Source: Candidatus Atribacteria bacterium (GTDB lineage Bacteria; Atribacterota; JALVIU01). Taken from it: DNA of 5,136 bases. The notes beneath the pieces are model-generated. The model was not told where the DNA came from. It did no database searches and saw nothing but the letters and a program-made list of their open reading frames with translations. The stretch covers positions 1-5,136 of the forward strand of contig JALVIU010000126.1 in the NCBI GenBank assembly GCA_027028665.1. The letters run 5' to 3'. A program made the translations under genes and the position numbers. Positions 1 through 5,136 of the stretch are shown one piece after another (within the stretch, counting starts at the first letter, position 1; each line of letters starts with the position of its first letter).

Positions 1-765
1 AGTAGGTCTCCATTTGCGTGGTACCTCAGTAACAAATCCCAATCCCCCATACCAAAAGTAATCTTTTATATTCGCAAGACCTATAACTATTCCAAATATT
101 CCTACTATTTTTGAAAACCAGTAGGCAGCCCCTACAAATCGCAATGCAGAGAAGATTCCAAGGCCAAAAAGGAAGTATGATATATATATAGATAAGGTAA
201 ATGAAAGGCCTGATATAAGTACCCTCTTTTTCTCCTCTGTATATATAAGACCACTTAAAAGGATAAGCAACACCGCAATAGCACAAGGATTTATAGAGTC
301 CACCAGGGCTGCCCCAATAACGGTAAGAAGGGTAAGTTTTGTAGAAATACACTTCTTTTTTACAGTTTTTGCAAGAGAAGGGCACCCACATACCTTTGTC
401 TCCAATATTACACCTTCTAATTTTCCTATAACATCATCTGCCCCTGTAAGCCACTTATCATATGTAAAAACCGCGGGGATCCATCTTTTATCTTTTGGTA
501 CATTATATGCATCAAAAAAATCATTTAACAATTTCCTATTTTTTACATTACCATAAATCTCAAATCTATGTATCTCAAGGTTTGGATATTTCTTTTCTAA
601 ACTTTTTATAAAAGGTTCTGCCTTCGCACAACTCTGACACCCTTCTCCATAAAAAAAATATATACACCTCTTCTGTTGAGTATCTCCCCAGGCAAGTCCA
701 CCAAAAATAACAAATAAAAAGAGAAACAATATCCACAAAAAGATACCCAATCTTTTATAAACCAT
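1..765 (-). CDS. Exported thioredoxin-like domain fused to DsbD/CcdA-type membrane domain (3' end outside window)
   Basis: Translating the minus strand from the ATG at 765 gives 255 codons without a stop, running off the left edge. Residues about 7-26 are a hydrophobic signal/anchor. Residues 32-130 are thioredoxin-like: CQSC at 43-46, the cis-Pro loop WIPAVF at 95-100, and a late CGCPS at 126-130. From residue 144 come hydrophobic helices (about 144-172, 183-210, 212-233). The first contains SINPCAIAVL, resembling the conserved Pro-Cys helix of DsbD/CcdA electron-transfer proteins. In that family the membrane part passes cytoplasmic thiol electrons to an extracytoplasmic thioredoxin domain; applying this here is inference. 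The start follows AAGGAGG by 5 nt and lies 22 nt after the stop of the upstream thioredoxin-BMP fusion, so the two are probably co-transcribed. A 121-codon ORF in another frame at 26-391 is a shadow. Domain calls are fairly sure; the full length is unknown. Confidence 0.85.
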   Translation of the reverse strand, partial: MVYKRLGIFLWILFLFLFVIFGGLAWGDTQQKRCIYFFYGEGCQSCAKAEPFIKSLEKKYPNLEIHRFEIYGNVKNRKLLNDFFDAYNVPKDKRWIPAVFTYDKWLTGADDVIGKLEGVILETKVCGCPSLAKTVKKKCISTKLTLLTVIGAALVDSINPCAIAVLLILLSGLIYTEEKKRVLISGLSFTLSIYISYFLFGLGIFSALRFVGAAYWFSKIVGIFGIVIGLANIKDYFWYGGLGFVTEVPRKWRPT

Positions 766-770
766 CTCTT

Positions 771-777
771 CCTCCTT
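771..777 (-). promoter_or_regulatory. Ribosome binding site of the thioredoxin-CcdA gene
   Basis: AAGGAGG on the minus strand, 5 nt before the ATG at 765. It fixes the start of a gene that has no stop in the window. It lies in the 22-nt gap after the fusion gene's stop, just beyond the edge of the direct repeat at 783. Confidence 0.8.
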
Positions 778-782
778 ATAAG

Positions 783-1014
783 AAGTTCTATTTCCCTCCT
801 GGAATAGTTCCTAATACACCTTCTACAAACCAGAACATCTCAAGGAGTTCTTTATCTGTGAGAGTCTCTCCTTTTTTTACCTTTATATTTCCTTTTTGAT
901 CTTTTATAGGACCCTGGAATACCTTGTATGCACCTTTCTTTATCTGATCTTCATAGTATATGACCTTTAGTTTTACACTATCTGGTACCTTATCAGATAT
1001 AGGGGCAAGTTTTA
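783..1014. repeat. 232-bp near-identical direct repeat, copy 1 (3' end of thioredoxin-BMP fusion)
   Basis: This segment matches 4905-5136 base for base at an offset of 4122, except position 887 (A here, G at 5009). The change is the third base of an Asn codon (AAT versus AAC) and is silent. The match covers the last 74 codons of the BMP domain, the TAG stop and 5 nt beyond it. It breaks at 782/4904, exactly where the terminator hairpin begins in the other copy. The far boundary is not visible because copy 2 is cut by the window edge, so the repeat is probably longer. Confidence 0.97.
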
Positions 1015-2179
1015 CTATACCTTTTTCAAGTCCTGGCCAGAGGTCTTCGCTCTTCCATGTACCATCCATTACTGCCTTTGTCATCTCTACATACAGTGGT
1101 CCCCAGTTCCATATTGGGGCTGTGAGGAATGATTTTGGGGCAAATTTTCTCATATCACTATTATAGCCTATGGAGTAGAGCCCATGTTCCTCTGCTGCCT
1201 GGTTAGCAGCTGGAGAATCCTGTCCATGTGCTATGAAATCACAACCTGATTCTATAAGTGATAATGCTGCTTCTTTCTCTGTTGCAGGATCATACCAGTT
1301 ATTTACCCATACTACCTTTACTGTAGCATCTTTGTTAGATATTCTTGCACCAAGGGTAAAGGCATTTACACCTCTTACTACCTCAGGAATGGGGACAGGT
1401 GCTACATATCCTATCTTTCCAGATTTACTCATGGCTCCTGCTATAATACCTGCAAGGAAATCTGCTTGATATATACGTCCAAAATATGTACCTACATTTT
1501 TTGCCCTTTTATATCCTGAACAGTGTTCAAATACAATATCTGGATGCTTTTTTGCAATTTCCTGTACAGGATCCATATAACCAAAGCTTGTTGCATATAT
1601 TACCTTACAACCAAGTGCAATGAGATTTTCCATGCTAGTTATAGCCTCTGCACCCTCAGGCACAGATTCAAGATAGATAGTTTCTATATTAAGTTTCTTC
1701 TCCAGGTACTTTCTTCCTTGATCATGTGCATAGGTCCAACCTGCATCACCTACAGGACCTATATATATGAAGCCTGCTTTGAATGCTTTCTTTGTAGAAG
1801 GGCATCTGCACCAATTTAGTTTAGCTATAACCCCTTCCAGAGACGATGCTATATCCTTATCTCCTGTAAACCAATAATCTCCCACAAAGACAGCAGGAAC
1901 CCACCATCTATCTCTTGGTACATTATATGCCTTTAAGAGATTTATAAGGTGTTCGCGGTTTTTCTCATGTGAGATATCAAATCTATGTATATCAAGTTTT
2001 TCATATTTCTTCTCAAGCCTATCTATAAACGGCTTTATTTTTGCACAATGTTCACATGCAGGACTATAGAAAAAGTAAAGGCATATCTTTTTCTGAGCCT
2101 GGGCAGAAAGGGGTGATAAGAAAAAGAAGATCAATATAAAAGAAAGTAAGAATACCTCAAATATCCTTTTATTTCCCAT
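788..2179 (-). CDS. Exported thioredoxin-like / BMP-type substrate-binding fusion protein
   Basis: The product has 463 residues. Residues 1-28 form a type I signal peptide (hydrophobic core 9-21, likely cleavage after AQA at 26-28); there is no lipobox cysteine. Residues 31-128 are thioredoxin-like: CEHC at 42-45, cis-Pro loop WVPAVF at 93-98, and CRCPS at 124-128. From about 134 to the end is a full BMP/PnrA-type binding domain (PF02608-like), with GPVGDAGWTYAHDQGR at 141-156, EHCSGY at 219-224, NVGTYFGR at 228-235, IGYNSDMRKFAP at 337-348 and a C-terminal WFVEGVLG. BMP proteins are ABC-transporter receptors, several binding purine nucleosides; the ligand here is not shown. BMP receptors normally have only a signal peptide ahead of this domain, so the thioredoxin module is the oddity. 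Start: AAGGAGGT lies 7 nt upstream. The 3' end repeats the right edge of the window, and the thioredoxin half is paralogous to the downstream gene. Confidence 0.92.
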   Translation of the reverse strand: MGNKRIFEVFLLSFILIFFFLSPLSAQAQKKICLYFFYSPACEHCAKIKPFIDRLEKKYEKLDIHRFDISHEKNREHLINLLKAYNVPRDRWWVPAVFVGDYWFTGDKDIASSLEGVIAKLNWCRCPSTKKAFKAGFIYIGPVGDAGWTYAHDQGRKYLEKKLNIETIYLESVPEGAEAITSMENLIALGCKVIYATSFGYMDPVQEIAKKHPDIVFEHCSGYKRAKNVGTYFGRIYQADFLAGIIAGAMSKSGKIGYVAPVPIPEVVRGVNAFTLGARISNKDATVKVVWVNNWYDPATEKEAALSLIESGCDFIAHGQDSPAANQAAEEHGLYSIGYNSDMRKFAPKSFLTAPIWNWGPLYVEMTKAVMDGTWKSEDLWPGLEKGIVKLAPISDKVPDSVKLKVIYYEDQIKKGAYKVFQGPIKDQKGNIKVKKGETLTDKELLEMFWFVEGVLGTIPGGK

Positions 2180-2186
2180 TAGAACT

Positions 2187-2194
2187 ACCTCCTT
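2187..2194 (-). promoter_or_regulatory. Ribosome binding site of the thioredoxin-BMP fusion gene
   Basis: AAGGAGGT on the minus strand, 7 nt before the ATG at 2179. It is essentially a full anti-16S match and supports the start that includes the signal peptide. Confidence 0.8.
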
Positions 2195-2245
2195 TTTTAT
2201 AAATTTCTAAATTTGCTTTTTCCGAAAAAAGTAAATTATCTACGT

Positions 2246-2274
2246 AATATACGGCCCATTTCTAAAATTGTTAC
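2246..2274 (-). promoter_or_regulatory. Candidate sigma-70-type promoter for the fusion gene and thioredoxin-CcdA gene
   Basis: On the minus strand, GTAACA (2269-2274, 4 of 6 matches to TTGACA) and TATATT (2246-2251, 5 of 6 matches to TATAAT) are separated by exactly 17 nt. They sit in the 126-bp gap between the acetyltransferase and the fusion gene, about 67 nt before the fusion start. The region is very AT-rich, so chance matches are likely. The gap has no convincing terminator: the only hairpin (2216-2231, a 6-bp A/T stem) has no T-tract. Confidence 0.4.
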
Positions 2275-2305
2275 AGATTTTTATAAATGAGAGTGATATA
2301 TAAAA

Positions 2306-3124
2306 TCAGGAAAAATTATAAACAAAAACCATATAATCTCTCTTTTTTGTAAACCCAAACTTCTCATACATATGATATGCCTTATAATTCTTCTGAGATA
2401 CAGAGAGCTGAACAAAAGGTATTTCCCTGTTCTTCATTCTCCTCAGGGATTCATTTAAGAGCAACTTTCCCAATCCCTTTCCCTGATATTTTTTGAGTAT
2501 GAGGATCTCAGATATGGTGTAAACCTCGGAGAAGATATTTACCATAATAAAACCTGCAAACTCCCCCTGGTAGTAGATACTCAATGAAAATTCTGGTATA
2601 AATACACCTTCTCGACCTGTATACAAAAATGTATATAGTCTTTCTAAATCATCTGGTGAATATGCGGCAAACACTACTCTATCATAGTCTGGTATAGCAT
2701 CAAAGCAGGAGTGTATATATTCCTTTAGATTACCCATTAAGAAAGGACCAAATTTTACATAAGAAGGGATAGTGAAAGGGAAAGGAGCAAAATCAAAAAA
2801 GGATAGAATCATTTCACTTCTCTTTATAACATATCCTCCTTTTCTTAATATAAAATCAGCAAAAGGGCTTGTAAAGAGAGAAAAATGCAAAAGCACTTTA
2901 CTATTCAAACCCTTTACGAGCCCTATCACTTCTTCAAATAACTCTTCAAGTTCCTTCTCTGTCAATACTTCAATTACCTTAAAGGTGACAACATGAGATC
3001 TTATAAACTCTCTTAGAAAAACCAACCCATAGACTTTATTCTTATTTTTTACCTCATATACCCTGAGTCCATCTCGAATGGGTATATTAAATTTATCATA
3101 ATCAAAAATTCTTTTAAATTCCAT
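2306..3124 (-). CDS. GNAT family N-acetyltransferase
   Basis: The product has 272 residues, probably cytoplasmic, with no signal peptide or membrane segment. The C-terminal part (about 175-270) is a GNAT domain. EILILKKYQGKGLGKLLL at 206-223 holds the Q-G-x-G-L-G acetyl-CoA pyrophosphate loop, and NYKAYHMYEKFGF at 246-258 is the usual late helix and strand with its Asn and Tyr. The N-terminal half (about 1-115) has alternating strand and helix character but no acetyl-CoA loop. It may be a degenerate first GNAT domain, as in tandem-GNAT proteins; that is inference. The substrate cannot be predicted. The start lies 8 nt after the ade stop, and the bases before it (GTGTAGTAAGATAG) lack a clear Shine-Dalgarno sequence, so translation is probably coupled to ade. 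Confidence 0.85.
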   Translation of the reverse strand: MEFKRIFDYDKFNIPIRDGLRVYEVKNKNKVYGLVFLREFIRSHVVTFKVIEVLTEKELEELFEEVIGLVKGLNSKVLLHFSLFTSPFADFILRKGGYVIKRSEMILSFFDFAPFPFTIPSYVKFGPFLMGNLKEYIHSCFDAIPDYDRVVFAAYSPDDLERLYTFLYTGREGVFIPEFSLSIYYQGEFAGFIMVNIFSEVYTISEILILKKYQGKGLGKLLLNESLRRMKNREIPFVQLSVSQKNYKAYHMYEKFGFTKKRDYMVFVYNFS

Positions 3125-3132
3125 CTATCTTA

Positions 3133-4851
3133 CTACACAAAAAGCTCCACTATCTTATGGTCTCTTACATCTACAATGCCCTGGTCAGTAAGCCGCAAGG
3201 TAGGTATTACTTCAAGCTGAACAAAAGCAAGGGTCATAAATGTATCCTCAAGTTGTGCACCTAAATTCTTGGCAGCCTTTTTGAGGTCTCTTATTTTTTC
3301 TGCCACCCATTCTACCTTTTTATCTGACATAAGTCCCCCTATAGGAAGGGGAAGTTCCTCTATTACACGACCATCCAGCACGACCACAAGCCCACCCTTA
3401 AGTTCTATAACACGATTCAGTGCTGTCACTATATCATGGTCATTTGTCCCTATACCAAATAGGTTATGTGCATCATGTCCAACAGATGTAGCAACTGCAC
3501 CCCTCTTAAGCCCTACACCTGTTATAAAACCTATCCCCAATTTTTTCTCCTCTGTGTATCTATTTACAACTACACCTTTGAGCATATCCCTATCCACATC
3601 AGATTTAATTTCATTACCCGTTACATCAAATATAATCTCATCTGTGAGAAGGTCTCCATCTATCACCTTTATTGCCCTTATTTTATTCCCTTTTCTCATT
3701 ACCTTTATATCATCCACTGTAACCTTTGGGCACCTAAAGGAATTATACACCTCTTCAACAAAATAGGGTTCACCTACTACATTTGTAATGAGCTTACCCT
3801 CTTTGGCAACAATCCTTGCATCCTTCATAACCATCTTTGGATAAAAATCCTCAAGGGAATCAGTGATCACCATATCTGCTTTGTAGCCTGGTGATATTGC
3901 GCCCATACTTCGAAGCCCATAATGTCTTGCTGTATTTATGGTTGCCATCTTTATAGCAATAACAGGGTCTATACCCTTTTTGATGGCCTTTCGTACTATA
4001 TAATCTATATGACCTTCTGTAAGAATATCTCCCGGGTGTTTATCATCTGTACAAAAGGAAAGATGTGGATATGTATATTCATTTATAAGAGGCAATAGGG
4101 CCTCCATATTACGTGCACTGGATCCTTCCCTTATAAGTACCTGCATACCTCTGGCAAGCTTCTCTTTTGCCTCATCCAGAAATGAAGATTCATGATCTGA
4201 GCGAATAAAGGCAGATATATATGCATTTAGAGGTTTTCCTGTAAGGCCTGGAGAATGTCCATCTATCTTTTTATATTTATGTCTTATAAGTTCTATCTTG
4301 GTAAGTAAATCCCTATCCCCATTTATTACTCCAGGAAAATTCATTACCTCTCCCAGACCAAGTACCCTTGGGTGTTTTTCTACAAAACCTATCATATCCA
4401 TTACATCTACCACTGCACCTGATGTGGAAAGATCTGTGGCAGGTACACAGGATGGGAGCATCATATATATATTAAGGGGAATACCTTCTGTATATCTTAA
4501 CATATACTCTACACCCTTAAGGCCTGCAACATTTGCAATTTCATGGGGATCTGCAATAACAGTGGTAGTACCTCTGGTAAGTACAGCACGGGCAAACTCC
4601 ACAGGGTCTACCATGGCACTCTCTATATGAAGATGTGCATCTATCAGACCTGGTAGTACATACGCCCCTTGTAAATCAAGCACCTCTTTTCCTTCTGTAT
4701 AATCCCCTATTCCTGCAATTCTCTTTCTATATATAGCAATATTGGTATCTTCTATCTCTCCGCTGAATACATTGACAAGTTTTATATTTTTTATAAGTAA
4801 ATCTGCAGGTACATCACCTCTTGCTACAGGTAATATATCTATAATATTCAT
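3133..4851 (-). CDS. ade: Adenine deaminase
   Basis: The product has 572 residues, the usual length for bacterial adenine deaminase of the amidohydrolase superfamily (adenine to hypoxanthine plus ammonia, EC 3.5.4.2), which is cytoplasmic. Residues 67-80 contain PGLIDAHLHIESAM with metal-binding His73 and His75. DPHEIANV follows at 101-108, GEVMNFPGV at 167-175, GHSPGLTG at 198-205, and FCTDDKHPGD at 266-275 with the late acidic residues. The adenine-deaminase-specific C-terminal domain is present (GHDAHNLFGIGTND at 458-471, PLPIGGLMS at 501-509). No expected motif is missing. Start: AAGGAGG lies 5 nt before the ATG. Only about 20 nt separate the start from the upstream terminator, so expression probably depends on read-through or on a promoter overlapping the hairpin. 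A BMP receptor gene upstream fits purine uptake followed by salvage. The acetyltransferase gene follows after 8 nt. Confidence 0.96.
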   Translation of the reverse strand: MNIIDILPVARGDVPADLLIKNIKLVNVFSGEIEDTNIAIYRKRIAGIGDYTEGKEVLDLQGAYVLPGLIDAHLHIESAMVDPVEFARAVLTRGTTTVIADPHEIANVAGLKGVEYMLRYTEGIPLNIYMMLPSCVPATDLSTSGAVVDVMDMIGFVEKHPRVLGLGEVMNFPGVINGDRDLLTKIELIRHKYKKIDGHSPGLTGKPLNAYISAFIRSDHESSFLDEAKEKLARGMQVLIREGSSARNMEALLPLINEYTYPHLSFCTDDKHPGDILTEGHIDYIVRKAIKKGIDPVIAIKMATINTARHYGLRSMGAISPGYKADMVITDSLEDFYPKMVMKDARIVAKEGKLITNVVGEPYFVEEVYNSFRCPKVTVDDIKVMRKGNKIRAIKVIDGDLLTDEIIFDVTGNEIKSDVDRDMLKGVVVNRYTEEKKLGIGFITGVGLKRGAVATSVGHDAHNLFGIGTNDHDIVTALNRVIELKGGLVVVLDGRVIEELPLPIGGLMSDKKVEWVAEKIRDLKKAAKNLGAQLEDTFMTLAFVQLEVIPTLRLTDQGIVDVRDHKIVELFV

Positions 4852-4856
4852 AAGCT

Positions 4857-4863
4857 CCTCCTT
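4857..4863 (-). promoter_or_regulatory. Ribosome binding site of ade
   Basis: AAGGAGG on the minus strand, 5 nt upstream of the ATG at 4851. It lies just after the T-tract of the preceding terminator, so a transcript that escapes termination carries an intact site. Confidence 0.8.
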
Positions 4864-4874
4864 TCTCCATATAT

Positions 4875-4904
4875 AAAAAAAGACCGCACTCAGGCGGTCT
4901 TTTT
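4875..4904 (-). terminator. Intrinsic terminator after the upstream BMP gene
   Basis: A perfect 11-bp stem pairs 4894-4904 with 4877-4887 around a 6-nt loop (4888-4893). The core GACCGC/GCGGTC is GC-rich. On the minus strand it is followed by a run of seven T (4881-4875). It begins 5 nt after the TAG stop of the BMP gene. The A-tract on the other side also gives it a plausible T-tract on the plus strand, but no plus-strand gene is seen here. The hairpin is absent after the second BMP 3' end at 788. Confidence 0.92.
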
Positions 4905-5136
4905 AAGTTCTATTTCCCTCCTGGAATAGTTCCTAATACACCTTCTACAAACCAGAACATCTCAAGGAGTTCTTTATCTGTGAGAGTCTCTCCTTTTTTT
5001 ACCTTTATGTTTCCTTTTTGATCTTTTATAGGACCCTGGAATACCTTGTATGCACCTTTCTTTATCTGATCTTCATAGTATATGACCTTTAGTTTTACAC
5101 TATCTGGTACCTTATCAGATATAGGGGCAAGTTTTA
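4905..5136. repeat. 232-bp near-identical direct repeat, copy 2 (3' end of upstream BMP gene)
   Basis: Partner of 783-1014, with one silent difference at 5009. This copy retains its terminator immediately outside the repeat, so it looks like the original BMP locus and the other looks like the derived one. That polarity is an inference. The repeat is cut by the window edge. Confidence 0.97.
4910..5136 (-). CDS. BMP-type substrate-binding protein, C-terminal 74 residues (5' end outside window)
   Basis: An open frame enters from the right edge and ends at TAG (4910-4912). Its 74 residues are identical to residues 390-463 of the thioredoxin-BMP fusion, including the family's C-terminal pattern GPIKDQKGNIKV and WFVEGVLG. 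It is therefore the end of a second BMP/PnrA-like receptor gene, a periplasmic ligand-binding component of an ABC transporter. Whether it has an ordinary signal peptide or also a thioredoxin domain cannot be seen. It has its own intrinsic terminator and lies just upstream of ade, which suits a purine uptake and salvage unit. Transporter ATPase and permease genes, if present, would lie beyond the right edge. Confidence 0.9.
   Translation of the reverse strand, partial: KLAPISDKVPDSVKLKVIYYEDQIKKGAYKVFQGPIKDQKGNIKVKKGETLTDKELLEMFWFVEGVLGTIPGGK

Follow-up and report, generated by a model that had tools for sequence, protein, structure and literature searches.

An unusual fusion of a thioredoxin domain to a BMP-type receptor in one draft bacterial genome

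A single gene in the stretch of DNA analysed here (the window, 5,136 bp in full) joins an export signal and a thioredoxin domain to a complete BMP-type receptor. Both halves belong to known families, and what is new is their combination. The data give good support to an unusual domain fusion in one draft genome, set in a genomic context that is partly incomplete. Our preferred reading, which we consider probable, is that of a genuine, lineage-limited gene fusion that arose via local recombination and whose product serves chiefly to capture the ligand for an ABC importer of purines.

Architecture of the fusion gene and its surroundings

The fusion gene opens with an ATG closely preceded by the ribosome-binding site AAGGAGG, and its 463 codons contain no internal stop, frameshift or N run (Table 1). 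The original prediction, made from the letters of the DNA, placed a signal peptide, a CEHC thioredoxin domain with its cis-Pro and a full BMP domain in one frame, and the open reading frame, Pfam profiles and AlphaFold2 models compared by Foldseek confirmed this arrangement. The Pfam Bmp profile (PF02608) matches residues 134–413 (E 2e-68; score 231 bits, cut-off 24.1; positions 3–286 of the 301 in the profile), and the Pfam Thioredoxin profile (PF00085) matches residues 29–74 with 23.5 bits, which is exactly at its gathering cut-off. For residues 29–133 AlphaFold2 returned a confident thioredoxin fold (mean pLDDT 90.5) whose best Foldseek matches in the PDB are all thioredoxins; as judged from sequence and model, the N-terminal half of the protein combines the fold, the CxxC and the cis-Pro of this family. 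The BMP fold is modelled less confidently than the thioredoxin part. Its best Foldseek matches are AtzT (6PI5) and 3S99, and the domain also matches these two proteins by sequence with E values of about 1e-101. Structure prediction thus bore out both folds, while the placement of the two domains relative to each other is of low confidence in the joint model (pTM 0.56).

BMP proteins usually consist of an export signal followed at once by one receptor domain, though the domain family does not require this arrangement, and here a thioredoxin domain occupies residues 29–133 instead. The predicted join at residues 128–134 proved to be correctly placed. CcdA-type membrane helices, which are present in the protein encoded at 1–765, are absent from the fusion, where the helix of the signal peptide is followed by soluble domains. 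The original prediction saw this architecture and overlooked four features of the DNA around and within it: a thioredoxin paralogue downstream, a 232-bp repeat, a contig break inside that repeat, and the second cysteine pair at residues 124 and 126.

Table 1. Features of the window, with the basis of each assignment
Feature	Position	Strand	Basis or remark
Fusion gene: signal peptide, thioredoxin domain and BMP receptor, 463 aa	788..2179	-	Uninterrupted ORF
Signal peptide (Sec-type), residues 1–28, MGNKRIFEVFLLSFILIFFFLSPLSAQA, no lipobox	2096..2179	-	Sequence reading; helix 4–20 in model
Thioredoxin-fold domain, residues 29–122	1814..2095	-	Profile and predicted fold
CEHC active-site motif, residues 42–45	2045..2056	-	Aligns with CQSC of the neighbouring Trx-CcdA protein
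cis-Pro, Pro95 (WWVPAVF)	1895..1897	-	Alignment with Trx-CcdA proteins
Second CxC motif (CRC), residues 124–126	1802..1810	-	CGC here in the neighbouring Trx-CcdA protein
Domain junction, residues 128–134	1778..1798	-	Trx-CcdA homology ends, mature BMP homology starts
BMP (PF02608) purine-type receptor domain, residues 134–463	791..1780	-	Profile, sequence, fold
Direct repeat copy 1: the receptor's final 74 codons with stop codon and 5 nt downstream	783..1014		Recurs at 4905–5136
Direct repeat copy 2: 3' end of second BMP gene, 5' part beyond contig end	4905..5136
BMP receptor gene, 3' end	4910-5136	-	Runs open into contig end
Intrinsic terminator	4877..4904	-	Directly behind BMP copy 2; missing behind fusion gene
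Adenine deaminase	3133..4851	-	TIGR01178, over equivalog cut-off; purine context
GNAT-family acetyltransferase	2306..3124	-	Between adenine deaminase and fusion gene
Thioredoxin and CcdA-like membrane protein (Trx-CcdA)	1..765	-	Truncated by contig end; thioredoxin domain paralogous to that of the fusion

All genes lie on the minus strand and, in the sense of transcription, follow one another as BMP 3' end, terminator, adenine deaminase, GNAT acetyltransferase, fusion gene and Trx-CcdA gene, the last of which begins 22 nt downstream of the fusion gene. The window is the entire contig C126 (5136 bp) of a draft genome of 1.79 Mb in 413 contigs. Promoter-like sites within it occur at chance level only, and no gene for an ABC ATPase or permease was found on the contig, whose 5.1 kb are truncated at either end; a search for an overlap with its left end found none. 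The GNAT acetyltransferase carries about 150 additional N-terminal residues to which no Pfam family corresponds.

Predicted role of the receptor half

AtzT binds guanine and adenine through Ser97, Phe98, Glu165, Asn218 and Asn220, with the base sandwiched between Tyr45 and Trp194 (PMC6834077). The equivalent residues in the fusion are S198, F199, E266, G319 and D321, with W148 and W295 as the sandwich, so that the AtzT-type purine pocket is largely kept and deviates at G319. D321 is as in 3S99, a structure deposited with adenine, and the W and the D are also carried by 3S99 and by an unfused paralogue that the same genome encodes on contig C183. At the position of G319, AtzT has Asn218, and 3S99 and the C183 paralogue have His; given this replacement, the ligand preference of the fusion may be shifted.

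The C183 paralogue has an ordinary signal peptide and no thioredoxin domain. Its gene stands in a row (L082, 817–4555) composed of a molybdopterin-dehydrogenase FAD subunit, a dihydropyrimidinase-like amidohydrolase, the BMP receptor and an ABC ATPase, apparently a group for purine and pyrimidine breakdown and uptake. Permease genes of an ABC importer lie next to the receptor gene in two relatives, one of which has an ATPase gene there as well. Because of the pocket residues, the adenine deaminase on the contig and the membership of the paralogue in a purine/pyrimidine group, purine-base receptor is the best-supported role that sequence comparison suggests for the fusion. The main task of its product would then be to capture ligand for an ABC importer of purines, most likely adenine, since an adenine deaminase gene lies nearby.

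Origin of the fusion and competing explanations

Each half of the fusion has a recognizable relative within the genome. Over 131 residues, up to a CPSxxK motif, the thioredoxin half shares 47% identity with the Trx-CcdA protein encoded next to it; within the thioredoxin domains proper, which are diverged paralogues, the figure is 52–54%. Homologues of this domain in other genomes are placed ahead of CcdA-like membrane domains; one of them (L035, 713–2254) has two successive thioredoxin domains in that position. The receptor half is 69% identical, after the junction, to the mature part of the C183 paralogue. When each half is compared with its paralogue, the differences are concentrated at third codon positions (42/23/60% and 25/15/50% for positions 1/2/3), which indicates that selection has acted on the protein encoded by each half ever since that half was duplicated. 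The junction preserves the frame and connects the conserved end of a thioredoxin domain to the first residue of a mature BMP domain; by a rough estimate, random joining would produce so exact an in-frame junction with a probability of about 3e-4. The 3' boundary is likewise clean, with the stop codon soon followed by AGGAGG, the Shine-Dalgarno sequence of the Trx-CcdA gene.

The 3' end of the receptor is repeated at the far end of the window. The two copies of this 232-bp direct repeat are identical at 231 of 232 positions, and the sole difference (887/5009) is silent. Similarity starts 5 nt past the stop codon and continues to the contig end; behind this boundary lies a terminator at copy 2 and the Shine-Dalgarno sequence of the Trx-CcdA gene at copy 1. 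The contig stops exactly 127 nt after the single difference, which fits a de Bruijn assembly with k=127 (a value inferred from this distance) that halted at an exact repeat. The 5' start of the second BMP gene was found on no other contig of the draft genome, and this gene may be an ordinary donor or may itself be fused.

These features suggest the following order of events. The region encoding the mature domain of a purine-base-binding BMP protein would have been copied without the signal peptide but with the stop codon and 5 nt beyond. This copy would have been linked, with the frame preserved, to the tail of a thioredoxin domain that was itself a duplicate, related to the neighbouring Trx-CcdA gene. 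The signal peptide of the thioredoxin gene would export the product as a soluble extracytoplasmic protein. The thioredoxin arm, with its active site kept, would most plausibly be held reduced by the Trx-CcdA protein encoded next downstream and presumably co-transcribed with it; the arm may reduce disulfides at the place where it is docked, or it may merely be tolerated. The fusion is probably young.

We considered whether the fusion is an assembly artefact, with the start of a thioredoxin gene and a BMP gene that are really separate having been linked via repeated BMP sequence. In favour of this, the window makes up a whole short contig (5.1 kb) in a draft of 413 contigs, its right end repeats the 3' end of the fusion at 231 of 232 positions and breaks off 127 nt after the difference, and no part of the genome was found to carry the 5' end of the second copy; a contig that ends inside a near-identical receptor copy marks a region where short-read assemblies err. 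Even an assembler that left the repeat along the wrong path, however, would have had to draw on reads running from thioredoxin into BMP sequence, the junction itself being unique. Whichever identity the second copy has, the junction must exist in the reads unless these are chimeric, and chimeric reads are argued against by a join that is in frame and exact at both domain boundaries; nor does the frame contain an N run, stop or frameshift. We regard the artefact as unlikely. The same near-identity of the receptor 3' end to the second copy implies that the BMP half is young or recently converted, and the fusion is absent from every other genome searched. Both facts speak for an accidental recent fusion in which the thioredoxin part is only a new leader and arm without receptor function, and which may be decaying or undergoing gene conversion with the second BMP copy. 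Against this, the thioredoxin half keeps its catalytic and structural residues and has changed mostly at third positions, although that bias may predate the fusion, and an accident of this kind seems to us improbable to a similar degree.

The original prediction suggested that the product could be a redox-active or redox-gated receptor, its thiol pair perhaps working on bound ligand or on cysteines of the receptor, or serving only as a tether to redox partners. In such a receptor, the action of the CEHC pair would switch uptake. The CEHC motif, the cis-Pro and the second CxC are all intact, and a likely electron donor, the Trx-CcdA protein, is encoded only 22 nt away. CcdA/DsbD proteins have an established role in supplying electrons, and by analogy the CcdA part of the neighbour is a plausible electron source for the thioredoxin half of the fusion. 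The proposal nonetheless went unsupported, as nothing shows the thiol pair acting on ligand or receptor. The cysteines named as its targets (C191, C220 and C313) have counterparts in the unfused C183 paralogue (C86, C115 and C208) and so did not evolve in response to the fusion; none of the receptor cysteines seen is specific to the fusion, the predicted ligands are purine bases, which are thiol-free, and the low-confidence joint model gives no domain placement. Redox gating is, in our judgement, very unlikely. A redox-coupled purine receptor, whose own thioredoxin would be recharged by the adjacent CcdA and would link purine uptake to extracytoplasmic thiol chemistry, we hold to be more improbable still.

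Distribution and comparison with known systems

The fusion is known from one draft genome, and the relatives with which it was compared share its phylum, none being closer. The original prediction knew of no description of this architecture and proposed a search for other PF02608 proteins fused to thioredoxin; that search has now been run, and the architecture was found nowhere else in the genomes, plasmids and literature covered, with no fused homologue in about 1,160 other genomes or 72,556 plasmids. Among 60 other genomes, of which 49 belong to the phylum of the fusion's host, no match covers both domains, and BMP matches start at about residue 118–148 of the query or later. In the phylum relatives inspected, the receptor is preceded by a signal peptide only, and thioredoxin and BMP are always encoded by separate genes. 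No fused homologue was found in 17 genomes of another phylum. Among the matches listed for 291 genomes of a further phylum, and for about 790 genomes (about 395 each) from the phyla of two Trx-CcdA matches, none extends across both domains, at thresholds that would miss a very distant fusion. No plasmid record in PLSDB covers 80% of the query, and a scan of genome contigs with the thioredoxin alignment returned Trx-CcdA proteins only. A 528-aa frame at L023 was examined as a second fusion and rejected, being an ordinary BMP gene with an open frame upstream. Viral contigs yielded standalone BMP genes only and no thioredoxin match. The BMP genes at L063 and L065 (2390–3541), on contigs classed as viral in IMG/VR, are of the AtzT type and about 42% identical to the receptor of the fusion; they are possibly auxiliary genes or host contamination. 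The literature search found no paper that pairs PF02608 with thioredoxin and nothing relevant on a thioredoxin–BMP fusion.

If the fusion is real, it presents a domain combination found in no genome, plasmid or paper searched, and one caught near its origin, with the parent Trx-CcdA gene adjoining and a near-identical BMP 3' end 4 kb away. It would be a small natural example of the birth of a gene fusion, and would offer a way to learn whether the redox chemistry of the periplasm can be coupled to a receptor for substrates. Otherwise, what remains is a single unusual gene in a single draft genome.

The cyclohexadienyl dehydratase domain has a substrate-binding-protein fold. Its exported fusions with chorismate mutase are described as extremely rare and bifunctional (PMC10520331). 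Both parts of those proteins are enzymes of one pathway, whereas the thioredoxin and BMP parts have no known shared pathway. AtzT (6PI5/6PI6/6PII) and the Brucella BMP lipoprotein 3S99 share with the receptor half its fold and length (42–47% identity in the fold match), the aromatic sandwich and most base-contacting residues, but consist of a single domain behind the export signal, without the thioredoxin domain that precedes the receptor in the fusion. The C183 receptor, with the same three cysteines, differs in its signal peptide, its lack of a thioredoxin domain and its gene group. The Trx-CcdA proteins, including the neighbour at 1–765 and those of Jingweiarchaeum (L046) and Geomonas (L047), possess a thioredoxin domain with CxxC and cis-Pro like that of the fusion, and the second cysteine pair near the end of this domain is common to the fusion and its neighbouring paralogue and is found in part in the Jingweiarchaeum protein. 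In all of these proteins the thioredoxin domain leads into CcdA-like membrane helices, whereas in the fusion it leads into a BMP receptor.
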